Shown in pieces: positions 1 through 64,000 of a DNA stretch of 64,000 nucleotides. The DNA comes from Candidatus Gallionella acididurans (GTDB taxonomy: Bacteria > Pseudomonadota > Gammaproteobacteria > Burkholderiales > Gallionellaceae). Positions within the stretch are counted from its first letter, which is position 1. The number at the start of each line of letters is the position of its first letter. The position numbers and the translations under genes are program-made. The notes below the pieces were generated by a model. It saw only the letters and a program-made list of their open reading frames with translations. It was not told where the DNA came from and searched no databases. The DNA is taken from NCBI GenBank assembly GCA_001577345.1, contig LSLI01000005.1:1-64000 (forward strand), written 5' to 3'.

Positions 1-1
1 T

Positions 2-457
2 AGCACACTGGTTTCCATCGGCCTCATGATCGTCGCGTTGCCGCGCACACTGGTTTACATCAGCATCATAGCCATCGCGTTGGGCGGCATCGTGTACGGC
101 TTGACTCATCTGGAGGGAATGACCCTCAGGGTGATCCCGGAACGCCAGCCATTGTTTGTCACGATGAGTGATGGCTCGATTCAGAACAAATACGAATTCA
201 AGGTGGTCAACAAAACCGACAGGGATCTCCATGTTAATGTGTCAACGGAAGGCGGTGTGGCCGGGCAGGCCATACTCGGTGCAGAGCAGCCCATACTGAC
301 CCATCATGGCCGCGGCACTTCGTTTACGATTTTCGTCAAGGCTCCCGGTGCGAGCATCAAGCAGGAAGTGACACCGATAGAGTTCCGCATACAAAGCGCG
401 GAGGACCCGGCAATCTCGGCGGAATACGATTCCAAATTCAACGGCCCCAAGCCCTGA
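2..457 (+). CDS. ccoG: Cytochrome c oxidase accessory protein CcoG, C-terminal part (cut by window edge)
   Basis: Only the C-terminal part is present; the reading frame is open from base 2 and the gene starts outside the window. CcoG/FixG is a membrane iron-sulfur protein that helps mature cbb3-type cytochrome oxidase, probably in copper reduction. The visible part has one membrane segment (around 'TLVYISIIAIALGGIVYGL') followed by about 110 residues of the Ig-like domain typical of the FixG C-terminus. The ferredoxin cysteines lie upstream and are not visible. It is followed after 24 bases by ccoH, then ccoI and ccoS, the standard order of this operon. Identification rests on the C-terminal domain plus this context. 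Confidence 0.88.
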   Translation, partial: STLVSIGLMIVALPRTLVYISIIAIALGGIVYGLTHLEGMTLRVIPERQPLFVTMSDGSIQNKYEFKVVNKTDRDLHVNVSTEGGVAGQAILGAEQPILTHHGRGTSFTIFVKAPGASIKQEVTPIEFRIQSAEDPAISAEYDSKFNGPKP

Positions 458-481
458 ATGAGATTCGACAAGGAGTGACAA

Positions 482-991
482 ATGCTTACGCAAAAAGACA
501 AGACGGGTTGGCGCAATCCATGGGTTATCGGAATGACGGGGCTGATCGTTACAACATTACTGGTCAATTCGGTGTTGATTTGGTTCGCACTGCACAGCCG
601 TTCCACTTTGGTGGATCACGAGTACAGTACCAAGGATCGCAAGTCCGATACGGAAACAATAGGTGGCATTCAGGCACAAAATTCCCTGGCGTGGAAAGTC
701 ACCCTCAAGCAGCCCAAGGCAGTCATGCTGGGTACGCCCGCCCCCTACGAAATTGATGTGGCGGACAGCCAGGGTGCGCCGGTGAACGGCGAAATGGAGG
801 TGGTAGCCTATCGCCCTGCAGACGCGGAGAAGGACTTTTCGATACCCTTCAAGAATGTCGCATCTGGCAAATATCAGGGCTATATCACTTTCCCGCTCAA
901 AGGCTACTGGGAATTGCGCATTCGTGTCAGGCGCGCCAATGATATGTTTGAAGCGGCAAGCGATAAGTTCCTGGTCACACAAGCGCAATAA
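482..991 (+). CDS. ccoH: FixH/CcoH family cbb3 oxidase assembly protein
   Basis: 169 residues. One membrane anchor near residues 13-36 (basic 'DKTGWRNPWVIG' then a hydrophobic stretch) is followed by a periplasmic beta-rich domain with the family pattern 'GYWELRIRVRRANDMFEA' near the end. FixH/CcoH proteins associate with the cbb3 oxidase during assembly and stabilise it in the inner membrane. An AAGGAG ribosome site sits about 7 bases before the ATG. The gene lies between ccoG and ccoI with gaps of 24 and 6 bases, so it is cotranscribed with them. Confidence 0.9.
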   Translation: MLTQKDKTGWRNPWVIGMTGLIVTTLLVNSVLIWFALHSRSTLVDHEYSTKDRKSDTETIGGIQAQNSLAWKVTLKQPKAVMLGTPAPYEIDVADSQGAPVNGEMEVVAYRPADAEKDFSIPFKNVASGKYQGYITFPLKGYWELRIRVRRANDMFEAASDKFLVTQAQ

Positions 992-997
992 ACCTTC

Positions 998-3469
998 ATG
1001 GTGAATCAGCCTGGCACGCTCGGCACCACTGGCTGCTTTCATTGCGGTCTGCCTGTCGCTTCGGGGGCTCACCATCACGCCGATCTGGACGGAGCGCAGA
1101 GGAGTTTCTGTTGCCCGGGCTGCCAATCGGTGTGCACTGCCATTTTTGGGGCAGGGTTGCAGGGATATTACCAGCGCACACCAGAAGGCATGCTGCTTGC
1201 CCCCCCGCCGGAGCCGCCCGGGGATATTGAAATCTATGATTTCGACGAGGTGCAGCAGGAATTTGTCACCTGCTCCGGCGACCTGCGCGACATTCACCTG
1301 CTCGTGGAAGGCATCCACTGTCCCGCCTGTGTGTGGCTGATCGAACGCGGGCTGCAACGCGAACCCGGGGTTCAATCGGCCAATGTCAATCTGGCCGCCA
1401 AGCGCATACACCTGCGCTGGGACAGCAAGCGCAACAAGCTTTCCAGCCTGATCCGCGCCCTCGCCAGGATAGGCTACGCAGCCGTGCCTTACGATCCGGA
1501 AAATGCGGAAGGGGTAATCAAAAAAGCCAATCGCAGCATGCTCTTCCGCCTGTTCTTCGCGGGCTTTGCCATGATGAACCTGATCTGGATTTCCATCGCG
1601 CTGTACAGCGGTGCGAACAAGGGAGAGTTCCGGGAGTTCTTCCACTGGATGGGTTTCGCCCTGGCCACGCCGACCCTGTTGTATGCGGGTTATCCATTTT
1701 ACCGGGGCGCAATCGGCGGGTTGCGCGCCTGGCGGCTAACCATGGACTTGCCTATTGCCATCGGCCTGAGCGTGACCTATGCCTATTCCACCTATATCAC
1801 GGTCACGGCGAACAAAATCGGCGAAGTGTATTTCGATACGGTGACCAACCTGATTTTTGTGATTCTGATCGGGCGCTATCTGGAAGGCCTGTTCCGCCAT
1901 CAGGCGCTGTCCGCCACAAGGCGGCTGATGGAATTGCAGTCCCGCGTGGCAACCGTGATACAGGACGGCAAGGAACAAATCGTGCCGACACGCGGGGTAA
2001 AACCCGGCGACCGTGTTTTGATCAAGCCCGGTTTTAAAGTGCCGGTGGACGGCATCGTGCTCGAAGGGCACAGTGCAATCGATGAATCCATGCTGAGCGG
2101 GGAATCCGCGCCGGTCAGCAAATATGCCGGCGCAAAGGTTTCCGCCGGGACGGTGAATACCAATGGCGCGCTGCTGGTTGAGGTAAGTTCGACTTTACAG
2201 AACACCACACTGTCAAAAATCATCCGGCTGGTTGAAGAGGCGCAAGCATCCAAGGCACCGATACAACGCACGGCCGACACCATCGTGCCGTGGTTTGTTT
2301 TGGTAACGCTGATTTGCGCGACGCTCACATTCTTCATCTGGAACACCAAAAGTTTTGAACTCGCCCTGATGGCGGCGACCTCGGTGCTGATCATCACCTG
2401 TCCCTGCGCGCTGGGAATGGCGACGCCGATGTCGATTGCCGTGGCCTCCGGATTGGGGGCAAGGTACGGCATCTTGATCAAGAACGGCCTGGTGCTGGAG
2501 ACCCTGTCCAGGGTGAATCATTTCGTGTTCGATAAAACCGGCACGCTGACTGAAGGCAAGATGAGCGTGGCGCATGTGTGTACCACGCCCCTCGCGGCCA
2601 GGAAGGACATTTTACGCATCGCGGCAGCGGTGGAACGTTACAGCGAACATAGCGCAGCCAGGGCCATCATTGCCGAGGCGGAAGTACATCGGCTGAACTT
2701 TCGTGATGTCACGGTGCGGGAATTTCATTCCGTGGCCGGGTTGGGTGTGCAGGCTGAAGTGAATGGAGAACCCGTGCTGCTGGGCAGTGCCGAATGGCTG
2801 ATCCGCAGCCGCATCACGCTGGATGAAGGTCTGCTGGCGCAGGCGCGCGAACTGGAAGCACAAGCGATGAGTTGCGTTCACTGCGCGTTGGGCAATGCGC
2901 ATGTGGCGGTATTCGCACTGGCGGACAAATTGCGCGATGACGCGCGGCAACTGGTGAACGAGTTGCGTGCAGCGGGCATAGCCATGACCCTGCTGAGCGG
3001 GGACCGCAAGGCGGTTGCCGATGCCATCGCGCTGCAACTGGGCGGCATGGAAGTGATTGCCGAAGTGTTGCCGCAGGACAAGGATAGGGTGATCCAGCGC
3101 TTGCAACAAGGCGGAAAAGTCGTAGTCATGGTGGGCGACGGCATCAACGATGCGCCCGCCCTGGTGCGTGCCGACGTCGGTATCGCTCTTGGATCGGGAA
3201 CCGATGTGTCGCTGGAAAGTGCCGACATCGTGCTGATGCACAACGGGCTGGACAAGGTGCGGTTGGCAACACTGCTGTCGCGCCGCACCCTGCGCACCAT
3301 CAAGCAAAATATCGGGCTTTCCTTTATGTATAACGCTATCATGGTACCGCTGGCGATGATGGCCAGGATAAATCCACTGGCTGCGGCTATCACCATGCCC
3401 ATCAGCTCATTGGTGGTGATCGGAAATGCGGCGCGCATCCGCAACCTGTTCAAAAATGAAAAACCCTAG
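998..3469 (+). CDS. ccoI: P1B-type copper-transporting ATPase CcoI/FixI
   Basis: 823 residues, the usual length for FixI-type pumps that export copper for cbb3 oxidase assembly. An N-terminal zinc-finger-like segment (CxxC at 13-16 and CCPGC at 38-42) precedes a heavy-metal-associated domain with GIHCPAC (Cys108, Cys111). Then come membrane helices, the intramembrane CPC motif (near residue 467), the phosphorylation site DKTGTLT (near 511) and the hinge GDGINDAP (near 712). All catalytic signatures are intact. Six bases separate it from ccoH and nine from ccoS. The poor ribosome site at the ATG suggests translational coupling to ccoH. Confidence 0.96.
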   Translation: MVNQPGTLGTTGCFHCGLPVASGAHHHADLDGAQRSFCCPGCQSVCTAIFGAGLQGYYQRTPEGMLLAPPPEPPGDIEIYDFDEVQQEFVTCSGDLRDIHLLVEGIHCPACVWLIERGLQREPGVQSANVNLAAKRIHLRWDSKRNKLSSLIRALARIGYAAVPYDPENAEGVIKKANRSMLFRLFFAGFAMMNLIWISIALYSGANKGEFREFFHWMGFALATPTLLYAGYPFYRGAIGGLRAWRLTMDLPIAIGLSVTYAYSTYITVTANKIGEVYFDTVTNLIFVILIGRYLEGLFRHQALSATRRLMELQSRVATVIQDGKEQIVPTRGVKPGDRVLIKPGFKVPVDGIVLEGHSAIDESMLSGESAPVSKYAGAKVSAGTVNTNGALLVEVSSTLQNTTLSKIIRLVEEAQASKAPIQRTADTIVPWFVLVTLICATLTFFIWNTKSFELALMAATSVLIITCPCALGMATPMSIAVASGLGARYGILIKNGLVLETLSRVNHFVFDKTGTLTEGKMSVAHVCTTPLAARKDILRIAAAVERYSEHSAARAIIAEAEVHRLNFRDVTVREFHSVAGLGVQAEVNGEPVLLGSAEWLIRSRITLDEGLLAQARELEAQAMSCVHCALGNAHVAVFALADKLRDDARQLVNELRAAGIAMTLLSGDRKAVADAIALQLGGMEVIAEVLPQDKDRVIQRLQQGGKVVVMVGDGINDAPALVRADVGIALGSGTDVSLESADIVLMHNGLDKVRLATLLSRRTLRTIKQNIGLSFMYNAIMVPLAMMARINPLAAAITMPISSLVVIGNAARIRNLFKNEKP

Positions 3470-3478
3470 GGGGGCGAC

Positions 3479-3634
3479 ATGGATGTAATTTACACTTTGA
3501 TACCCGGCATGACGTTCCTGGGCCTGGTGTTCTTTGCAATAATGATTTGGGCAGTCAAACAGGGACAGTATGAAGACATGGAAGGCAATGCCAACCGCAT
3601 TCTGCAGGATGACGATGAAGACATGATGCCATGA
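3479..3634 (+). CDS. ccoS: cbb3-type cytochrome oxidase assembly protein CcoS
   Basis: A 51-residue gene read directly from the sequence. It begins MDVIYTLIPGMTFLGLV, has one membrane helix (about residues 5-27) and ends in an acidic tail (QDDDEDMMP). This matches CcoS/FixS, a small membrane protein needed to insert cofactors into the cbb3 oxidase catalytic subunit. A GGGGGG run just before the start acts as a strong ribosome site. It is the last gene of ccoGHIS; the next gene runs in the opposite direction. Position and shape make the call firm despite the small size. Confidence 0.9.
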   Translation: MDVIYTLIPGMTFLGLVFFAIMIWAVKQGQYEDMEGNANRILQDDDEDMMP

Positions 3635-3693
3635 CCATTCACCGGACGAAAACACCCATCCCGCAATAATGAAGCGTGGCGACTTCGGTAGAT

Positions 3694-4362
3694 CTATTGG
3701 ACTATCTCGCCGCTGGTCAATAAAGGCTTAACCAGCTTGTCAAAATCCCCGGGCGCGACATATTGCAGCAACGGTTTTTCGCTGCCTCCCAGAGCGATAT
3801 CCAGTCCGTTCTGCGGATACAGCCAGTGGATCACGCCACTTTTCTTTTCCCTGATGCGTTGCGCCGGTTGCCCAAAACGCTTGGCGAAAACAGTGTCTTC
3901 CAAACGAACCAAAGGCATATAGGTCAGGCTGCCGATCGGCATGGTGAATACCCTGGCGACATCATCCGGATCCATGGTGATTTCCTTGCTGCCACCCGTG
4001 GCATTCATGCGCAAGCCCCGCGCCAGCATGCCTTGCAATTCCGAATCCGGAACCATGATACTCAACACTATCCTGCCTTTCAGTCCGGCCAGATTGACCT
4101 CTTCAAAAAAAACTTCCACAGCCAATTGACCGTTGGGCGATTTGAACAAGATGGGTTTGGCCACCTCCTTGAAATGCTGTTCGGCCTGGTTGGTGTTGCT
4201 TTGTCCCAAGGTGACGCCGAATATCTGGATGGTATCCGCAGTCGGATGCCCGATATGCCAGGGCAAGTCTGATTTCTCGGCGGGCTGGTCCCCCTGAAAA
4301 AAAGCCACCCCCAGGATCAGCAGCGCAACAAGCGTGATTCCCCAATAGATTTTTCTTTCCAT
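3694..4362 (-). CDS. Conserved hypothetical membrane-anchored periplasmic protein
   Basis: 222 residues. An N-terminal signal anchor (MERKIYWG then a hydrophobic helix at about 7-23) leads into a soluble domain with no motif I can name. It contains no cysteine, so it is not a lipoprotein or a metal-cysteine protein. It converges on ccoS, leaving 59 bases between the stops. Function unknown. The clear anchor and a body free of low-complexity sequence support a real gene. Confidence 0.75.
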   Translation of the reverse strand: MERKIYWGITLVALLILGVAFFQGDQPAEKSDLPWHIGHPTADTIQIFGVTLGQSNTNQAEQHFKEVAKPILFKSPNGQLAVEVFFEEVNLAGLKGRIVLSIMVPDSELQGMLARGLRMNATGGSKEITMDPDDVARVFTMPIGSLTYMPLVRLEDTVFAKRFGQPAQRIREKKSGVIHWLYPQNGLDIALGGSEKPLLQYVAPGDFDKLVKPLLTSGEIVQ

Positions 4363-4633
4363 TTTTGCGGGCCAGTTTGAATTAAATCACAAGTCAGGAA
4401 CAAAGCCTGAAATCGCGAAGATCAGCCACCACATGAACTCCCACCGCCCATGAAAAATTGGGCGAACCAATGACCGAAAAACAAGGGGATGCGGCATTAT
4501 TTCCGGATGGTATCATCTGATCCCTGATGATGCTTAATTCTGACTTTAATTAAAAACCAGACAGTGAGCCTGATTCGCACATGTTGAAACAAATCAACAT
4601 GAACCTGAATAAACTACCGACCGAAAACAAGGC
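4363..4633. other. Divergent intergenic region without a gene
   Basis: 271 bases between two divergent genes, presumably holding both promoters. A short hairpin (ATGTTGA, six-base loop, TCAACAT, about 4579-4598) lies 35 bases before the 4634 start. I recognise no regulator site and no reading frame here. Confidence 0.5.
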
Positions 4634-5071
4634 ATGAGACTCCCGGACCTGAATATTTTCACTGCCTGGCTTCTGATCCCGCAGACCTTGGCAATGGGCT
4701 GGGTAGCAGCACTCGGGCGTTTGATACTGGAACTGTTCGGTACGGATACCCCGGAGGAAGGAATTCCCGGGCGCATCGTCGGCGCGTTGTTGTTGCTGGG
4801 CGCTGTCTTTGTGGTACGCCGCCTGCTCGGCGGCACCCTGCCCATTGTTGGCAATCCGGTCGGCAATGGTTATCGTTTCGGACATCGTCTTATTTTGACA
4901 GGCAATATTCTGGCGGCAGCATTGTTTGTTTTTCAGATTGCCTGGCATTGGATACCCAGCGCTGCGGCAGTGATGGTAATGGCCCAGCTCACTTCTGCGT
5001 TTGGCTACTGGGTCATGGCGCTTTGGATGGCGGGGTTTTCTTTTCTTTACCAGTCGACTCAAGTTGCCTAA
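4634..5071 (+). CDS. Hypothetical integral membrane protein
   Basis: 145 residues with about four predicted membrane segments: near 8-35 (AWLLIPQTLAMGWVAALG), 47-62 (IVGALLLLGAVFVV), 84-105 (LILTGNILAAALFVFQIAW) and 113-138. There are no motifs I can name. The ATG has no strong ribosome site. Downstream lies the recombined phoU/tRNA-Pro hotspot, so this is the last apparently intact gene before it. Function unknown; hydrophobicity and helix spacing support coding. Confidence 0.65.
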   Translation: MRLPDLNIFTAWLLIPQTLAMGWVAALGRLILELFGTDTPEEGIPGRIVGALLLLGAVFVVRRLLGGTLPIVGNPVGNGYRFGHRLILTGNILAAALFVFQIAWHWIPSAAAVMVMAQLTSAFGYWVMALWMAGFSFLYQSTQVA

Positions 5072-5144
5072 CTTTCGCCATAGTTCGGTGGCCGATTATG
5101 CAAAGTTATTATCTATTCAAATTATTTTTGCACAGGAGAAAACC

Positions 5145-5238
5145 GATGGATAACCCGATTTCAGGAATGATCGTGAGGCCTGATATCGATTGTAGTCGTG
5201 CCGCTGCCATCATGTGCTACGCGCTCATCGGCAGGTAA
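5145..5238 (+). pseudogene. Possible orphaned gene start (30 codons) reading into the phoU remnant
   Basis: A good ribosome site (AGGAGA) precedes an ATG at 5145 (MDNPISGMIVRPD...), but the frame closes after 30 codons and runs antisense into the 3' end of the phoU remnant. It may be the 5' stump of a gene lost when the region was rearranged, or an accident. No family is recognisable. Confidence 0.3.
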
Positions 5239-5617
5239 CACCCCGGTTGTAGCAAGATATGCGGCTTCGGCGATATTGGTGGCGTGGTCGCCAACGCGTT
5301 CGATATTCTTGGCGCAGCAAAGAAGATGGACGAAGCCGACCACATGCGCATGGTCTTCAGTCATGCGTACGAGAATTTTCTTGAATAGCGCAGTGTGTAG
5401 TTTGTCAATCGCATCGTCCTGTTGACGGATGATCAGCGCCTGCTCAGCATTACGCGAAACGCAGGCATCAAGTCCTTGTCTGACTTGAGCCGAGGCGAGG
5501 CCTGATAGCCGCTCAACGTCTCCTCCACAATATCCTGCGGAAAAGGTTCGTTCGCTATCACATTAGCGCGCTTGGCGATGTTTTTGGCCAAGCCGCCAAT
5601 TCGTTCGAGGTCTCTCA
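5161..5617 (-). pseudogene. phoU: Broken phoU: 5' truncated and frameshifted
   Basis: The minus strand encodes the middle and end of a PhoU-type phosphate-signalling regulator in two frames. The upstream piece has the PhoU signature RDLERIGGLAKNIAKRA; the downstream piece reads ERLSGLASAQVRQGLDA and later AKNIERVGDHATNIAE, the second conserved PhoU helix motif. A one-base shift is needed near 5515-5525 to join them. About 90-100 N-terminal residues are missing: homology stops at about 5613, where an opposite-strand integrase fragment begins. PhoU normally damps the PhoR/PhoB response with the Pst transporter; this copy cannot be functional. No pst or pho genes are nearby. Confidence 0.8.
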
Positions 5618-5640
5618 TTGGGTGTTTGTTCATCCCAATG
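5616..5640. repeat. Inverted repeat at the phoU/integrase junction
   Basis: CATTGGG (5616-5622) and CCCAATG (5634-5640) form a 7-bp inverted repeat with an 11-base spacer exactly where phoU homology ends and integrase homology begins. It may mark the recombination point. Confidence 0.45.
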
Positions 5641-5939
5641 GTGAACAGTTGCAGTCAGTGGGGACAGCTTATAAAGCGCTGCTCAAGCGTGTCGGGATCG
5701 AGGACTTTCGGATTCACGATTTACGCCATACTTGTGCATCATGGCTGGTTACTGCTGGGGTGCAACTACCTGCGGTGATGGATTTGCTCGGTCATTCGTC
5801 AATCCAGATGACAGAGCGATACGCACACCTCTCACCCGAGAATGTTCGGGCTGCTGTATGTGCGCTGGATGGTGTGGCACAAAATAGTCACACCAATTTT
5901 AATGTACCTGAGCTGAGTAAGACTAAGGCACTGATTTAA
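5622..5939 (+). pseudogene. Tyrosine recombinase/phage integrase, C-terminal fragment
   Basis: About 105 residues of the catalytic C-terminus of a tyrosine recombinase. It contains the HDLRHT box (H-x-x-R), then LLGHSS and MTERYAHL with the nucleophilic tyrosine. The N-terminal DNA-binding part and the first catalytic arginine are absent, and the fragment begins at the phoU junction, so it is a remnant. Its stop lies one base from the encoded CCA end of tRNA-Pro, the usual place for the integrase of an element inserted at a tRNA 3' end. It is unrelated in frame and strand to the integrase on the other side of the tRNA. Confidence 0.85.
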
Positions 5940-6007
<68 letters not shown>

Positions 6008-6017
<10 letters not shown>

Positions 6018-7402
6018 CTTACGTTTTGTGATGCTGTAGTATAGTTTGTAGTATAGTTACCGACTAAAATAAACCAAATAAATTTGTTTAATATTAGAGC
6101 TTTAAGATAGCAGTTGCAGCCTCGCCCCACTCCTAACTTTGAATCACTATAAGGCATACGGGGTGTGTTGTTAATCGACACAATGGTCAGTATGTCTATC
6201 CCTTCGCCGTACAAGAATCTATATGTAATGCAGGTATGCCGTAGACTATATAGCGCACGATTTTCGCCAGTGGCAGTTTCTTTCAATCCAACATCATTTA
6301 GAACAATAGAAAACTGCTTCTGCAAATCTTTCAGCGCATAGTCCCTGTTTCGCTGCTGTGGCAAAAAAACATAGTCATCAGGCTTTGCTAGGCCCTGCGC
6401 CGCGTAATGGTCGCGTATTCGCTCATATACAACCACAGCCCATTTCATAGTAACTATAGGCTTATCGTGCTTTTTGGTTTTTGGTAATGACAAGCGCAAA
6501 TATGTGAAATCATTATTGATGATTGCCACATGCTTGTGCTTGAGGACTTTGATGTCACTTGGACGTATAAAGCTATTAGCCATAAATACGATCAAATTGT
6601 ATAGGTCATATGAGATTGTGATATTGCGAATTGGCTTGCCTAATTTCTGTTCACCTTTTTTCAAATCTGCTTTTGGGTAGATGATGTGGTGTGCATCTTC
6701 GCCATCATCCTTGCCATTACTTACAGATCGTATTTCATATTTAGCTCCAACCAATCGTTTTGCTGCACTCCACACTTTGCGATATTCACGTGTATTAAGC
6801 CAACCACGCGGCGAATCTTCCTTTTTTATTTTAGGGAACACTGGCATTGCCTTAATCAGTTCTTTTTTCAGTGCGTGTTGCAGCACCTTCTTAACGATGC
6901 CCATATATGCAATTGCTGTTGTCTGCCCTATGTCTTTGTCCTCGCTCACCTTGCGCAGAAATAGCTCTAGCGCAAAGTAGTCAATTTTGCCAATTTCGTA
7001 AACCCTAAAGAATGGCAGTATGTGTTTTTTTAATCGCCATTCGTCATTGTTGTGCACCGACTTTGTCAGTTCGCCGCGTGTTACACGAGCCAACTGCATT
7101 TCCATCGCAGCAAACGCGCAATACTCAAACGAAGTGTCCTTGCTTGCCGACAATGCCAGCCCTGCATGTTTCTTGTAATTTATTTCGTCGTAAAACGCTT
7201 TAGCTGCTGCAATGGCCTTCTTCTTATCCGTCTCCTTTGTGCTGCGGCGCAGAATTTTCCCATCCGTGTAATAGCGCATCCACCAAAACGGCGATGCCTC
7301 TAATTGGTAGATGACAAGCTTTTTGGGAAAGCCAGGTACGGACGTAAGTGATGCTGATATGGGTGTAGTGCGATGCTTGGGTTTTGCGGCAGCGTCAGTC
7401 AT
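6008..7402 (-). CDS. Tyrosine recombinase (element integrase) with atypical C-terminus
   Basis: 464 residues. It resembles phage and island integrases: an N-terminal region with WWMRYYTDGKILRRSTKE, a SAM-like core-binding segment (about 90-190), and a catalytic domain with the first arginine in SFIRPSDI and a YSLRHT box where histidine is usual. After DILTI the normal '(H/W)...Y' box is not recognisable; the sequence reads instead VSINNTPRMPYSDSKLG and ends NYTTNYTTASQNVSGV. The last codons lie in repeat arms and the stop is inside tRNA-Pro. It may therefore be inactive or strongly diverged. It is AT-richer than its neighbours and is the only gene between the two att repeats, which suggests a 1.6-kb integrase-only remnant. 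Confidence 0.85.
6035..6056. repeat. Two direct copies of TGTAGTATAG (candidate integrase arm sites)
   Basis: TGTAGTATAG occurs at 6035-6044 and 6047-6056, twelve bases apart, 18 bases inside the left att repeat. The same 10-mer forms an inverted pair near the other end (7463-7488). Placement at both ends of the element resembles integrase arm-type binding sites. Confidence 0.5.
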
Positions 7403-7462
7403 AGCGAATTGCTCGCTATTTGCTGAAAACCAAATAATTCAATTGAATCAGAATATAACATT

Positions 7463-7488
7463 TGTAGTATAGCGTATACTATACTACA
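7463..7488. promoter_or_regulatory. Perfect inverted repeat upstream of the integrase
   Basis: TGTAGTATAG (7463-7472), six bases, CTATACTACA (7479-7488): 10-bp perfect arms, 61 bases upstream of the integrase ATG and 85 bases from the right att repeat. It could be arm-type sites or an operator controlling the integrase. The surrounding 170 bases (7403-7572) are AT-rich with no other gene. Confidence 0.5.
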
Positions 7489-7572
7489 GTTAAATGCAAG
7501 ATGTTATATAACTCTATGTTTTTTATATGTATTAAACGTAATTTTACGAGATATTAATGAGTGCCTACTGTA

Positions 7573-7611
7573 TCCCGAACGCAGTACTCTACCAGGCTGA
7601 GCTACACCCCG
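7573..7611. repeat. Attachment-site copy (right): original 5' half of tRNA-Pro
   Basis: Identical to 5979-6017. It lies 11 bases past the ispB stop codon, so it probably marks where the native tRNA-Pro began. It lacks the anticodon 3' stem, T-arm and acceptor 3' strand, so it cannot make a tRNA. Confidence 0.85.
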
Positions 7612-7622
7612 AATTTCAAGAA

Positions 7623-8591
7623 CTAGAACTGACGCGTCGCGGAAAAGTGCGCCAATTCTAGCAAACATCGCTTGTGTTTTGAATCGGCCAGCAAGGCAAT
7701 CGAGGCACATGCAGCCTCGGCTTCGCGCATGGCTTGCCGGCGGGTGAAATCAAGCGCGCCGGTGGCGTGGATGATTTGCAGCACTTCGGGAAACTTCTCC
7801 ACATCGCCCTGCTCGATCGCGCTGCGCACCACCGCGGCCTGTTCCGGTGAACCGTGTTGCATGGCATAGATCAGCGGCAGGGTCGGCTTGCCTTCGGCGA
7901 GGTCGTCGCCAAGGTGCTTGCCGGTTTGCAGTTCGTCGGCGGAATAATCCAGCACATCGTCGACCAATTGAAATGCCGTGCCCAGATGCATGCCGTATTC
8001 GGCCACCGCCTGCTCGTCAGCGGCTGGGGCTTTGCCCAGGATCGCTCCCAGACGCATCGCGGCTTCGAAAAGCTTGGCGGTTTTGTAGTGGATCACGCGC
8101 ATGTAATTGTCCGCATCCACACCGGCATCATGGCAATTTAGCAGTTGCAGCACCTCACCCTCGGCGATGACGTTGGTCGCGTCGGCCAGCGTCTGCATCA
8201 CGCGCATCTCGCCCACTTCCACCATCATCTGGAATGCACGCGAATACAGGAAGTCGCCAACCAGCACGCTGGCGGCGTTGCCGAACAGCGCGCTGGCCGT
8301 GGCGCGGCCGCGGCGCAACTCGGATTCATCCACCACGTCATCGTGCAACAATGTCGCGGTATGGATGAATTCCACCACCGCCGCCAGATCGTGATGCCGG
8401 GTTCCCCGGTATCCGAGTGCATCGGCAGACAACACCACCAGCGCGGGCCGCAGGCGCTTGCCGCCGCTGTTGATGATGTATTCGCTGATTTGATTGACCA
8501 GCAACACTTCCGAATGCAGACGCGTCCGGATTACGCTGTCCACCGCAGCCATGTCAGCCGCGAGCAGTTGTTTGAGGTTTTCTATAAACAC
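7623..8591 (-). CDS. ispB: Octaprenyl diphosphate synthase
   Basis: A trans-isoprenyl diphosphate synthase that makes the C40 side chain of ubiquinone. The first aspartate-rich motif DDVVD (about residues 84-88) and the second DDVLD (about 211-215) are intact, as are GGKRLRP and the chain-length region. An ATG 30 bases upstream (8621) is in frame, but the GTG at 8591 has an AGGA site seven bases before it and gives 322 residues, matching E. coli IspB. It stands alone on the minus strand with the displaced 5' half of tRNA-Pro immediately downstream, so read-through originally fed the tRNA. Confidence 0.94.
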   Translation of the reverse strand: MFIENLKQLLAADMAAVDSVIRTRLHSEVLLVNQISEYIINSGGKRLRPALVVLSADALGYRGTRHHDLAAVVEFIHTATLLHDDVVDESELRRGRATASALFGNAASVLVGDFLYSRAFQMMVEVGEMRVMQTLADATNVIAEGEVLQLLNCHDAGVDADNYMRVIHYKTAKLFEAAMRLGAILGKAPAADEQAVAEYGMHLGTAFQLVDDVLDYSADELQTGKHLGDDLAEGKPTLPLIYAMQHGSPEQAAVVRSAIEQGDVEKFPEVLQIIHATGALDFTRRQAMREAEAACASIALLADSKHKRCLLELAHFSATRQF

Positions 8592-8702
8592 GTTCCATCC
8601 TGAATTATGGGAGCAGGCCAACAGCCCGGCGAACTCATTGAATACACAATTTTCGCGGCGCGCATTGTCGCATAAAACATCATGCGGGCAAGTTGCACTG
8701 CC

Positions 8703-9959
8703 CTACGTTCGCCGCCACAGGTACATTCCGATCATCACCCCCACCCCGCTCAACATCACCACATAATGCGCCGGTGCCATGCGATCGAGCGGCAGCAGCA
8801 TGCTCACCACGACAGGAGTGAGCCCGCCGAATACCGCATAAGCGACGTTGTAGGAAAACGACAATCCGGAAAACCTCACCACAGGGGGGAACGCCTTGAC
8901 GGCAACGCTGGGCACCACGCCTATCACCCCGACAAAGAATCCGCACAGTGCATACAAGCCGTTTATGTTTTGTGGTGCTACCGACATTTGCTGGTAGAAC
9001 AGCGCCGAAGTGATGCCCAGCATCACGCAACCGGCGACCAGCACCCGCCCCGCACCATAGCGATCGGCCAGCGCACCGAACACCACGCAGCCCGCGCTGA
9101 GAAACAGGGTTGCGATGCTGTTCGCCTGCAGGGCGACAGCGGCGGGAACCGCATAGAGTTTTTGCACCAATGTTGGCGTCATCAATATCATCACCACGAT
9201 CGCGGCTGACAACAGCCAGGTCATCAGCATGGTCAGGATCACTGCGGGACGATGTTCGCGTATCACCGTCTTCAACGGCAACTCATCGGCCAATTCCTGC
9301 CTCGCCTGCATCTCCCTGAATACCGGGGTTTCATGCAGCCACTGGCGCAACCAGGCCGACAACAGGCCAAACAGTCCGCCGATGATGAAGGGCACGCGCC
9401 AGCCTTCAGCGAGCAGTTCAACGGGTGAATACATCCTGTTGATCGCGGTCGCCACCAGCGAACCGAGCAGGATTCCGCCGGTCAGCCCGGCAGTCAGGGT
9501 GCCGCAGGCGAAGCCGGCATGGCGTTGCGGCACATGCTCCGAGACGAATACCCAGGCGCCCGGCACTTCACCTCCTATCGCGGCTCCCTGCAACACGCGC
9601 AAGGCCAGCAACAACAGCGGTGCCCAGATGCCGATGACGGTGTAGGTCGGCAGCAGGCCTATCGCCAACGTCGGCACAGACATCAGGAAGATGCTCAGCA
9701 TGAACATCCGTTTGCGCCCCAGCAGATCGCCGAAGTGCGCCATCACGATACCGCCCAGCGGTCGCGCCAGGTATCCCGCCGCAAATATGCCGAAGGTCTG
9801 CAACTGGCTCAGCCAATCGGGCATGCTGGGCGGAAAGAACAGCTTTGCGATCACTGCCGCAAAGAACACGAAAATGATGAAATCGTAAAATTCCAGGGCA
9901 CCTCCCAACGCTGCCAGCACCAGCGTGCGGTAATCACTGCGACTCAAATTGGCCATTGG
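8703..9959 (-). CDS. Major facilitator transporter, metabolite:H+ symporter (ProP-like) family
   Basis: About 418 residues, twelve predicted membrane segments. It begins with the family's DYRTLVLAALGGALEFYDF pattern, and GDLLGRKRMF is the loop 2-3 MFS signature. The arrangement matches the MHS group (ProP, KgtP, ShiA), which import small solutes such as betaine, proline, 2-oxoglutarate or dicarboxylates; the substrate cannot be read from sequence. ATG codons at 10034 and 9980 are also in frame. The start at 9959 has AAGGA nine bases upstream and leaves the usual short N-terminus. It is monocistronic, convergent with nothing and divergent from rpmE. Confidence 0.85.
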   Translation of the reverse strand, partial: PMANLSRSDYRTLVLAALGGALEFYDFIIFVFFAAVIAKLFFPPSMPDWLSQLQTFGIFAAGYLARPLGGIVMAHFGDLLGRKRMFMLSIFLMSVPTLAIGLLPTYTVIGIWAPLLLLALRVLQGAAIGGEVPGAWVFVSEHVPQRHAGFACGTLTAGLTGGILLGSLVATAINRMYSPVELLAEGWRVPFIIGGLFGLLSAWLRQWLHETPVFREMQARQELADELPLKTVIREHRPAVILTMLMTWLLSAAIVVMILMTPTLVQKLYAVPAAVALQANSIATLFLSAGCVVFGALADRYGAGRVLVAGCVMLGITSALFYQQMSVAPQNINGLYALCGFFVGVIGVVPSVAVKAFPPVVRFSGLSFSYNVAYAVFGGLTPVVVSMLLPLDRMAPAHYVVMLSGVGVMIGMYLWRRT

Positions 9960-10196
9960 TTTCTTTTCCTTGTTCATTCCGTCAACACTCGAAGTGTATG
10001 TGATGTAAGCCTCCGGCACTAGCACCCCCGCCATCCATGCATGCGGATTTTTTGGCCGCCCTTCGCCGCGGCATCACCAAACCGCGCGGGGCCCCATAAA
10101 AATTTGCGCGGCCACCGGTTTTTATGGATAATGCCCGCCCTTACGCAACACCCGAGTGCGTACACCCGCCGCACCCAACTACAGCAAGGAAAGAAA

Positions 10197-10412
10197 ATGA
10201 AAGCAGACATCCACCCGAATTACCAGGAAATCACCGTGACCTGCAGTTGCGGCAACAGCTTCAAGACCCGGTCCGTGATGGGCAAGCCCACGCTGAATAT
10301 CGAGGTTTGTTCCGAGTGCCATCCTTTTTACACCGGCACACAGAAGATCATGGATACGGCCGGCCGCATCGACAAGTTCCGCCAGAAATACGGCACCAAG
10401 ACTCCTGCATAG
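10197..10412 (+). CDS. rpmE: 50S ribosomal protein L31 (zinc-binding type)
   Basis: 71 residues, standard L31 length. CSCG near residue 16 and [10 protein letters not shown] near residues 37-46 keep the cysteines of the zinc-binding form, so this is the zinc-replete paralogue. A strong AAGGAAAG site precedes the ATG. It is followed by a clear intrinsic terminator at 10498-10521, so it is a single-gene unit. Confidence 0.95.
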
Positions 10413-10497
10413 CTACCCGCCGCCGGATTGCCATGTCATGGCAGCCGGCTGGAATGGCTTATTGTCCCGTTCAGGAACTTTGCGCAGCAGTTCCATC

Positions 10498-10521
10498 AAA
10501 AGGCAGCGTTTGCTGCCTTTT
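10498..10521 (+). terminator. Intrinsic terminator of rpmE
   Basis: AAAAGGCAGC, loop GTTT, GCTGCCTTTT: a 10-bp perfect stem ending in a T-run, 85 bases after the rpmE stop. The A-run on the other side could let it work in both directions. Confidence 0.85.
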
Positions 10522-10554
10522 CTGTTTGCGGCGACTAGGCCGTATCGGTTTAGG

Positions 10555-10692
10555 GTACCTCTAAAAATTCAGAGTTCGCCCAAATGCAAGGCGCGAAAAA
10601 AATTTCGACGCGCCGCATATTATGTTGATATGCAAGCAAGAAATTTTTTCCGCAACACAGCAGTTGGGATGAAATCTGGATTTTTTTTAGGA
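10555..10692. repeat. MITE/REP-like inverted-repeat element next to arnT-like gene
   Basis: About 138 bases bounded by imperfect inverted repeats. The left arm is around CCTCTAAAAATTCAGAG (10558-10574) plus GCCCAA; the right arm is TTGGGATGAAATCTGGATTT continuing to TTTTTTAGGA (10665-10692). An inner hairpin GGCGCG/CGCGCC lies at 10590-10614. There is no coding content. The right arm supplies the AGGA that precedes the next gene's ATG (10704). The architecture resembles the element at 48457-48600. Confidence 0.6.
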
Positions 10693-10703
10693 TAAGCTGA
10701 CGC

Positions 10704-12350
10704 ATGTATTTCATAAAGCCCACCGACCCCAATCCGATCACTCCCGCCAAGGCGTTCCTGCTCGGGTTGCTGTGCCTGATCTGGCTGGGCACCGGACTGG
10801 TGGGGCACGACCCGTGGAAGCCGGATGAAGTATCGGGCTTCGGCCTGATCTATTCCATGCTGCAGAACGGCGACTGGCTGGCGCCCACCATCGCCGGTGA
10901 ACCCTTTATGGACAAGCCGCCGCTGTTCTACTGGACCGCCGCGCTGTTCGCCAAAATTTTTTCGCCACTGCTGCCGCTGCACGACGGCGCGCGTCTTGCC
11001 AGCGGCTTTTATACTGCGCTGACGCTGCTGTTCGTCGGTCTGGCGGGGCGAAAATTGTATGGCGAAAATCGCGGCTGGGCTGCGGTGATCATCCTGATTG
11101 GCTGCCTCGGCATGCTGGTGAGCGCGCACCAGATGACCACCGATCTGGCCCTGTTGGCGGGTTGCGCGATGATGCTGCACGGTTTTTCCCTGAGCAAGGA
11201 ACGCGTCTTGCTGGCCGGTGCATTGATCGGCACCGGCATGGGTATCGGCTTCATGTCCAAGGGATTCATTTCGCCGATACTGCTGGTGCTGATCGCGGCA
11301 AGTTTGCCGCTGGCTTTCCGGGGTTGGCGCAAGCGCCAATATTATCTCAGCCTGGCTGCCGCATTCCTGTTCGCCCTGCCCTGGCTGACCATCTGGCCGC
11401 TGCTGCTCTACCAATATTCCCCGCAATTGTTTTCGGAATGGGCGTGGGCGCACAACATAGGAAAATGGATCAGCTACGCGAAAACCGGGCCCGGCAGGGA
11501 TTCCTTGTACTACCTGGAGAACCTGCCATGGCTGGCGTGGCCTGCCATGCCCCTGGCGGTATGGGTGGTGTGGAAATCGCGAAAGCGATTGTCGCAACGC
11601 GAAGACCTGCAATTGCCCTTGGTCAGTTTCGCGGTGATGCTGGTCACCCTCAGCCTCGCCGCCGACATAGAAGAAGTATTCGCCCTGCCCATGCTGCTGC
11701 CGATCACGCTGCTGGCGACCGCGTCGCTGTCCATGCTGAAACGCGGTGCGGCGAATGCCCTGGACTGGTTCGGGATCATGACTTTTGCGCTGATCGCCAT
11801 CCTGATGTGGTGGGGCTGGGCCGGCTTGCTGCTGGACAACCAGGCCAAAATCACCCATTGGCTGAAAGACTACCAGCCCGGTTTCGAGCCCGAGTTGCAC
11901 ACCGCACCGTTCGTTATCGCGATCATTGCCACGGTAACCTGGGTCGTGATGGTATGGCGGGTCGGACGCTCGATGCGGCGGGCTACCCTGAATTGGGCAT
12001 CGGGCGTCACACTGATCTGGATACTGGCGATGACACTGTGGCTGCCATGGCTGGACAGCGGCAAGAGCTATCGCGGCATGGTCACCGCGATGACACAGGC
12101 CCTGCCGGCACACTACCAATGCATAGCGGCCGAGCACCTGGGTGACGGGCATCGCGCGATGCTGTATTACTTCGGCAACATCATCACGCTGCGCGACCCG
12201 AAACATCTTTGTGATTTGCGGCTGATCCGGGGCGACAGATTATCCAAACCTCTGCGCGACGAAAACCACTGGGAAAAGATCTGGGAAGGCAGCCGGAAAG
12301 GCGACAAGAACGAACATTTCAGACTATACCGGCGGGTGGAATCACCGTAG
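10704..12350 (+). CDS. ArnT/PMT-family membrane glycosyltransferase
   Basis: 548 residues. The early acidic motif HDPWKPDE (about 37-44) is followed by a DKPPLFYW stretch and about ten to twelve membrane helices to residue 440. This is the layout of family GT39/GT83 enzymes such as ArnT, which move a sugar from undecaprenyl phosphate to lipid A or protein on the periplasmic side. The sugar and acceptor cannot be inferred, and no arn genes are nearby. It stands alone, converging on hisD. Its ribosome site lies in the end of an inverted-repeat element. Confidence 0.82.
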   Translation: MYFIKPTDPNPITPAKAFLLGLLCLIWLGTGLVGHDPWKPDEVSGFGLIYSMLQNGDWLAPTIAGEPFMDKPPLFYWTAALFAKIFSPLLPLHDGARLASGFYTALTLLFVGLAGRKLYGENRGWAAVIILIGCLGMLVSAHQMTTDLALLAGCAMMLHGFSLSKERVLLAGALIGTGMGIGFMSKGFISPILLVLIAASLPLAFRGWRKRQYYLSLAAAFLFALPWLTIWPLLLYQYSPQLFSEWAWAHNIGKWISYAKTGPGRDSLYYLENLPWLAWPAMPLAVWVVWKSRKRLSQREDLQLPLVSFAVMLVTLSLAADIEEVFALPMLLPITLLATASLSMLKRGAANALDWFGIMTFALIAILMWWGWAGLLLDNQAKITHWLKDYQPGFEPELHTAPFVIAIIATVTWVVMVWRVGRSMRRATLNWASGVTLIWILAMTLWLPWLDSGKSYRGMVTAMTQALPAHYQCIAAEHLGDGHRAMLYYFGNIITLRDPKHLCDLRLIRGDRLSKPLRDENHWEKIWEGSRKGDKNEHFRLYRRVESP

Positions 12351-12466
12351 AAAAATCGCCGTTACGCGGCAAGAAATATTTTCAACGAACCTCCGCACTT
12401 CATTCCAACTCGTAATAAAACAGACCGCTCATGTGTATCCATGATACGGACTTAACCGGCGTTACT

Positions 12467-13762
12467 TCAACCTTGCCTGAACAACGCCGATTGCGCATGG
12501 GCCTGCAAGCCTTCGCCCAGGGCCAGTACCGAAGCGATATCACCCAGTTTGCGCGCGCCTTGCGCAGAGACCTGGATCAGGCTGCTGCGCTTCTGGAAAT
12601 CGTACACACCCAATGGCGACGAAAAACGCGCAGTGCCCGATGTGGGTAAAACGTGATTGGGCCCCGCACAATAATCGCCCAGCGCTTCGGAAGTATAGCG
12701 TCCCATGAAGATCGCCCCGGCGTGTTTCAGCATGCTCAGCCATACCTGCGGGTCGGCGACAGACAATTCCAGATGCTCGGGCGCGATACGGTTGCTGATG
12801 ACGCAGGCTTCTTCCAGATCGGCAACGTGGATCAGCGCGCCGCGATTTTCCAGCGCGGTCCTGATGATGACGCGGCGCGGCATCTGCTCCAGCAGTCGGT
12901 CTGCGCTTTGTGCCACGGCTTCTATGAATTTCGCATCCGGCGACAGCAGGATGGCTTGCGCCAATTCGTCGTGCTCGGCCTGGGAGAAGAGATCCATCGC
13001 GATCCAGTCCGGGTCGGTCTGCCCGTCGCAGATCACCAGAATTTCCGACGGCCCAGCGATCATGTCTATGCCGCACACGCCGAACACACGGCGTTTCGCG
13101 GCAGCAACGTAGGCATTGCCGGGGCCGACGATCTTGTCCACCTTGGGGATGGTCGCCGTGCCGTAAGCCAGCGCCGCCACTGCTTGCGCGCCGCCGATGC
13201 TGAACACGCGATCCACACCGGCCAGAAAAGCCGCCGCCAGCACCAGCTGATTTTTCACTCCATCAGGGGTCGGCACGACCATGATGAGTTCGCCCACGCC
13301 CGCCACTTTGGCCGGCAGCGCATTCATCAGCACCGACGACGGATAAGCCGCCTTGCCGCCCGGCACATACAACCCGACACGGTCCAGCGGCGTGACCTGC
13401 TGGCCGAGCAGCGTGCCATCGGCATCGGTGTAGCTCCACGAAGTTTGCACCTGCTTCTTGTGATAGTCTGTGACGCGCTGCGCAGCCTGTTCCAGCGCGT
13501 TGCGCTGCGCTGCGGGCAAACCTTCAAACGCAACGCGCAATTCATCGCGCGACAACTCCATCGCTGCGGCACTGGCCAACGGCAGGCGGTCGAATTTTCG
13601 CGTGTATTCCAGCACAGCCGTGTCGCCGCGCTTGCGCACGTCCGCGAGTATGCCGGCCACCGTCGCCTCAAGCTTGTCGTCTGCCGTTTCCTCAAAGGCC
13701 AGCAGCTTGTCCAGGTCGGTACTGAAACTGTCAGAACGCGAGGATAGTTTCCGGATATTCAT
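12467..13762 (-). CDS. hisD: Histidinol dehydrogenase
   Basis: 431 residues, full length. Catalyses the last two steps of histidine synthesis, histidinol to histidine with NAD. Family landmarks are present: [10 protein letters not shown], the [12 protein letters not shown] loop, AGPSEIL, the catalytic SQAEHDE and GPNHVLPT histidines. It lies 31 bases after hisG. In many betaproteobacteria hisC follows, but here the next downstream gene is the convergent glycosyltransferase, so the remaining his genes are elsewhere. Confidence 0.96.
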
Positions 13763-13793
13763 TGTTTGCTCACCCTGTTATTTTTTGTAGTCC

Positions 13794-14435
13794 CTACTTC
13801 CTGATCGCAAGCTTGAACGCATCCAGCATGGGCTGGATCACGTCATGCTTCAATTTCAACGCAGCCTGGTTCACGATCAGGCGCGAGGAAATGTCGGCGA
13901 TGTGCTCGACGGCTTTGAGGTGATTTGCCTTGAGTGTATTGCCGCTGCTCACCAGGTCCACGATCGCGTCTGACAGGCCCACCAGCGGCGCCAGTTCCAT
14001 CGAGCCGTACAGCTTGATCAGGTCCACATGCACACCTTTCGCGGCGAAGTGAGCCCTGGCAGTCTGCACGTACTTGGTTGCCACGCGCAGACGCGCGCCC
14101 TGGCGCACTGCTGACTCGTAATCAAAATCATCGCGCACTGCCACCATCATGCGGCAGCGCGCAATATTCATATCCAGCGGCTGGTAAAGCCCGGTGCCGC
14201 CGTGTTCTTCCAGCACATCCTTGCCCGCCACGCCGAGATCGGCGGCGCCATATTGCACATAAGTCGGCACGTCGGAAGCACGCACGATGATCAGCCGCAC
14301 ATCGGCGCGATTGGTAGTCAGTATCAGTTTGCGCGACGATTCCGGGTCTTCCAGCGCGGTAATGCCCGCCGCATTCAGCAACGGCATGGTTTCTTCGAAG
14401 ATACGGCCTTTGGATAGGGCGATGGTGATAGTCAT
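13794..14435 (-). CDS. hisG: ATP phosphoribosyltransferase, short form
   Basis: 213 residues: the short HisG that lacks the C-terminal regulatory ACT-like domain and needs HisZ as partner for activity and histidine feedback. It starts [15 protein letters not shown], and the phosphoribosyl-binding [14 protein letters not shown] is near residues 160-174. It catalyses the first step of histidine synthesis. No hisZ is in the window. It is cotranscribed with hisD; usually murA lies directly upstream, but here a small membrane-protein gene intervenes. Confidence 0.95.
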
Positions 14436-14671
14436 CAGATTCAGCGGCTTATATAAAGATGCGCATTCTATCGCAATACCCGCCCTGTCTCCGATAGTGC
14501 GCCGCAGAAATATACGCGGCCGGGTTCTGCCAATCAGGCAAGCCGGGGCTGGCTGCCGCGTTCACCCGGCTATGCCGCGCAAACTTGGTCGCCGCCTGAT
14601 CCGCCGGCATCCTTGATTGGCAGCGGGGCTCAACCGATCCTGTTCTGATAGCGTCGGCTATTCAACAGCCG

Positions 14672-15184
14672 CTACCAGCATACGCCCCAGGTTTCCGTCC
14701 GATAATCCGCCAAACCGCCCACAGTGTGCGTAAAGGAACACTTGGGGTCGGTTGCCACTCTGCTGGCGACACCAAATAATGCAAGCTGCAAAACCAGATA
14801 TACAGACAGGGCAACCGTCAAGGGCTTCAGCCATGCCCGTTTTAAATATTTGCCCCTGAATTTTCTCTTTATAAAATTATTCTGCGTCCGGTTCTCCACC
14901 AGATACCAGGTTAAAAACAGCAGAATATAGGCTACGACGACACCCGCCCTGTACATCGGGTCATATGCAACGATCACAATTGCCGCGGTTGCGACCATCC
15001 ATATTATGCAACCTATCAGCCAGTATTTGCTCTCGGCTGCCTTGTCCTTTTCACCCAAGCCTTGCCAATTCAGGTAGATCAACCAGGCCCCGAAAATCGG
15101 GGAGAACAACAGGCTCCAACTGGCAATTGAATTCGGGTTCCAGATCGGGGGGCTATTTGAAATGTTTGCTGAATTTGCGTTCAT
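14672..15184 (-). CDS. Small integral membrane protein of unknown function
   Basis: 170 residues. It begins with a hydrophilic NPNSIASWSLLFSPIFGAWLIYLNWQ segment, a pattern I recall from a family of uncharacterised small membrane proteins. Membrane helices lie near 22-40, 54-74, 80-95 and 121-142, and the C-terminus has three cysteines or tryptophans. AGGAGG directly precedes the ATG, and a GCCCG/CGGGC hairpin (15207-15222) sits just upstream of it. It interrupts the common murA-hisG order, with large gaps on both sides, which suggests insertion. Function unknown. Confidence 0.75.
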   Translation of the reverse strand: MNANSANISNSPPIWNPNSIASWSLLFSPIFGAWLIYLNWQGLGEKDKAAESKYWLIGCIIWMVATAAIVIVAYDPMYRAGVVVAYILLFLTWYLVENRTQNNFIKRKFRGKYLKRAWLKPLTVALSVYLVLQLALFGVASRVATDPKCSFTHTVGGLADYRTETWGVCW

Positions 15185-15516
15185 GTTACCTCCTGCTGTG
15201 TGTAAGGCCCGCTTTTTCGGGCAGGCAAGTTGATGTTACTTTATCAACTGAACTTGAGTAATTTAACATCGGAGATGTTTTTCCATCATACGCCTGCGCA
15301 TTACCCGATGTACATTTTGTATGGGGGCAAAAATCCCTGTCTCGGGCGTTGGTAGTTTCGGTGGGTTCTGCTTCCGGGTGTGCCGGTGTTCAGCTTGCGG
15401 GCGAACTTGAACCGGCATGGCGGGGAGGCATACCGAGCCCATGCCGATTGGATGTTTATCAGCAGCTGCCGGCTCAATGATGATTGTGAAACCTGTTTAT
15501 CTATGCGCCGCAGCTG
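15185..15516. other. 332-base gap between murA and the small membrane-protein gene
   Basis: No convincing reading frame on either strand. It holds the GCCCG-CTTTTT-CGGGC hairpin at 15207-15222 next to the downstream gene's ribosome site. The rest carries no repeat or RNA that I recognise. It presumably contains the promoter of the small membrane-protein gene. Confidence 0.5.
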
Positions 15517-16770
<1,254 letters not shown>

Positions 16771-17022
16771 CTACTTCTGGCTTTGCCACTCTTGCGGCGT
16801 TAACGTTTTCATCGACAGCGCATGAATCTCGGCGCGCATCCGGTCACCCAGAGTCTGGTAAACCAGCTGGTGGCGCTGCACCCGGCTCTTGCCTGCAAAC
16901 GCTTCGCTGACCACCACGGCCTCAAAATGCTGCCCGTCGCCGACCACGCTCAAATGCTCGGTCGCCATGCCCTGCTCGATATTTAGTCTGATACTTTCCG
17001 GAGTGACCATCGTTAAATCCAT
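16771..17022 (-). CDS. ibaG: BolA/IbaG-family protein
   Basis: 83 residues with the BolA fold pattern: LSVVGDGQHFEAVVVSEAFAGKSRVQRHQLVY, with the conserved histidine and the FxGxxxxxRH region, then LGDRMRAEIHALSMKTLTP. BolA-like proteins pair with monothiol glutaredoxins and Fe-S clusters. IbaG is the version located between mla and murA, as here. ATG codons at 17022 and 17010 are both possible; neither has a strong ribosome site. It is separated from mlaB by about 125 bases. Confidence 0.9.
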   Translation of the reverse strand: MDLTMVTPESIRLNIEQGMATEHLSVVGDGQHFEAVVVSEAFAGKSRVQRHQLVYQTLGDRMRAEIHALSMKTLTPQEWQSQK

Positions 17023-17147
17023 TGTTTGTTGAAATTGAAATATTTGGCTGCAAAATATGGAGCACCACCCGAAACCGGAAACCCGGGCATGACACCAAAA
17101 TTGACGGGCGATGCTCGCGGCGGCTTTGCGCCGCTCGCGCGCAGGGA

Positions 17148-17435
17148 TCAAACTGACTGTTTGGGCAACATTTCCGCAACGCCATACAAATTTGCCAGAC
17201 TCAGCAAATCTTCAGGCAAACCCTTCACGCGCAACTCATGCTGAGTCCGCTGCGCAGCCCTGGCCCAGCCCAGCAGCATGCTGACCGCGGCGGAGTCGAC
17301 GGATTCGACACGGGAAAAATCCAGCTGCAAATCTTCGCTGGCCAGATGCTGCAAACCGGTTTCAAACAACGCGGGAACGGTGTCCATGGTCAAGTTGCCA
17401 TGCGCCACCATCCATTCGCCCTCGCGCTTGATCAC
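17148..17435 (-). CDS. mlaB: STAS-domain protein MlaB
   Basis: 95 residues, a single STAS domain. DFSRVESVDSAAVSMLLGW (about 39-57) carries the conserved region that contacts the MlaF ATPase. MlaB is the cytoplasmic regulatory subunit of the MlaFEDB complex. Its start overlaps the mlaC stop by four bases (ATGA), indicating coupled translation. Short sequence, but the context is decisive. Confidence 0.92.
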   Translation of the reverse strand: MIKREGEWMVAHGNLTMDTVPALFETGLQHLASEDLQLDFSRVESVDSAAVSMLLGWARAAQRTQHELRVKGLPEDLLSLANLYGVAEMLPKQSV

Positions 17436-18070
17436 TTCGCATCCGCCTTGCGCACGTCGCCGGCAGACGACTTGGCATTCTTGTCGGAGAGCGTCTTGAT
17501 CAAGCCGTCTATCCCGCCCACCTGGATCTGCGAAGCAAACGTGCCGCGATAGCTCATCACCATGCTGACCCCCTCGATGGATATGTCAAACACTTTCCAG
17601 CCGTCGGCAACCTTCTCCATTTCATAATTAACCGGGATCGCCTGCGAGCCCGGGTTGTTGATGACGGTCTTGACAGTCGCCTCGGTGTCAGCGGCCTCCA
17701 TCTTGAGCGGCTTCGTTTCTATGGTTTGATCTCGGTACACCGTGAATACCTTGGTATAGGTGCGCACCAGCATGTCGCGAAACTCCATGGTCAAGGCCTG
17801 TTTCTGTTCGGGTGTGGCAGTTCGCCAATATTTGCCGACTGCCAATTGGGTCATGCGTGCAAAATCAAAATGCGGAAGCACCTTGGCATCCACCAGCGCG
17901 ATGATTTTTTTCTGGTCCCCTGACTGAATACCCTTGTCATGCTTGATGATCGTAATGACATCATCCACGGTGCTTTTGATCAGCACATCGGGTGCCATCA
18001 CTTCCGCGTGTGCCGTGCCCAGAACGCAGAATATTGCGGCACCCAGAATCATTTTTTTCAAATATTGCAT
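17432..18070 (-). CDS. mlaC: Periplasmic phospholipid shuttle MlaC
   Basis: 212 residues. Signal peptide MQYLKKMILGAAIFCVLG with cleavage likely after THA (about residue 22). The Tol_Tol_Ttg2 domain follows, including FDFARMTQLAVGKYWRTATPEQK and YRDQTIETKPLK. MlaC carries phospholipid between the outer-membrane MlaA complex and the inner-membrane MlaFEDB complex. It lies 24 bases after mlaD. Confidence 0.95.
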   Translation of the reverse strand: MQYLKKMILGAAIFCVLGTAHAEVMAPDVLIKSTVDDVITIIKHDKGIQSGDQKKIIALVDAKVLPHFDFARMTQLAVGKYWRTATPEQKQALTMEFRDMLVRTYTKVFTVYRDQTIETKPLKMEAADTEATVKTVINNPGSQAIPVNYEMEKVADGWKVFDISIEGVSMVMSYRGTFASQIQVGGIDGLIKTLSDKNAKSSAGDVRKADAK

Positions 18071-18094
18071 GTTCAGTTCTCTCTTGACCTGTGT

Positions 18095-18565
18095 TTATTT
18101 TGGGGTGGCGGTTTCTTCAGCCTTATTGTAGATGAATTTGCCGATCAGGTTTTCCAGCACTATGGCGGATTGCGTCTGTTTGATCTCGTCGCCGTTATGC
18201 AGCATCACGCTGTCACCCCCGGGGTTCAAACCGACGTACTGTTCACCAAGCAAACCCGAGGTCAGGATGCTGGCGAAGGTATCCTTGGGAAACTCATAGC
18301 GTTTATCCAGACTCAGCACCACGTTGGCCTCGTAGCGGCCGGTATCCAGCGAAATACTGGTAACCCGCCCGACCAGCACCCCGGAACTCCTGACCGCCGC
18401 CTTAGGCGTCAAGCCGCCGATATTGGAAAAATAGGCATGCACCTGGTAGGTTTCGGACATATTGTAGGAGCCCAGGTTTCCGACTTTCATCGCCAGCATC
18501 ACCAATGCGGCGGCACCCGCCACAACAAACATGCCCACCCATAAATCCAATGTAGTGCGTTCCAT
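18095..18565 (-). CDS. mlaD: MCE-domain protein MlaD
   Basis: 156 residues. An N-terminal membrane helix (about 7-27, LWVGMFVVAGAAALVMLAM) and one MCE domain with KAAVRSSGVLVGRVTSISLD and a hydrophobic 'LLGEQYVGLNPGG' pore region. It forms the hexameric lipid-binding ring of the Mla system at the inner membrane. Three bases separate it from mlaE. Confidence 0.95.
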   Translation of the reverse strand: MERTTLDLWVGMFVVAGAAALVMLAMKVGNLGSYNMSETYQVHAYFSNIGGLTPKAAVRSSGVLVGRVTSISLDTGRYEANVVLSLDKRYEFPKDTFASILTSGLLGEQYVGLNPGGDSVMLHNGDEIKQTQSAIVLENLIGKFIYNKAEETATPK

Positions 18566-18568
18566 AAC

Positions 18569-19357
18569 TCAGTTCCCTCTAAACATGATTGCGGTCAATA
18601 CAAAATCCAGCATTAAAATCGCCAGCGACGATGTCACGACCGTTCGTGTGGTTGCGCCGGACACACCTTCAGCAGTGGGCGGCGCGTCATAACCTTCGAA
18701 AAGGGCAATGACTGTCACCACGGTGCCGAACACAACGCTCTTGAGCACACCATTCATTATATCCTCGCGGAAGTCCACGGCCGCCTGCATCTGCGCCCAG
18801 AACGAGCCGTCATCCACACCGATCTGGATCACCCCGACAAAGTAGCCGCCGAACACACCCACCGCGCTGAACAATGCCGCCAGCAACGGCATCGAGATCA
18901 CGCCCGCCCAGAAGCGCGGCGCAACGATGCGCGCGATCGGATTCACCGCCATCATTTCCATTGCGGATATCTGTTCGGTAGCCCTCATCAAACCTATCTC
19001 CGCCGTCATTGCGGAACCGGCACGGCTGGCGAACAGCAGCGCCGCCACGACGGGCCCCAATTCACGCACCAACCCCAGCGCCACCATAACCCCGAGCGCC
19101 GATTCCGAGCCATAGCGCTGCAGTGTTTCATAACCTTGCAAGCCCAGCACCATCCCGACGAATAAACCGGCCACCACGATGATGATCAGCGACATCACTC
19201 CGGTGGAAAACAATTCCTTGATAATCAGATGGAAACGGCGAAAACTGGTCCCCGAATACAACAGGGTAAGAATAAAGAATCTCGTCGCCGTGCCGATGCG
19301 CCAAACCGTATTGATGGTCCGGTGTCCTATCAGCTTGAAGGTTTTGCTTGCAGCCAT
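18569..19357 (-). CDS. mlaE: Phospholipid ABC permease MlaE
   Basis: 262 residues with about five membrane segments. Contains [27 protein letters not shown], the signature of the MlaE/TrgI permease family. It forms the membrane part of the MlaFEDB transporter. It begins two bases after the mlaF stop, so the two are translated together. Confidence 0.96.
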
Positions 19358-19359
19358 AG

Positions 19360-20169
19360 TCAGGTTCTCAAATTCAAATCTTGGCGGTAATCGCCGCCGG
19401 GGTAATGGAATGGAACCGGACCGTCCATTTCGCCATGCACAAATTGATGCACAAAATCCCTGTCCGAGGCGCGTATCTGATCCGGCGTCCCTTCCGCCAC
19501 AATCACGCCTTTCGCCATGAAATAAACGTAGTCCACGATCTTCATCGACTCCTGCACGTCATGGGTGACCACGATCGATGTCGCCCCCAGTGCGTCGTTC
19601 AGGCGCCTCATCAAATCGCCCACCACGGTCAATGAAATCGGATCGAGTCCGGCAAATGGTTCATCATACATCATCAGCATCGGGTCCAGAGCCACCGCGC
19701 GCGCCAGTGCAACACGGCGCGCCATCCCGCCGGACAATTCTGAAGGCATAAGGCTGTGCGTGCTGCGCAAGCCCACCGCATGCAGTTTCATCAAGACCAG
19801 GTCGTGAATAATCTCTTCCGGCAAATTGGTGTGTTCGCGCATCTGGAACGCAACATTTTCATACACAGACATATCGGTGAACAAAGCCCCAAACTGGAAC
19901 AGCATCCCCATTTTGCGCCGCATACGATACAAGCCTTCCTGGTCCAATTCATGGACGATCTGGCCATCCACCTTGACGTAACCCTTGGTCGGCTTGAGCG
20001 CCCCGCCGATATGGCGCAGCAGCGTAGTCTTGCCGCATCCGCTTAACCCCATGATGGCAACAAGCTTTCCTTTGGGGAATGTCATGTTGATGCCTTCCAG
20101 GACAGGGCGCTTGTCATAGGCGAAATTAAGATCGCGAATTTCGACCAAAGTGGACAAAGACAAAATCAA
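19360..20169 (-). CDS. mlaF: Phospholipid ABC transporter ATPase MlaF
   Basis: 269 residues. Walker [10 protein letters not shown] (41-49), signature LSGGMARR, Walker [13 protein letters not shown] and the switch histidine in VVTHD. It powers lipid movement by MlaE. First gene of mlaFEDCB-ibaG-murA; its promoter must lie in the 155-base gap before the divergent regulator at 20325. The annotated start gives a slightly longer N-terminus than E. coli MlaF; an internal TTG start (LVEIRDLNF) is possible. Confidence 0.95.
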
Positions 20170-20324
20170 AACCCTGAAGAATCGAGGACGCGTATTCTAA
20201 ACCACAAAATCGACAACCCCCAACTAATTGACCTGAATATGAATACCCTTGCATTTCCCCTATTGAGCTTCCCCCGGCTTGCCGTTATGCTTCATACCAA
20301 GCACCCAATAGGCCTGAACTCAAA

Positions 20325-21740
20325 TTGAACGCTCCCGCGACATTACCAAGTTTAATAATTGTCGATGACGATCCGCTGATTCGTGAAGGATTGGCGGTCG
20401 CATTCAATAATGATTTCACGATTTATCAGGCCGAATCCCGCATCGCGGCGATTGAATTGCTGCGAAAATTACCCAGCCCGCCCCAACTGGCATTGATCGA
20501 TTTGGGGCTCCCGCCCGTCCCTCACCGTCCCGACGAAGGATTCCACCTGATTTCGGAGTTGCTTACGCACTCGCCAAAAATCAGGATTTTCATCCTGTCC
20601 GGACAGGATGAACAAAGCAACGCGCGTCATGCCCGCACGCTGGGCGCAATAGATTTCATCGCCAAACCCTGTGCGCCGGAGAAAATCAAAAAATATCTGG
20701 ACGACGCGCTAAAGGTTCAGGATGATGAAAGGCGCCAGGGGGAACGGGACAAACATTCCATGGGTATCATTGGCCACAGCCCAGCGATACAAGCCTTGCG
20801 CAGCCAGATCGTGATGTATGCCGCCATTCCCTTTCCTGTGCTGATCGAGGGCGAGTCCGGTTGCGGCAAGGAGTTGGTTGCCGCCGCGTTACAGAAACTG
20901 GGCAGCCATCCGGACGCACCGTTCAAGGCACTTAACTGCGCCGCAATTTCCCCCACGCTGATCGAGCCCACGCTGTTCGGATACAGCAAAGGGGCTTTCA
21001 CCGGCGCCACGAGCACGCAGTCCGGTTTTTTTGAAGACACCTCCGAAGGGACGCTGTTTCTTGACGAGATCGGGGAGATTCCACTTGAACTGCAAACCAA
21101 GCTGCTGCGTGTGCTGGAAAATGGCGAATATCAGCGTGTCGGCGAAACTGCAACGCGCAAAAGCGGCGCACGCATCATCGCCGCGACCAACCGCAGCCTG
21201 AGAGTCGCTGTTCAGACCGGCAATTTTCGCGGCGACCTTTACCACCGCCTGAATGTGTTCTCGATCACCGTTCCACCGTTGCGTGAACTGGGCCCTGACA
21301 AGCTGGCACTGCTGAACCATTTTCGCGCCTACTATGCGCAGCAGATCAAGCAACCGCCTTTTGACCTGGATACGGAGGCTTTGCTGCGCTGGGAGCAATA
21401 CAGTTTCCCCGGCAACACCCGCGAATTGCGCAACATCGTGATTCGCCTGAGCACAAAGTATCCCGGTCAAACAGTCGGCCTGACACAACTTCAAGACGAA
21501 CTCGACCCCATGGAAACTTCCGCCCACCGGCAACATGTCACCGCCTCGGAAGCCATCAAGCAGCAACTGCGGCAAGGCAAGTTTAGTCTGGACCTGCACT
21601 TGCGCGAGCAGGAAGGTTGCTATATTGCCGTGGCAATGGAGCTTGCCGACGGAAATATCAGCGAGGCCGCAAAACTGCTCGGCATCAACCGCACCACCCT
21701 GCACAGCCGTATGAGTGCGCACGAAAAACTCCACAGTTAG
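20325..21740 (+). CDS. Sigma54-dependent response regulator of the msh-like locus
   Basis: 471 residues. Receiver domain with DDD (14-16) and phospho-acceptor Asp59 in LIDLGLP; AAA+ domain with Walker A GESGCGKE (about 175-182), an intact GAFTGA loop (about 223-228) for contacting sigma54 and Walker B LFLDEIG; Fis-type HTH at the end (EAAKLLGINRTTLHSRM). The layout resembles PrsR/NtrC-type activators. The only usable start is TTG at 20325, as no ATG or GTG exists in frame upstream. It ends nine bases before mshM and probably controls that locus. No cognate histidine kinase is in the window. Confidence 0.88.
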   Translation: MNAPATLPSLIIVDDDPLIREGLAVAFNNDFTIYQAESRIAAIELLRKLPSPPQLALIDLGLPPVPHRPDEGFHLISELLTHSPKIRIFILSGQDEQSNARHARTLGAIDFIAKPCAPEKIKKYLDDALKVQDDERRQGERDKHSMGIIGHSPAIQALRSQIVMYAAIPFPVLIEGESGCGKELVAAALQKLGSHPDAPFKALNCAAISPTLIEPTLFGYSKGAFTGATSTQSGFFEDTSEGTLFLDEIGEIPLELQTKLLRVLENGEYQRVGETATRKSGARIIAATNRSLRVAVQTGNFRGDLYHRLNVFSITVPPLRELGPDKLALLNHFRAYYAQQIKQPPFDLDTEALLRWEQYSFPGNTRELRNIVIRLSTKYPGQTVGLTQLQDELDPMETSAHRQHVTASEAIKQQLRQGKFSLDLHLREQEGCYIAVAMELADGNISEAAKLLGINRTTLHSRMSAHEKLHS

Positions 21741-21749
21741 GATTCAGCC

Positions 21750-23228
21750 ATGTATCTGGAACACTTCGGACTCACCGAGCAGCCGTTCAAAATCACCCCT
21801 GTCACGGTGTTCTTCTTTTCCGGCGCCAACCGCGGAGAAATTCTCGATGCGCTGATCTATTCCATCTCTGAGGTCGAGGGCATCATCAAGGTCAGCGGCG
21901 AGGTCGGCAGCGGAAAAACCATGCTGTGCCGCATGCTGCTCGAAAAACTTCCCGGGCACATCGAGGCCATCTACCTGGCCAACCCCAGCTTGTCGCGGGA
22001 AGAAATGTTATACGCAATTGCCGACGGACTCGGCCTGAACATCGAGGGGGAGCGTGTCGGCATCATCATGCAGAACATCCAGAACAAGCTCGAGGAAAAG
22101 GCGCGTGAGGGCAAGCGTATTGTCGTGCTGGTGGATGAAGCCCACGCAATGCCGCCGGAGACGCTGGAAGAGTTGCGCCTGCTGTACAACCTGCAGGTCG
22201 GCAATGCCAAACTGTTGCAGCTCGTCCTGTTCGGGCAGCCTGAATTGAACGCCAAGCTTGATCAACCGAACATGCGCCAGCTCAAGGATCGCATCGTGCA
22301 TCACTTTCACATGCAACCGCTGTCGCGCAGCATTCTTGAAAGCTACCTGATGTTCCGGATGCGGGCAGCCGGCTACCACGGCCCGAACATTTTCTCTCCT
22401 GGCGCCCTCAAGCTTATCGCCGACACTTCCAGCGGATTGATGCGCCGAGTCAACATTCTCGCGGACAAATCGCTGCTGGCCGCATTTATCGAGGACACTC
22501 ATTACATCAAACCGCAACATGTGCAGGCTGCGATGCGCGATAGCGAACTCAGCCCCGCGCGCAAATTTCCCGATAAAAAACTGCTGTTCGGAACTGCTGC
22601 TGCCGGGCTGCTGCTGTCAATCCTGGCGGCATGGTGGGTAACGGATACAGAACAAATATCATTCCTGCATACCCGGATCAAACCGACTTTTGCAGGCACA
22701 TCCCCTTATTCCGCGACGACGGCGCTGCCTGTTGCCGCCGAATCAAACAATTCAATCTCTCCGGTATCTTCGGTACCCAGCCATGAAGTCATTTCCGCTG
22801 CTGCCGAACCAAAACCTGTGGCGGAAGCTGTTTTGCGCCAGGCATCGACTGCAGCCGGAACGGCTGTAACAGCCCCGCAGCCCGCGTCCCAAGCGGTAAA
22901 AAGCAAGCCTGCAATCCACAATGCAAGCCTGTTCGATCAACGCCTGGCGGCAGGCAAGCAACTGCTCGAACAGAAAACCGCCGTTGCCAGCATCCAGTTG
23001 TTCTACAACGAGGAAATCAAGCCCGCACGCATCGAAGGTTTTCTGAAGCGCGCGGACAAATTGGGGAAGCTCCCGGAAATTTATCTGGTGCCGGCGAATT
23101 TTGCCGGCAAGAAAGGCTTGCGCGTACTCTACGGCGCTTACCCATCGGTTGATGCCGCACAAAGGGCGACCAAGGAACTCCCGGCTCGATATCAGCAAGC
23201 GTTCGCCACTTCCACCTATATATTCTGA
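21750..23228 (+). CDS. mshM: MshM/ExeA-type AAA+ ATPase with SPOR-like C-terminus
   Basis: 492 residues. The N-terminal ExeA-type ATPase starts MYLEHFGLTEQPFKITP, with Walker A GEVGSGKT (about 50-57) and Walker B VVLVDEAHA (about 127-135). A membrane helix lies at about 277-297, then an Ala/Pro/Ser-rich linker. The last about 80 residues (VASIQLFYNEE..., YLVPANFAGKKGLRVLYGAYPS) look like a SPOR peptidoglycan-binding domain. ExeA-type proteins help secretins pass or assemble through the cell wall. First structural gene of the msh-like locus. Confidence 0.85.
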   Translation: MYLEHFGLTEQPFKITPVTVFFFSGANRGEILDALIYSISEVEGIIKVSGEVGSGKTMLCRMLLEKLPGHIEAIYLANPSLSREEMLYAIADGLGLNIEGERVGIIMQNIQNKLEEKAREGKRIVVLVDEAHAMPPETLEELRLLYNLQVGNAKLLQLVLFGQPELNAKLDQPNMRQLKDRIVHHFHMQPLSRSILESYLMFRMRAAGYHGPNIFSPGALKLIADTSSGLMRRVNILADKSLLAAFIEDTHYIKPQHVQAAMRDSELSPARKFPDKKLLFGTAAAGLLLSILAAWWVTDTEQISFLHTRIKPTFAGTSPYSATTALPVAAESNNSISPVSSVPSHEVISAAAEPKPVAEAVLRQASTAAGTAVTAPQPASQAVKSKPAIHNASLFDQRLAAGKQLLEQKTAVASIQLFYNEEIKPARIEGFLKRADKLGKLPEIYLVPANFAGKKGLRVLYGAYPSVDAAQRATKELPARYQQAFATSTYIF

Positions 23229-23323
23229 AAATTCACCAAGGAATTTAGCAACTTGACTATACCCGCAAAGCTGTTAGGCTATACCAAAAATATTAAGCTC
23301 AAAGTACCAAGTCAAGGGGGGGC

Positions 23324-25168
23324 ATGCATTCAGGCAGGGTATTTTATCTGTGTTTTTTCGGGCTGGTGTTCACCGGTTGCAGCACCAATCCGATACAGCC
23401 TTCAGCCCTGCATATGCAGCGGCCCGAGAATCCGGCAACCCCGGAAAGCAGCACCCCGCAACCGATCAATGACAGTGTCATACTCCCTCCGCCACAACCT
23501 GCCGGCAGGGTTGCCACTTACAGCGTGGTGGTAGCCGATGTGCCTGCGCAGGAAATTTTGTTCGCTCTGGCACGCGACGCAAAAATCAACCTCGACATTC
23601 AATCCGGCATCCAGGGAACGGTGACGGTAAATGCCATCAACCAGACCCTGCCGCAGATACTCGACCGCATCAGCAGGCAGGTGGAGATGCGCTACGAACT
23701 GAAAAATGGCACATTGACCGTGATGCCGGACACCCCGTACCTCAAGCAATACAAAATTGATTATGTGAACATGTCGCGGGATGCCGAAGGCAGCATCTCG
23801 AATACCAGCCAGGTCGGCGCCAGTGCTGCGGGAGGAGCCGCGGGAGGAGCTCCCGGCGGGGGTGGAGGAGGGGCCGGAGGGGGCGCCAACAGCTCACAAC
23901 TCTCCATCAAGAATTCGTCCAAGAACCACTTCTGGAATACCCTGGTGCAGAACATCAAGGATATCCTGCACGAGACCGACAAGATATTGCCCGCGGGGTC
24001 CAGCGAAACGGTGGTACAGCAAAGCAGGGCTACCACTACCACCGGCACCGGCGCACAAACAATTTCAGGTGGTAAAAAAAGCAGCAAGCCTCCCGGCATA
24101 GAGAACAGCCCGAATCCTGCCAGCCTGGAGGAAGGCGGAACCACGGTCACCCGAACCAACACCTTCCGCGAGGCTGCGGCTGTGATAGCCAACCCGGAAG
24201 CCGGGATTATCACCGTGCGCGCCACCGGCAAACAGCACCAGAAAATACAGGAATTCATAGACCAGGTCATGGCCAGCGCCCAACGCCAGGTGCTGATTGA
24301 AGCGACCATCGTGGAGGTGCGGCTAAGCGACAATTATCAGCAGGGCATAGACTGGTCGCGACTGATGCTTGGCGGCAAAGGATTCAACTTGACCCAGGCC
24401 GGCGCAGGGCTTCCCGCTGCCAATACCGGCAGCATGATCACCCTGGGCTATATCGATCCGACATCGCGCATGGGCAATATCGCTGCCTCGATTTCGCTGC
24501 TGGAATCTTTTGGCAACGTCAAGGTTCTATCCAGTCCCAAGTTGAGTGTGATGAACAACCAGACTGCCATGCTGCGCGTGGTGGATAATCTGGTGTACTT
24601 CAACATGACGGTCATGCCGGGTATCGTTAACCCGCTCACCGGCACCATGTCCACACCGCCTACCTACACCTCCAACCTCCAGTCTTCTCCGGTGGGCTTT
24701 ACGATGAGCCTGACCCCTGAAATCAGCGACAGCGATAGCGTACTGCTCAATATCCGCCCGTCGATAACCCGTTTGCTTGGTTATGTCCAGGATCCCAATC
24801 CGTCCCTGGCCAACCCATGCCTGGGTATCGGCACCTGCCCCGGAGTCGTGAACAACATCCCGCAGACATCGACGCGCGAGATGGAATCGATATTAAAAAT
24901 CGAGAACAATCAGATCGCCGTACTGGGTGGATTGATGGAAGACAACATGAACAAGCTCACCGACCAGGTTCCGCTGCTGGCCCGTATTCCAGTATTGGGT
25001 TATCTGTTCCAGAACCATAACGACACCACCACCAAAACCGAACTGGTGATTTTTCTTCGCCCGGTGATTATTAAAAGCGCCAGCCTCGATGCCGATTTCA
25101 GCGAGTTCCGCAATAACTTGCCGGATCAAAAGTTTTTCCGGGAATCGGCCAGCGGCAATCCCCAATAA
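23324..25168 (+). CDS. mshL: MshL/PilQ-type secretin lipoprotein
   Basis: 614 residues. Signal peptide with lipobox FTGC (Cys19), so an outer-membrane lipoprotein. An N-terminal STN-type domain (about 75-150), a glycine-rich linker (about 168-192), an N1-like domain and the secretin core follow (about 320-595, with VLSSPKLSVMNNQTAMLRV and VPLLARIPVLGYLF). Secretins form the outer-membrane pore for pilus or pseudopilus export. A GGGGGG ribosome site precedes the ATG. It sits between mshM and mshN as in MSHA loci. Confidence 0.92.
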   Translation: MHSGRVFYLCFFGLVFTGCSTNPIQPSALHMQRPENPATPESSTPQPINDSVILPPPQPAGRVATYSVVVADVPAQEILFALARDAKINLDIQSGIQGTVTVNAINQTLPQILDRISRQVEMRYELKNGTLTVMPDTPYLKQYKIDYVNMSRDAEGSISNTSQVGASAAGGAAGGAPGGGGGGAGGGANSSQLSIKNSSKNHFWNTLVQNIKDILHETDKILPAGSSETVVQQSRATTTTGTGAQTISGGKKSSKPPGIENSPNPASLEEGGTTVTRTNTFREAAAVIANPEAGIITVRATGKQHQKIQEFIDQVMASAQRQVLIEATIVEVRLSDNYQQGIDWSRLMLGGKGFNLTQAGAGLPAANTGSMITLGYIDPTSRMGNIAASISLLESFGNVKVLSSPKLSVMNNQTAMLRVVDNLVYFNMTVMPGIVNPLTGTMSTPPTYTSNLQSSPVGFTMSLTPEISDSDSVLLNIRPSITRLLGYVQDPNPSLANPCLGIGTCPGVVNNIPQTSTREMESILKIENNQIAVLGGLMEDNMNKLTDQVPLLARIPVLGYLFQNHNDTTTKTELVIFLRPVIIKSASLDADFSEFRNNLPDQKFFRESASGNPQ

Positions 25169-25178
25169 AGAATAGACC

Positions 25179-26261
25179 ATGAGCCTGCTATTGGATGCAC
25201 GCAATAAATCACAGCAAGCGCAATCCGCCCAAGATGGCGGTCGCACCCGATCGGAGCTTAGCCTGGAGGCTCTCCCGAACACCGCACCGTCTTCCACAGC
25301 CGCGCCTTCGACAGAGAATGCCCGCATCGCCGGGCAGACCCTGTTCAATGCGAAATCTTCCGCAACCGCTTCCCCGCGCGCGCGCATCAACCGCAATTTG
25401 CTGATAGCTTTGGGCGGCACGCTTGTACTGTTCAGCGCCGGGGCCGGCTATGTGTGGTACTCCGTTTCTGCCGGCACCCCTGCCCTGCCGGCACACCCGG
25501 TCACCGCCACATTGCCCGCCAAACCGGTACTTGCAACAATACCACCGGGCAATAATCTGGTTCCCAATATTGCTTCAACACAAGCGGTTCCGGCAAAACC
25601 CGCCGCCATTGTGCAAGCAAAACGCACGGCAAGATCCGCGCTTAAAGCACACCGGCAAGCTCAGCAAGACACCCCCCTGCTTGTCGAGCAGCACCAGTCT
25701 GACGCGCTTGATCCGATACTCAACCAAGCCTATCTTGCCTATCGCAACGGAAAATTCGAGCAGGCCGGGCAATCGTATCTGGAGGCGTACAAGCTGGATG
25801 CCAGCAATCTTGACGCGATACTTGGACTGGCTGTCGTCGCGCAACGCCTGGGCAAGGACAGTCAGGCTGCGCATTATTACGCACAGGCCCTGGTGCTTGA
25901 TCCGCGCAATGCGGTGGCCAATGCGGGAATGTCGGCATTGACCACCGATAGCAACCGTGAAAGCCGGTTGAAGACTTTGCTCAACGAACAACCGGGTTCA
26001 ACCGCCCTGTATTTTGCGCTGGGCAACCAGTACGCCGAACAAGCCCGCTGGGGGGAGGCACAACAGGCCTATTTCAATGCTTACAGACTTGAGCCAAACA
26101 ATGCCGAACTGGCCTTCAATCTGGCCATCAGCCTGGATCACCTGGGACAAAATAATGCCGCAGTCCAGTATTACCAGCGCGCCCTGCAGCTTGATCCCGG
26201 TCCAACCATGAGCTTTAATCACAAGCAAACTTCACAACGCATCTCAGACCTGACGCGCTAA
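25179..26261 (+). CDS. mshN: MshN-like TPR protein
   Basis: 360 residues. A cytoplasmic N-terminus of about 68 residues, a membrane helix (about 70-92), a proline/alanine-rich periplasmic linker, then four to five tetratricopeptide repeats from about 180 to 350 (for example AYLAYRNGKFEQAGQSYLEAYKLDASN and NNAAVQYYQRALQLDPG). MshN-type proteins probably support assembly of the fibre machine. Gaps to mshL and mshE are 10 and 5 bases. Confidence 0.8.
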   Translation: MSLLLDARNKSQQAQSAQDGGRTRSELSLEALPNTAPSSTAAPSTENARIAGQTLFNAKSSATASPRARINRNLLIALGGTLVLFSAGAGYVWYSVSAGTPALPAHPVTATLPAKPVLATIPPGNNLVPNIASTQAVPAKPAAIVQAKRTARSALKAHRQAQQDTPLLVEQHQSDALDPILNQAYLAYRNGKFEQAGQSYLEAYKLDASNLDAILGLAVVAQRLGKDSQAAHYYAQALVLDPRNAVANAGMSALTTDSNRESRLKTLLNEQPGSTALYFALGNQYAEQARWGEAQQAYFNAYRLEPNNAELAFNLAISLDHLGQNNAAVQYYQRALQLDPGPTMSFNHKQTSQRISDLTR

Positions 26262-26266
26262 CCCCC

Positions 26267-28000
26267 ATGCAAAAAAACAAGCTGTCTGAAAATCGGATTT
26301 CGGACAACCAGTCGCAACAACCGCTGGGACAAATACTGGTCGGAAAAGGCGTAATCAGCGACGACCAGTTGCGCATTGCCTTGCAGGAGCAAGGCAAGAC
26401 CCACCAACCGCTGGGCCGTCTGCTGGTCAGGCTGGGTTTTCTTTCGGAAGCAACCATACGCGACGTTTTGTCCGAAAATCTCGGGCAGGAAAGCGTGGAC
26501 CTCACTTCCGTCATCATAGATTCCGTTGCATTGGGTTTGATCCCCAAGGATGTGGCGCGGCGCTATCAATTGCTGCCGCTGTCGGTGGACCAGATCAGCC
26601 GCATCCTGACCCTCGCCGTAGCCGACCCCGACAACATCATCGCGCTGGATCAGGTGCGCGCCCTGCTCAAGGACCAGTACCGCCTGGTCACGCAACTCGC
26701 GAGCGAATCCGACATACTGCGCGCAATAGACCAGTATTACGGTTTCGAACTTTCGATAGACGGCATCCTGCACGAGATCGAGCCGGGTGACATGGAGTAC
26801 CAGACGCTGCAATCCGGCGTCAACGAATTCAGCCAGCCGGTGGTGCGCCTGATCGACGCCTTGCTCACCGAGGCCGTGCAGCGCAGCGCTTCAGACATCC
26901 ACTTCGAACCGGAAAGCAGCTTCCTGCGCATCCGTTATCGCGTCGACGGGGTGCTGCGCCAGGTGCGCAGCCTGCACAAGAGCTTCTGGCCTGCGATGGT
27001 GGTACGCCTGAAGGTGATGAGCAACATGAACATCGCCGAGACGCGCGCCCCGCAGGACGGCCGTATCTCGCTGCGGCTTTCCGGCCGGCCGATCGATTTC
27101 CGGGTGGCTTCGCACCCCACCACGCATGGCGAAAATCTGGTGCTGCGTATCCTGGACCGGCAAAAAGGCATCGTGCCGCTCGATCAGCTGGGCCTGGATG
27201 ATGCCGCGCTCAACATGCTCAAGCTGATCATCGCGAAGCCGGAGGGCATCGTGCTGGTGACCGGCCCCACCGGCAGCGGCAAGACCACCACGCTGTATTC
27301 GGTGCTGAATCATATCAACACCGAGTCGGTAAACATCATGACCCTGGAAGACCCGGTCGAATATCCGCTGGCGATGATACGCCAGACCTCGGTGAACGAA
27401 TCGGCCAAGCTGGATTTCGCCAACGGCATCCGCTCGATGATGCGGCAGGATCCGGACATCATCCTGGTCGGCGAGATCCGCGACCATCCCACCGCCGAAA
27501 TGGCGTTCCGCGCCGCGATGACCGGCCACCAGGTGTATTCGACGCTGCACACCAACTCGGCCATCGGCGCGATCCCGCGACTGCTCGACATCGGGATTCT
27601 TCCGGACATCATGGCCGGCAATATCATCGGTATCGTGGCGCAGCGGCTGGTGCGTATACTGTGCAAGGAATGCAAATACCCGTACCAGCCGGACCCATCG
27701 GAACGCAAATTGCTGGGTATCCCGGCGCATCAGGAAGTGACGCTGTACCGCGCAGCGGGTTGCGAGTCCTGCAACCACCAGGGTTACCGGGGACGCATGA
27801 CCATCATGGAACTGCTCAAGATGGATTACGACCTGGATGATCTGGTCACGCATCGCGCCAGTTCCCGCGAAATCAGGGAGGCGGCACTCGCCAAGGGTTT
27901 CCGTCCCCTGGCGATGGACGGCATCCGGCGCATCCTGCAGGGCATTACCTCCCTTGCGGAAGTCAGCCGCATGGTGGACTTGACCGAACGGCTGGGTTAG
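26267..28000 (+). CDS. mshE: MshE/GspE-type assembly ATPase with MshEN c-di-GMP-binding-type N-terminus
   Basis: 577 residues. The N-terminal MshEN region has two repeats, PLGQILVGKGVISDDQLRIALQ and PLGRLLVRLGFLSEATIRDVL, the known c-di-GMP-binding pattern. The ATPase has Walker A GPTGSGKTTT (about 332-341), the Asp box and Walker B ILVGEIRD (about 399-406), and a zinc-type CxxC pair (CKEC, CESC). It powers fibre extension in the cytoplasm. The key repeat residues suggest c-di-GMP control, as shown for Vibrio MshE. Confidence 0.95.
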   Translation: MQKNKLSENRISDNQSQQPLGQILVGKGVISDDQLRIALQEQGKTHQPLGRLLVRLGFLSEATIRDVLSENLGQESVDLTSVIIDSVALGLIPKDVARRYQLLPLSVDQISRILTLAVADPDNIIALDQVRALLKDQYRLVTQLASESDILRAIDQYYGFELSIDGILHEIEPGDMEYQTLQSGVNEFSQPVVRLIDALLTEAVQRSASDIHFEPESSFLRIRYRVDGVLRQVRSLHKSFWPAMVVRLKVMSNMNIAETRAPQDGRISLRLSGRPIDFRVASHPTTHGENLVLRILDRQKGIVPLDQLGLDDAALNMLKLIIAKPEGIVLVTGPTGSGKTTTLYSVLNHINTESVNIMTLEDPVEYPLAMIRQTSVNESAKLDFANGIRSMMRQDPDIILVGEIRDHPTAEMAFRAAMTGHQVYSTLHTNSAIGAIPRLLDIGILPDIMAGNIIGIVAQRLVRILCKECKYPYQPDPSERKLLGIPAHQEVTLYRAAGCESCNHQGYRGRMTIMELLKMDYDLDDLVTHRASSREIREAALAKGFRPLAMDGIRRILQGITSLAEVSRMVDLTERLG

Positions 28001-28010
28001 GAACCTCCAT

Positions 28011-29213
28011 ATGGCACTCTATTCCTATCGGGCCCTGGATGAGCAGGGCAGGATCCATAAAGGCCTGCAGGATGCCGCCAACCAGGTGGACCTGGAACTG
28101 CGCCTGAAACGCGGCGGGCTGGACCTGATTGACGCCAAAATGGACAAAGGCAGGATGATCAAGGCGCGGAACAAGATCAAGCGCACCGAACTGATCACCT
28201 TTTTTTTCAATCTCGAACAACTCTCCAGCGCGGGCGTTCCCCTGCTGGAAAGTCTCGCCGATTTGCGCGACACCATGAACGACCCCCACTTCCGCGAAAT
28301 CATCGCGAACCTGGTCGAGTCCATCGAGGGCGGCAAGAAGCTTTCGCAGGCCATGGCGCAACACCCGGAGGCATTCGACAAGATATTCATCAGCCTGACC
28401 TTTGCCGGTGAGGAAAGCGGCCGTTTGCCCGAAGTGTTTCTGCACATCACCGAATCGCTGAAGTGGCAGGACGAAATGTCCTCGCACACCAAGACCATTC
28501 TGCTCTATCCGGCTTTCGTCGGTACCATCGTGCTCGCAATCACGGTTTTCTTGATGGTCTACCTAGTACCGCAGCTGGTAAATTTTATCAAGGGTATGGG
28601 TTTGGAACTCCCCATCCAGACCCGAATCTTGCTGGCCACTTCATCCTTCTTCGTCAATTACTGGTATGTACTGGTTGCCATCCCTGTCATCCTGCCCATC
28701 GCTGGCAAGCTGATCATCACCTCCAGCCCGGAGATGCGCTACAAATTCGACCTGCTCAAGCTGGATATGTGGGTCACCGGACCGATATTGCGAAAAATCA
28801 TATTGGCGCGTTTCGCCAACACCTTCGCAATCATGTACGGGTCCGGCATCAGCATCCTGGACTGCATCGCCAATTCGCGCGACGTGGTCAACAACCTGGC
28901 AGTTGCCAAGAGCCTGGCTGATGTCACACAAGAGATAGAGTCGGGCAAGAATCTTACCCAGAGCTTCCAGAACACCGGCATGTTTCCGCCACTGGTGATC
29001 CGCATGCTCAAGGTCGGCGAGGCCACGGGATCGCTCGACAAGGCGCTGCTCAATGTCAGTTACTTTTATGACCGGGATGTGAAAGAGTCCATCAAAAAAG
29101 TCCAGGTCATGATCGAACCGACCATGACCATCGTGTTGGGTGTATTGCTGGGCTGGGTCATGATGTCCGTACTTTCGCCCATTTACGACATCATCGGCAA
29201 GGTGAGTTTATGA
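28011..29213 (+). CDS. mshG: MshG/GspF-type inner-membrane platform protein
   Basis: 400 residues. Two GspF domains, with membrane helices near 165-190, 215-238 and 370-395. The N-terminal YSYRALDEQGRIHKG and the LSSAGVPLLESLADL and MYGSGISILDCI repeats are typical. It is the inner-membrane platform on which the ATPase acts. It follows mshE after 10 bases and overlaps the next gene by four bases (ATGA). Confidence 0.94.
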   Translation: MALYSYRALDEQGRIHKGLQDAANQVDLELRLKRGGLDLIDAKMDKGRMIKARNKIKRTELITFFFNLEQLSSAGVPLLESLADLRDTMNDPHFREIIANLVESIEGGKKLSQAMAQHPEAFDKIFISLTFAGEESGRLPEVFLHITESLKWQDEMSSHTKTILLYPAFVGTIVLAITVFLMVYLVPQLVNFIKGMGLELPIQTRILLATSSFFVNYWYVLVAIPVILPIAGKLIITSSPEMRYKFDLLKLDMWVTGPILRKIILARFANTFAIMYGSGISILDCIANSRDVVNNLAVAKSLADVTQEIESGKNLTQSFQNTGMFPPLVIRMLKVGEATGSLDKALLNVSYFYDRDVKESIKKVQVMIEPTMTIVLGVLLGWVMMSVLSPIYDIIGKVSL

Positions 29214-30706
29214 AGAGGCCCACGCTGCTGCTGTTCCTGAGCGCCAACCACCTTCATGCCCAACACATGGCAGGCGGCAGGATCGAACAACAACAGGATT
29301 TTACCGATACGCCGGACGGCCTGGAGGCTTTCGCGTCGTTCCTTAATACAGCAAAGTGTCCGGCTTATTTGCTGACCGACCTGATCGAAGAGGACTTCCG
29401 CCACGAAATCGTCCCGCACTTGACCGGCGGCAGCCGAACCGCGCTGTTGAAACGCAAGTTCGAACAGTTCTATCGGGGCACCCCTTTCCACCAGGCGACC
29501 GTACTGAAACGCCAAAAAACCGGACGCCGCGACGTTGACATGCTGTTCTCGGCATTGACCAACCCCTCGCTGATTACGCCCTGGCTGAATATCATACTGG
29601 CCGGGCAAATTCCGCTCGCCGGGATTTATTCGGTGCCGCAGGTCAGCACGCCGCTGGCCAAGGATCATCCTGCGAGCCACCTGTTGCTGATTTCATGGGA
29701 AAAGTCTGCCGGGCTGCGGCAAACCTATTTCAGCAACCATCACTTGCAAATCTCCCGGTTAACTCCGGTACATTCCGACCTGACCTTCCATGATGCCGTT
29801 GTCAAGGAACTCTCGCGCACTTATCAATACCTGAAGAGCCTGAGTCTGCTTCCGGCGGGACAAATACTCGATGTCCGCATCCTGTGCCACGCCGCTGACC
29901 GCAACGAACTGCAGAACAAGTTGCCGGTTGACGATGATATGCGCTATGACTTCGCAGATATCGGGGATGTCGGCAAGCATCTGGGCATCGACCAGCGCTT
30001 CACCGATTCGGATGCCAGCCAGATATTCCTCTACCAACTGGTCGCCAACCGCCCGAAGACCAATTACGCAAATGCGGAGCACACCCGCTACCACACACTG
30101 TGGCAATTGCGCCTGGCCTTTAATGTCTCCGCTGTCGTGTTGTTGCTCGTCAGTGCATCATGGGCGGCATTAAACTTCTGGGAAAGCGCCGGGAAAGCAG
30201 CTGAAACCGGTGACCTCACATTTCGGGCGCAGCGCACAGCCGCGGAAGCACAGCAAATCATCCGGGGCTTACCCGCTACCCGGGCACCGGCCGCCGATAT
30301 GCGGGCCAGCGTTTCCATCATGCGCAAACTCCGTCGATATGCGCCCGTTCCGCAAACCATACTCGAACCGATCAGCGCCGTGCTTGACCGTTTCCCGAAA
30401 ATCGAATTAAACGAACTTGACTGGCAGGGGAATGCGACCGAAGCGGTTGCAAGCAACACCCGGGCTGATGTCCCCGCCCAGGTCATCACTCTGAACGGAA
30501 CGCTGCAGAGCTTCGACAAGGACTACCGCGCTGCGCTGGCTTATCTGGAACGTTTTCAGCTCGAATTGGGCACCCGCGGTTACCGCGTGACGACTCTCAG
30601 GAAGCCGCTTGACGTCGGCCCGAACAGCAGCCTTACCGACCAGCCGGGCGCACGCGAGGATACCCTCGATTTTTCATTGAAGCTGGTGTGGAGACCGCCC
30701 ACATGA
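29210..30706 (+). CDS. Pilus assembly protein with PilM-like cytoplasmic and PilN-like periplasmic parts
   Basis: 498 residues, no single family recognised with certainty. Residues 1-300 are soluble with an actin-like PilM/GspL feel. One membrane helix lies at about 302-322 (LAFNVSAVVLLLVSASWAAL). A periplasmic tail with a coiled-coil and an ITLNGTLQSFDKDYRAALAYLERFQ segment follows, like PilN. MSHA loci have mshI (PilM-like) and mshJ here, so this may be an MshI-like protein covering PilM and PilN roles in one chain (GspL-like). Starts overlapping mshG. Confidence 0.7.
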   Translation: MKRPTLLLFLSANHLHAQHMAGGRIEQQQDFTDTPDGLEAFASFLNTAKCPAYLLTDLIEEDFRHEIVPHLTGGSRTALLKRKFEQFYRGTPFHQATVLKRQKTGRRDVDMLFSALTNPSLITPWLNIILAGQIPLAGIYSVPQVSTPLAKDHPASHLLLISWEKSAGLRQTYFSNHHLQISRLTPVHSDLTFHDAVVKELSRTYQYLKSLSLLPAGQILDVRILCHAADRNELQNKLPVDDDMRYDFADIGDVGKHLGIDQRFTDSDASQIFLYQLVANRPKTNYANAEHTRYHTLWQLRLAFNVSAVVLLLVSASWAALNFWESAGKAAETGDLTFRAQRTAAEAQQIIRGLPATRAPAADMRASVSIMRKLRRYAPVPQTILEPISAVLDRFPKIELNELDWQGNATEAVASNTRADVPAQVITLNGTLQSFDKDYRAALAYLERFQLELGTRGYRVTTLRKPLDVGPNSSLTDQPGAREDTLDFSLKLVWRPPT

Positions 30707-30719
30707 CGAGGATAGCAGC

Positions 30720-31331
30720 ATGAAATTCTCCAGGACCGACATTCCCCTGATGCGCTTGAGTCTTGCTGCCATTTGCGCTTCGGCCTTGTTGAGCGGCGCT
30801 ATTTTATACGGCAGCAACCGGTACGCTGAGCACAACCAAACAGAGTTGCTCAACGCCCAGCGCCAGTTGAATGACGCGCGCAAGCGTTTATCCGATGCAC
30901 GGAATGACAGTGAAAACCTGTCTGTCTATTCCGCCGAATATAGCGCACTTGAAGGACAAAACATCATCGGCGACGACCACAGGCTGGACTGGATGGAAGA
31001 TCTGGAAAAACTCCGCCGGCAGAATCTGGTTGTCGATTTTCGCTTCAACATTGCCCCGCAGAAAATCTATGCGCCGCAACCCGCCATAGACAGCGGCAAT
31101 TTCAACATCCACTACAGCGAAATGAAATTGCAATTAGATTTGCTGCACGAGGGCCAGCTTCTGAGATTCCTTGACGCGCTGCGCAGCCAGATCAAGGGGC
31201 AATATCAGCTTGAAGGCTGCAAGCTTCAACGCGCCGAAACCGTGGCGAATGCCGACACACCGATGACCAACATCAGGGCCGAATGCAGCGGCGGCTGGAT
31301 CACACTGAAAAACCGGAGTGCTCCGCAATGA
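30720..31331 (+). CDS. PilO/MshJ-like inner-membrane assembly protein
   Basis: 203 residues. One N-terminal membrane helix (about 12-30), a coiled coil (about 35-70, with LLNAQRQLNDARKRLSDARND), then a small alpha/beta domain. This bitopic layout is that of PilO/MshJ/GspM proteins of the inner-membrane alignment complex. The assignment rests on architecture and position between the PilMN-like and MshK-like genes. Its stop overlaps the next start (ATGA). Confidence 0.7.
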   Translation: MKFSRTDIPLMRLSLAAICASALLSGAILYGSNRYAEHNQTELLNAQRQLNDARKRLSDARNDSENLSVYSAEYSALEGQNIIGDDHRLDWMEDLEKLRRQNLVVDFRFNIAPQKIYAPQPAIDSGNFNIHYSEMKLQLDLLHEGQLLRFLDALRSQIKGQYQLEGCKLQRAETVANADTPMTNIRAECSGGWITLKNRSAPQ

Positions 31332-31720
31332 GAACGCTGCTCGCCATCTGCTGCTTAAGTGCGCTGCCAATCATCCCCGCCCGCGCAGATGAACTGGGCC
31401 GCCTGTTTTTTACCCCGGCACAGCGCGCGCAGATGGATCGGGACTACGCGCAAATAGCCCGCCCCGGCCACAATGTCAACACGCTGACACTGAATGGTAT
31501 CGTGCAAATGCATGGGGGCAAGCGCACCGCCTGGATCAACGGCGTGGCGCAGCCGGTCGGGCACAGCGATGACAAGTCGCCCGCAAGCCTGCCCGTTCCC
31601 ATACCCGGCCAGAACAAATCGGTAAAACTCAAAGTCGGCCAGCGCCTGTTGTTGAGTCCATCCGAAAGCCCGGATTCAGGCAAGCCGGATACGCCAAATC
31701 AAGACAAACCGAACCCGTAA
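31328..31720 (+). CDS. MshK/PilP-like small periplasmic protein
   Basis: 130 residues. Signal peptide (MRTLLAICCLSALPIIPARA). A short domain follows with RLFFTPAQRAQMD and LNGIVQMHGGKRTAWINGVAQ, the pattern I associate with MshK/GspC-type proteins, and then a Pro-rich tail. It probably links the inner-membrane complex to the secretin. Start at 31328 overlaps the upstream stop. Confidence comes mainly from position. Confidence 0.65.
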   Translation: MRTLLAICCLSALPIIPARADELGRLFFTPAQRAQMDRDYAQIARPGHNVNTLTLNGIVQMHGGKRTAWINGVAQPVGHSDDKSPASLPVPIPGQNKSVKLKVGQRLLLSPSESPDSGKPDTPNQDKPNP

Positions 31721-31723
31721 ATC

Positions 31724-33355
31724 ATGCCGCGCATTGCCATTTTCAAGCAGGGTTCCGGCTCACAGCACGGCGGGGTTCTATTGGTGATGCTGGTGATCCT
31801 GGTCATCGGTGCCGCAGCCCTGCTGGTCAGCGCACTTAATGGTTCCTCGCTGAAAATCGCGCGCGACAAGACCACTGCCGATGCGTTGGCACAAGCCAAG
31901 GATGCACTGATAGCCTATGCCGCCAGCGATGCGAATCGCCCCGGCGAACTGCCCTGTCCCGATTTCAATAATGACGGACCCATCACTCTCACCGAAGATT
32001 ACAGCGGTAGCAATTGCCTGGGCCTGGTCGGCTGGTTGCCGTGGAAATCGCTGGGACTGCCCGACTTGCGCGACGGCAATGGCGATCGTTTGTGGTATGC
32101 GGTGGCCGCTCCTTTTCGCGCCAATGCGCCCTCCACGGTTATCCTGAATAGCGACACACCGAGTGCCTACCCGACACAGATGTTGACGGTGCTGGACAGC
32201 GCCACCGGAGCCACACTGGAAAGCGGCGTCATCGCGATCGTATTCTCTCCCGGCGCCCCGCTGAATGGCCAAACGCGCAGCCCCAGCGACAACAATGCCA
32301 CCAATGCGATCCCGAATTATCTGGAAGCGGATAACGCCAACCTGAATACCACGTTCCAGACTGCCAACAACAACCAGGTTCCCGTCCCGACCACAATCGT
32401 GAATGACCGCCTGCTGACAATCAGAAGCAGCAACCTGTTCCCGCCTGTCGAAAGACGCATCGCGCGCGAGGTAAAAGCCTGCCTGGATAATTATGCCGCG
32501 ATGCCGGTTTCGACCAATGGCAATGTGGCCGGGCTGAAATATCCTTGGACCGCGCCGACAAACTACGCATCCAGTTCACCCGGAATCAACGGCAATTACA
32601 ACGGAACCTACCTCACATACTTCGGCAGGGTACCCGCTCAGCCCAACATAGACACCTCTTCCAACCCCGCATCGACCTTGATGACCGCGCTCAACACGCT
32701 GCAGGCGGCAGAGGGTGCCTTCAACACCAGCAGCAGTTCAGCCAACAACACCGCGCTGCAGAATGCTGCCAATACCGTCCTCAACCTGAAAAATTCGGTC
32801 TCCAACGTCTCATCCACTACGATAAATCAGGCAGGCGCTTATGGAATCTATTTTGCAAACGGGTCTACCAGCTATTCGACCGCAACATCCTATCTCACAT
32901 CGGCCACCAACGCGCTGATAAACTCTGATGATCTTGACCTCAGGATGTCGATCTCCTGGCCGGCCACTTGCACAATTCTCAACAGCCCTTCTTCCTATTT
33001 CTGGACCGCCTGGAAGAACATGGTGTTCTACCAGGTGGCAAAAGGTTTTCAACCCGGCAGCAGCGCAAGCTTTGGCGTGCCATTAACCATTAACGGTTCC
33101 GGCGCCTACCGGGCCACGGTACTGATCGCAAGAGCCGCGCTCAACTCGACACAAATCAGCGGACGCAGCAATCCTGCCATCAGCCCCACCAACCCTCCCA
33201 CGCCTTATCTTGAGGGCATCAATCCGCATTCGGGCTCGCCCCCGACAACCACTTTCGTAACCTATAGCACATCCGACCCCAACTACTCCACCGTAAATGA
33301 TCTGGTATTGTGCCTGGACGGGAAAGGGACCAACCCAGGAAGCGTATGCCCATGA
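31724..33355 (+). CDS. Large pseudopilin/PilX-like protein of the msh-like locus
   Basis: 543 residues. A basic N-terminus then HGGVLLVMLVILVIGAAALLVSALNGSSL, an N-terminal helix like minor pilins or PilX but without the classical GFTLIE. The body has DALIAYAASDANRPGELPCPDFNNDG and WLPWKSLGLPDLRDGNGDRLWYA, matching in miniature the next gene's DALIGYAVINGRLPCPAS and SWGNRIHYA. The two are therefore paralogues, this one with a long Ser/Asn/Thr-rich insertion (about 190-420). It probably forms part of the fibre tip or adhesin. Overlaps the next gene by four bases. Confidence 0.7.
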   Translation: MPRIAIFKQGSGSQHGGVLLVMLVILVIGAAALLVSALNGSSLKIARDKTTADALAQAKDALIAYAASDANRPGELPCPDFNNDGPITLTEDYSGSNCLGLVGWLPWKSLGLPDLRDGNGDRLWYAVAAPFRANAPSTVILNSDTPSAYPTQMLTVLDSATGATLESGVIAIVFSPGAPLNGQTRSPSDNNATNAIPNYLEADNANLNTTFQTANNNQVPVPTTIVNDRLLTIRSSNLFPPVERRIAREVKACLDNYAAMPVSTNGNVAGLKYPWTAPTNYASSSPGINGNYNGTYLTYFGRVPAQPNIDTSSNPASTLMTALNTLQAAEGAFNTSSSSANNTALQNAANTVLNLKNSVSNVSSTTINQAGAYGIYFANGSTSYSTATSYLTSATNALINSDDLDLRMSISWPATCTILNSPSSYFWTAWKNMVFYQVAKGFQPGSSASFGVPLTINGSGAYRATVLIARAALNSTQISGRSNPAISPTNPPTPYLEGINPHSGSPPTTTFVTYSTSDPNYSTVNDLVLCLDGKGTNPGSVCP

Positions 33356-34161
33356 AATATCCAAATCAATATCGATTAATGAGCCCGGGCTTCACGCTGA
33401 TCGAGATGGCCATCGTGCTGTTTATCGTGGCTCTTCTGATGGGTGGCTTGCTGCCCACGCTGACCAGCCAGATCGAGCAACGGCGCAACAGCGATACCAG
33501 CAAACAACTGAACGAGATCAAGGACGCGCTGATCGGTTATGCCGTCATCAATGGCCGCCTGCCCTGCCCCGCTTCACCCACCAGCAATGGCGCGGAGAGT
33601 CCGGTTGGCGGCGGAAATTGCACGAATTTCTACAATGGCTTCGTACCTGCCGCGACGCTGGGTCTCTCCGGGACAACGGACAGTTCAGGATTTCTTATTG
33701 ATTCCTGGGGCAACCGCATCCACTATGCCGTCACTTTATGGACGTGGAATTCCCCAACTCCACCGACCCCACCAAATGTTCCCTACGTCTTTACCACAAC
33801 TAACGGAATGAGCACCGTCGGGATGTCGAACTTCCCAACGACCGGAACACCACACCTGCAAGTGTGTTCTACCGCTATTAGCGCTACCGGTTCGAGTTGC
33901 GCTTCATCACTTGTAACACTCACTTCTAGTCCCGGCGTACCAGTAGTCATCTATTCGACTGGCAAGAATGGTGCATACGGCGGCACAGGCCCAGATGAAG
34001 CAGAAAACCCCAATCCCAAGAGCGCCGACAACGACCGCGTGTTCGTCAGCCATCTCCCGACAGGAAGCGGCGCACCCAACGGTTATTTCGACGACATCGT
34101 CATCTGGATATCGCCGAACGTGCTGATCAACCGCATGGTGGCCGCAGGCAAGCTGCCGTAG
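33352..34161 (+). CDS. Prepilin-type N-cleavage/methylation protein (pseudopilin)
   Basis: 269 residues. A short leader ends MSPG, then FTLIEMAIVLFIVALLMGG, with Glu at +5 of the mature protein: the PilD-type cleavage and methylation motif. The ATG at 33352 overlaps the upstream stop; longer frames from 33310 add no conserved sequence. The body shares the GRLPCPAS and GNRIHYAV motifs with the preceding gene. It is the only clear class-III leader in the locus; no typical major pilin is visible. The last 35 bases recur at 35580-35614. Confidence 0.85.
   Translation: MKYPNQYRLMSPGFTLIEMAIVLFIVALLMGGLLPTLTSQIEQRRNSDTSKQLNEIKDALIGYAVINGRLPCPASPTSNGAESPVGGGNCTNFYNGFVPAATLGLSGTTDSSGFLIDSWGNRIHYAVTLWTWNSPTPPTPPNVPYVFTTTNGMSTVGMSNFPTTGTPHLQVCSTAISATGSSCASSLVTLTSSPGVPVVIYSTGKNGAYGGTGPDEAENPNPKSADNDRVFVSHLPTGSGAPNGYFDDIVIWISPNVLINRMVAAGKLP
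34127..34161. repeat. Direct repeat copy 1: 3' end of the pseudopilin gene
   Basis: The last 35 bases of the pseudopilin gene (TCAACCGCATGGTGG... to the TAG stop) match 35580-35614 with one mismatch. The pair brackets the insertion carrying two accessory genes. Confidence 0.85.
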
Positions 34162-34192
34162 GTTTATAGAGGCCTACGGGTACCGCATTCTC

Positions 34193-34837
34193 ATGAGAAA
34201 ACTTCTGGTTTGGCTGAAATCCATACTACATTGGCTAGTTGAATGGTGGTTGTTTTGTCTTGGTTTCTTGGTAGTCGCCGCCTCGGCTGCCTCTATTGTC
34301 TTCGTCGGCGCTGGTGAAGCGGCATTCCGCTATACCGGAATGGTGTTGCAACTTCTGGGTATTGGCACAGTTGCATGGGGCATTCATACCACTCGTAAAG
34401 AATTCGGCCATCCGAGTATCTTCGCAGTTTGGCGCAAACGATTAAATCGCTTTCCCCCGTTCGGGGGCCGGATGGTGACAGGAAGCTCCCACAAAACGCT
34501 TCCCCTTATGACTAAAAGTATGCGCGGCTACAGTTCAGTAGTCCCTAGTGCAAACCCAACGATTGACGCACGAGTCCATGCACTGGAGGAAAACCTGAGG
34601 CTACTTAACGATCGGGTGAGCCAAACACAAAATGAGACGGATCAGGAGTTTCGTAAACAATCCGATGCACTTAAGCAAGAACAACAAGTTCGATCCGATG
34701 AAGACCAACATATCCGCGCAAAATTAGAATCGACTGAAACTGGTGGCCTGAACATCTCAGCAATGGGTGCACTGTGGTTATCCATTGGGGTCATCATGAG
34801 TTCCATTCCATCTGAGCTGGCTGTGTGGCTCAAATAA
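34193..34837 (+). CDS. Membrane/coiled-coil protein of an accessory islet
   Basis: 214 residues, no family recognised. Two N-terminal membrane helices (about 17-40 and 45-64), a basic cytoplasmic loop, a coiled-coil-prone stretch (about 125-180, with DRVSQTQNETDQEFRKQSDALKQEQQ) and a last hydrophobic helix (about 186-208). It looks AT-richer than the pilus genes and lies between duplicated gene tails, so it was probably acquired. It precedes a HEPN-like gene by 43 bases; together they could be an effector-plus-sensor cassette. Function unknown. Confidence 0.7.
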   Translation: MRKLLVWLKSILHWLVEWWLFCLGFLVVAASAASIVFVGAGEAAFRYTGMVLQLLGIGTVAWGIHTTRKEFGHPSIFAVWRKRLNRFPPFGGRMVTGSSHKTLPLMTKSMRGYSSVVPSANPTIDARVHALEENLRLLNDRVSQTQNETDQEFRKQSDALKQEQQVRSDEDQHIRAKLESTETGGLNISAMGALWLSIGVIMSSIPSELAVWLK

Positions 34838-34880
34838 TGCCCAACCCATTCAAGCGGGACTGCGCAAAAGCTCGCCACCA

Positions 34881-35573
34881 ATGAACTCCACATTAACGTC
34901 ACAGGAAGCACTCGTGAGCCAGCCACCGCAAATTCAGTTTGATTTATTGGCAAACGCTCGAGACTCACTCAGACAGGCGGTTGAACTGCTCGCTTGGAAA
35001 GACATCGGGTCTGATCACGCAAGACTGAAGCACTCGATCACCAATGCAGCCCACTCGATTGAATTGCTATTGAAAGAGCGGCTTTACCGTATAAATCCCG
35101 CGTTTGTCTGGGAGAACGTGGACAAATATCCAAATCTTGAGGCTAACACCGTTAACGTCAACACCGCAATTTCTCGCCTGAAGAATATTGGCGCTGTCAT
35201 GTTTTCCGAGAAGGACGAAAATAATATACGGTCACTGCGCAAGACACGCAATGCCATCGAGCACTACGAATGGCGCACCACAGAGAAAGAGGCAAAAATC
35301 ATTGTTGGAAATGCTCTTAGTTTCGCGTTTTCATTCGCCGCTGAGCAGCTTGGCATCGATCTCGCTGCCGACTTCAAACAAGACGATACTTGGCGTTCAC
35401 TCATTGAGGAACTGTACGACTTCGTTCGCATTCATGGCGCGAGGCTTGAGGCAAAGCTCAGAGAGAACGGCGAATATCCGTCCTACTGCGACGCTTGCGG
35501 CGAACTCACAGTCCCTATGCGCGGCGGCAGTTGCGAGCTATGCGGTCACTGGCAGATCGTTGATGATGCTTAA
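34881..35573 (+). CDS. HEPN-like protein with C-terminal zinc ribbon
   Basis: 230 residues. A helical domain contains LRKTRNAIEHYEW: RNAIEH is an R-x4-H motif like that of HEPN ribonucleases, preceded by a helix pattern (HSITNAAHSIELLLKERL) common in HEPN domains. The C-terminus has CDACGEL and CELCGH, two CxxC pairs forming a zinc ribbon. ATG at 34881 has no ribosome site; GTG at 34914 has AGGAAG six bases upstream and may be the true start. HEPN proteins often act as RNA-cleaving toxins or defence effectors. That role here is inference. Confidence 0.7.
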   Translation: MNSTLTSQEALVSQPPQIQFDLLANARDSLRQAVELLAWKDIGSDHARLKHSITNAAHSIELLLKERLYRINPAFVWENVDKYPNLEANTVNVNTAISRLKNIGAVMFSEKDENNIRSLRKTRNAIEHYEWRTTEKEAKIIVGNALSFAFSFAAEQLGIDLAADFKQDDTWRSLIEELYDFVRIHGARLEAKLRENGEYPSYCDACGELTVPMRGGSCELCGHWQIVDDA

Positions 35574-35579
35574 TCTCGG

Positions 35580-35614
35580 TCAACCGCATGGTGGCGGCAG
35601 GCAAGCTGCCGTAG
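35580..35614. repeat. Direct repeat copy 2: orphan 3' end of a pseudopilin gene
   Basis: 34 of 35 bases match 34127-34161, including the stop codon. It lies eight bases from a convergent cysS tail fragment, so this spot preserves a pseudopilin/cysS gene junction without the genes. Confidence 0.85.
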
Positions 35615-35622
35615 ATTTTTTA

Positions 35623-35766
35623 TCAGGCGCGCCGCCAGGCGGTGCCCGATGCGCTGTCTTCCAGCACGATGCCCATAGCCAGCAGTTCATTGCGGATACG
35701 GTCGGCCTCGGCGTAGTTCCTGAACTGCTCTGCGGCAATGGTGATTCGGGTCATCACCTTCGCGCT
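35623..35766 (-). pseudogene. cysS: cysS 3'-terminal fragment (diverged duplicate)
   Basis: The minus strand encodes about 47 codons ending [32 protein letters not shown] and a stop. The intact cysS at 36520 ends [32 protein letters not shown]. The match is clear but diverged in DNA, so this is not a recent duplication of the resident gene; import of a homologous junction from a related strain is more likely. No start or catalytic part is present. Confidence 0.88.
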
Positions 35767-35822
35767 TTCACCAATTTAACCAGGTATATGCCATAATCCC
35801 AGATAGTTCATTAGCCCAAAAT

Positions 35823-35882
35823 CCGTTCGCCCTGAGGTATCGAAGGGCTTGCTCAAGTGGTTCGATACCTCACCACGAACGG
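35823..35882. repeat. Dispersed-type inverted repeat
   Basis: CCGTTCG and TGAGGTATCGAA at the left are mirrored by TTCGATACCTCA and CGAACGG at the right around a 16-base centre. It resembles the short CCGTTCG...CGAACGG intergenic repeats known in many proteobacteria. It lies between the cysS fragment and the toxin-antitoxin-like pair. Confidence 0.7.
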
Positions 35883-35954
35883 TCTTTTACACCCGACTTC
35901 TCCTAATGGATTATCCGGGATAATCATCGCCGCGTTATATTGAGGGGAAAGACC

Positions 35955-36179
35955 ATGGAACAAGTTGCCAGGATTACCGTTGATCCAAACATCTGCGGGG
36001 GGAGGCCTTGTATTCGTGGACTACGCGTGCGAGTCAAAGACGTGCTGGAAATGCTGGCCTCTGGCATAACCAAAGAAGACATTCTCAGGGACTTCCCCTA
36101 TCTCGAGGCCGATGACATTTCTGCTTCGCTCGAATACGCCGCAAAGCAAGTAGACCATCCCATTCTGCAGGCTGCCTGA
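35955..36179 (+). CDS. DUF433 antitoxin-like protein
   Basis: 74 residues. ITVDPNICGGRPCIRGLRVRVKDVLEMLASGITKEDILRDFPYLEADDI is the DUF433 pattern, a small winged-helix-like domain found as the antitoxin partner of DUF5615 proteins. ATG at 35955 with GGGGAAAG upstream; an in-frame TTG lies 15 bases before. Two bases separate it from the toxin-like gene, typical of such pairs. It probably binds the promoter and neutralises the partner. Confidence 0.88.
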   Translation: MEQVARITVDPNICGGRPCIRGLRVRVKDVLEMLASGITKEDILRDFPYLEADDISASLEYAAKQVDHPILQAA

Positions 36180-36181
36180 TA

Positions 36182-36511
36182 ATGCGCTTTCTGGTCGACG
36201 CGCAATTGCCACCCGCGTTGGCCCGTTTTCTGAATGATGCAGGTCATCAAGCAGAACACGTTTATGACATTGGGATGGGGACGGCCAGCAATAGGGCTAT
36301 CTGGAACTATGCACTGCAAAACAACGCGACAATAATCACCAAGGATGAGGACTTTGTCAGTCTTATCAGCGTTCAATCCGGCACACCATCCGTGATTTGG
36401 GTACGTGTCGGGAATACCGGCAAACAGGCTTTATTGAATTGGATAGAACCAATGATGGAGCGCATCGTCGCCGAGATTGAATCGGGTGAAAAGCTGATTG
36501 AAATCGCTTGA
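36182..36511 (+). CDS. DUF5615 PIN-like toxin-type protein
   Basis: 109 residues. MRFLVDAQLPPALARFL (catalytic-type Asp6), DAGHQAEHVYDIGM and ATIITKDEDFVSL with the acidic KDEDF motif match DUF5615, a PIN-like (Mut7-C-related) nuclease fold. With DUF433 it forms a presumed toxin-antitoxin module. Its stop is eight bases from the convergent cysS stop, so the pair occupies the space at the cysS 3' end. Confidence 0.88.
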   Translation: MRFLVDAQLPPALARFLNDAGHQAEHVYDIGMGTASNRAIWNYALQNNATIITKDEDFVSLISVQSGTPSVIWVRVGNTGKQALLNWIEPMMERIVAEIESGEKLIEIA

Positions 36512-36519
36512 TCGATAAA

Positions 36520-37917
36520 TCAGGCCCTGCGCCACGTCGTACCTTGTGGTGTGTCTTCCAATACGATTCCCGCATCCAGTAATTCCTTGCGGATGCGGTC
36601 GGCCTCGGCATAGTTTTTGGCATTCTTGGCAGCGATGCGCGCTTCGATCTGCGCATTGATTCCCGCATCATCCAACCCGCCTGCGCCCGCGCTTCCCTGC
36701 AGGAATTCCGCCGGCTCGCGTTGCAGCAATCCCAGCACGCCGGCCAGAGACTTGAGTTGCGCAGCCGCTTCAGCAGACTGGCTGCGGTTCACTTCGTTGG
36801 CGAGTTCGAACAACGCCGCAACCGCCTCCGGCGTGTTGAAGTCGTCGTCCATCGCGGCCCTGAAACGGGCGGCATGTGGCCCGCCCCAATCCACTGCCTG
36901 CGCAACAGCAGGTGCCGACTTCAAAGCGGTATAGAGACGCGTCAGCGCACCCTTCGCATCGTCCAGGTGTGCGTCGGAATAATTCAGCGGGCTGCGGTAA
37001 TGCGCGCGCAGTATGAAGAAGCGCAGCACCTCGGCGTCATATTTTTGCAGCACATCGCGGATAGTGAAGAAGTTGCCCAGGCTCTTGGACATTTTCTCCT
37101 TGTCCACATTGACGAAACCGTTGTGTATCCAGTAATTGACGAAGGTGCATCCCCCACCCTGCTCATGTAGCATCGCGCCCTCGCTCTGGGCGATCTCGTT
37201 CTCGTGATGCGGGAACTGCAGGTCGGCTCCGCCGCCGTGGATGTCGAAATGGTTGCCGAGCAATTTTGAACCCATCGCGGAACATTCGATATGCCAGCCG
37301 GGGCGGCCCTTGCCCCACCTGGAGTCCCACTTCACCTCGCCGGCTTCCTGCTCTTTCGCGTGTTTCCACAGCACGAAGTCAAGCGGATCGTTCTTGTTGT
37401 CGGCGACTTCGACGCGCTCGCCGGCGCGCAGGTCTTCCAGCGATTTGCCGGACAACTTGCCGTAACCGGGAAACTTGCGCACCGCGAAATTCACATCGCC
37501 GTCCGGCGCCCGGTAGGCCAGGCCATTTGCTTCCAGCTGCGCGATCATGTCGAGCATCTCCGGCACAAATTGCGTGGCGCGCGGCTCATGGTCGGGGCGC
37601 AGCACGCCCAGCGCGTCGGCATCCTCGTGCATCGCGGCAATGAAGCGCGCGGTGAGATCATGGATGGATTCGCCGTTCTCTGCCGCGCGCTTGATGATCT
37701 TGTCGTCGATGTCGGTGATGTTGCGCACATAGTTCACCTCGTAGCCACTTGCCTTGAGCCAGCGGTACACGATGTCGAATACCACCAGCACGCGCGCATG
37801 GCCGATATGGCAATAGTCGTACACCGTCATGCCGCACACATACATGCCGACCCTGCCCGTAACCATGGGCACGAATTCCTGCTTGTCACGCGCCAGCGTG
37901 TTGTAGATTTTCAACAT
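36520..37917 (-). CDS. cysS: Cysteinyl-tRNA synthetase
   Basis: 465 residues, class I synthetase. Zinc and ATP motifs: [17 protein letters not shown] with HIGH (about 37-40), the zinc-ligand cysteines and [10 protein letters not shown], and KMSKSLGN near 270-277. Charges tRNA-Cys. The C-terminal DALR-type helical region ends in WRRA. It is full length; the diverged fragment at 35623-35766 repeats its last 45 or so codons. glnS is 63 bases upstream on the same strand. Confidence 0.97.
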
Positions 37918-37980
37918 GGTCTCGGGGAATGAAGGGGATTAAAGGCGCACCATCCAGGTGAATGGCCATACTTGCGGGGT

Positions 37981-39657
37981 CTACCCATGTTCTTTGGCCC
38001 AGGAATCCTTGAGTGTCACGGTGCGGTTGAACACCAGCCTGCCGCCCGGCTGGTGGTCGCGGCGGTCGGCACAGAAATAGCCGAGGCGCTCGAACTGATA
38101 GCGCGTCTCCGGCACCGCATCCTTCACGCACGCTTCCACCCAGCCTTGCACTACCGTCAGCGAATCCGGATTCAGGTAGGTGGAAAAATCAACATCCTTG
38201 TCCGCATCCGGTTCCGGCACGGTGAACAACCGGTCATACAAACGGATCTCGGCGGGCATGGCGTGGGCACAGGACAGCCAGTGAATCACACCCTTCACCT
38301 TGCGCCCCGCCGGATTCTTGCCCAGCGTGTCCGGGTCTATCGAGCAGCGTAATTCGACCAGCTTTCCCGCGGCGTCCTTGATCACGCCGTCGCAACGCAG
38401 CACATAGCTGTAGCGCAGGCGCACTTCGCCGCCCACGGTCAGCCGCTGCCAGCCGTCCGGCGGATTTTCGCTGAAGTCTTCCGCCTCTATCCATATCTCC
38501 CTGCCGAACGGCACGATGCGCGCGCCGAATTCGGGATGCTGCGGATGGAAACCCGCCTCGCGCGATTCGGTCCGGCCCTCCACAAAATTGGTGACCACCA
38601 CTTTCAGAGGCCTGACTACCGCCATCACGCGCGGCACTTTGGCTTCAAGATCTTCGCGTATGGCCGACTCCAGCACGGCCATGTCCACGGTATTTTCGCT
38701 CTTCGAGATGCCGATGCGCCTGGCGAATTCGCGTATGCCATCGGGCGTGTAGCCGCGCCTGCGCATGCCGATGATGGTGGGCATGCGCGGGTCGTCCCAG
38801 CCGGACACATGCCCGTCGTTCACCAGTTGCAGCAGCTTGCGTTTGCTGGTGATGGTGTAGTGCAATTCCAGCCGCGAAAACTCGTACTGGCGCGGATGAC
38901 AGGGTATCGTGATGTTGTCCAGCACCCAGTCGTACAGCGGGCGGTGATCCTCGAATTCCAGCGTGCACAGCGAATGCGTGATGCCTTCCAGCGCGTCGGA
39001 AATGCAATGGGTGTAGTCGTACATCGGATAGATGCACCACGCATCGCCGGTGCGGATATGGTGGGCACGGCGTATGCGGTAGATCGCCGGATCGCGCATA
39101 TTGATGTTGCCGCTGGACATGTCTATTCTGGCGCGCAGCACGCGGCTGCCGTCGGCGAATTCGCCGGCGCGCATACGCGCAAACAGATCCAGGTTCTCCG
39201 CCGCGCTGCGCTCGCGATACGGGCTGTTCCTGCCCGATTGGGTCAGTGTGCCGCGATATTCGCGCATCTGCTCCGGCGTGAGATCATCGACGTAGGCCAA
39301 TCCCTTGTGTATCAGCTCGACCGCAAACTGGTAGAGCTGCTCGAAATAATCGGAGGCCCAGCGCACTTCTCCATCCCACTGAAAACCCAGCCAGCGCACA
39401 TCGTCCTGTATGGACAGCGCATACTCCTCGCTTTCCTTTTCCGGATTGGTGTCGTCGAAACGCAGGTTGCATTTGCCCCGGTAATCCTGCGCCAGACCAA
39501 AGTTCAGGCAGATGGATTTCGCGTGGCCGACATGCAGATAACCATTGGGTTCGGGCGGGAAGCGGGTAACGATGCCGCCATGCTTGCCGCCCGCCAGGTC
39601 GGCGTCGATGATGGAGCGTATGAAATTTGAAACTGCAGGTGGTGACATGCTGCTCAT
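37981..39657 (-). CDS. glnS: Glutaminyl-tRNA synthetase
   Basis: About 558 residues, class Ic synthetase. [19 protein letters not shown] carries the HIGH-type motif and TSKRKLLQL the KMSKS equivalent; the two beta-barrel anticodon domains follow. A longer frame begins at 39729, but the ATG at 39657 ([12 protein letters not shown]) has GGAAAA nine bases upstream and fits the family N-terminus. Direct charging of tRNA-Gln means this bacterium need not rely on the GatCAB route for Gln. Runs into cysS. Confidence 0.96.
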
Positions 39658-39893
39658 ACTGGATTTTTTCCGGTTTCTGTAGGATTGACGATATAAGCAG
39701 GGGATTTTACCCGAAAACGCCAATTCCAAAGAATGACATTAAGGCCTGTTGCCCTGTTTTCCACACTTTTAACGCATTCCCCACACACGCCCTCAATAGA
39801 CATAAACGATGAAAATGCCCGGGTTATTTGGTAGAATCCGCAGCCATCCCGACAAACTCGCGCGCAACTGGCGCCACATTCCGGAACTGTAAA

Positions 39894-40937
39894 ATGACGA
39901 TCCTGTTCAACCGTTTTAATCCTGCTTCCGCACTGCTCGCCGGAGCGCTGCTGTTATGCGTCAGCCTGGGCGCGCATGCGGATGACATTGAAGATGCGAA
40001 CAAGTTATTCAAGCAAGGGCATACCAACCAGGCTTTGGAGAAGGTCAACACCTATCTCGGCAACCACTCGAAGAGCGATCCGGAAAACGCGCAGGCGCGC
40101 TTCCTGAAGGGACTGATCTTTACCGAGCAGGCGAAAACCGCGGAAGCCATCAAAATATTCAAGTCGTTGACCGAGGACTACCCTGAATTGCCGGAACCTT
40201 TCAACAATCTTGCCGTGTTGTATGCCGGCCAGGGTCAATACGAAAAAGCCAGGCAGGAACTGGAAATGGCGATACGCACTCACCCCAGTTATGCGACCGC
40301 GCACGAAAATCTCGGCGATATCTATGCCAAGATGGCCAGCCAGGCATATGACCGCGCACTGAAATTGGACAGCAGCAACACCGCGACACAGACAAAACTT
40401 GCAATGATCCAGGAATTGTTTGCGGGCAGCCCGCAGGTCAAACAAACCGCCGCACCCAATACTCCGGCATCAAGCATAGCGGCAGTAAAAGCGCCCGCCT
40501 CCCAGACACCTGCCAGCGCTATACCAGTCCAAACCGCGCCAGCCGCCATGCTGCCCGAAAAAACTTCCAGCCTGCCCGAAAAAGCCCCCGGGAATGATGA
40601 AGCCAAAAAGGTGCAGGAAACCATCATGGCCTGGGCCGCAGCCTGGTCGTCCAAGGATGTGCCCGGATACCTGTCGTTCTATGCCCAGGATTTCAAAACT
40701 CCGGCAGGCGAAACCCGTGCTGCGTGGGAAGCCGCGCGCAAGGAGCGCATCAGCGCCCCGAAATTCATCCATGTGGACGTCAAAATCCAGACCATCAAGC
40801 TCATCGACAACAGCCATGCCTCCGTGAAGTTCCACCAGTCCTACCGGTCTAGCCAGCTCAAGTCTTCCAACACCAAAACCATGTTGCTGGAAAAATTTGG
40901 TGACAAGTGGCTGATCCAGGAAGACCTCTCGAAATAA
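39894..40937 (+). CDS. Periplasmic TPR protein with C-terminal NTF2-like domain
   Basis: 347 residues. Signal peptide (about 1-33, ending SLGAHA), TPR repeats (about 35-170, e.g. FNNLAVLYAGQGQYEKARQELEMAIRTHP), a proline/alanine-rich linker (about 185-235), then an NTF2/SnoaL-like domain (IMAWAAAWSSKDVPGYLSFYAQDF). The next gene's C-terminus has the same domain ([24 protein letters not shown]). Only three bases separate the two. It probably acts with that L,D-transpeptidase in the cell wall. A start at 39828 gives an improbable non-signal extension. Confidence 0.8.
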   Translation: MTILFNRFNPASALLAGALLLCVSLGAHADDIEDANKLFKQGHTNQALEKVNTYLGNHSKSDPENAQARFLKGLIFTEQAKTAEAIKIFKSLTEDYPELPEPFNNLAVLYAGQGQYEKARQELEMAIRTHPSYATAHENLGDIYAKMASQAYDRALKLDSSNTATQTKLAMIQELFAGSPQVKQTAAPNTPASSIAAVKAPASQTPASAIPVQTAPAAMLPEKTSSLPEKAPGNDEAKKVQETIMAWAAAWSSKDVPGYLSFYAQDFKTPAGETRAAWEAARKERISAPKFIHVDVKIQTIKLIDNSHASVKFHQSYRSSQLKSSNTKTMLLEKFGDKWLIQEDLSK

Positions 40938-40940
40938 GCC

Positions 40941-42110
40941 ATGCCGGCCCAGCCACTCCTCCCGTTTCTGCTGCTCAGCCTGCTGGTGTCAGGCGCGCGC
41001 GCAGAGCCCGTTTCGGCCAGCTCGGAAGCACAATTGGTGAAAAGCCTGCAAGCCATCAACGACAATCATCTCGATGTTGCGCTCAACGAAGTCGACAGCC
41101 TGTTGCGCGTCAATCCGAATTTCAAGCTGGCGCAACTGGTCAAGGGCGATTTGCTGATGGCCCATGCCGGGGCAATCGATGATATCGGCAGCGCGGCCAA
41201 TGCCCGTCCGGACGAGATAAAGGGTTTGCGCGATGAGGCACGGGCCCGTATGCAACGGGTCATGTCGCAGTCCGGCGAGAAGCTGGTGCCGCGGTTTTTG
41301 TGGCAAATGGATGCGCAACAGAAATACGCCCTGGTCGTGGACACCAGTCGTGCCACATTATTCGTTTATGAAAATGTGAATGGCGAACCGCGTTATGTCA
41401 CCGATTTCTATGTCACCATCGGCAAACTCGGCACCGAAAAACTTTCCTCAGGCGATCAGCGCACCCCTATCGGCGTGTACTTCGTAAAAGCGGAATTGCC
41501 AAAAAACAAGCTTGCGGATATCTATGGCGACGGCGCCTTCCCGCTGAACTACCCGAATGAATGGGATCGCAAAAACGGACACACCGGAGAAGGAATCTGG
41601 CTGCACGGAACCCCCAGGGACACGTATAGCCGCCCGCCGCGCGCCAGCAACGGCTGCGTGGCGCTGGCGAACGACGACCTGAACAGGCTGGCGCCCTATC
41701 TTCAGGTCGGCATCACGCCCGTCATCATCGCCAACCATATCGACTGGAGCACCGCGCAAGACCTGGGCGAGCGCAACCAGCTGGCGCAGGCCGTCGAGCA
41801 ATGGCGCAAAGACTGGGCCAGCCTGGACACGAATGGCTACCTCAAGCATTATTCGCGTGATTTCACCAGCGGCAACATGAATTTCGCCGCATGGGCGAGG
41901 CAAAAACAGCAGGTGAACAGCGCGAAATCCTGGGTCAAGGTGAGCCTTAGCAATATCAGCATGTTCACCTACCCGGAGCAGCCCGACCTGGTGGTGGTCG
42001 ATTTCCTGCAGGACTACAGCAGCAGCAACCTGTCCAACCGCATGAAGAAGCGCCAATACTGGATCAAACAGGGCAGCAGTTGGAAAATCATTTACGAAGG
42101 AGCCGCATAA
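40941..42110 (+). CDS. L,D-transpeptidase (YkuD) family protein
   Basis: 389 residues. Signal peptide (ending SGARA), a helical TPR-like segment, then the YkuD catalytic domain: [18 protein letters not shown], and the active-site [21 protein letters not shown] with His (about 221) and Cys (about 237). Such enzymes form 3-3 cross-links in peptidoglycan or attach proteins to it. An NTF2-like domain forms the C-terminus (about 275-389), as in YafK/ErfK-like betaproteobacterial proteins. One base separates it from the cyclophilin gene, which suggests a periplasmic operon. Confidence 0.9.
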
Positions 42111-42111
42111 C

Positions 42112-42675
42112 ATGAAACGACTTTTTACCGCATTGTTCGCACTGCTGCTGTGCTGCGCGATGCAATCCTCTCATTCTTTAACTCAGGGCAAGAAAACCAT
42201 GGTCAAACTGCACACCAACAAAGGCATCATCACTATCGAACTGAATGCCGACAAAGCGCCGGTCACCGTCAAGAACTTCCTTGACTATGTGAACAGCGGA
42301 TTTTACAACGGCACCGTCTTTCACCGTGTGATCGGCAACTTCATGATCCAGGGCGGCGGATTCGAACCGGGCATGAAGCAGAAAAAGACCAATCCTCCGA
42401 TCAAGAACGAGGCCGCAAACGGCTTGAAGAACGACATCTACACGATCGCGATGGCGCGCACCAGCGACCCGCAGTCCGCCACCGCGCAGTTCTTTATCAA
42501 CGTCAAGGACAATGGCTTCCTCGACTACCCCGGACAGGATGGCTGGGGCTACTGCGTGTTCGGCAAGGTTGTGGAGGGCAAGGAAGTGGTCGACGCGATC
42601 GCCAAGGTGAAGACCGGCAGCCAGGATGTGCCGCTGGAAGACGTCATCATCACCAAAGCGGAAGTAGTGAAGTAA
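42112..42675 (+). CDS. ppiB: Cyclophilin-type peptidyl-prolyl isomerase
   Basis: 187 residues from the ATG at 42112, which has AAGGAG upstream. An N-terminal signal-like stretch ([22 protein letters not shown]) precedes a complete cyclophilin domain: [36 protein letters not shown] and [13 protein letters not shown] second ATG at 42199 ([11 protein letters not shown]) would give a cytoplasmic 158-residue PpiB. The first start makes an exported PpiA-like enzyme. The neighbours upstream are periplasmic. Both products are possible. Confidence 0.92.
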
Positions 42676-42700
42676 TCCCACTCTCCCGAGCTATCGCGCT

Positions 42701-42726
42701 CCCCTCCCCCGCATGTGCGGGAGGGG
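42701..42726. terminator. GC-rich hairpin between ppiB and lpxH
   Basis: CCCCTCCC-C-CGCA pairs with TGCG-GGAGGGG around a two-base loop; followed by TTGGG rather than a T-run. It is a possible terminator or attenuator after ppiB, and of the common CCCTCCC...GGGAGGG repeat type. Confidence 0.5.
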
Positions 42727-42758
42727 TTGGGAAAGGGCACTTTTATTCCCCGCCGTAA

Positions 42759-43481
42759 ATGCCACACACACTGCTCATCTCCGACCTGCACCTCAGTGCC
42801 GACCACCCGCACAGCATCGCGGCGTTCCGGCGTTTCATCGCGTCGCTCGCGCCGCGCGCCGAAGCGCTCTACATCCTCGGCGACCTGTTTGAATATTGGG
42901 CCGGCGACGATGACATGCACGATCTTTTTCATGCCGGGGTGATCGGTGCGCTGCATGGACTTGCGGCGCACGGCACCCGAATCTATTTGATGCACGGCAA
43001 CCGCGACCTGCTGATGGGCGATGCGCTTGCACGGGCAGCAGGCGCAACCCTGCTCGGCGACCCGACCCCGCTTGACCTTTATGGCACACCGACGCTGCTC
43101 AGCCATGGCGACAAGCTATGCACCGATGATGTCGAATACCAGAAATTTCGCGCACAGGTACATGATGCGGAATTCCAGAAAAACTTTCTCGCCCAGCCGC
43201 TCGCGGCGCGCAAATCCTATATAGAACAGCTGCGCCGGCAAAGCACTTCAGCGAAGCAGACCAAGGATAGCGCGATCATGGACGTGAACGACGACGCCGT
43301 CGCCGCATTGCTGCGGGAACATCATTACCCGCGCCTGATCCACGGCCACACTCACCGCCCAAAACGGCACGAACACAACGTGGATGGACATCTTTGCGAA
43401 CGCTGGGTATTAAGCGACTGGGATCAGCAGGCAACGGCATTGCGCTGCGACGCGCAGGGGTGCCGCGCCGTCAGTTTTTGA
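42759..43481 (+). CDS. lpxH: UDP-2,3-diacylglucosamine diphosphatase
   Basis: 240 residues, metallophosphatase fold. ISDLHLS (Asp8, His10), GDLFEYWAGDDD, GNRD, SHGDKLC and GHTHRP give the metal-binding motifs. It makes lipid X in lipid A synthesis at the inner membrane. It is the last gene of the group and overlaps by 11 bases the convergent nuclease gene end. Confidence 0.95.
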   Translation: MPHTLLISDLHLSADHPHSIAAFRRFIASLAPRAEALYILGDLFEYWAGDDDMHDLFHAGVIGALHGLAAHGTRIYLMHGNRDLLMGDALARAAGATLLGDPTPLDLYGTPTLLSHGDKLCTDDVEYQKFRAQVHDAEFQKNFLAQPLAARKSYIEQLRRQSTSAKQTKDSAIMDVNDDAVAALLREHHYPRLIHGHTHRPKRHEHNVDGHLCERWVLSDWDQQATALRCDAQGCRAVSF

Positions 43482-44271
43482 TTTTCTCCCGCGGCGCGCA
43501 CAAACTCTCGCACGGCATGCCGTCACCGTTGCCGTCCAGCGACTTGACGCCGCACTCCAGAAAGTAATGTTTCGCTTCCTCGCACGAGATCATCTCCGAA
43601 CAACGCCGCTTTTTACCGCAGCCTCTATCAGCCCCAAGGGTTGTTGCCGATGAAGCGGGTACAACGACCGCGCCGGGCTGTGTCGCGGGATGCAATTTGC
43701 GCCATCTCCAGGGAGGCATCGGATCGTTCTGTGCCCACAAGCCGCGTGCGGCATGCCTGGCTTCATCCTGCAGCCCGATCAAGGCCTGGTTGCTGTGGTG
43801 CCTGGAATAAGCCCCCGCAGGGGGAACGGGTGCCGGACGGCTTTGCCGCCACCCTACCGCAGCCCATGCCATGCCGCGGCGAACCTGTTCGGCGTTCACA
43901 TCCAGTCCGTCCACGCTGAGCTTCGCGACCATGCGCCCGTACTGGTCCACGGCCTGACTGGCGACACTCACCCGCTTGCCCTTCACCATATCGGACAAGG
44001 AATTCCTGGAGTCAGCGCCGAAAGCCTGATCCTTCTCGGGTGCGTCTATCCCGGCCAGCCGGATCTTTACCAGCCCGCCCGAGCGCCGGATCAATACCGT
44101 GTCACCGTCCAGCACCACAATCACTCTGGCAGAGAATTCCCGTCCGGGGTCTGCCTGATGCTTCGCCAGGCCAGGCACAGAGTCTGGCGCGGGACGGGAG
44201 GGTTCAGCGAGGGCCGTTATGCTTGCGCTCAGCAGCGCAATACAAATCCATTGCGCGAAAAAACGGCTCAA
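43471..44271 (-). CDS. Secreted staphylococcal-nuclease-fold protein with Excalibur-type C-terminus
   Basis: About 266 residues. Signal peptide (SRFFAQWICIALLSASITALA), then a thermonuclease domain with VLDGDTVLIRRSG, IRLAGIDAPEKDQAFG and the catalytic arginine region GRMVAKLSV. The end (CEEAKHYFLECGVKSLDGNGDGMPCE) is an Excalibur calcium-type motif with paired cysteines. An ATG at 44301 is in frame, but a TTG at 44271 overlaps the pgpA stop, has AAGAG upstream and gives a normal signal peptide, so I prefer it. Last gene of the rib operon. Confidence 0.85.
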   Translation of the reverse strand: MSRFFAQWICIALLSASITALAEPSRPAPDSVPGLAKHQADPGREFSARVIVVLDGDTVLIRRSGGLVKIRLAGIDAPEKDQAFGADSRNSLSDMVKGKRVSVASQAVDQYGRMVAKLSVDGLDVNAEQVRRGMAWAAVGWRQSRPAPVPPAGAYSRHHSNQALIGLQDEARHAARGLWAQNDPMPPWRWRKLHPATQPGAVVVPASSATTLGADRGCGKKRRCSEMISCEEAKHYFLECGVKSLDGNGDGMPCESLCAPREKIKN

Positions 44272-44783
44272 ATCAGCGCACTCTTGAGCAGGGCGATGCA
44301 CATCAGGGCATAACCGGCAGCAAGCAGGTCGTCAAACATGACGCCCAGTCCGCCATGCCAGTTGCTGTCGAAGTATCGTATTGGCGGCGGCTTGAGGATA
44401 TCGAAGAAACGGAACAGCACAAAGGCCAGCAGCGCCCAATACCAGCCGGGCGGCGTGAAAAACAATACCAGCAGCATTGCCACGATCTCGTCCCAGACTA
44501 TGCCGCCATAATCCGCCACGCCCAATTTTTTTCCGGTGTAACCGCACACCCATACACCAAAGGCAAAAGCCAGAACCAATGCCAGCATGAACTGCCGGTT
44601 CGACAGGACAGGTGCGGTCAGCCAATACAGCGGAAATGCCGCCAGCGTGCCGAACGTGCCCGGCGCCTTGCGGGCCAGACCGCTGCCAAAACCGAATGAC
44701 ACAAAGTGCGCGGGATGACTGAACAAAAATCGCCAACCGGGCTTGACCAGCAGCTCACCGGACAACTCATCTGAAATGTTCAT
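44268..44783 (-). CDS. pgpA: Phosphatidylglycerophosphatase A
   Basis: 171 residues. PgpA pattern: FGFGSGLARKAPGTFGTLAAFPLYW, DYGGIVWDEIVAM, FFDILKPPPIRYFD and GGLGVMFDDLLAAGYA, with the acidic and Asp-rich catalytic residues, and about four membrane helices. It removes phosphate from phosphatidylglycerophosphate at the inner membrane. The ATG at 44783 lies inside the end of thiL (17-base overlap), as is usual for thiL-pgpA; longer in-frame starts exist but overlap more. Confidence 0.93.
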   Translation of the reverse strand: MNISDELSGELLVKPGWRFLFSHPAHFVSFGFGSGLARKAPGTFGTLAAFPLYWLTAPVLSNRQFMLALVLAFAFGVWVCGYTGKKLGVADYGGIVWDEIVAMLLVLFFTPPGWYWALLAFVLFRFFDILKPPPIRYFDSNWHGGLGVMFDDLLAAGYALMCIALLKSALI

Positions 44784-45735
44784 AACCTGCCCTTTCAAGC
44801 TTGAGTGGATTTCCCGCCGCATCGAACACGATGCATCCCTGCCGCGCAACGATAGTTCCGATGTTCGTCAACGGCAGTTTCAGTTTGGCTGCGATGCCCG
44901 ATACTTCGGCATGGCGCGCGGGGTGCGCGGTAAAACATAATTCATAATCATCACCCCCGGCCAGCACACATTGGATGCCCGTCTGCTGCCCGAGATATCC
45001 GGCCACCGGCCGGGAGGCCGGCAGTTTCACAAGGTCAATCTGCGCACCCATTCGCGATGCTTCGAGTATATGCCCGAGGTCGGCGAGCAAGCCGTCGGAA
45101 ATATCGATCGCGCTGGAGGCAATGCCGCGCAAGGCCAACCCAAGTTCGACACGCGGCTGGGGGCGATGCAAAGCCTGCGCGCAGATATCCAGATCGGATT
45201 CCGACAACGCGATGCGCCCCTGCAGATGCGCCAGGGCCAGGGCCGCGTCTCCCAAATACCCCGACACCCATATTTCATCACCAGCCTGCGCCCCGCTGCG
45301 CAGCAAAGCTCCGCCCTGCGGAACCTCGCCCATGATGGTCACGCACAGGTTGAGCGGGCCGCGCGTGGTATCGCCGCCCACCAGTTCCACCCCGTAGCGC
45401 TGCGCCAATGAAAAGAAACCCGCGCTGAATTTTTCCAGCCACGCATCATCCGCCCCTGCATTATTTACACTGGGCAGTGCGATCGCCAGTGTCGCCCAGC
45501 GCGGTTGCGCGCCCATCGCGGCCATGTCCGAAAGATTGACTGCCAGCGTCTTGTGTCCCAGCAAAAACGGCTCGGCATCAGGGAAGAAATGCGTTCCGCT
45601 TACCAGCATGTCGCTGGATACCGCCAGCACACTGCCTGCGCTTGCCCGCAGCAGCGCAGCATCGTCGCCCACGCCGAGCAATGCCCCGGGTGTGGCACGC
45701 GTAAAGTAGCGCCGGATCAGATCGAATTCAGTCAT
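44767..45735 (-). CDS. thiL: Thiamine-monophosphate kinase
   Basis: 322 residues, AIR synthase-like fold. GVGDDAALLR and VSSDMLVSGTHF near the N-terminus, and VGGDTTRGPLNLCVTIMG and the DISDGLLADLGH motif in the middle, match ThiL. It phosphorylates ThMP to thiamine diphosphate. It lies between nusB (91-base gap) and pgpA, the usual order. Confidence 0.96.
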   Translation of the reverse strand: MTEFDLIRRYFTRATPGALLGVGDDAALLRASAGSVLAVSSDMLVSGTHFFPDAEPFLLGHKTLAVNLSDMAAMGAQPRWATLAIALPSVNNAGADDAWLEKFSAGFFSLAQRYGVELVGGDTTRGPLNLCVTIMGEVPQGGALLRSGAQAGDEIWVSGYLGDAALALAHLQGRIALSESDLDICAQALHRPQPRVELGLALRGIASSAIDISDGLLADLGHILEASRMGAQIDLVKLPASRPVAGYLGQQTGIQCVLAGGDDYELCFTAHPARHAEVSGIAAKLKLPLTNIGTIVARQGCIVFDAAGNPLKLERAGYEHFR

Positions 45736-45826
45736 GCGGAAATATCCGTGTTTGGGGTGCGCTGGCTTGTCGCCGCTTTATCCAAAGCGCAGACACGTCT
45801 GCGCACCGAAAAAATTCAGGAACCTC

Positions 45827-46306
45827 TCATGCTTTGCCATGAACAGCAAATTCCAGGGCGCGCAATTGCGGAGCGAGCTTGTCGAGCACGCCGTTGACAA
45901 ATTTATGTCCGTCGGTCCCGCCAAAAGTCTTGGCCAATTCGACAGCTTCATTGATGACCACCTTGTAGGGCACTTCAACCTGCCGGGATAATTCAAACGC
46001 GCCCAGCAGCAATACCGCGAATTCCACCGGGCTCAGTTCCTCCAGCGGCCGGTCGATGTGCTGGGCGAGCAGCTCCTCCAATTCGGCGTGCAGGGTTAAT
46101 GATCCACGCAATAATCTGGAAAACAGCTCCTTGTCGTAACGGCCCAGATTTTTTTCGGCATGGATCTGTTTTTCAATTTTCGCCTCGTCACCCGCAGTGA
46201 CGCGCCATTGGTAGATACCCTGCAGGGCAAGTTCGCGTGCCCGGTGGCGCGGACTCTTGTTCGGGGATTTTCTGCCTTCCCCCGCACTGGTCTCCTTATC
46301 GCTCAT
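45827..46306 (-). CDS. nusB: Transcription antitermination factor NusB
   Basis: 159 residues. A basic N-terminus then [16 protein letters not shown] and later [56 protein letters not shown], the NusB fold. It works with NusE (S10) at boxA in rRNA antitermination. Its start overlaps the ribH stop by four bases (ATGA). Confidence 0.96.
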
Positions 46307-46755
46307 GCCAGTCCCCGCAGCAGGTTGGCCATCTCGATCGCCACCAGCGCGGCTTCGCCACCTTTGGCGTGCATGCGCGCAATTGCCTGCTCGTCAGTGT
46401 CAGTGGTCAGTATCGCGTTGGCGATCGGCACTCCGGTATGCAGTTGCACTTCACCCACACAGCGCGCGGATTCGTTTGCCACTATCTCAAAATGATAAGT
46501 ATCACCGCGTATCACCGCGCCCAGCGCGATGAGTGCGTCGAACCTGCCGCTCATTGCCATGCGCTGCAACACCAGGGGAATTTCCAGCGCGCCGGGCACT
46601 GTCGCTAGCGTGATATTGTCTTCGCGCACGCCTTGTTGCACCAGTTGCGCCCGGCACGCGCCCAGCAGGCCTTCGCACACTTCGGTGTTGAAACGGCTCT
46701 GCACAATGCCGACGCGCAGGTCGCGGCCCGCGAGATCTTGCCCCATCTCCCTCAT
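46303..46755 (-). CDS. ribH: 6,7-dimethyl-8-ribityllumazine synthase
   Basis: 150 residues. [51 protein letters not shown] and [13 protein letters not shown] are family signatures; the catalytic His is in TYHFE. It joins the RibA and RibB products into lumazine in a 60-subunit shell. Overlaps both ribBA and nusB by four bases. Confidence 0.97.
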
Positions 46756-47864
46756 TGATTCACTCCTTGGTTTTTGTGGCTGGCATATCCAACCACTTCC
46801 AGACCGAAACCGGTCATGCTCGGCATCTTTTGCGGCGTGGCCAGCAAACGCATCTTGCCGACATTCAGGTCGCGCAATATCTGCGCGCCGATACCGTAAC
46901 TGCGCGGGTCCCAGTGTGCGGTGTGCTGGCCGCCAATCGCCGGAACGGTGCGGGCGCGCAAATCCTGCGGACTCTCGCCGCGATGCAGCAGCACCAGCAC
47001 GCCGGCCGCCGACTGTCCGATCCTGTCCATGGCCTGATTCACGCTGATCGAATGCGCATGGTCGGTTTGCTCGAGAAAATCCATCACCGAAAGCGGTTCG
47101 TGCACGCGCACCACGGTTTCGGCATCCCGGCTGATCTCGCCCTTCACCAGTGCAAGATGGGTAAATTGGGTGGTCTTGTCCACGTAGGTCACCAGGTCGA
47201 ACTCGCCGTACGCGGTCTGCACCTTGCGCCGCGCCACGCGCTCGACCAGCTTCTCGTTCTGGCTGCGGTGCTCAATCAGGTCGGCAATTGTGCCTATCTT
47301 CAGCCCGTGCTGTTTGGCATACACGATCAGGTCTGGCAGGCGCGCCATCTCCCCGTCGTCCTTGAGAATTTCGCAGATCACCGCGGCGGGCGCCAGGCCG
47401 GCCAACTGGGCCAGATCGCAACCCGCCTCGGTGTGTCCGGCGCGCACCAGCACGCCGCCGTTCTGCGCGCGCAGCGGAAAGATATGGCCAGGCTGCACGA
47501 TGTCGGAAGGCTTGGCATTCCTGCCGGCCGCGACCTGGATGGTGCGCGCACGGTCTGTCGCCGAGATGCCCGTGGTCACACCGCTTGCTGCCTCGATCGA
47601 AAGCGTGAAGTTGGTCGCCAGCGGCAAACCGTTTTCGCGCACCATCAGCGGCAGATCGATCTGCTTGCAATGCGCCTCGGTCAGCGTCAGGCAGATCAGC
47701 CCGCGGCCATGCGTGGCCATGAAGTTGATCTTTTCCGCGGTGACGAATTCGGCGGCGAACACCAGGTCGCCCTCGTTCTCGCGGTCTTCTTCATCGATCA
47801 GTATGACCATGCGCCCGGCGCGTATCTCTTCGATGATCTCATTTACGGGTGATATTCCAGTCAT
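46752..47864 (-). CDS. ribBA: DHBP synthase with degenerate GTP cyclohydrolase II-like C-terminus (RibB-RibX type)
   Basis: 370 residues. Residues 1-200 are an intact 3,4-dihydroxy-2-butanone 4-phosphate synthase ([58 protein letters not shown]). The C-terminal half aligns with GTP cyclohydrolase II but shows [15 protein letters not shown] where the zinc-cysteine 'HSECLTGD...CDCG' should be, so I see no zinc ligands. It is therefore probably active only as RibB, with RibA elsewhere. Overlaps its neighbours by four bases. Confidence 0.9.
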
Positions 47865-48454
47865 TGGGTTCCTTGCATCATTCGTTCCACATAGCGCGCG
47901 ATCATATCTACTTCGAGATTGACGTGGCTGCCCGCGCGCAAATTTTTCAGGTTGGTCATCGACAGCGTGTGCGGGATCAGGTTCAAGCTGAATTCATTTC
48001 CGCTCACCTGGTTGACAGTCAGGCTGACGCCGTTGATCGTGATCGAGCCTTTTACCGCGATGTACTTCGCCAACGCCTGCGGGGCGCGCACCGACAGTTT
48101 CCAGCTTTCGCCAAGATCGGTGAATGCCACGACTTCGCCCACCCCATCTACGTGGCCGCTGACCATGTGCCCACCCAGCCTGTCGGCTAGACGCAGCGCT
48201 TTTTCCAGATTCACCGGGGCTCCCGGCGCATCAAGACCCTCAGTGCAATTCAGCGTCTCGCGCGACACATCAATGGAGAAATGCCTGCCATCGATTTTAA
48301 CGACGGTCAGGCACACGCCATTCACCGCGATGCTGTCGCCGGGCTGCACATCGTCAAGACCCAGCGTGCTGGTCGCGATCTCCAGGCGCAGCCCGCCGTC
48401 GCGGTCGCTCGCCTGTTTGATGCTGCCTATATCGGCGATGATTCCACTAAACAT
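47861..48454 (-). CDS. ribE: Riboflavin synthase alpha subunit
   Basis: 197 residues made of two lumazine-binding repeats: MFSGIIADIG...GDSIAVNGVCLTV and HMVSGHVDGVGEV...KGSITINGVSLTVNQV. It dismutates lumazine to riboflavin. Its AGAGGT ribosome site lies in the inner edge of an inverted-repeat element (48457-48600). Overlaps ribBA by four bases. Confidence 0.96.
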   Translation of the reverse strand: MFSGIIADIGSIKQASDRDGGLRLEIATSTLGLDDVQPGDSIAVNGVCLTVVKIDGRHFSIDVSRETLNCTEGLDAPGAPVNLEKALRLADRLGGHMVSGHVDGVGEVVAFTDLGESWKLSVRAPQALAKYIAVKGSITINGVSLTVNQVSGNEFSLNLIPHTLSMTNLKNLRAGSHVNLEVDMIARYVERMMQGTQ

Positions 48455-48456
48455 TC

Positions 48457-48600
48457 GGATACCTCTGTAAATCCATTTTACGGGCGAATCACTGCGTCGC
48501 GTACTCGCTCATTCCTTGTCTATCTAACCTGATATGCCTCGTCATTCGCTGCGCGGCTTCTTGTGCCTCATCCCGTAAAAGTGAATTTCCAAAGGCATCC
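48457..48600. repeat. MITE-like inverted-repeat element between ribE and ribD
   Basis: 144 bases bounded by about 33-bp imperfect inverted repeats: GGATACCTCTGTAAATCC plus TTTTACGGGCG (48457-48487), and on the other strand GGATGCCTTTGGAAATTC plus TTTTACGGGAT (48600-48570). The right arm is read as the last ten codons and stop of ribD; the left arm supplies the ribosome site of ribE. Arm sequences resemble those of the element at 10555-10692. Confidence 0.65.
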
Positions 48601-49683
48601 TTCCACCTTTGCCGTGATGCGCAAATCGTTCCCGACCTGCCGCACATCCTGCCATTTCAAATCGACGCGCTGGTCCAGACTCACCAGCTCTCCCAACTGT
48701 GCGATGCCGCGCGCACTGTCGCCCAGCAATTGCGGCGCAACATACAGCAGCAGCTCATCCACCAGCCCCGCGCGCAACATTGCGCCGTTCAATGTGCTGC
48801 CGGCTTCCAGCAACACTTCGTTGCATTCGCGCTGCGCCAGATCGCGCAACACCGCGTTCAAATCCACCTTCCCGTCGCTGCCCGGCAGCACAGCCACCGC
48901 CGCGCCCGCCTGTTCCAGCGCCGCGATTTTTTCTGCATCACGCACGGCGGTATAAATCAGCACACTTTCACCCTGCAGCACGCGGGCGGTCAGCGGCATG
49001 CGCAAGCGACTGTCCAGCACCACACGCAACGGTTGCCGCCCGGTCATGATGTCGCGCACATTCAGCCGCGCATCGTCCGCCAGGACGGTGGCTATGCCGG
49101 TCAGCACCGCGCAGGAACGCGCGCGCCAGTGTTGCACATCCAGCCGCGCCGCCGCCCCGGTGATCCACTTGCTGACACCGTTCGCCAGGGCCGTGCGTCC
49201 GTCCAGGCTCATCGCGATCTTGCTGCGCAGCAACGGCGTGCCGCGCGACATGCGCGCGAAAAATCCGGCGTTCAGTTCGCGTGCCGACGCTTCCATCAGG
49301 CCACAGTCGACTGCAATGCCGGCAGCGCGCAATCTCGCAATACCTGCTCCCGCCACTTTGGGATTCGGATCCTGTACCGCCACCACCACGCGCGCCACAC
49401 CGGCTGCGACCAGCGCCCCAGCACAGGGCGGCGTTCTGCCATGGTGGCTGCACGGCTCCAGGGTCACATATGCCGTTGCGCCGCGCGCCTTGTCTCCGGC
49501 CTCGCGCAAGGCAAGCACCTCGGCATGCGGCTCCCCGGCGCGCCTGTGCCAGCCGCTGCCCACGCATTTTTCATCCGCCACCAGCACACAGCCGACGCGA
49601 GGGTTGGGACTGGTGCTGTATAAACCCTGCTCGGCCAGGCGCAGCGCCTGCGCCATCCACCGGCTGTCTTGCGCAGCGGGCAT
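48568..49683 (-). CDS. ribD: Bifunctional riboflavin deaminase/reductase RibD
   Basis: 371 residues from the ATG at 49683, directly after the nrdR stop; longer frames to 49776 run antiparallel to no homology. N-terminal deaminase: HAEVLAL (zinc His, catalytic Glu) and PCSHHGRTPPC (zinc cysteines). C-terminal reductase: SKIAMSLDGRTALANGVSKWITG. Both steps of pyrimidine conversion are therefore covered. The last ten residues (GCLWKFTFTG) are encoded by the arm of an inverted-repeat element, so the natural C-terminus may have been altered. Confidence 0.94.
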   Translation of the reverse strand: MPAAQDSRWMAQALRLAEQGLYSTSPNPRVGCVLVADEKCVGSGWHRRAGEPHAEVLALREAGDKARGATAYVTLEPCSHHGRTPPCAGALVAAGVARVVVAVQDPNPKVAGAGIARLRAAGIAVDCGLMEASARELNAGFFARMSRGTPLLRSKIAMSLDGRTALANGVSKWITGAAARLDVQHWRARSCAVLTGIATVLADDARLNVRDIMTGRQPLRVVLDSRLRMPLTARVLQGESVLIYTAVRDAEKIAALEQAGAAVAVLPGSDGKVDLNAVLRDLAQRECNEVLLEAGSTLNGAMLRAGLVDELLLYVAPQLLGDSARGIAQLGELVSLDQRVDLKWQDVRQVGNDLRITAKVEGCLWKFTFTG

Positions 49684-49684
49684 A

Positions 49685-50182
49685 TCAGGTCTTCTTTCGC
49701 TTGCCGCTGCCGGCCGTGGCTCTGCGCGCGGGCGACTTGCGCACCTCCTCCACGGCCTCGGTAAAATCGCCGACATCCTGAAAACTCTTGTATACCGACG
49801 CGAAACGGATGTAGGCGACCTTGTCGAGCTTGAGCAATTCCTTCATAACCATCTCGCCAACCTGGCGCGAGCCGATCTCGCGCTCCCCCAGGGCATGGAG
49901 TTTCTGTGTGACATTGTCTATTGCGGCTTCGACCAGCTCGGCCGAAACAGGACGCTTGTGCAGCGCGCGTTTGAAGCTGGTGCGCAACTTTTCTTCGTCA
50001 AACTCGCTGCGCATCCCGTTCTGCTTGACCACCTGGGGCATGCGCAACTCCACCATTTCGTAGGTGGTGAAGCGTTTGTCGCAGGTCAGGCAGCGGCGGC
50101 GGCGGCGTATGCTGTCGCCGTCCTCGCTTTCGCGTGTGTCGACTACCTGGGTTTTTTCGCCTTTGCAAAAAGGACATTTCAT
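49685..50182 (-). CDS. nrdR: Transcriptional repressor NrdR
   Basis: 165 residues. An N-terminal zinc ribbon (Cys3, Cys6, Cys31, Cys34: [15 protein letters not shown] and [15 protein letters not shown]) and an ATP-cone domain ([28 protein letters not shown]). It represses ribonucleotide reductase genes in response to nucleotides. A typical betaproteobacterial position between glyA and ribD. A Lys/Arg-rich tail of about 15 residues extends beyond the usual end. Confidence 0.96.
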
Positions 50183-50194
50183 ATTTAATTCAGG

Positions 50195-50273
50195 TCTGGG
50201 ATGCGAGTGCTGAGGACTGAGTAAAACGATGTTCCACCTAACCCAGTCCTCGCCCCTTAGTCCTCAGTCCTGT

Positions 50274-50277
<4 letters not shown>
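50195..50277. repeat. GGACTG-type inverted-repeat locus (copy 1)
   Basis: Between glyA and nrdR. GTGCTGAGGACTGAG on the left is mirrored by TTAGTCCTCAGTCCTG on the right around an AT-rich centre with CCCAGTCCTC. The same words occur at 56890-56985, so this is a dispersed family. Confidence 0.65.
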
Positions 50278-51521
<1,244 letters not shown>

Positions 51522-51754
51522 GGCTTGATTCCTGAATTGTGAGAACTGGAAAGGCGCGAATTCTACCATGCAGGCGGGGCTGGCAGGAATCCCGGCGCGG
51601 ATATTGCCTTGCCCGGGCCGTTCAGTCCGGGCCCCTGGGCTTCACCCGGAACAGGCCGGCTGGAACATCAATGAACCATGCAAGCAACACAACCCTGTTG
51701 CGCGACCCCGCCCCCAAACCGCTCGCCACGATTTCCGCCGCTATGCATACGTGA

Positions 51755-52666
51755 TCATTTGCCCTGATTCTGCAACTGAAGCATTTCGTAGAAAGCCCGT
51801 GCCAGGGGCGACAAGGGGCGCTCCCCCAATTTCAGAAAAAACAGGGGCCGGAGCAGGGGTGCATTGGGGGGATAGTGCAAAGCCTTGACCTCGCCCAGCA
51901 TCAGCAACTCCCGCGCAACCAGCGTTGGCACCATGGCCACTCCCAGCCCCGCAGCAACCGCGCGCGCGATACCTTCGTTGCTGCCAAGCTCGATGATGCG
52001 ACCGGGCTGGATGTCGTGCGCACGCATCACCCGCTCACTGACTTCGCGTGTTCCGGAACCGGGCTCGCGTATCAGCCAGACCTCTTCATTCAGGTTTGCC
52101 ACGTCCGGTTTGCGTTTTCGGGCAATCCTGGAGTCCGGATGGGCGATGATACGCAACTCATCGTCGCGCCAGTGGGTGGAAATGATGCGCTTATCGTCAA
52201 CCATGCCTTCCACAAGGGCCACATCGATATTGCAGTCTATCAGCGCCTCGCTGATTTCCATGGTGTTGCCTACATGGACTTTCAGTTGAATTGACGGAAA
52301 TTGCTGAAGGAATCTGGCCACATAGGCCGGCAACCAATAACCTGCAATGGTGGTGCTGGTGCCTACTATTAATTGCCCGCGTTTCAGGTCTATCCGGGCC
52401 CGTACATCTTCAATTGCAGCACGCTCCAATGCAAAAATGCCGCGCGCATGCTCGAACATTGCCTGGCCGCTTTCGGTCAGGCGAATTCCCCTGGCACCCT
52501 TGTTGCCCCCTGCGCCGCGCTCGACCAGGGGCAGATTAAGCTGTTGCTCCAGTTCCCGCACAGCCTTCGAGACCGCAGGCTGGCTGATATACAAAGCTTC
52601 CGCGGCGCGGGAAAAGCTGCGCTTGTCGGCGACCTCAAAAAAAACGCGAAGCAAATGCAGATTCAT
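51755..52666 (-). CDS. LysR-type regulator (YeiE-like)
   Basis: 303 residues. An N-terminal winged HTH (MNLHLLRVFFEVADKRSFSRAAEALYISQPAVSKAVRELEQQL) and a periplasmic-binding-protein-like effector domain from about residue 92. It is divergent from a YeiH-family gene, exactly as yeiE and yeiH are in E. coli, so it very likely controls yeiH. The 115-base space between them holds an inverted pair TATTTC...GAAATA (52670-52693). The effector is unknown. Confidence 0.85.
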   Translation of the reverse strand: MNLHLLRVFFEVADKRSFSRAAEALYISQPAVSKAVRELEQQLNLPLVERGAGGNKGARGIRLTESGQAMFEHARGIFALERAAIEDVRARIDLKRGQLIVGTSTTIAGYWLPAYVARFLQQFPSIQLKVHVGNTMEISEALIDCNIDVALVEGMVDDKRIISTHWRDDELRIIAHPDSRIARKRKPDVANLNEEVWLIREPGSGTREVSERVMRAHDIQPGRIIELGSNEGIARAVAAGLGVAMVPTLVARELLMLGEVKALHYPPNAPLLRPLFFLKLGERPLSPLARAFYEMLQLQNQGK

Positions 52667-52669
52667 AAC

Positions 52670-52693
52670 TATTTCTCATATCTGAATGAAATA
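52670..52693. promoter_or_regulatory. Candidate LysR-box between yeiE-like and yeiH genes
   Basis: TATTTC (52670-52675) and GAAATA (52688-52693) form an inverted repeat with a 12-base spacer inside the divergent intergenic region, close to the start of the regulator gene. The spacing suits a LysR-type site. AT-rich flanks suggest promoters. Confidence 0.45.
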
Positions 52694-52781
52694 TATGTAT
52701 TGGAGTTATGTTACAGCAAATCCTAATATTGCGCCCTCGATAGAAGTTTCATTTGCCGCAATTCAACCCAGGGACCCGACC

Positions 52782-53828
52782 ATGACCCATGCCAACCTTA
52801 CCAGCCCCATCGCCAGACGCTTGCAAGACCGCGCCTGGTGGCTTGGCATCCTGCTGGCGGGGGCGATCGCAACTGCCGCATTGGTCGCGGCCCAATTGCC
52901 GTGGGTGCTGCATCTGGGCTTGAGCTCTCTCACCCTGTCCATCGTTTTTGGCATCGTGGCAGGAAACACCATTTTCAGCATGATCGCCCCGCACACCGCA
53001 ACGGGGGTGGACTTTTCCAAGAACATGCTGCTGCGTGCCGGAATCATCCTGTATGGTTTCCGCATCACTTTTCAGCAGATCGCGGGGGTTGGATGGGAAG
53101 GTATCCTGATCGATTTGCTGATGGTGACCCTTACCCTGTTTCTCGCGGTACAGCTGGGCAAACGCGTGTTCAAGCTGGATTACCAGTCTTCGATACTGAT
53201 CGGGGCGGGCAGCGCCATCTGCGGTGCCGCCGCGGTCATGGCCACCGAGCCTGTCGTGCGCGGCCAGGCGCACAAGGTTTCAGTCGCGGTGGCCACCGTA
53301 GTGGTATTCGGCACATTGGCGATGTTCACTTATCCGCTGCTGTTTCCCTATTTGCACCTGTCCGAAAAGTACTATGGCATCTTTGTCGGCTCCACCATCC
53401 ACGAGGTGGCACAGGTAGTCGCTGCCGGCAGAAGTGTCAGTGATGCCGCGGCATCGACGGCCGTTATTGAGAAGATGCTGCGCGTGATGATGCTTGCGCC
53501 GTTTCTGCTTGTTCTGTCGTCATTCTCGCAAGGCGATGAAAAAGCGGGGAGCAAGCCGCACATCACGATCCCATGGTTTGCCGTGCTTTTCATCGCCGCG
53601 AGCGCAGTGAATTCGCTGCATTTCCTTCCCGCCCAACTGGTGAATGCATTGATTCAGGTCGACAATGTGCTGCTCACTACCGCAATGGCTGCTTTGGGTT
53701 TGCGTACCCATGTCGGCGCGATTCGCCAGGCCGGTGTCAAACCCCTGTTGCTGGCAACCTTGTTGTTTGCTTTTCTGACCATCGGCGGCTATACCATCAA
53801 CCGCCTTGTCATCTACGCATTCGGATAG
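52782..53828 (+). CDS. yeiH: YeiH/UPF0324-family membrane transporter
   Basis: 348 residues from the ATG at 52782. About ten membrane helices and the family stretch LLRAGIILYGFRITFQQIAGVG, ILIGAGSAICGAAAVMATEPVVRG and GIFVGSTIHEVAQVVAAGRSVS. Family members are described as putative sulfate or other anion exporters; the substrate is not established. Longer frames upstream from 52686 overlap the regulator's promoter region and carry no family sequence. Monocistronic and divergent from the LysR gene. Confidence 0.88.
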   Translation: MTHANLTSPIARRLQDRAWWLGILLAGAIATAALVAAQLPWVLHLGLSSLTLSIVFGIVAGNTIFSMIAPHTATGVDFSKNMLLRAGIILYGFRITFQQIAGVGWEGILIDLLMVTLTLFLAVQLGKRVFKLDYQSSILIGAGSAICGAAAVMATEPVVRGQAHKVSVAVATVVVFGTLAMFTYPLLFPYLHLSEKYYGIFVGSTIHEVAQVVAAGRSVSDAAASTAVIEKMLRVMMLAPFLLVLSSFSQGDEKAGSKPHITIPWFAVLFIAASAVNSLHFLPAQLVNALIQVDNVLLTTAMAALGLRTHVGAIRQAGVKPLLLATLLFAFLTIGGYTINRLVIYAFG

Positions 53829-53945
53829 TTCTCTAAAGCCACGTCACCAAAAGGCGATGGCATAAGCCGCCGGTTTTAACCGGGCAGACGATGCCGGGCA
53901 AGCGGGGGGTGGTTGCGGCCAAGCTGTCTTTCCACGCAGCCAGAA

Positions 53946-53963
53946 CGCGGTGACGCGTCACCG
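53946..53963. terminator. 18-bp perfect palindrome at the end of pmbA
   Basis: GCGGTGACG then CGTCACCGC, fully palindromic, 17 bases beyond the pmbA stop in the convergent gap between yeiH and pmbA. It is probably a shared terminator stem, though no long T-run follows. Confidence 0.5.
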
Positions 53964-53979
53964 CACTCCAGAGCAAACC

Positions 53980-55359
53980 TTACCGCCCGGCCACCGTCAT
54001 GCCTTCCACCAGAATCGACCCGCACTGCTTCGAGCCCTGCACCAGCACGTCGTTGCCGACCGCGACGATGTTGCGGTACATGTCTTTCAGGTTTCCGGCG
54101 ATCGTGATCTCCTGCACCGGGTACTGGATCACGCCGTCCTCGATCCAAAAGCCCGCCGCACCGCGCGAATAATCGCCGGTCACCTGGTTCACGCCCTGGC
54201 CGAGCAATTCGGTGACGAGCAGGCCGCGCCCCATCTGTTTCAGCAGCCCGGCGAAATCCAGCTCGCCGGACTGCAGGATCAGATTGTGGCTGCCGCCGGC
54301 GTTCCCGGTGGTGCGCAGACCAAGCTTGCGCGCGGAATAACTGCCCAGGAAATAACCGCGCAGCACGCCATTCTCGACGATGTTGCGGCGCCTGGTTTGC
54401 ACGCCTTCGTCATCGAACGGGCTGGAAGCCAGGCCTTTTGGGATGTCCGGCACATCGCTGATGTTGATGTGCGGCGAAAACACCTGCTGATCCAACCGGT
54501 CGAGCAGGAAAGAAGACTTGCGATACAGGCTGCCGCCGCTCACCGCGCCGACAAAGCTGCCCAGCAGGCCGGATGCGATCGGCGCTTCGAACAACACCGG
54601 AACCTGCATCGTATCTATCTGGCGCGCATTCAGGCGGCGCACGGTACGCTCGGCGGCAATGCGCCCGACTTGTTGCGCATCCATCATGTCCCCGGCGTCG
54701 CGTGCCACGGCATACCAGTAGTCGCGCTCCATCGCGTCATCCTCTCCGGCGATCACCGCGCAGCTGAGGCTGTGCCGCGAAGTCGGAAAGCCGCCGATGA
54801 AACCCAGGCTATTGGCGGTGATGAATTGCGCCTCATGCAGGTTGACGGTCGCGCCTTCGGAATTGCTGATGCGTTTGTCCGCATCCAGCGCGGCCTGCTC
54901 GCATCGTTGCGCCAGCTCTATCGCGGCATCGACCGGCAAATCCCACGGGTGATACAGGTCCATGTCGGGGCAATTGCGCGCCAGCATGTCTTCATCCGGC
55001 AGCCCGGAGCAATCGTCCCTGGCGGTATAGCGCGCGATCGACAGCGCTGCATCCACCGTGTCGCGCACCGCCTGCGGAGAAAAGTCCGAGGTGCTGGCGT
55101 TGCCGCGCTGCTGCCCCAGATAGACCGTGACGCTCAGGCCTTTGTCGCGGTTGTATTCTATGGTCTCGACTTCGCCGTGGCGCACCGTGACGGACTGGCC
55201 GAAACCTACCGACACATCGGCGGAGGCGGCAGAAGCGCCGCGCTGCTTGGCATAGTCCAGCATGGACTGCGCGATATCGCGCAGGCTGTCCTCGGAATGG
55301 GAAAATCTCTCCCTAGTCGAATCGAGGGAACGGGGTGATGAGGTTACCAGGGCATTCAT
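53980..55359 (-). CDS. pmbA: PmbA/TldE-family metalloprotease subunit
   Basis: 459 residues, the normal PmbA length. VETIEYNRDKGLSVTVYLGQQRGNASTSDFS (N-terminal domain) and the C-terminal GSFVGAVSGGSLYRKSSFLLDRLDQQVFSP and SGDYSRGAAGFWIEDGVIQYPVQEITIAGNL segments match. TldE pairs with TldD, the zinc subunit, to degrade CcdA and process microcin B17 leader peptides; TldD is not in the window. The start at 55359 (MNALVTSS) fits; an upstream ATG at 55419 adds 20 unsupported residues. Divergent from yjgA. Confidence 0.93.
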   Translation of the reverse strand: MNALVTSSPRSLDSTRERFSHSEDSLRDIAQSMLDYAKQRGASAASADVSVGFGQSVTVRHGEVETIEYNRDKGLSVTVYLGQQRGNASTSDFSPQAVRDTVDAALSIARYTARDDCSGLPDEDMLARNCPDMDLYHPWDLPVDAAIELAQRCEQAALDADKRISNSEGATVNLHEAQFITANSLGFIGGFPTSRHSLSCAVIAGEDDAMERDYWYAVARDAGDMMDAQQVGRIAAERTVRRLNARQIDTMQVPVLFEAPIASGLLGSFVGAVSGGSLYRKSSFLLDRLDQQVFSPHINISDVPDIPKGLASSPFDDEGVQTRRRNIVENGVLRGYFLGSYSARKLGLRTTGNAGGSHNLILQSGELDFAGLLKQMGRGLLVTELLGQGVNQVTGDYSRGAAGFWIEDGVIQYPVQEITIAGNLKDMYRNIVAVGNDVLVQGSKQCGSILVEGMTVAGR

Positions 55360-55481
55360 AAGCAAAGCGGGCAATTGGCGAAAGGCGGTATCATAGCAGT
55401 ATCGCCGGTATTCATTCAAAGGCTGGGTACATCAGGATTCGATCCAGCCAGGCACCTTAGGTTAACGACACATCCATTGCC

Positions 55482-56216
55482 ATGAACAAGCACAAAAAAG
55501 ACCACGACGAAGATGAACCCTTGCACATTCATCTCGGTGATGACGAAGACGAAGATGATGACGGCGACGAATATGATGCCGAAGAGCATGACGGCGCCAA
55601 TGCACATGACGACGACGGCGTAGAAGTCATCCGCCCTCATGCGCGCAATGAAACCCAGCCGCGCAAGTCGGATAGCCAGACTACCAGGGGACGCGGCCTG
55701 CGCAACCAGCCTGTGCCGGAGGATGACGAGGAGGACCTGCCCCCGAGCAAGACCAAAATCAAGAAACAGATGCATGAGTTGCGCGACCTCGGCAAAGAGT
55801 TGACCGAACTGGGCAAGGACCAGATTGCACAGCTCGACATCCCGGAAAACCTCCGCGATGCAATACGCGAGATGAAAAACATCAACAAATTCGGCGCGCA
55901 GCGCCGCCAGATGCAATACATCGGCAAGCTTATGCGCGACGTGGATACCGCACCGATACTCGCCAAACTGGATGCATGGAAAGGCAAGTCGCAGCATCAC
56001 ATCGCCTACATGCACCAACTGGAACGCTGGCGCGACCGGCTGATGGAAAGCGATGCGGCACTCACCGAGTTGCTAGCCGCCCATCCGGGCGCTGATGCGC
56101 AACGCCTGCGCACACTGATACGCAATGCGCAAAAGGAAATCGAGACGGGAAAACCCCCGAAAAATTTCAGGGAGATCTTTCAGGTATTGAGAGAGATCAT
56201 CCCCGAACCTACGTAA
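55482..56216 (+). CDS. yjgA: DarP/YjgA (DUF615) ribosome-associated protein with acidic N-terminal extension
   Basis: 244 residues, against about 183 in E. coli. The DUF615 domain starts near residue 85 (PPSKTKIKKQMHELRDLGKELTELGKDQIAQLDIP) and runs to the end. DarP assists late 50S subunit assembly. The first 60 residues are extremely acidic, with HIHLGDDEDEDDDGDEYD and further Asp/Glu/His clusters. That extension is unusual and may bind metal or basic ribosomal proteins. It lies six bases before the esterase gene. Confidence 0.92.
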   Translation: MNKHKKDHDEDEPLHIHLGDDEDEDDDGDEYDAEEHDGANAHDDDGVEVIRPHARNETQPRKSDSQTTRGRGLRNQPVPEDDEEDLPPSKTKIKKQMHELRDLGKELTELGKDQIAQLDIPENLRDAIREMKNINKFGAQRRQMQYIGKLMRDVDTAPILAKLDAWKGKSQHHIAYMHQLERWRDRLMESDAALTELLAAHPGADAQRLRTLIRNAQKEIETGKPPKNFREIFQVLREIIPEPT

Positions 56217-56222
56217 TAAAAA

Positions 56223-56888
56223 ATGGCCGACACGCACTCCCCGATAATTTTACAAACCGGCAAGAATCCTCAGCACAGCATCATCTGGCTGCATGGCCTG
56301 GGTGCAGACGGGCAGGACTTCGTGCCTGTCGCGGAGGAACTGAAACTCCCCGTCGCGGTGCGTTATATTTTCCCGCATGCGCCGATGCGCCCGGTCACGA
56401 TCAACGGCGGATTCGTGATGCGTGCCTGGTATGACATAACCGGCCAGAACATGGCTGCGCAACAGGACGCCGCAGGCATCCGCGCTTCGCAAGCGTTGGT
56501 TGAAACCCTGATCGCCCGGGAAGCGGCGCAAGGCATTGCACCGCAAAATATCTTTCTGGCCGGATTTTCCCAGGGCGGAGCCATCGCGCTGCACACCGCA
56601 TTGCGCCAGGCCGCTCCGCTGGGTGGCGTGCTGGCGCTCTCCACCTATTTGCCGCTGGCGGAAACCGCACCGCATGAAATATTGGAACAAAGCAGGCGCA
56701 CTCCCGTTTTCATGGCGCATGGTCTCGGCGATCAGGTCATTCCTTATTCGATGGGCGAAAATTCACGGGAGTCGTTGCTGGGCTTGGGCTATGCGGTCGA
56801 ATGGCACGAGTATGCGATGCAACACTCGGTGTGCGAGGAAGAGCTGCGGGATATTGCAACCTGGCTGGCACAAAAAATACAGGGCTGA
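56223..56888 (+). CDS. Alpha/beta hydrolase, YpfH/carboxylesterase family
   Basis: 221 residues. IIWLHGLGADGQDFVPVAEEL, the nucleophile elbow GFSQGGA (Ser near 116), then GLGDQVIPY (Asp) and the His in CEEEL region give the phospholipase/carboxylesterase family (EstB-like). It hydrolyses short esters in the cytoplasm; the natural substrate is unknown. Linked to yjgA with a six-base gap. Confidence 0.9.
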   Translation: MADTHSPIILQTGKNPQHSIIWLHGLGADGQDFVPVAEELKLPVAVRYIFPHAPMRPVTINGGFVMRAWYDITGQNMAAQQDAAGIRASQALVETLIAREAAQGIAPQNIFLAGFSQGGAIALHTALRQAAPLGGVLALSTYLPLAETAPHEILEQSRRTPVFMAHGLGDQVIPYSMGENSRESLLGLGYAVEWHEYAMQHSVCEEELRDIATWLAQKIQG

Positions 56889-56889
56889 G

Positions 56890-56985
56890 GTGCGAGGACT
56901 GGGGACTGGGGACTGGGGACTGGGCAAAAATCCGCCGCCAAGTTTTTAGCTTAGTCCTCAGTCCTCGCGCCTCAGTCCCAGGTTT
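56890..56985. repeat. GGACTG tandem and inverted-repeat locus (copy 2)
   Basis: Four tandem GGACTGG-type heptamers (about 56897-56923) are mirrored by TTAGTCCTCAGTCCTCGCGCCTCAGTCCC about 30 bases later. The words AGGACTGAGGACTAAG are shared with the locus at 50195-50277. It lies between convergent genes and may form a large hairpin. Confidence 0.65.
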
Positions 56986-58524
56986 TTATTCTTCGCCAGT
57001 TTCCTGCACGACAAAACGGAATTTTGCCAAATCATAATCAAGTCCTTTTTCCTGCAACCCGACGGGCATCAGCAGATAGCTTTTCCCGTCCATTACTATC
57101 TGCAGGCTGCGCCCCGGTGAAAATGTATCGGCCCTCATCAACAATTGACCCTCGCTGATCGAGTCGTTCCGCCTTGCATTAAGCCATAGCGCGGGCTGGC
57201 CGTTTTCAATCGCGCCGCCGGGCACGCTGTTTTGATTCAGCACCACTCCGGTAATTTGATTGGACAGGATTTCTGCTGCCACCCGCAACTGGTTCGCCTC
57301 GTCGCGCACCATGCGCCGCACCACGGCGATACCCCAATGCGGCACACCCTCCGGCTGTATGCCCAGCAAGCTGCCGATGCCGATAATTCCATTCCCTGTG
57401 GCAGGAACCACGGCGCTGAACCCGCTGGCACTGATTTCCTCGGTCACCCATTGCTCCGGTTTACCCCTGTCTTCGCCGAAATTCAACCCTGCGCCGGTTT
57501 GCTCGATCACGTTGTCAAAACTGTCGACGACTTTTAATTTCACATCGACCAAACGCCTGATATTGCGCCTGACAGGCGGCGCAATCACATAGTTCAACAG
57601 GTACTGGACGGCATTCCTGACCGCTTCCGCCTCGTAGTTTCCACCCAGGCTGATCTCGTCGGGGACGATATTCTTTTTCAGCACTTTCATCAGCTCTTCC
57701 AGCCTGGCTTGCATCGCTGGCATGCCGATAAACCGCATGGCTGGATGCGTTGTGGCGCCCATGTTGATGCGCGACGGCTCGGCCGGGCGGTTCAGGTCGA
57801 AGACCAGCCTGCTGTGCTGGCTGATCTCCGCATGAATGTCTATGGCCGAACGATAGTGGGCCACGATACGCTCCGTCAGGTGTATATAAAGCGGGCTCAA
57901 GGCGACAAGGCCGCTGTCGTACCACACCATCAGATTGCCGACTTCACATTTCACCGACGTGTTGCCTATCATGCCCGGATAAAGGCTGACCGGGGTATCA
58001 AGATATCCCAGCCGTTCGGCATGCCTGAAGAGCTGCAGAAGATTATTCCAGATCGAGTTATCAATCTGGTCGTAATGGGAGCAGGTATATTTCAATTGCC
58101 ACATCATGGAGTGCACCGCACTGGCAGTCAGCAACGGCACTTGCGCCCTGATGGCACTGCTGCCCCTTGCACCGTTGCAATAGGCGGTGAACAACTTGAA
58201 GTAGGCATCCGCGACCTGTCGCGACCATTTGCCTAGCGCCAACCAGAGACGATTTTCCTGGAATTTGTTTATTTCGAATGGGGTAAAATACTCCCTGACC
58301 AATTTCCGCACGTAAGGCTGGGCAGCCTCGTCAAACAAGCGCAACACGGCAAATTGATGATCAAGCTTGAATTCGGCCTGCTCGGACAATAATTCTATCA
58401 ACTCGGTCAGTTCGGTAAGTGACCTGAACGCATCATTTCTCGGCAAGTCTTCCAGCAGTGACTGCGCAGACTTGATGTCCGCCAAAGGATGATCAGATTT
58501 CTTGCCGAATATTGCAGATAACAT
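56986..58524 (-). CDS. Uncharacterised 512-residue cytoplasmic protein
   Basis: No signal peptide or membrane helix. It begins MLSAIFGKKSDHPLADIKSAQSLLEDLPRNDAF. The N-terminal about 300 residues are mostly helical. The C-terminal part has RRNIRRLVDVKLKVVDSF and a beta-rich end, slightly like PilZ-domain proteins, but the canonical RxxxR...DxSxxG is not clear, so I make no functional claim. Single gene, convergent with the esterase. Length and lack of low complexity support a real gene. Confidence 0.75.
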   Translation of the reverse strand: MLSAIFGKKSDHPLADIKSAQSLLEDLPRNDAFRSLTELTELIELLSEQAEFKLDHQFAVLRLFDEAAQPYVRKLVREYFTPFEINKFQENRLWLALGKWSRQVADAYFKLFTAYCNGARGSSAIRAQVPLLTASAVHSMMWQLKYTCSHYDQIDNSIWNNLLQLFRHAERLGYLDTPVSLYPGMIGNTSVKCEVGNLMVWYDSGLVALSPLYIHLTERIVAHYRSAIDIHAEISQHSRLVFDLNRPAEPSRINMGATTHPAMRFIGMPAMQARLEELMKVLKKNIVPDEISLGGNYEAEAVRNAVQYLLNYVIAPPVRRNIRRLVDVKLKVVDSFDNVIEQTGAGLNFGEDRGKPEQWVTEEISASGFSAVVPATGNGIIGIGSLLGIQPEGVPHWGIAVVRRMVRDEANQLRVAAEILSNQITGVVLNQNSVPGGAIENGQPALWLNARRNDSISEGQLLMRADTFSPGRSLQIVMDGKSYLLMPVGLQEKGLDYDLAKFRFVVQETGEE

Positions 58525-58607
58525 TCCCCGCCCCTTAAATCAATCGCTTGCATACGCATCAATGTAACCACAAAATCCTGCCTATGGAAAGCACTTGAAA
58601 GGCTAAC

Positions 58608-59501
58608 TTGATTCCCTGGTTGAACGATAGCGATCCATTTCCGCCTGTCGAGCAGGCGCTGCGCTCGCCCGACGGTTTGCTGGCTGCGGGGGGAAATCTG
58701 TCCCCGACCCGTTTGCTGGGGGCCTACCGCCACGGCATATTCCCGTGGTTCAGTCCCGGTGAACCAGTATTATGGTGGAGCCCCGACCCGCGCACGGTGC
58801 TGATACCGGGCGAATTCAGGGTCTCGCGCTCATTGGCAAAGGTGTTGCGCAACCGGGCCTATGAAGTACGCACTGATACAGCCTTTGAACCGGTGATGCG
58901 CGGTTGTGCTGCTCCGCGCTCCCAAAATCGAACCGGACAGCATGGCACATGGATTCACGAAAACATGATCGCGGCATATTGCGAATTGCATCGATTGGGT
59001 TATGCCCACTCGGTGGAAGTATGGATGCCAAAAAAATCATTCCGGCTTCAAACCGAAAGCGAAACTTGGCAGCAACGGACAACAGGCGCGGCCATGAGTG
59101 CGGGATGTCCGGCGGCCCAGCCGTCGTCTTGCAAAAGCCCGGTAGAATCGCCGGCAGCTCAGCCGGGAAACCAGCGCAGCACCACCGAGGACTTGGAACT
59201 GGCCGGCGGCTTGTATGGTGTCTGTATCGGCCAAATGTTCTACGCCGAATCCATGTTCAGCAAAGCCGACAACGCGTCGAAGATCGCGCTGGCCCATCTC
59301 GCCAGACAATTTGAACGCTGGCGACTCGGTTCTTCGACCCCGCCCGGAACAGGCATGATAGATTGCCAGATGAAAACGTCCCATCTTGCCTCGTTGGGGG
59401 CGCGCCAAATTCCGCGTGGAGAATTTATCGCACAGCTGCAGGAATTGATACACTGTGCACCGATATCCGACTGGCGATTCGACACCGGCCTATTTAAATG
59501 A
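58608..59501 (+). CDS. aat: Leucyl/phenylalanyl-tRNA-protein transferase with internal insertion
   Basis: 297 residues against about 235 usually. Family parts: [72 protein letters not shown] and [20 protein letters not shown]. It adds Leu or Phe to N-terminal Arg/Lys proteins in the N-degron pathway. About 55 extra residues lie at 140-194 between SVEVW and LELAGG, Ser/Gln/Pro-rich and unlike the family. The TTG at 58608 follows GAAAGG and fits the family start. Overlaps bpt by four bases. Confidence 0.88.
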
Positions 59502-60280
59502 GTTTACTTAACGACCTGCCGCACACCGCGCTGCATTTTTACCTGACGGCACCCTATCAGTGCAGCTATCTTGCCGGCCTACAGGCACGCTCCCAGGTCG
59601 CCAGCCCCGCCCTGTTGATAGACACCCGGGTATATTCCGATCTGGTGCATCACGGCTTCCGGCGCAGCGGAACCTACACCTACCGCCCTCATTGCGATAA
59701 TTGCCGCGCATGTGTGCCACTGCGTGTGCTGGCAAAACAATTCTCTGCAAGCCGTTCGCAGCGACGCGCCTGGAAGCAACACTGTCATCTCGAGGCGTCA
59801 CCGCATCCGCTTCAGGACAAACCCGAGTATTACGAACTCTACCAGCGCTACCAGCGTGCGCGCCACAAGGACGGCGGCATGGACAATGACGACCACGAGT
59901 CGTACCAGAATTTCCTGCTGCAAAGCCACGTTGATTCCATGCTGGTGGAATTCCGCGAGCCCTTCGACCATGCCACTTCGACCGGCCCGGGGCAGGCGGC
60001 GAACGGGCAAGGCGTGCTGCGCATGGTCAGCGTGATCGATCTGCTCAGCGACGGCCTGTCCTCGGTCTACACTTTTTATGATCCGGATTTGCCGCGGGCG
60101 AGCCTTGGCGTTTACAACGTACTTTGGCAAATCGAACTGTGCCGCAAACTTGATCTTGATTTTGTCTATCTCGGCTATTGGATAAAGGACAGCCGCAAGA
60201 TGGCCTACAAGACCGAATACCAGCCCGCTCAAGGTTTACTTGATGGAATATGGCGCACACTCGGACCCGGTGAAAACTAA
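59498..60280 (+). CDS. bpt: Aspartate/glutamate leucyltransferase (Bpt/ATE family)
   Basis: 260 residues. The paired-cysteine N-terminus ([17 protein letters not shown]) and the C-terminal [39 protein letters not shown] are typical of the R-transferase/Bpt family, which attaches Leu to N-terminal Asp or Glu and so feeds ClpS/ClpAP. It pairs functionally with aat upstream, overlapping its end. Confidence 0.95.
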
Positions 60281-60296
60281 AGGGCACCTCCAGAAA

Positions 60297-61313
60297 ATGT
60301 TTTCATTATTTCGTCCCGCCTTGTTCCGGCTCGATCCGGAAGTTGCCCACCATCTCACCCTTCGCGGCCTGAGTTCCCTGCATTCGTCTGGCTTGAGCAG
60401 CTTCATTGCACCGCGCATACCGGACGATCCGCGCATCGTGATGGGACTCGCCTTCCGGAATCCGGTGGGCCTCGCCGCGGGCCTCGACAAGAATGGCGAC
60501 TGCATCGATGGCCTCGCGGCACTTGGTTTCGGCAGCATCGAAATCGGCACGGTCACCCCGCTGCCACAGCCCGGCAACACCAAGCCCCGTTTGTTTCGCC
60601 TGCCCCCGGCCAACGCTATCATCAACCGCATGGGCTTCAACAATGACGGCGTGGATGCGCTGATTGCAAACGTAAAACGCGCGCAGTATCGCGGTGTACT
60701 GGGCATCAACATCGGCAAGAACGCCCTCACCCCGATCGAAAATGCGGCGGACGATTATCTGGCCTGTCTGCGCAAAGTGTATGAGCATGCCGGCTATATC
60801 ACCATCAACATATCTTCACCCAACACCAAAAACCTGCGTCACCTGCAGGATGCGGACGCGTTAAGCAAACTGCTTGCACTGCTCAAGGCCGAGCAGCAAA
60901 AGCTCGCCGACACACATGGCAAATATGTTCCGATCGCGCTGAAGATTGCCCCTGACCTGGAAATTGAACAAATCATCCAGATCGCGCGCCTGCTGATGCA
61001 TCATCGCATCGACGGCGTGATTGCAACCAACACCACGGTGTCGCGGGAGGGCGTGGGCGACCTGCCGCATGGTACGGAAAGCGGGGGATTGAGCGGCGCG
61101 CCCGTGCGGTCCAGATCCACTGCGGTGATACGCCAGCTTGCGGCTGAACTGCGGGGCGCGCTGCCCATCATCGGTGTGGGCGGCATCTTGAGCGGCGCGG
61201 ATGCCGCAGAAAAAATCAAGGCAGGGGCTTCACTGGTACAGCTATACAGCGGCCTGATATATCGGGGGCCGGCGCTGATCGGTGAAGCCTGTGCGGCAAT
61301 CCGAAGCCTGTAA
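60297..61313 (+). CDS. pyrD: Dihydroorotate dehydrogenase (quinone), class 2
   Basis: 338 residues. [24 protein letters not shown], the FMN and substrate region [13 protein letters not shown], and the catalytic Ser in [14 protein letters not shown] all fit class 2, with an N-terminal membrane-association helix ([17 protein letters not shown]). It oxidises dihydroorotate using quinone at the inner membrane, a step of pyrimidine synthesis. The ATG at 60297 fits the family; an upstream in-frame ATG at 60240 overlaps bpt. Confidence 0.96.
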
Positions 61314-61388
61314 AACAGGCTGGAAGCGCCAACCCTGGCGATCTTCCCGGATCGCGCTCATTGACTTTGGCTGCAGCCGGAATTACTA

Positions 61389-61406
61389 TAGTTCTAGTTA
61401 GAACTA
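61389..61406. promoter_or_regulatory. Candidate MarR operator
   Basis: TAGTTCTA GT TAGAACTA: an 18-bp perfect inverted repeat with 8-bp arms, 12 bases before the ATG of the MarR-family gene. Size and position fit autoregulation by the MarR protein. Confidence 0.75.
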
Positions 61407-61418
61407 AATTGCCGAGAC

Positions 61419-61868
61419 ATGCCCCGTTCGATTTTTCTGCCGTTATTGCGCGAGCTGTCCAGCGCCTACCAGGCTTTCGAGGTTTATTCGTCGGCGCATG
61501 TTCGCTCGCTGTCTCTTACCCCGGCCCAGTTCGATATTGTCGCCACTCTCGGCAACACTCCGGGCATGTCACCCAAGGAACTGGGAGAAAAAACACTGAT
61601 CACCAAGGGCACCCTGACCGGCGTAATTGATCGGCTGGCGGCGAAAAAAATAGTGCGCCGGGTCGCCTCTCCCGACGACGGGCGTTGCCAGATCATCCGG
61701 CTGACTTCGCAGGGGGAGAAATTGTTCGCGCGGATATTTCCGTTGCATGTGGCGCACATGGAACGTGTTTTCGCCGGATTTTCGCCCGGCGACCTGGAAG
61801 GAATAACGGCCAGCCTGCGTCTTTTGAGAACCGCGTTTGTCGCGGCACATGTTTCAACCAAACCATGA
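61419..61868 (+). CDS. MarR-family transcriptional regulator
   Basis: 149 residues, winged helix. LTPAQFDIVATLGNTPGMSPKELGEKTLITKGTLTGVIDRLAAKKIVRRVASPDDGRCQIIRLTSQGEKL is the full MarR wing-helix pattern. An 18-bp palindrome lies 12 bases upstream. The following gene, a CDGSH protein, is on the same strand 101 bases away and could be the target. The ligand is unknown. Confidence 0.92.
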   Translation: MPRSIFLPLLRELSSAYQAFEVYSSAHVRSLSLTPAQFDIVATLGNTPGMSPKELGEKTLITKGTLTGVIDRLAAKKIVRRVASPDDGRCQIIRLTSQGEKLFARIFPLHVAHMERVFAGFSPGDLEGITASLRLLRTAFVAAHVSTKP

Positions 61869-61969
61869 CGCCACCCGTCGACACCGGTGGTTTCGGGTAA
61901 AAATTTGCTGGGCCTCATGCCCGAAGGGCCGGAGGAAATTTTATGTCGTATATCTAAAGGAGTTTCAAA

Positions 61970-62215
61970 ATGTCAAACAAGCAGCCGGTTATTGCCCAAA
62001 AATCCCCTTATGCCGTTGCAGTGGAAGCGGGTAAAAGCTACTGGTGGTGCTCATGCGGCAAAAGTGCCACCCAGCCATTCTGCGATGGCAGCCACAAGGG
62101 CAGCGAATTTTCCCCGGTGGAACACAAAGCGAAAGAAACCGGCACCGTCTATTTTTGCGGCTGCAAGCACAGCTCCAAGGGAGCATTGTGCGACGGTACC
62201 CATCAGAAGCTTTAG
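61970..62215 (+). CDS. Double CDGSH-type iron-sulfur protein
   Basis: 81 residues with two zf-CDGSH motifs: CSCGKSATQPFCDGSHKG (about 27-44) and CGCKHSSKGALCDGTH (about 63-78). Each pattern C-x-C...CDG(S/T)H gives the three Cys and one His that bind a 2Fe-2S cluster. Such proteins act in redox or iron handling. An AAAGGAG site precedes the start. It lies just after the marR gene. Confidence 0.93.
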   Translation: MSNKQPVIAQKSPYAVAVEAGKSYWWCSCGKSATQPFCDGSHKGSEFSPVEHKAKETGTVYFCGCKHSSKGALCDGTHQKL

Positions 62216-62582
62216 CAGCCAACATCACAATGGGCGGGCATGAGCCGGCCCGTTGCGGCCGCCAACGAATCGCGCATGCGCGATTCGTTTCACCGCGCCG
62301 AAACTTGTCCGCATCAAATCATCAACCGCATCTGGCCACGGTCCGAAAAGTCCCTTATGGAAAGCAATGTGATTGCCGTTTCAGCCTGCCGCACTTAAGG
62401 CGATCGCGTGTTGCGACGATGTTTCACTATCCCCAACAACATTCACTTGCGGCTTTTCAAGGAAAACATTTGTGATGATCCGCACCAGTCTTCCGGTTAA
62501 TCAGAGTGCCGGGCAACTGATTGCTTTCAGTAGGGCACTGGCGTAGAGTGCCGCCCCACTCCCAACCCAGAGACGATCGAAA
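62216..62582. other. 367-base gap before kup; holds a 26-bp palindrome
   Basis: No convincing gene on either strand. A perfect 26-bp palindrome (AACGAATCGCGCA then TGCGCGATTCGTT, 62264-62289), followed by a short T-run, is probably a terminator for the CDGSH gene. The remaining about 290 bases before kup carry no motif I recognise and should contain its promoter and 5' leader. Confidence 0.6.
62264..62289. terminator. 26-bp perfect palindrome after the CDGSH gene
   Basis: Two 13-base halves, AACGAATCGCGCA and its complement, with no spacer. It lies 48 bases after the stop of the CDGSH gene and is followed by TTTC. It probably forms a terminator stem; a DNA-binding site is an alternative. Confidence 0.6.
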
Positions 62583-64000
62583 ATGAGCAGTACGCCAACG
62601 CAACAGAAGTTACCTCCCCTCGTGCTGGGTGCGCTTGGGGTGGTGTTTGGCGACATCGGCACCAGTCCGCTATATGCGATACAGGCGGTCTTTACCGGCC
62701 CGCATCCGCTGCCCGCCGTGGAAGCCAATATCCTCGGCGTGCTATCCGTGCTGTTCTGGACCATCATGCTGCTGGTATCGTTCAAATATGTGACCATCAT
62801 ACTTCGCGCGGACAATCACGGCGAAGGCGGATCGCTGGCCCTGCTGGCTCTGGTGGGTGAACTGACCGCCCAGCACCCGAAAATAAAATGGACTGTCACG
62901 GCACTCGGTGTATTCGCAGCCGCCTTGTTTTTTGGCGACAGCATGATCACTCCGGCCATCTCTGTACTGTCGGCTGTCGAGGGCATGGATTTGGTCTCGC
63001 ATCAGTTCAAAATCTACATACTGCCACTGACTGTTCTGATTTTAACCGGGTTGTTTTTTATTCAGAAACGCGGCACCGGCATAGTGGGCATGGCATTCGG
63101 CCCGATCATGATCGTCTGGTTCGGCTGCCTGGCGGTGTTCGGCATAATTTCCATCACGCACCACCCGCAAATTTTATATGCACTCAACCCTGTCTATGCG
63201 TTTAATTTCTTAAGCGCGGACTTCAGGATTGCCTTCCTGTCGCTGGGCGCCATCGTGCTTGCGATAACGGGCGGAGAGGCGTTGTACGCCGACATGGGGC
63301 ATTTTGGAAAATTTCCTATCCGCCTTGCCTGGTTCTCTTTCGTACTGCCCGCCCTGGTGCTGAATTATTTCGGCCAGGGAGCATTGCTGCTGGATAATCC
63401 GCAGGCCGTCGAAAACCCGTTCTACCTGCTCGCCCCCGCCTCGATACTGGTTCCGCTGGTACTGCTGGCCACCGCAGCAACGGTGATCGCCTCGCAGGCC
63501 GTCATATCCGGCGCATTCTCGCTGGCTAACCAGTCGGTGCACATGGGCTTCCTGCCGCGCATGGAAATTCGCCAGACTTCCGACAAGGCGCAAGGGCAGA
63601 TCTATGTGCCGCTTACCAACTGGACGCTGTATCTGGCGGTGGTTTTCCTGGTTCTTTCCTTTCAAAGCTCCACCAACCTGGCGGCGGCGTATGGTATTGC
63701 CGTCACCGGGACGATGACCATAACCACGATACTGATTGCCGTTGTCATCCTGATGTTGTGGCGCTGGCCGTTGATTTTCTCCATACCCCTGATTCTCGTT
63801 CTGTTACTCGTGGACATGACCTACTTTGCGGCCAACGCCATCAAAATCATCGAAGGCGGCTGGTTCCCCCTCGGTATTGCGGTGATTTCCTTTACCGTGC
63901 TGATGACGTGGAAGCGCGGCAGGGCTTTACTGTTTGAGGATATAGCGCGGCAGTCCGTCTCGATGCAGACCATTCTTGACGGCGTGGACGATATGCCCAG
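62583..64000 (+). CDS. kup: Potassium uptake protein Kup, N-terminal part (cut by window edge)
   Basis: At least 472 residues are visible and the gene runs off the window. It starts [32 protein letters not shown], the Kup/HAK signature, then [20 protein letters not shown] and [10 protein letters not shown]. About twelve membrane helices fall in the visible part. Kup is a low-affinity proton-coupled potassium importer. A good start, with ATG at 62583. The C-terminal soluble tail is outside the window. Confidence 0.96.

Follow-up and report, generated by a model that had tools for sequence, protein, structure and literature searches.

Two adjacent genes of Candidatus Gallionella acididurans, P1, encoding a membrane protein, and P2, encoding a predicted HEPN zinc-ribbon protein, raise the question of whether they form a two-gene defense system or became neighbors in some other way. 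They are located between a pseudopilin gene and the convergent cysS in a 64,000-nucleotide stretch of contig LSLI01000005.1, hereafter the window, and an earlier reading of its letters and ORFs (the sequence-only reading) had likened the pair to phage-defense or abortive-infection cassettes. We consider it probable that the islet is instead a piece of an integron cassette array that has become stranded, holding a predicted HEPN RNase (P2) and an independent membrane protein (P1) with a decayed attC site between them.

An Islet between a Pseudopilin Gene and cysS

Both ORFs were found where the sequence-only reading had placed them, on the plus strand and with 43 bases between the P1 stop and the P2 start codon. 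The repeat of the pseudopilin gene end that brackets them, noted as 35 bp and near-perfect, is real and extends to 39 bp. The islet and its borders comprise the following features.

33352-34161, plus strand: pseudopilin (prepilin-type) gene, forming the left border of the islet (Pfam N_methyl; translation; relatives with the gene tail to tail with cysS)
34127-34165, plus strand: end of the pseudopilin gene, first copy of the 39-bp direct repeat (37 of 39 positions identical to 35580-35618)
34193-34837, plus strand: P1, membrane/coiled-coil protein of 214 aa, uncharacterized family (ORF; attC-flanked relatives)
34839-34904, plus strand: candidate decayed attC (sequence, motif counts, Markov expectation; folding negative)
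34881-35573, plus strand: P2, predicted HEPN and zinc-ribbon protein of 230 aa (ORF; profile matches; alignment)
35247-35264, plus strand: HEPN motif RNAIEH (R-x4-H) in P2 (R, N, I, E, and H invariant in alignment A2 of the P2 family)
35487-35543, plus strand: zinc ribbon of P2, two CxxC (sequence; alignment)
35580-35618, plus strand: relic pseudopilin gene end, copy 2 of the repeat (repeat comparison; terminator-like stem)
35622-35748, minus strand: decayed copy of the cysS 3' end, marking an old junction (72% over 82 nt; 66% at the amino acid level, residues 425-465)
35955-36511, plus strand: second cargo, a DUF433 and DUF5615 (PIN-like) pair of toxin-antitoxin type (Pfam)
36520-37917, minus strand: cysS, the other border of the cargo site (Pfam)

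P2 may start further in, at GTG 34914, a position that corresponds to the likely starts of two of its relatives (L002 and L004). Since the decayed cysS end sits directly behind repeat copy 2, the middle of the islet reads as the relic of an old junction between a pilin end and a cysS end, and the DUF433/DUF5615 cargo was placed between this relic junction and the real cysS end. In 20 relatives, the pilin and cysS genes were nearly tail to tail in 6 (2 to 86 bp) and at least 680 bp apart in 14, proportions that carry no meaning as frequencies because the relatives were hand-picked from the matches, with and without inserts. Several of the long spacers carry pilin-type or regulator genes of the same cluster, as judged by eye. 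Inspected likewise, spacer cargo varied (L080-L099) and included aquaporin-like, VapBC-like, HigBA-like, GGDEF/EAL, and FecR-like ORFs, with other spacers empty. A DUF433/DUF5615-type pair between two cysS ends was seen in two genera, in the window (35622-36519) and in genome G341 (L081, where the pair was assigned by eye), and the cysS-end relic is about 115 bp in both.

Within repeat copy 2, 35591-35612 can form a terminator-like stem with a T run behind it, although terminator-like sites were no commoner than in shuffles (2 found versus 2.3 expected). A promoter search confined to the sigma-70 type returned nothing from 33900 to 35885 and one site at 35886, against an expectation of 1.8 for the stretch. 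Together with the distance of 31 nt between the pseudopilin stop and the P1 start, this makes read-through the simplest route of expression. Transcription from the pilin operon would thus probably run through P1 and P2 and end at the stem-loop at 35591. Cassettes in integrons are described as generally promoterless in the available excerpt of PMC11014356.

Both Families Include Integron Cassettes

An attC site begins with RYYYAAC, ends with GTTRRRY, and folds into a hairpin. Sites of this type were found in three of the ten loci with a P1 relative. In L102 (genome G075), the P1 relative is preceded by an integron-integrase relic (TIGR02249, 196 bits, residues 1-167, one stop), with a GTTAGGC core between the two; an attC-type stretch follows the stop of the P1 relative (6386-6539, z -3.6, best hairpin approximately 40 to 50 bases in), and more attC sites lie further behind. 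L128 (G969) has attC sites on both sides of the P1 relative, at 5540-5602 (z -3.1) and 6214-6285 (z -2.9), while in L129 (G1064) an attC at 6533-6635 (z -6.0) overlaps the stop and GTTAGGC lies ahead of the start.

Among 11 P2 relatives, one had attC sites on both sides, one had a site on one side plus a candidate, and two showed partial signs. The first (L002) lies between two 126-nt attC sites, 5797-5922 (z -4.6) and 6596-6721 (z -4.9), with parts of a third copy further on. In the second (L005), the upstream attC folds (z -3.0) and the downstream candidate was no better than shuffles (z -0.48). The partial signs consisted of GTTGGGC ahead of the gene and an attC-like insertion sequence (IS) end at its stop in L104, and of a box at the stop only in L004. 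No accepted attC was found in 7 of the 10 P1 relatives or in 7 of the 11 P2 relatives, and weak candidates near L107 and L126 failed a stricter scan. Hence, both families include integron gene cassettes, and some members have a foldable attC after the ORF.

The hairpin of L104 was rejected as sole proof of a cassette's own attC, being the end of an IS91-like element that was identified by Pfam Y2_Tnp and Zn_Tnp_IS91 and whose alignment with two L156 copies breaks off at the same base. This element (2908-5376) carries a Y2 transposase and a gene of the phage-integrase family, its attC-like hairpin end abuts the stops of neighboring genes, and genome G160 apparently holds dozens of copies.

Integron integrases scoring over a cut-off of 265 bits were present in six of nine genomes chosen for carrying a P1 or P2 gene, versus none of 14 control genomes, all of which gave weaker matches. 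No integron integrase with attI was found at the window locus. The best match in the window's own genome is on another contig (C96), where the C-terminal half of an IntI ends the contig with 242 bits over residues 172-314, under the cut-off.

A Candidate Decayed attC Follows P1

Directly 3' of the P1 stop stands TGCCCAACCCATTCAAGCGGGACTGC, of which the left half, GCCCAAC-CCAT-TCAAGCGGGAC, has the form of an attC half-site and the right half, AACGTCAC, is degenerate. No hairpin was detected, either in 34832-34915 (z +1.35) or in the 43-bp gap (z +1.15). The strict pattern GCCCAAC-4-TCAAGCGGGAC matched twice in 548 kb of partly overlapping loci, at the window site and at a foldable attC in L156, and had no match in five Markov replicates; a looser pattern gave 18 matches, one place being counted twice, versus 7.4 expected. 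Both patterns were written after the window site had been seen, and the motif counts are therefore support rather than proof. A 24-base stretch of the half-site had no second copy in the same genome at up to three mismatches, searches of plasmids and E. coli gave no convincing match to the half-site, and no attC follows P2 in the window. From this one half-site, we infer a decayed attC in the window.

P1 and P2 would accordingly have been captured as separate integron cassettes, and the P1-attC-P2 fragment would now lie outside any integron, stranded between the pseudopilin gene and cysS. P2 would cut RNA by means of its R-x4-H site upon infection or a stress trigger so that the infected cell stops growing, with its C-terminal zinc ribbon probably holding a substrate or partner. 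P1 would act as an independent inner-membrane protein with N-terminal helices, a long coiled coil, and a C-terminal helix. A duplicated gene tail of 39 bp is no hallmark of integrons, which counts against a cassette origin, and we rejected the repeat as an attC pair because it is pseudopilin coding sequence.

Origin of the Bracket and Arrival of the Cargo

Given the bracket, the flanks of P1 or P2 family genes were compared without gaps in 22 distinct loci, with 187 control ORFs from the same loci. A score of at least 27, a threshold fixed after the scores were seen, was reached in 4 of the 22 family loci (the window, L002, L006, and L130) and by 1 of the 187 controls, an ORF around which the end of a tRNA-Pro gene is duplicated; the next control scored 13. 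A bracket as strong as that of the window is thus unlikely to arise by chance. The four high-scoring brackets differ in nature. That of L002 is the pair of attC sites. In L006, the HEPN gene (5929-6759) lies between perfect 69-bp copies of the end of the upstream histone-deacetylase-type gene. The P1 relative of L130 is flanked (5730-6575) by an intergenic palindromic repeat of approximately 70 bp (66 nt, 53 identical, fold z -3.2) in which no attC boxes were seen on inspection.

The right 69-bp copy of L006 lengthens the HEPN reading frame. The tRNA-Pro gene of the window (5941-6017, minus strand) has its end duplicated at 5971-6017 and 7565-7611 (94% over 47 nt) around an ORF at 6008-7402, and an integrase-like C-terminal stretch (5664-5855, E 4.5e-6) lies just outside the duplication. 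The ORF itself was dropped as an integrase candidate, having no Pfam match at 0.001.

For the arrival of the cargo, we give an even chance to homologous recombination of a neighbor's pilin-cysS region in which one end was joined illegitimately, the duplicated ends being leftovers of the old junction. This account concerns arrival and is compatible with a cassette origin. It would explain the relic pilin-end/cysS-end junction in the middle of the islet, and the cysS-end relic can be aligned further with genome G324 (83% over 112 nt) than with the window's own cysS (82.8% over 64 nt). The DUF433/DUF5615-type cargo of G341 lies likewise between two cysS ends, and homology-facilitated illegitimate recombination has been described, at least in the portion of PMC3240628 available to us. 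However, 39 bp is too short for a test of mosaicism, and no donor emerged, with a P1 or P2 homolog in none of the 20 junction loci from relatives.

Alternatively, the islet could be a tiny integrative element. A tyrosine integrase acting in trans would then have produced the 39-bp repeat as an att duplication, and the integron features would be coincidental; we judge this improbable. The 39-bp repeat does lie at a gene 3' end, and it is matched by the tRNA-Pro end duplicated in the window and by the perfect gene-end repeat around the HEPN relative of L006; distant HEPN relatives also lie directly beside a tyrosine recombinase/integrase gene on 6 of the 12 plasmids opened. The islet, however, lacks an integrase, no spacer of the relatives compared carries the pilin end a second time, and the attC half after P1 would be left unexplained.

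P2 Belongs to a Candidate Defense Family

The two motifs that the sequence-only reading had seen in P2 are present, the R-x4-H motif as R123-N-A-I-E-H128 and the zinc ribbon as C203/C206/C218/C221. Against PADLOC, P2 matched PDC-S64 (E 4.5e-25) and DUF3644 (1.4e-7). PDC-S64 was matched by all nine members of the P2-family alignment A2, with the match of P2 spanning only positions 2-133 of 339. In Pfam, P2 reached 16 bits with DUF3644, under the gathering score of 27.6, and five of the nine A2 members matched this family at E up to 0.01. The R, N, I, E, and H columns of RNAIEH were invariant in A2, and the N supplies the polar residue that follows R in the HEPN motif R-x4-6-H. A wider profile search over six-frame ORFs from 77 sequences returned 31 matches in 30 loci, one of which is a repeat, L003 and L109 apparently being the same record. 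RN-x3-H, sought anywhere in the ORF and not through the alignment, occurred in 30 of these 31, versus 25 of 811 other ORFs of at least 200 codons; the one ORF lacking it is an N-terminal fragment from a gene split by an IS. At least two CxxC were present in 28 of the 31. The motif is thus conserved in homologs. Among PDB chains searched by sequence, none matched P2 except weak zinc-ribbon ones.

DUF3644 is among the HEPN families of Anantharaman et al. 2013, and HEPN domains with the motif are argued there to be metal-independent RNases (PMC3710099, as excerpted). Taken together, the profiles and the alignment support P2 as a HEPN-type protein of the candidate defense family PDC-S64. The PDC families are candidates nominated by embedding and mostly untested, according to the sections available of PMC12988326 and PMC11514479, and a search under the name PDC-S64 found no paper in the literature collection covered.

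P2-type matches were rare, occurring in 6 of 300 genomes in an order-level sample and 9 of 398 in a phylum-level sample. Defense genes were found beside 4 of the 11 P2 relatives (L005, L007, L106, and L108), in a PADLOC run on chosen neighbors in these four loci; chosen neighbors in L004 were also compared with profile libraries. In L005 (Halomonas), the neighbors are a GmrSD-like gene and a RiboL-PSP HEPN gene, while L007 has ApeA beside the P2 relative. In L106 (3493-6347; G071, same family as the window), an LmuB-like (Lamassu) ATPase gene lies 38 bases upstream of the P2 relative, which is possibly a HEPN effector on a Lamassu-type sensor. In L108, AbiL/RloAB and HmaB lie on either side. 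Near the P2 relative of L004 are DUF3577 and DUF3275 genes, which we take to be gene types typical of integrative conjugative elements.

L004 also contains four radC RNA motifs (RF01754) within approximately 7 kb (270-406, 2320-2466, 3807-3954, and 6803-6941), one of them just 3' of the HEPN gene. Distant P2-like HEPN genes occur on Streptomyces-group and Cytobacillus plasmids, where 12 loci were opened of 24 matches, with incomplete gene tables; a tyrosine recombinase/integrase gene directly adjoins in six of the 12 (L167, L168, L171, L176, L177, and L178), with the HEPN gene directly downstream on the same strand in five of the six, and L170 and L172 have a recombinase within one or two genes. 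Carriage by phage or prophage was rejected on searches of viral contigs, which held no relative of either protein, two of the searches reaching close relatives only, and for P2 also on a collection of phage records, which held no relative of it.

Judged by its family and neighbors, an antiphage role of P2 is plausible. Instead of a defense RNase, P2 could also be a HEPN protein that serves mobile elements in housekeeping or regulation, and the recurring recombinase neighborhood on plasmids fits such a role, as does the mostly untested status of PDC families (PMC12988326, in the part available). We regard this as unlikely given the conserved catalytic motif, the defense neighbors at L005, L007, L106, and L108, and the patchy distribution among genomes.

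P1 Is a Membrane Protein outside Known Families

Hydropathy placed the hydrophobic peaks of P1 at residues 20-38 and 188-206. The architecture proposed for P1 by the sequence-only reading stood for the N-terminal and C-terminal helices and for a charged, coiled-coil-like middle (approximately 118-182), which matched only profiles of coiled-coil-like type; its second N-terminal helix (approximately 50-68) fell under the threshold in P1 and over it in several relatives. Neither Pfam nor PADLOC placed P1 in a family at E up to 1; PHROGs gave a best value of 0.27, NCBIfam only look-alikes far under the cut-offs, and solved structures only weak coiled-coil-type matches. No useful solved-structure homolog was thus obtained for either P1 or P2. 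The sequence-only reading had recognized neither protein as part of a described system, which remains so for P1 and no longer for P2, which matches PADLOC PDC-S64. Ten P1 relatives, 13 to 40% identical over the alignment, came from a Skermanella plasmid and from further genomes of the same order and class. A P1 relative in G224 has a TIR-TM gene (PADLOC E 1.1e-48) on one side and an ORF with the motif RNHATH on the other.

P1 and P2 Are Not a Conserved Pair

The proposed two-gene system turned on a conserved pairing of P1 and P2 in other genomes, and no examined locus other than the window holds both families. With tblastn, no P1 was found in the loci of P2 relatives L002-L007 and L015-L019, and no P2 in the loci of P1 relatives L009-L014. 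A profile search of wider loci again found both families in the window only. In order-level samples of 300 genomes, P1 matched seven and P2 six, the overlap being the window's own genome. An obligate P1-P2 pairing was rejected, as no second locus was found. The defense-cassette reading therefore survives in P2, a predicted HEPN protein of a candidate defense family with a conserved motif, and fails as a two-gene system. The survey for a fixed pairing near defense genes likewise divided, yielding the defense neighbors of P2 relatives and no fixed pairing. Each family has members that are integron cassettes of their own, which explains the adjacency of P1 and P2 without joint function.

Two P1-relative neighbors were considered and rejected as HEPN proteins, those of L128 (G969) and L101: the RNNLFH ORF in the cassette ahead of the P1 relative in G969 has no Pfam or PADLOC match and the RNHATH ORF of G224 matches DUF6586, so that both readings are by motif only and lack profile support. 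A dedicated abortive-infection or toxin-antitoxin module, in which membrane-bound P1 restrains or triggers the HEPN RNase P2, is very doubtful: the two genes adjoin on one strand 43 bases apart, and P1 relatives neighbor the RNNLFH cassette in G969 and the TIR-TM gene and RNHATH ORF in G224, but neither motif ORF has a HEPN profile match, no second locus with both families turned up even in the samples of 300 genomes, and six P2 relatives of 54-71% identity occur without P1. It is a similarly long shot that P1 founds a new integron-borne family of membrane proteins teaming with exchangeable toxin cassettes (the DUF3644-type HEPN in the window, the RNNLFH ORF in G969, and TIR-TM in G224). If true, cassette shuffling would generate mix-and-match membrane-plus-toxin defense pairs, and a useful combination would become fixed once stranded beside a host operon.

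Comparison with Known Systems

With a stranded cassette-array fragment as the preferred reading, what appeared to be a new two-gene system is recast as a testable cassette history. The islet also illustrates a trap for guilt by proximity, in that cassette neighbors can be random partners. Two families, a HEPN candidate and a membrane protein, join the integron cassettes for which an antiviral role is plausible. Integron cassettes are now seen as a store of antiphage genes, with at least 16 of 179 cassettes antiphage in V. cholerae and 9 of 57 tested in V. parahaemolyticus (PMC12409362 and PMC12444791, in their available parts). As presented in the accessible text of PMC12409362, the antiphage cassettes of Vibrio chromosomal and mobile integrons (Darracq 2025, Kieffer 2025, Getz 2025) are small ORFs between attC sites that provide streamlined defense. 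In contrast, P1 and P2 lie outside an integron, with their attC decayed or lost, and are known here from sequence.

P2 shares with PDC-S64, a single-gene phage defense candidate of PADLOC, the HEPN domain with R-x4-H, and differs from PDC-S64 and DUF3644-like proteins in being shorter, in its compact C-terminal zinc ribbon, and in its partial profile coverage. The EC042_2821 group, which overlaps DUF3644 and for which the available portion of PMC3710099 reports zinc-ribbon fusions and restriction-modification operons, resembles P2 by description. From the same excerpt, PDB 3jrt is a HEPN protein in an integron cassette, as are some P2 relatives; it is listed there under another HEPN family, and P2 had no match to 3jrt among solved structures. 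If P2 protects against phage, one PDC family would gain a function.

P1, whose family had no convincing match in the four libraries searched, touches known systems through the TIR-TM gene, a PADLOC membrane effector that adjoins its relative in G224, while P1 itself has no PADLOC or Pfam match. If P1 protects too, an unannotated protein family would be solved.
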